DNA of 5,646 bases from Planctomycetota bacterium (GTDB lineage Bacteria > Planctomycetota > B129-G9): NCBI GenBank assembly GCA_030607235.1, contig JAUWEX010000096.1, forward strand, positions 1 to 5,646, read 5' to 3'. Each line of letters begins with the position of its first letter. Position 1 is the stretch's first letter. Positions 1-5,646 of this stretch are shown here, piece after piece. The translations under genes were made by a program, and so were the position numbers. The notes beneath the pieces are model-generated. The model was not told where the DNA came from. It saw only the letters and a list, made by a program, of their open reading frames with translations, and did not search any database.

Positions 1-324
1 CACTTCGTAGCCGAACTGGCCATAGATGAAGGGGATATACCAGAACTTGTAGTATACTGCGACATCCAGCATGATATCGCCACTGGATTTCGTCAGGGCG
101 TTATCGATGGCTTCCTGCAGGCAGGGGTTGCCGAGCGGGAAAATGAAAACGATGGAGCGAGAGGACTCGCCCGTAACATTCATGGCTTTCTTGGCCTGGC
201 TGAGATCGAGATCCTGAAGATCGACACCTTTTGTGGATACTACGGAAAGGTCAAAAAGCCTGCTGCTGCATCCAGCCACCAAAAGTGACCCGACGACAAG
301 AATAACTAGTGCAGTAATTTTCAT
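1..324 (-). CDS. Small secreted lipoprotein of unknown function (partial, 3' end beyond left edge)
   Basis: Hand translation of the complementary strand gives 108 residues open to the window edge. The start is the ATG at 324-322, chosen because a near-perfect Shine-Dalgarno (GGAGGGAGGT, plus-strand 331-340) precedes it by 6 bases. The N-terminus is a classic lipoprotein signal: MKI, a hydrophobic run (ALVILVVGSLLV) and lipobox V-A-G-C, with the lipidated Cys at residue 19. The protein should therefore be exported and lipid-anchored. The mature part reads SSRLFDLSVVSTKGVDL, then a D/K-rich helix, an IVFIFPLGNP strand-loop, LQEAIDNAL, and an aromatic stretch YYKFWYIPFIYGQFGYEV at the window edge. 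I recall small bacterial lipoproteins with this 'STK-x-VDL ... EAID-AL ... YGQ-GYEV' pattern, but no assigned function. No catalytic motif is visible. It is transcribed divergently from ribBA, with no evident functional link. Confidence 0.85.
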   Translation of the reverse strand, partial: MKITALVILVVGSLLVAGCSSRLFDLSVVSTKGVDLQDLDLSQAKKAMNVTGESSRSIVFIFPLGNPCLQEAIDNALTKSSGDIMLDVAVYYKFWYIPFIYGQFGYEV

Positions 325-353
325 ACTGGCACCTCCCTCCTCGAGTTAGGGAA

Positions 354-384
354 ATTATAGCGATCGCTTATTGTTGTATTGCAC
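354..384 (-). promoter_or_regulatory. Promoter of the minus-strand lipoprotein gene
   Basis: On the minus strand a perfect TATAAT lies at 359-354, about 30 bases upstream of the start codon and placing the transcript start near 347. No good -35 box is present at 16-18 bp spacing; the best is a weak GTGCAA at 384-379 with 19 bp spacing. This suggests a promoter that depends on an activator or is otherwise controlled. A 10-bp palindrome AGCGATCGCT (359-368) abuts the -10 box. Confidence 0.55.
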
Positions 385-395
385 AATGCAACACA
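375..395. promoter_or_regulatory. Imperfect dyad in the -35 region, possible regulator site
   Basis: TGT-A-TTGC-ACAAT-GCAA-C-ACA forms a dyad with 7 of 8 arm positions complementary. It covers the place where the -35 box of the minus-strand lipoprotein promoter should be. The size and position fit an operator or activator site for a dimeric regulator. The regulator is unknown and no binding family is claimed. Confidence 0.35.
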
Positions 396-557
396 TCCAT
401 TACAACATCCTTCGTTGTCCGAGATATTCAAGAGTATACCATCCAAGCAGAGCAATTCAAATGATTTTCGCAGAAAACACTTTTAACATTGATTTTCACC
501 CAAATTAAGGGCATCCGTTTTTTACCAAAACGAAAACAAAACAATGCGAGGGCTTGA

Positions 558-586
558 TTGAAACCAACCGTTTAATTTGATATGTT
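558..586 (+). promoter_or_regulatory. Candidate distal ribBA promoter
   Basis: TTGAAA (558-563), a 17-bp spacer, then TATGTT (581-586). This matches 5 of 6 and 4 of 6 consensus positions and would give a leader of about 70 nt. It is an alternative or addition to the closer candidate at 606-634. Confidence 0.35.
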
Positions 587-605
587 TTTCGCCTACCGAG
601 TTGCG

Positions 606-634
606 TTGACCGTTTCCTACTACTTGCATCTTAT
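606..634 (+). promoter_or_regulatory. Candidate proximal ribBA promoter
   Basis: TTGACC (606-611), a 17-bp spacer and TCTTAT (629-634) match the sigma70 consensus at 5 of 6 and 4 of 6 positions. The transcript would start near 641, leaving a short leader of about 23 nt with AGGGA (648-652) as a weak, rather distant ribosome binding site. So short a leader leaves no room for a riboswitch. Confidence 0.45.
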
Positions 635-663
635 CGGTTTTTTTATCAGGGATTCTTTAATAA

Positions 664-1887
664 ATGACTTTTTCACCAATAAACGAGATACTCGATGAAA
701 TCCGCGCAGGGCGGATGGTCGTAGTCGTCGACGACGAGGACCGCGAAAACGAAGGCGACCTGACGATGGCGGCGGAGGCGGTAACGCCCGAGGCGATCAA
801 CTTCATGGCCACGCACGGTCGCGGGCTGATTTGCCTGGCGATGACCGAAGAAAAATGCGACGCGTTGGGCCTGCCGCCGATGGTCGCCAACAACGACTCG
901 CAATTCGGCACGGCCTTCACCGTCAGCGTCGAAGCGCGCAAAGGCGTAACCACCGGCATCTCGGCCCATGACCGCGCCAGGACGATCCAAACCGCGGTGC
1001 AGGACGACTGCCGCCCCAGCGACCTGGTGCGCCCCGGACACGTCTTCCCGCTGCGCGCCCGCAATGGCGGCGTACTCGTTCGCGCCGGCCAGACCGAAGC
1101 CTCGGTCGACCTCGCCAGGCTCGCCGGGCTTAAGCCCGCCGGGGTCATCTGCGAGATCATGAGCGAAGACGGAACGATGGCGCGTGTGCCGGAACTAACG
1201 AAATTCTGCGAAAAACACGGTCTGAAGATGTGCAGCGTCGCCGAACTGATCCGCTATCGCCGCAGCAAGGAAAAACTCATCCGGCGCGGCGCCCGCGTCA
1301 AGTTACCCACGCGCTTCGGCGATTTCACGCTGATCTATTTCTCGTCCTCGGTCGACAAGGACGAGCACCTGGCCCTTTGCATGGGCCTCAAAGACGAACA
1401 GGATAAATTCGAACTCGCCGACGACGATGCGCTGCTTACCCGCGTCCACTCCGAATGCCTGACCGGCGACGTTTTTCACTCGGCACGCTGCGACTGCGGC
1501 GATCAGCTCGAACAGGCCATGAAGACGATCGCCGACGAAGGCCGCGGCATACTGCTCTACATGCGCCAGGAAGGCCGCGGGATCGGCCTGCACAATAAAC
1601 TGCGCGCCTACGAATTGCAGGAAAGCGGCCACGACACCGTCGAAGCCAACGAAATGCTGGGTTTCAAGGACGACGAGCGCGACTACGGCATCGGCGCGCA
1701 AATTCTGTTCGATCTTGGCGCGACGCGCCTGCGGCTGCTCTCCAACAACCCGCGCAAGCGCATAGGGCTTGAAGGTTACGGCATCACGATCGTCGAAAAG
1801 GTGCCGATACAGATTGCGCCGACCGAGGCGAACCTGCGCTACCTCAAAACCAAAAAAGAAAAACTGGGCCACAAACTCGACCTCTAG
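664..1887 (+). CDS. ribBA: Bifunctional 3,4-dihydroxy-2-butanone-4-phosphate synthase / GTP cyclohydrolase II
   Basis: Cytosolic enzyme supplying both precursors of riboflavin: the RibB half makes dihydroxybutanone phosphate from ribulose 5-phosphate, and the RibA half opens GTP. At 407 aa it has the usual length of the fusion. The RibB domain (about 1-200) has [10 protein letters not shown] at 23-32 (R27, E28, D32 matching E. coli R37, E38, D42 at a constant offset of 10), RPGHVFPL at 123-130, and VICEI with metal ligand E164. Odd: the usual RxGHT reads R140-A-G-Q143-T, so the second metal-binding His is Gln. The RibA domain (about 205-407) has the zinc cysteines C265, C276 and C278 in HSECLTGD...[16 protein letters not shown] at 301-309, Y316, DER at 337-339 and NNPRK at 361-365, and looks intact. 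The start at 664 is the first Met before the conserved N-terminus. It stands alone, without other rib genes in view. Confidence 0.96.
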
Positions 1888-1907
1888 CGCAGGCGGGGCC
1901 AGGCAAT

Positions 1908-1920
1908 CCGCCTCAGGCGG
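1908..1920. repeat. GC-rich palindrome CCGCCT-C-AGGCGG
   Basis: Perfect 6-bp arms around one base, 20 bases after the ribBA stop. It lies just before repeat copy 1, as the palindrome at 4561-4575 lies just before copy 2, so it may be the outer hairpin of the same element. AGGCGG at 1891-1896 offers an alternative pairing with its left arm. There is no T-run, so it is not a canonical terminator. Confidence 0.6.
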
Positions 1921-1925
1921 CCTGG

Positions 1926-2021
1926 AGGCAATAGAGGAGGAGCCGCTCATTCCAATCCGCCTGAGGCGGACCGCTTCGTTGCTTTTCGCCCTTTGGCGAA
2001 AAGGGCGCTTCGCTTCCACAC
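1926..2021 (+). repeat. Dispersed intergenic repeat, copy 1
   Basis: This 96-bp stretch matches the reverse complement of 4466-4560 at 87 of 96 aligned positions (8 substitutions and one 1-base gap, counted by hand). The middle 58 bases differ at only two sites, one of them in a hairpin loop. Inside are two hairpins: TCCGCCT-G-AGGCGGA (1956-1970), and a 9-bp stem CTTTTCGCC / GGCGAAAAG with loop CTTT (1982-2003). The matching copy has loop CTTC, so the stem is kept while the loop varies. The stretch has no transposase and no plausible protein. It behaves like a REP/MITE-type non-autonomous intergenic element. Confidence 0.85.
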
Positions 2022-2067
2022 ATTGACAAATCTTGTGCGCGGATTCGCGATGTGATTTTTTTCTATC

Positions 2068-2094
2068 CGCAGATTGCGCAGATTTCGCAGAATT
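2068..2094 (+). repeat. Three tandem 9-bp units CGCAGATTN
   Basis: CGCAGATTG, CGCAGATTT and CGCAGAATT stand head to tail and are followed by a T-rich run and TTTTCTTTTGAAAA. It is a short low-complexity tandem repeat in gene-free DNA. I recall similar cgcagatt-type strings in intergenic DNA of other environmental genomes, often mis-called as small ORFs, but cannot verify that here. Confidence 0.55.
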
Positions 2095-2113
2095 TTTTCT
2101 TTTGAAAAATCAT

Positions 2114-2126
2114 GTGGCACAGCCAC
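2114..2126. repeat. Short hairpin GTGGC-ACA-GCCAC
   Basis: Perfect 5-bp arms with a 3-nt loop, in the same gene-free stretch as the tandem 9-mers. It may be another REP-like unit or chance; a copy count across the genome would tell. Confidence 0.4.
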
Positions 2127-2143
2127 CGGTAGTGGGCAGAAAC

Positions 2144-2224
2144 GGGAAAATCGTTGTACCGGGTGTTCACTGGGACGCATCGCATTTTCAGTATCTGATT
2201 GACGAGATGAACTCGATTCCATAG
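2144..2224 (+). pseudogene. Possible C-terminal remnant of a lost gene
   Basis: This frame reads GKIVVPGVHWDASHFQYLIDEMNSIP and then stops at 2222-2224. The composition looks like a real protein end: a beta-type strand, HWD, then an amphipathic helix. Upstream the same frame runs into repeat sequence (2068-2126), so any original 5' part seems to be missing. The stop overlaps the ribosome binding site of the next gene, as in an operon. I do not recognise the family, and a chance open frame is quite possible. Confidence 0.25.
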
Positions 2225-2234
2225 GAGAGGAATA

Positions 2235-2816
2235 ATGATTCGATTGAAATCCATGGCATTATTGTCATTTCTGTGCCTTGTGGTTGCGGTCTTTGCGGGT
2301 TGTTATAAACAGGCAGATCTAATAATCGAGATTGGCGAGGAAGGTCCCTTTAAGCCTCGCTTTGTTGCGAATTATGATATAATGAATCTAGATATATGCC
2401 ATGTGTACGGATGGCCGCAACGTACTCCTTCTACGGAGACCCCCGATGGCGAACCAGTAAAGAGAAGCATGTGGGTTTGGGAAATTATCTGCAAAGATGG
2501 CAGTCAATCCGAATTTAAATGCAATTCCGTTAAATATGGCGAATTGCCGCTTGGATATGAGGGACAAGGTGGAGCACCGCTGGAAACAGGAAAGTTATAC
2601 AGAGTTGAAGCATTCCTGGATAGGGGAGGGCATCCCTCTGCCAGGAAGGCGTTCGAATGGTTTTGCATATTAGAAGACGAATCGGGCGATGCGCGATTGA
2701 TAGAACTCACGTTTCGGGCTTCCCGGCATTCTGATTTAGACCCCCCGTTCAATGAAGTGAGGCTTGAACTCGAAGAAGGCACCAGAAAGATACTGAAGAT
2801 AATTCCGGTTGAGTAA
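2235..2816 (+). CDS. Predicted lipoprotein of unknown function
   Basis: 193 aa, starting at an ATG 7 bases after AGGAG (2223-2227). The N-terminus MIRLKS, hydrophobic run and lipobox F-A-G-C (Cys23) predict export and lipid anchoring. After the Cys the protein is soluble and mixed alpha/beta, with no further membrane segment. A central block, MWVWEIICKDG...VKYGELPLGYEG...APLETGKLYRVEAFLDRGG (about residues 79-135), resembles a pattern I recall from small uncharacterised proteins ('VWxI ... YGxxPxGF ... PLxxGxxYxV'), likely a compact beta domain. No enzyme motif is seen. Codon use is clearly richer in A/T (aat, tta, ata) than in ribBA or gdhA, which suggests an accessory or transferred gene. 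No promoter is recognised. It lies between two inverted repeat copies. Confidence 0.85.
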   Translation: MIRLKSMALLSFLCLVVAVFAGCYKQADLIIEIGEEGPFKPRFVANYDIMNLDICHVYGWPQRTPSTETPDGEPVKRSMWVWEIICKDGSQSEFKCNSVKYGELPLGYEGQGGAPLETGKLYRVEAFLDRGGHPSARKAFEWFCILEDESGDARLIELTFRASRHSDLDPPFNEVRLELEEGTRKILKIIPVE

Positions 2817-2831
2817 AAGCCACCCGACAAA

Positions 2832-2850
2832 AAAGGTGCCTGACACCTTT
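2832..2850. repeat. REP-like hairpin AAAGGTG/CACCTTT after the lipoprotein gene
   Basis: AAAGGTG, loop CCTGA, CACCTTT, starting 15 bases after the stop at 2816. On the plus strand only TTT follows. On the minus strand the arm runs into six T (plus-strand A-run 2829-2834), so as a terminator it would work better leftwards, where no gene needs it. I recall the GGTGCCTGACACC core as a common intergenic palindrome in many bacteria. It may end the lipoprotein transcript and be REP-like at once. Confidence 0.55.
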
Positions 2851-2897
2851 CCGTCTTTGCAGACTTCATAATCACACAAAAATCCCCAATTTTTCCG

Positions 2898-2915
2898 TTT
2901 CAAACAACGTTGAAA
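2898..2915. promoter_or_regulatory. Inverted repeat TTTCAA-N6-TTGAAA upstream of the gdhA promoter
   Basis: Perfect 6-bp arms with a 6-bp spacer; an overlapping 8-bp palindrome CAACGTTG sits at 2905-2912. It lies about 50 bp upstream of the -35 box, a usual place for an activator site. The regulator is unknown. Confidence 0.3.
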
Positions 2916-2964
2916 ATCGCGGCGCGGCGGCAAAAACTTTCTTTGCAAATTATGTGAAAATAAT

Positions 2965-2993
2965 TTGACAGCGCATATGCGCGGGCGTAGAAT
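2965..2993 (+). promoter_or_regulatory. Strong sigma70-type promoter of gdhA
   Basis: A perfect TTGACA (2965-2970), 17-bp spacer and TAGAAT (2988-2993, 5 of 6). Transcription would start near 3000, giving a 5' leader of about 59 nt. The -10 box lies in the loop of an inverted repeat GGGCG / CGCCC (2983-2987, 2995-2999). Confidence 0.75.
2971..2982. promoter_or_regulatory. Perfect 12-bp palindrome in the gdhA promoter spacer, likely operator
   Basis: GCGCATATGCGC fills the first 12 of the 17 spacer bases, directly after the -35 box. A dimeric repressor bound here would block RNA polymerase; a MerR-type activator working on the spacer is another option. No regulator gene is in view, so its identity is open. 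Confidence 0.45.
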
Positions 2994-3058
2994 TCGCCCC
3001 TAAAATTTAACTAGTTGCATTCGCTGGTTTAGTTATTGTTAGCCTGATGGAGGACAAC

Positions 3059-4309
3059 ATGGCAGCCAAATTCAACCCTTGGGCGATGGCCCAAGAGCAG
3101 GTGGACGCCGTAGCCAAACGGATCAAACTCGATCCCGGCATTCACCAGGTACTTCGCAATCCGCGTCGCACCCTCACCGTTTCCATTCCGGTCCGCATGG
3201 ACGACGGAAGCATCAAGGTATTCGAGGGATACCGCGTACAGCACTCCCTCGCCCGCGGCCCCGCCAAAGGCGGACTGCGCTTTCACCCAGACGTTACGCT
3301 CGAAGAAGTAAAGGCGCTGGCCATGTGGATGACCTGGAAGTGTGCGGTCGTCGGCATTCCCTACGGCGGCGGCAAAGGCGGAGTCATCTGCAATCCCAAG
3401 AAAATGAGCCAGGGCGAAATCGAGAGACTTTCGCGCCGCTTCTTCTTCGAGATTTCCGCAATCATCGGCGAAGACATTGACATCCCCGCGCCCGACGTAA
3501 ACACCACCCCGCAGATTATGGCGTGGATGATGGACACCTATTCCATGAAAAGCGGCTATCCCGCGCCGCACGTCATCACCGACAAGCCGCTGGAAATAGG
3601 CGGATCGCTCGGCCGCAACAAGGCCACGGCCCAGGGCTGCTTCTACACGATCCAGGCCGCCGCGAAGAAACTTCGCATGCCGCTCAAGGGCAAAAAGGTC
3701 GTCGTGCAGGGATACGGCAACGCCGGATTCTTCATGGCCGAGTTCCTCAAGGGCGCAGGCTGCAAAATCGTCGCGGTCAGCGACTCGCAGGGCGGTATCT
3801 ACAAGGCCACCGGCATCGACGTCGCCGCCGCCAAGAAGCACAAAGAAAAAACCCGCACGGTCGTCGGACTCAAGGGCACGACGAAGATTTCCAACGCGGA
3901 AATCCTCGAGATCAACTGCGACATCCTCGTTCCCGCGGCGCTCGAAAACGTCATCACCAAGGACAACGCCCGCAAAGTCAAGGCCAAGATTATCGCCGAA
4001 GCGGCCAACGGCCCGACAACTCCCGAAGCCGACAAGATCCTCAACGCCAAGGGCGCGGTCGTCATCCCCGACATCCTCGCGAATGCCGGGGGCGTAACCG
4101 TCTCCTACTTCGAGTGGGTGCAGGGCCGCATGGGCCTGTGGTGGGACGAGAAAGACATCACCGAACGCCTCAAAAAGATCATGGACGACTCCTTCGCGGC
4201 AACATGGGACACCGCGGCGAAGGAAAAATGCGACATGCGCACAGGCGCCTACATCGTAGCGATGAAGCGCGTCGCCGACGTTACCAAGCTTCGCGGTATC
4301 TGGCCGTAA
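3059..4309 (+). CDS. gdhA: Glutamate dehydrogenase (Glu/Leu/Phe/Val dehydrogenase family)
   Basis: Cytosolic, probably hexameric enzyme that interconverts glutamate and 2-oxoglutarate plus ammonium with NAD(P). I start it at ATG 3059 (416 aa) because GGAGG at 3049-3053 sits 5 bases before it; the in-frame ATG at 3047 has no ribosome binding site. The N-terminal catalytic domain shows GPAKGGLRFHP (K70), TWKCA (K94), PYGGGKGG (catalytic K106) and DIPAPDVNT (catalytic D146). The Rossmann domain has GYGNAG at 218-223 and VSDS at 241-243. NAGGVTVSYFEW follows at 342-353. K70 together with S349 matches the glutamate-binding Lys/Ser pair; leucine dehydrogenases replace these with hydrophobic residues, so glutamate is the expected substrate. 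Coenzyme preference cannot be settled by eye. It has its own promoter and terminator, and the next gene makes glutamate from P5C. Confidence 0.95.
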   Translation: MAAKFNPWAMAQEQVDAVAKRIKLDPGIHQVLRNPRRTLTVSIPVRMDDGSIKVFEGYRVQHSLARGPAKGGLRFHPDVTLEEVKALAMWMTWKCAVVGIPYGGGKGGVICNPKKMSQGEIERLSRRFFFEISAIIGEDIDIPAPDVNTTPQIMAWMMDTYSMKSGYPAPHVITDKPLEIGGSLGRNKATAQGCFYTIQAAAKKLRMPLKGKKVVVQGYGNAGFFMAEFLKGAGCKIVAVSDSQGGIYKATGIDVAAAKKHKEKTRTVVGLKGTTKISNAEILEINCDILVPAALENVITKDNARKVKAKIIAEAANGPTTPEADKILNAKGAVVIPDILANAGGVTVSYFEWVQGRMGLWWDEKDITERLKKIMDDSFAATWDTAAKEKCDMRTGAYIVAMKRVADVTKLRGIWP

Positions 4310-4332
4310 TCGCAACAAACAAACACGCACAC

Positions 4333-4362
4333 AAAGAGCGGCTCGAAAGGGTCGCTCTTTTT
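4333..4362 (+). terminator. Rho-independent terminator of gdhA
   Basis: Arms AAAGAGCG (4333-4340) and CGCTCTTT (4353-4360) extend through four more pairs (two are G-T wobbles) to a GAAA tetraloop at 4345-4348. This gives a 12-bp stem followed by a run of five T (4358-4362). It lies 24 bases after the gdhA stop. Confidence 0.9.
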
Positions 4363-4377
4363 GCGGGCAGTGCCCGC
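4363..4377. repeat. GC-rich hairpin GCGGGC-AGT-GCCCGC after the terminator
   Basis: Perfect 6-bp arms immediately after the T-run, with CTTTTT a few bases further on (4386-4391). It could back up the terminator or be one more REP-like palindrome. Confidence 0.5.
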
Positions 4378-4418
4378 TCCCAAGACTTTTTCCCACTCAT
4401 TTCAAAACTCGCTCCTTG

Positions 4419-4439
4419 TTATAGCGCTTCGCGCTATAA
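4419..4439. repeat. Hairpin with 9-bp arms TTATAGCGC / GCGCTATAA
   Basis: Perfect 9-bp arms around a TTC loop, in the gdhA-P5C dehydrogenase gap. There is no T-run and no match to the other hairpins in the window. Its function is unknown; it may be a further class of dispersed palindrome. Confidence 0.55.
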
Positions 4440-4465
4440 ACGCAGTCGCTTCACTTTTCGCCAGT

Positions 4466-4560
4466 GTGTGGGAGCAAGCGCCCTTTTCGCCGAAGGGCGA
4501 AAAGCAGCGAAGCGGTCCGCCTCAGGCGGATTGAAATGTGTAGCTCCTCCCCTATTGCCT
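4466..4560 (-). repeat. Dispersed intergenic repeat, copy 2 (inverted)
   Basis: Read on the minus strand this is the partner of 1926-2021, 95 bases with 8 substitutions and one missing base. It keeps both inner hairpins: the 15-base palindrome TCCGCCTCAGGCGGA (4516-4530), and the 9-bp stem CTTTTCGCC / GGCGAAAAG (4483-4504, loop GAAG on the plus strand). Most differences between the copies are transitions. With copy 1 it brackets the lipoprotein gene and gdhA. Confidence 0.85.
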
Positions 4561-4575
4561 GCGGACGTTGTCCGC
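4561..4575. repeat. Palindrome GCGGAC-GTT-GTCCGC bordering repeat copy 2
   Basis: Perfect 6-bp arms with a 3-base loop. It sits just outside copy 2, as the different palindrome at 1908-1920 sits outside copy 1, so a hairpin here looks conserved in place rather than in sequence. It ends one base before the -35 box of the next promoter and could also serve as an operator. Confidence 0.5.
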
Positions 4576-4576
4576 C

Positions 4577-4605
4577 TTGAAATTGAGCGGCGAATCTGTT
4601 AGGCT
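4577..4605 (+). promoter_or_regulatory. Candidate promoter of the P5C dehydrogenase gene
   Basis: TTGAAA (4577-4582), 17-bp spacer, TAGGCT (4600-4605) with an extended TGT just before it (4597-4599). The -10 box is only 3 of 6, but the TG extension and good -35 box support it. The transcript would start near 4612 with a leader of about 49 nt. Confidence 0.45.
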
Positions 4606-4660
4606 CTCCGCCTTCAATCCAGCGAACATGGACAGACAGATTTATTTTCGGAGAATACCG

Positions 4661-5646
<986 letters not shown>

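Follow-up and report, generated by a model that had tools for sequence, protein, structure and literature searches.

The window, a stretch of 5,646 nt from a Planctomycetota genome, holds two related structured repeats in opposite orientation on either side of gdhA and an open reading frame (ORF) labelled as a lipoprotein gene. The question is whether the repeats form a device acting on the genes between them or belong to a larger family, and how such a family was assembled.

The inverted pair and its full extent

The inverted pair was recovered as arms at 1926-2010 and 4476-4560 that are 92% complementary over 85 nt, and the next inverted repeat of the window is far shorter (28 nt at 71%). 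The hand-aligned identity of 87 of 96 positions given in the earlier note was reproduced by BLAST (91% over 96 nt for 4466-4560 on the minus strand) with MAFFT in agreement, and the hairpins TCCGCCTGAGGCGGA and CTTTTCGCC/GGCGAAAAG are unbroken in both copies, as it had described. The repeat unit of ~96 nt that it proposed holds as an inverted pair but is only the middle of the whole element, since the covariance model of the family (R1) places full elements of ~170-187 nt in the window. The features are as follows.

1890..2076, plus strand: copy 1, whole element (covariance model R1, E 5.1e-27; among the 87 model-building copies)
1899..1925, plus strand: copy 1, block 1 hairpin CCAGGC..GCCTGG with TCCGCCTCAGGCGG nested at 1907-1920 (from the sequence)
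1926..1955, plus strand: copy 1, linker (87-copy alignment)
1956..1970, plus strand: copy 1, 15-nt hairpin TCCGCCTGAGGCGGA at the junction of linker and long hairpin
1971..2017, plus strand: copy 1, long hairpin H2 with tip type a (CTTTTCGCC/GGCGAAAAG at 1982-2003)
2018..2076, plus strand: copy 1, tail type B (TTGTGCGCGGATTCGCGATGTGATTT)
4414..4584, minus strand: copy 2, whole element (covariance model R1, E 5.8e-25; among the 87 model-building copies)
4561..4575, minus strand: copy 2, block 1 hairpin GCGGACAACGTCCGC (from the sequence and alignment)
4531..4560, minus strand: copy 2, linker (alignment)
4516..4530, minus strand: copy 2, 15-nt hairpin TCCGCCTGAGGCGGA, placed as in copy 1
4471..4515, minus strand: copy 2, long hairpin H2 with tip type a
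4363..4451, plus strand: third, partial copy with hairpin GCGGGCAGTGCCCGC at 4363-4377 (profile match, E 1.9e-6)

The TCCGCCTCAGGCGG nested in copy 1 occupies the site of a 3-nt loop in other copies (CCAGGC-AAC/AGC-GCCTGG), and the partial copy overlaps the tail of copy 2 in the opposite orientation, giving an inverted composite. Simple codon-usage gene calls show no gene overlapping either 96-nt copy, again as the earlier note had it; these calls missed a 193-aa ORF at 2235-2816 and start an aldehyde dehydrogenase gene at 4568, which copy 2 as a whole element would overlap by 17 nt. The identity of gdhA was supported by a Pfam ELFV dehydrogenase match, and the “lipoprotein” ORF had no Pfam match and five relatives besides itself in a protein search.

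An abundant intergenic family in a single genome

The suggestion that the repeats belong to an abundant, dispersed and mainly intergenic family of structured elements was borne out in the 1.8 Mb metagenome-assembled genome that contains the window, where BLAST located the repeat at 48 places and the covariance model gave at least 149 matches (E<=1e-3) among the best 150 of 726 first-look candidates. The latter number is likely a lower bound because only 150 of the 726 candidates were scored; it includes six partial matches, neighboring units share edges, and the 87 model-building copies match by construction. Less than 10% overlap with called genes was found for 107 of 126 profile hits in the contigs read, where 77% of bases are coding, and 2 of the 126 were overlapped by half or more. 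In a set of 20 contigs picked by number, 13 profile hits fell in 5 of the 14 readable contigs (64 kb).

The family was also expected in relatives, and here the results divide: copies are many in the own genome and the whole element was found in none of 39 related genomes, including two of the same family, in a covariance search with at most 74 candidates scored per relative that weak, distant versions could escape. A scan of GTDB r220 genome contigs, from which records near the own genome are perhaps absent, returned one match to the tail, in Pseudomonas brassicae, that was treated as chance. The 5' hairpin GCGGGGACGCCCCGC occurs 37 times on both strands of the own genome and next most often in genome G144 (7 times); its abundance in the own genome only indicates that not every module is shared between genomes.

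Mosaic architecture

An element of ~160 nt consists of a 15-nt hairpin (P1) and linker, the long hairpin H2 with interchangeable tips, and a tail. The linker and tail are conserved and unpaired in an alignment of 87 copies, made up of 89 references minus three (L078:2649-2831, L040:108-257, and L040:5046-5200, left out by no fixed rule) plus the first window copy.

The three blocks were combined nearly at random in these copies. Linkage between blocks was about zero (Mantel r 0.003 for block 1 and H2, 0.004 for block 1 and tail, and -0.052 for H2 and tail; p 0.49, 0.43, and 0.84), and within blocks it reached 0.22 between P1 and linker, 0.21 between the tail halves, and 0.71 between the H2 arms (p 0.005 each), the last value reflecting in part base pairing rather than descent. 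Inside the linker, where low variation weakens the test, r was 0.11 (p 0.015). A sliding linkage profile of 75 non-redundant copies fell to about zero at the H2 borders. Coarse block types formed 60 distinct combinations in the 87 copies (association p 0.07, 0.17, and 0.45), with the association of P1 and H2 (p 0.07) near significance.

Chimeric hairpins were also visible: in 3 of 46 long hairpins of type a or b, the 5' arm is of one type and the 3' arm, with the sequence that follows it, is of the other, the two being joined in both polarities at the shared tip CGCC-CTTY-GGCG. On the most probable reading, this is an abundant hairpin-built intergenic family, found in no other genome searched, and hairpin exchange likely brought its three blocks into their near-random arrangement. 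This exchange is read from paralogs, with no donor-recipient pair seen because a single genome represents the species. Beyond the spread of intact units, copies would swap look-alike hairpins with one another through recombination or template switching, possibly while single-stranded DNA is folded into hairpins in the course of replication or repair. Arm-to-arm copying may keep the stems perfect, perhaps together with selection for a hairpin in RNA or DNA. First dispersal would have needed a trans-acting enzyme, and the PF01797, PF07282, and PF00078 profiles found no such enzyme in the recovered genome.

Relation to known repeat classes and to transposition of whole units

The usual model for bacterial intergenic repeats is the copying of whole units by a transposase. 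Applied here, it would make the family ordinary REP/REPIN- or MITE-like elements spread by a transposase from the unrecovered quarter of the genome, with the independence of blocks explained by age and convergent change. The family is extragenic and high in copy number, as REPs are, and its density is higher in convergent spacers (31 copies over 10.3 kb) than in tandem (43 over 25.6 kb) or divergent ones (16 over 9.4 kb; 90 of the 126 hits classed). The most similar non-adjacent pairs share 88-92% identity, which makes it likely that whole units have dispersed to some extent. Adjacent pairs are more alike on average (0.674 vs. 0.604, p 0.0004) and 3 of 18 adjacent same-strand pairs have 86-95% identity, suggesting that whole units were also copied by tandem duplication.

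Membership of the REP family, which the earlier note had considered, was not upheld. Most REP units, which measure 20-40 bp, are marked by an unpaired GTAG or CGTC tag at a single end of the palindrome (PMC3733652), and RAYTs are linked to those with GTAG (PMC3733652, PMC3116915). In the 87 copies, the 8 nt or less before P1 contained GTAG once, CGTC once, and GACG five times, and H2 was preceded by GTAG in none and CTAC in one; the linker held GTAG in 8 and CTAC in 5, and CTAC followed H2 in 12. The Y1 transposase profile of RAYTs (PF01797) had no matches in the recovered genome, which is 76% complete, and neither it nor PF07282 or PF00078 matched anything in the recovered 1.82 Mb. By eye, the 87 copies start with P1 and end in an unpaired tail whose borders vary between copies, and terminal repeats of the MITE type were not seen. 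The incompleteness of the genome leaves room for an unrecovered transposase, but the missing tags and profiles, together with the unlinked adjacent blocks and chimeric hairpins, make spread by whole-unit transposition appear unlikely.

Exchange of hairpins between copies of a non-autonomous, BOX/BIME-like family is the most likely reading, although its mechanism is deduced from the pattern of the copies. As described, REP/BIME/REPIN elements are likewise extragenic palindromes in high copy number that often form clusters and inverted arrangements and are frequent between convergent or co-directional genes, and some REP families have alternative stems and loops (PMC3733652, PMC3116915); the present unit differs in its ~160 nt, in stems without the tag, and in a recovered genome without a Y1 transposase. 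The BOX element of Streptococcus pneumoniae, whose copies differ in how many boxB modules stand between boxA and boxC, is similarly a modular intergenic repeat of comparable size with predicted RNA stem-loops and modules that differ between copies (PMC3049150). Distinct modules in variable arrangement are a BOX-like trait of the family, whereas each position here takes one of several alternative hairpins, a contrast drawn from the description of BOX rather than from BOX sequence. In the yeast mitochondrial GC clusters, small palindromic units are reported to merge and shuffle into larger ones, and the mechanism of their dispersal is left unresolved in that account (PMC4478555). They share with the family short GC-rich palindromes and a sporadic distribution (PMC4478555), whereas the family resides on a bacterial chromosome and its element is larger and framed, its linker and tail being conserved. 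If hairpin exchange is correct, the family would amount to a population of recombining hairpin modules comparable to the yeast clusters, with blocks in near linkage equilibrium and chimeras still visible, and a bacterial system for testing hairpin exchange through single-stranded DNA.

Covarying stems and placement

The 20 named pairs were paired in 92.4% of 1614 cells vs. 44.8-55.4% after a slide of 1-3 columns, and covariation was 0.334 vs. 0.174 +/- 0.007 in shuffles, controls that somewhat favor the H2 pairs since these were named after covariation had been inspected. Two other measures did not rise above the shuffles: pairs changed on both sides (78 of 500 shuffles as high) and further pair types (421 of 500). 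Because H2 tips vary from copy to copy, RNAalifold applied to the MAFFT alignment recovered P1 (5 pairs) as its only consensus helix. A helix between linker GGRAG and the H2 3' end CTYCC, which folds in copy 2 as a single sequence, was rejected as the within-copy match was no better than in permutations (50 of 200). A transcription terminator was also rejected: none of the 87 copies has a four-T run after H2, and 2 of 87 have a four-A run before it, for the other strand.

Strong covariation could point to a functional structured RNA, such as a 3'-UTR stabilizer, in many copies with compensatory hairpin mutations under selection, and the conserved unpaired linker and tail and the orientation of copies between co-directional genes (29 on the strand of the genes vs. 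14 opposite) are consistent with this. Nevertheless, Rfam had no matches in the window, copies often adjoin one another in both orientations, and template switching, in which replication copies one arm of a hairpin onto the other, has been proposed as a source of covariation that needs no selection (PMC8794818). This explanation is improbable, and if hairpins are exchanged between copies, covarying stems in repeats of this kind would be no proof of a functional RNA. Template switching as described acts within one hairpin locus (PMC8794818), whereas the swaps favored here would join dispersed copies.

An inversion switch, in which recombination between the window copies would flip the 2.4 kb holding gdhA and the “lipoprotein” ORF, might draw on the copies' identity of about 91% but is very improbable given two short and imperfect copies of an abundant family with oppositely oriented copies on other contigs (e.g., C202, C121, and C181). 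The gdhA segment is most likely an incidental neighbor, and a special switch for the enclosed genes is unlikely.

The 15-nt hairpin TCCGCCTNAGGCGGA

Both window copies carry the 15-nt hairpin TCCGCCTNAGGCGGA, which occurs 42 times in the own genome, 103 times in one genome of the same family, and 158 times in G137 from another family, and is absent from 140 of 149 sampled genomes of the phylum. Tentatively, TCCGCCTNAGGCGGA might be a mobile hairpin that replaces short stretches and hairpin tips within unrelated resident repeats and that has passed between distant lineages of the phylum, the window family being a larger assembly of such interchangeable hairpins. If mobile, it would rank with the smallest DNA units that are known to proliferate within bacterial genomes.

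A RAYT as its driver was rejected as Y1 gene counts do not track hairpin counts: PF01797 matched in 13 of 20 chosen genomes (three in G001, one in G002, five in G098, and one weak in G137), and G025 had nine matches and no 15-nt hairpin. A general preference for the loops of larger palindromes was likewise discarded, with an excess in G137 (11 of 500 permutations) as its sole support and none in G001 (79 of 500), G098 (497 of 500), or G000 (496 of 500). Candidate target-site duplications in G001 (CAA and TTG) lie in tandemly repeated flanks, which makes them ambiguous.

For some TCCGCCTNAGGCGGA sites, look-alike sites have 3-7 nt or another tip in its place. A search for such filled and empty sites gave 13 of 22 in G000 (controls 4-6), where at least one case (L032 764) was false with the hairpin itself present in its “empty” sites, and 6 of 17 in G001, which hardly exceeded the controls (1-5). 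In G137, 8 of 30 sites were found vs. 0-3 in mismatched-flank controls, and some look-alike sites in that genome hold other tips of 11-15 nt.

The inverted pair as part of a larger element

The source MAG comprised 1.82 Mb in 418 contigs with 76% completeness, the window being contig C142, and the surrounding genes were identified by Pfam as ribBA, gdhA, and an aldehyde dehydrogenase, together with a 193-aa ORF that had no Pfam match and five relatives apart from itself in a protein search. The two inverted repeats claimed in the earlier note formed the longest inverted repeat of the window (85 nt at 92%) and their likeness was recovered by BLAST (96 nt at 91%). A larger framed element that extends beyond these 96 nt on both sides emerged from 30 of the BLAST places read with their flanks; its window copies and parts are the following:

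1890-2076, plus strand: copy 1 of the element
4414-4584, minus strand: copy 2 of the element
Block 1, 5' end of the element: 15-nt hairpin P1 (6 bp + 3 nt), then a conserved linker
H2, middle of the element: long hairpin with about seven kinds of tip by our own classification
Tail, 3' end of the element: several types

The stems of the block 1 hairpin vary, including GCGGGG, GCGGGC, GCAGGC, CCAGGC, and rarer versions. Across 20 named pairs, 92.4% of cells were paired versus 44.8-55.4% with the partners slid, and the covariation score was 0.334 versus 0.174 when shuffled. Pairs changed on both sides (11 versus 9.4) and the number of pair types (28 versus 28.9) were no higher than in the shuffles, as would be expected from a small set of recurring stem versions.

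Copy number and range

The suggestion of an abundant genome-wide element was borne out within the own genome, where copy 1 as a BLAST query matched 48 places and a covariance model built from 87 copies gave at least 149 matches among the best 150 of 726 first-look candidates (six of them partial, both window copies included, and the 87 model-building copies matching by construction). A profile from 31 seeds produced 126 matches across 54 sequences (319 kb, 13 kb of it masked). Twenty contigs were picked by number and not by match, six of which were wholly masked (all N; L069, L070, L071, L077, L079, and L081), and 13 profile matches were present in five of the 14 unmasked ones (64 kb), extrapolating to a family of perhaps a few hundred copies. 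With 74 candidates scored in each, the covariance model detected no whole element in 39 relatives, two same-family genomes among them. BLAST of copy 1 against 29 relatives gave matches only in the same-family genome G001; two were 20 nt long and the third reached 52 nt at 81%, and each covered a second 15-nt hairpin described below.

Mosaic structure and proposed mechanism

Similarities of block 1 plus linker, H2, and tail were uncorrelated across pairs of the 87 copies (Mantel r 0.003, 0.004, and -0.052), and correlations within blocks were 0.22 for P1-linker, 0.71 for the H2 arms, and 0.21 for the tail halves (p 0.005 each), with 0.11 for the linker halves (p 0.015). Sliding linkage among 75 non-redundant copies was high inside H2, present in the tail, and approximately zero at the H2 borders and along the greater part of the linker, whose scant variation restricts what the test can show. 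Coarse block types occurred in 60 combinations among the 87 copies with no clear association for any block pair (p 0.07, 0.17, and 0.45), the typing leaving 4, 1, and 12 copies in the class 'other' of the respective blocks. Arms of type a or b were identified in 46 of the 61 hairpins fitting our arm patterns, comprising 21 a/a, 22 b/b, two b/a, and one a/b; the three chimeras change type at the common tip and then carry the sequence of the second type. Tandem duplication was also seen (86-95% identity in three of 18 adjacent pairs).

The unlinked blocks and chimeras would be hard to account for if units only transposed and acquired point mutations. Our reading is that the family consists of non-autonomous repeats, with hairpin exchange between copies inferred from these two features of the sequences. 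No Y1 transposase, TnpB-type protein, or reverse transcriptase was found in the recovered genome, of which about a quarter is missing. Template switching between similar hairpins is proposed as a way of homogenising hairpin arms (PMC8794818), and switching between look-alike hairpins would swap them without a dedicated enzyme, a tentative explanation and the one we prefer.

Of the REP/MITE-like identity offered in the earlier note, the REP part was not upheld. According to PMC3733652, most REPs have a GTAG or CGTC end tag, and this tag was not at the stems of the element; terminal repeats of the MITE kind were not visible by eye. The nearest modular bacterial repeats known to us are BOX elements (PMC3049150) and the nearest reported palindrome shuffling is that of yeast mitochondrial GC clusters (PMC4478555), with no report of such block shuffling in bacteria found in a narrow search of open-licence literature.

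A recurring 15-nt hairpin

A 15-nt hairpin separate from P1, TCCGCCTGAGGCGGA, lies between linker and H2 in both window copies, and copy 1 has a second version, one base shorter, within its 5' hairpin. The pattern TCCGCCTNAGGCGGA was counted across 149 phylum genomes including the own one, giving 42 copies in the own genome, 103 in G001, 158 in G137 from another family, 9 in G098, and 1-3 in five further genomes; it was absent from 140 of the 149, and its reversed control totalled 10 spread over nine genomes. Hairpins with any loop were most numerous in G137 (178), G001 (122), G130 (59), G000 (44), and G015 (28), followed by G062 and G098 (24 each), G080 (18), and G063 (16), with at most 10 in all other genomes and controls of up to 18. 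In G034, the reversed control pattern of the 5'-hairpin count was found 23 times forward and 18 times in reverse, indicating a different repeat family matched by accident.

At the sites read, the surroundings of the 15-nt hairpin in G137, G001, and G098 differed from those in the own genome. Look-alike sites without it hold short stretches instead, such as CCAA-TAC-CCGC and GGCAG-TGC-CCGC in the own genome, GTCATTGCGA-GCGAAGC-GAAGCAATC and GGGCGAACA-CATAAG-TTCGCCCC in G137, and AGGAGCCCCG-ACTTG-TCGGGG in G001. Replacement of short stretches by the hairpin appeared above controls in G137 and G000 and weakly so in G001, as judged from site comparison, and larger-palindrome tips were favoured in G137 only. 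A text search of 5.39 million papers for the 15-mer with loop TGA/TCA or TTT/AAA returned no mention.

The G137 frames GTCATTGCGA..GAAGCAATC were tipped with GCGAAGC, GGGGCGAAGCCCC, GGGCTTTACCCC, or TCCGCCTTAGGCGGA (L098, L102, L135, L136, and L140). A separate repeat frame in G001, GGGGGTCAGACGCTGAGGAG..GGGTCTGACTCCC (L103, L104, L105, L106, L107, L109, and L052), carries GAGCGAAGCGAC, CCCCGACTTGTCGGGG, CCCCGATTTATCGGGG, or the TCCGCC hairpin as alternative tips, so tip variation is not limited to the family of the window.

Placement and neighbouring sequences

Genes were called on the fetched contigs (77% coding) by a simple method based on codon usage, and the intergenic placement noted earlier was evident, as 107 of 126 profile matches overlapped called genes by less than 10%, with 17 overlapping by 10-50% and two by half or more. 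Of the 90 matches that could be classed, convergent spacers (10.3 kb in total) contained 31, co-directional spacers (25.6 kb) 43, and divergent spacers (9.4 kb) 16, the element being on the same strand as the genes in 29 and on the opposite strand in 14 co-directional cases; the fetched contigs are enriched for matches, so these placement figures are not genome-wide rates.

A short direct-repeat stretch, ATCCGCAGATTGCGCAGATTTCGCAGA (2065-2091), follows the tail of copy 1, and the same sort of sequence continues from several type-B tails elsewhere in the genome. A CTGAAAGGGACAC-type repeat lies directly 3' of some element tails in this genome (L035, L046, L049, L056, L060, and L061). Within the window, AAAGGTGCCTGACACCTTT (2832-2850) is a palindrome of a different kind from the element, and AAAGAGCG..CGCTCTTTTT (4333-4362), directly 3' of gdhA, resembles an intrinsic terminator.
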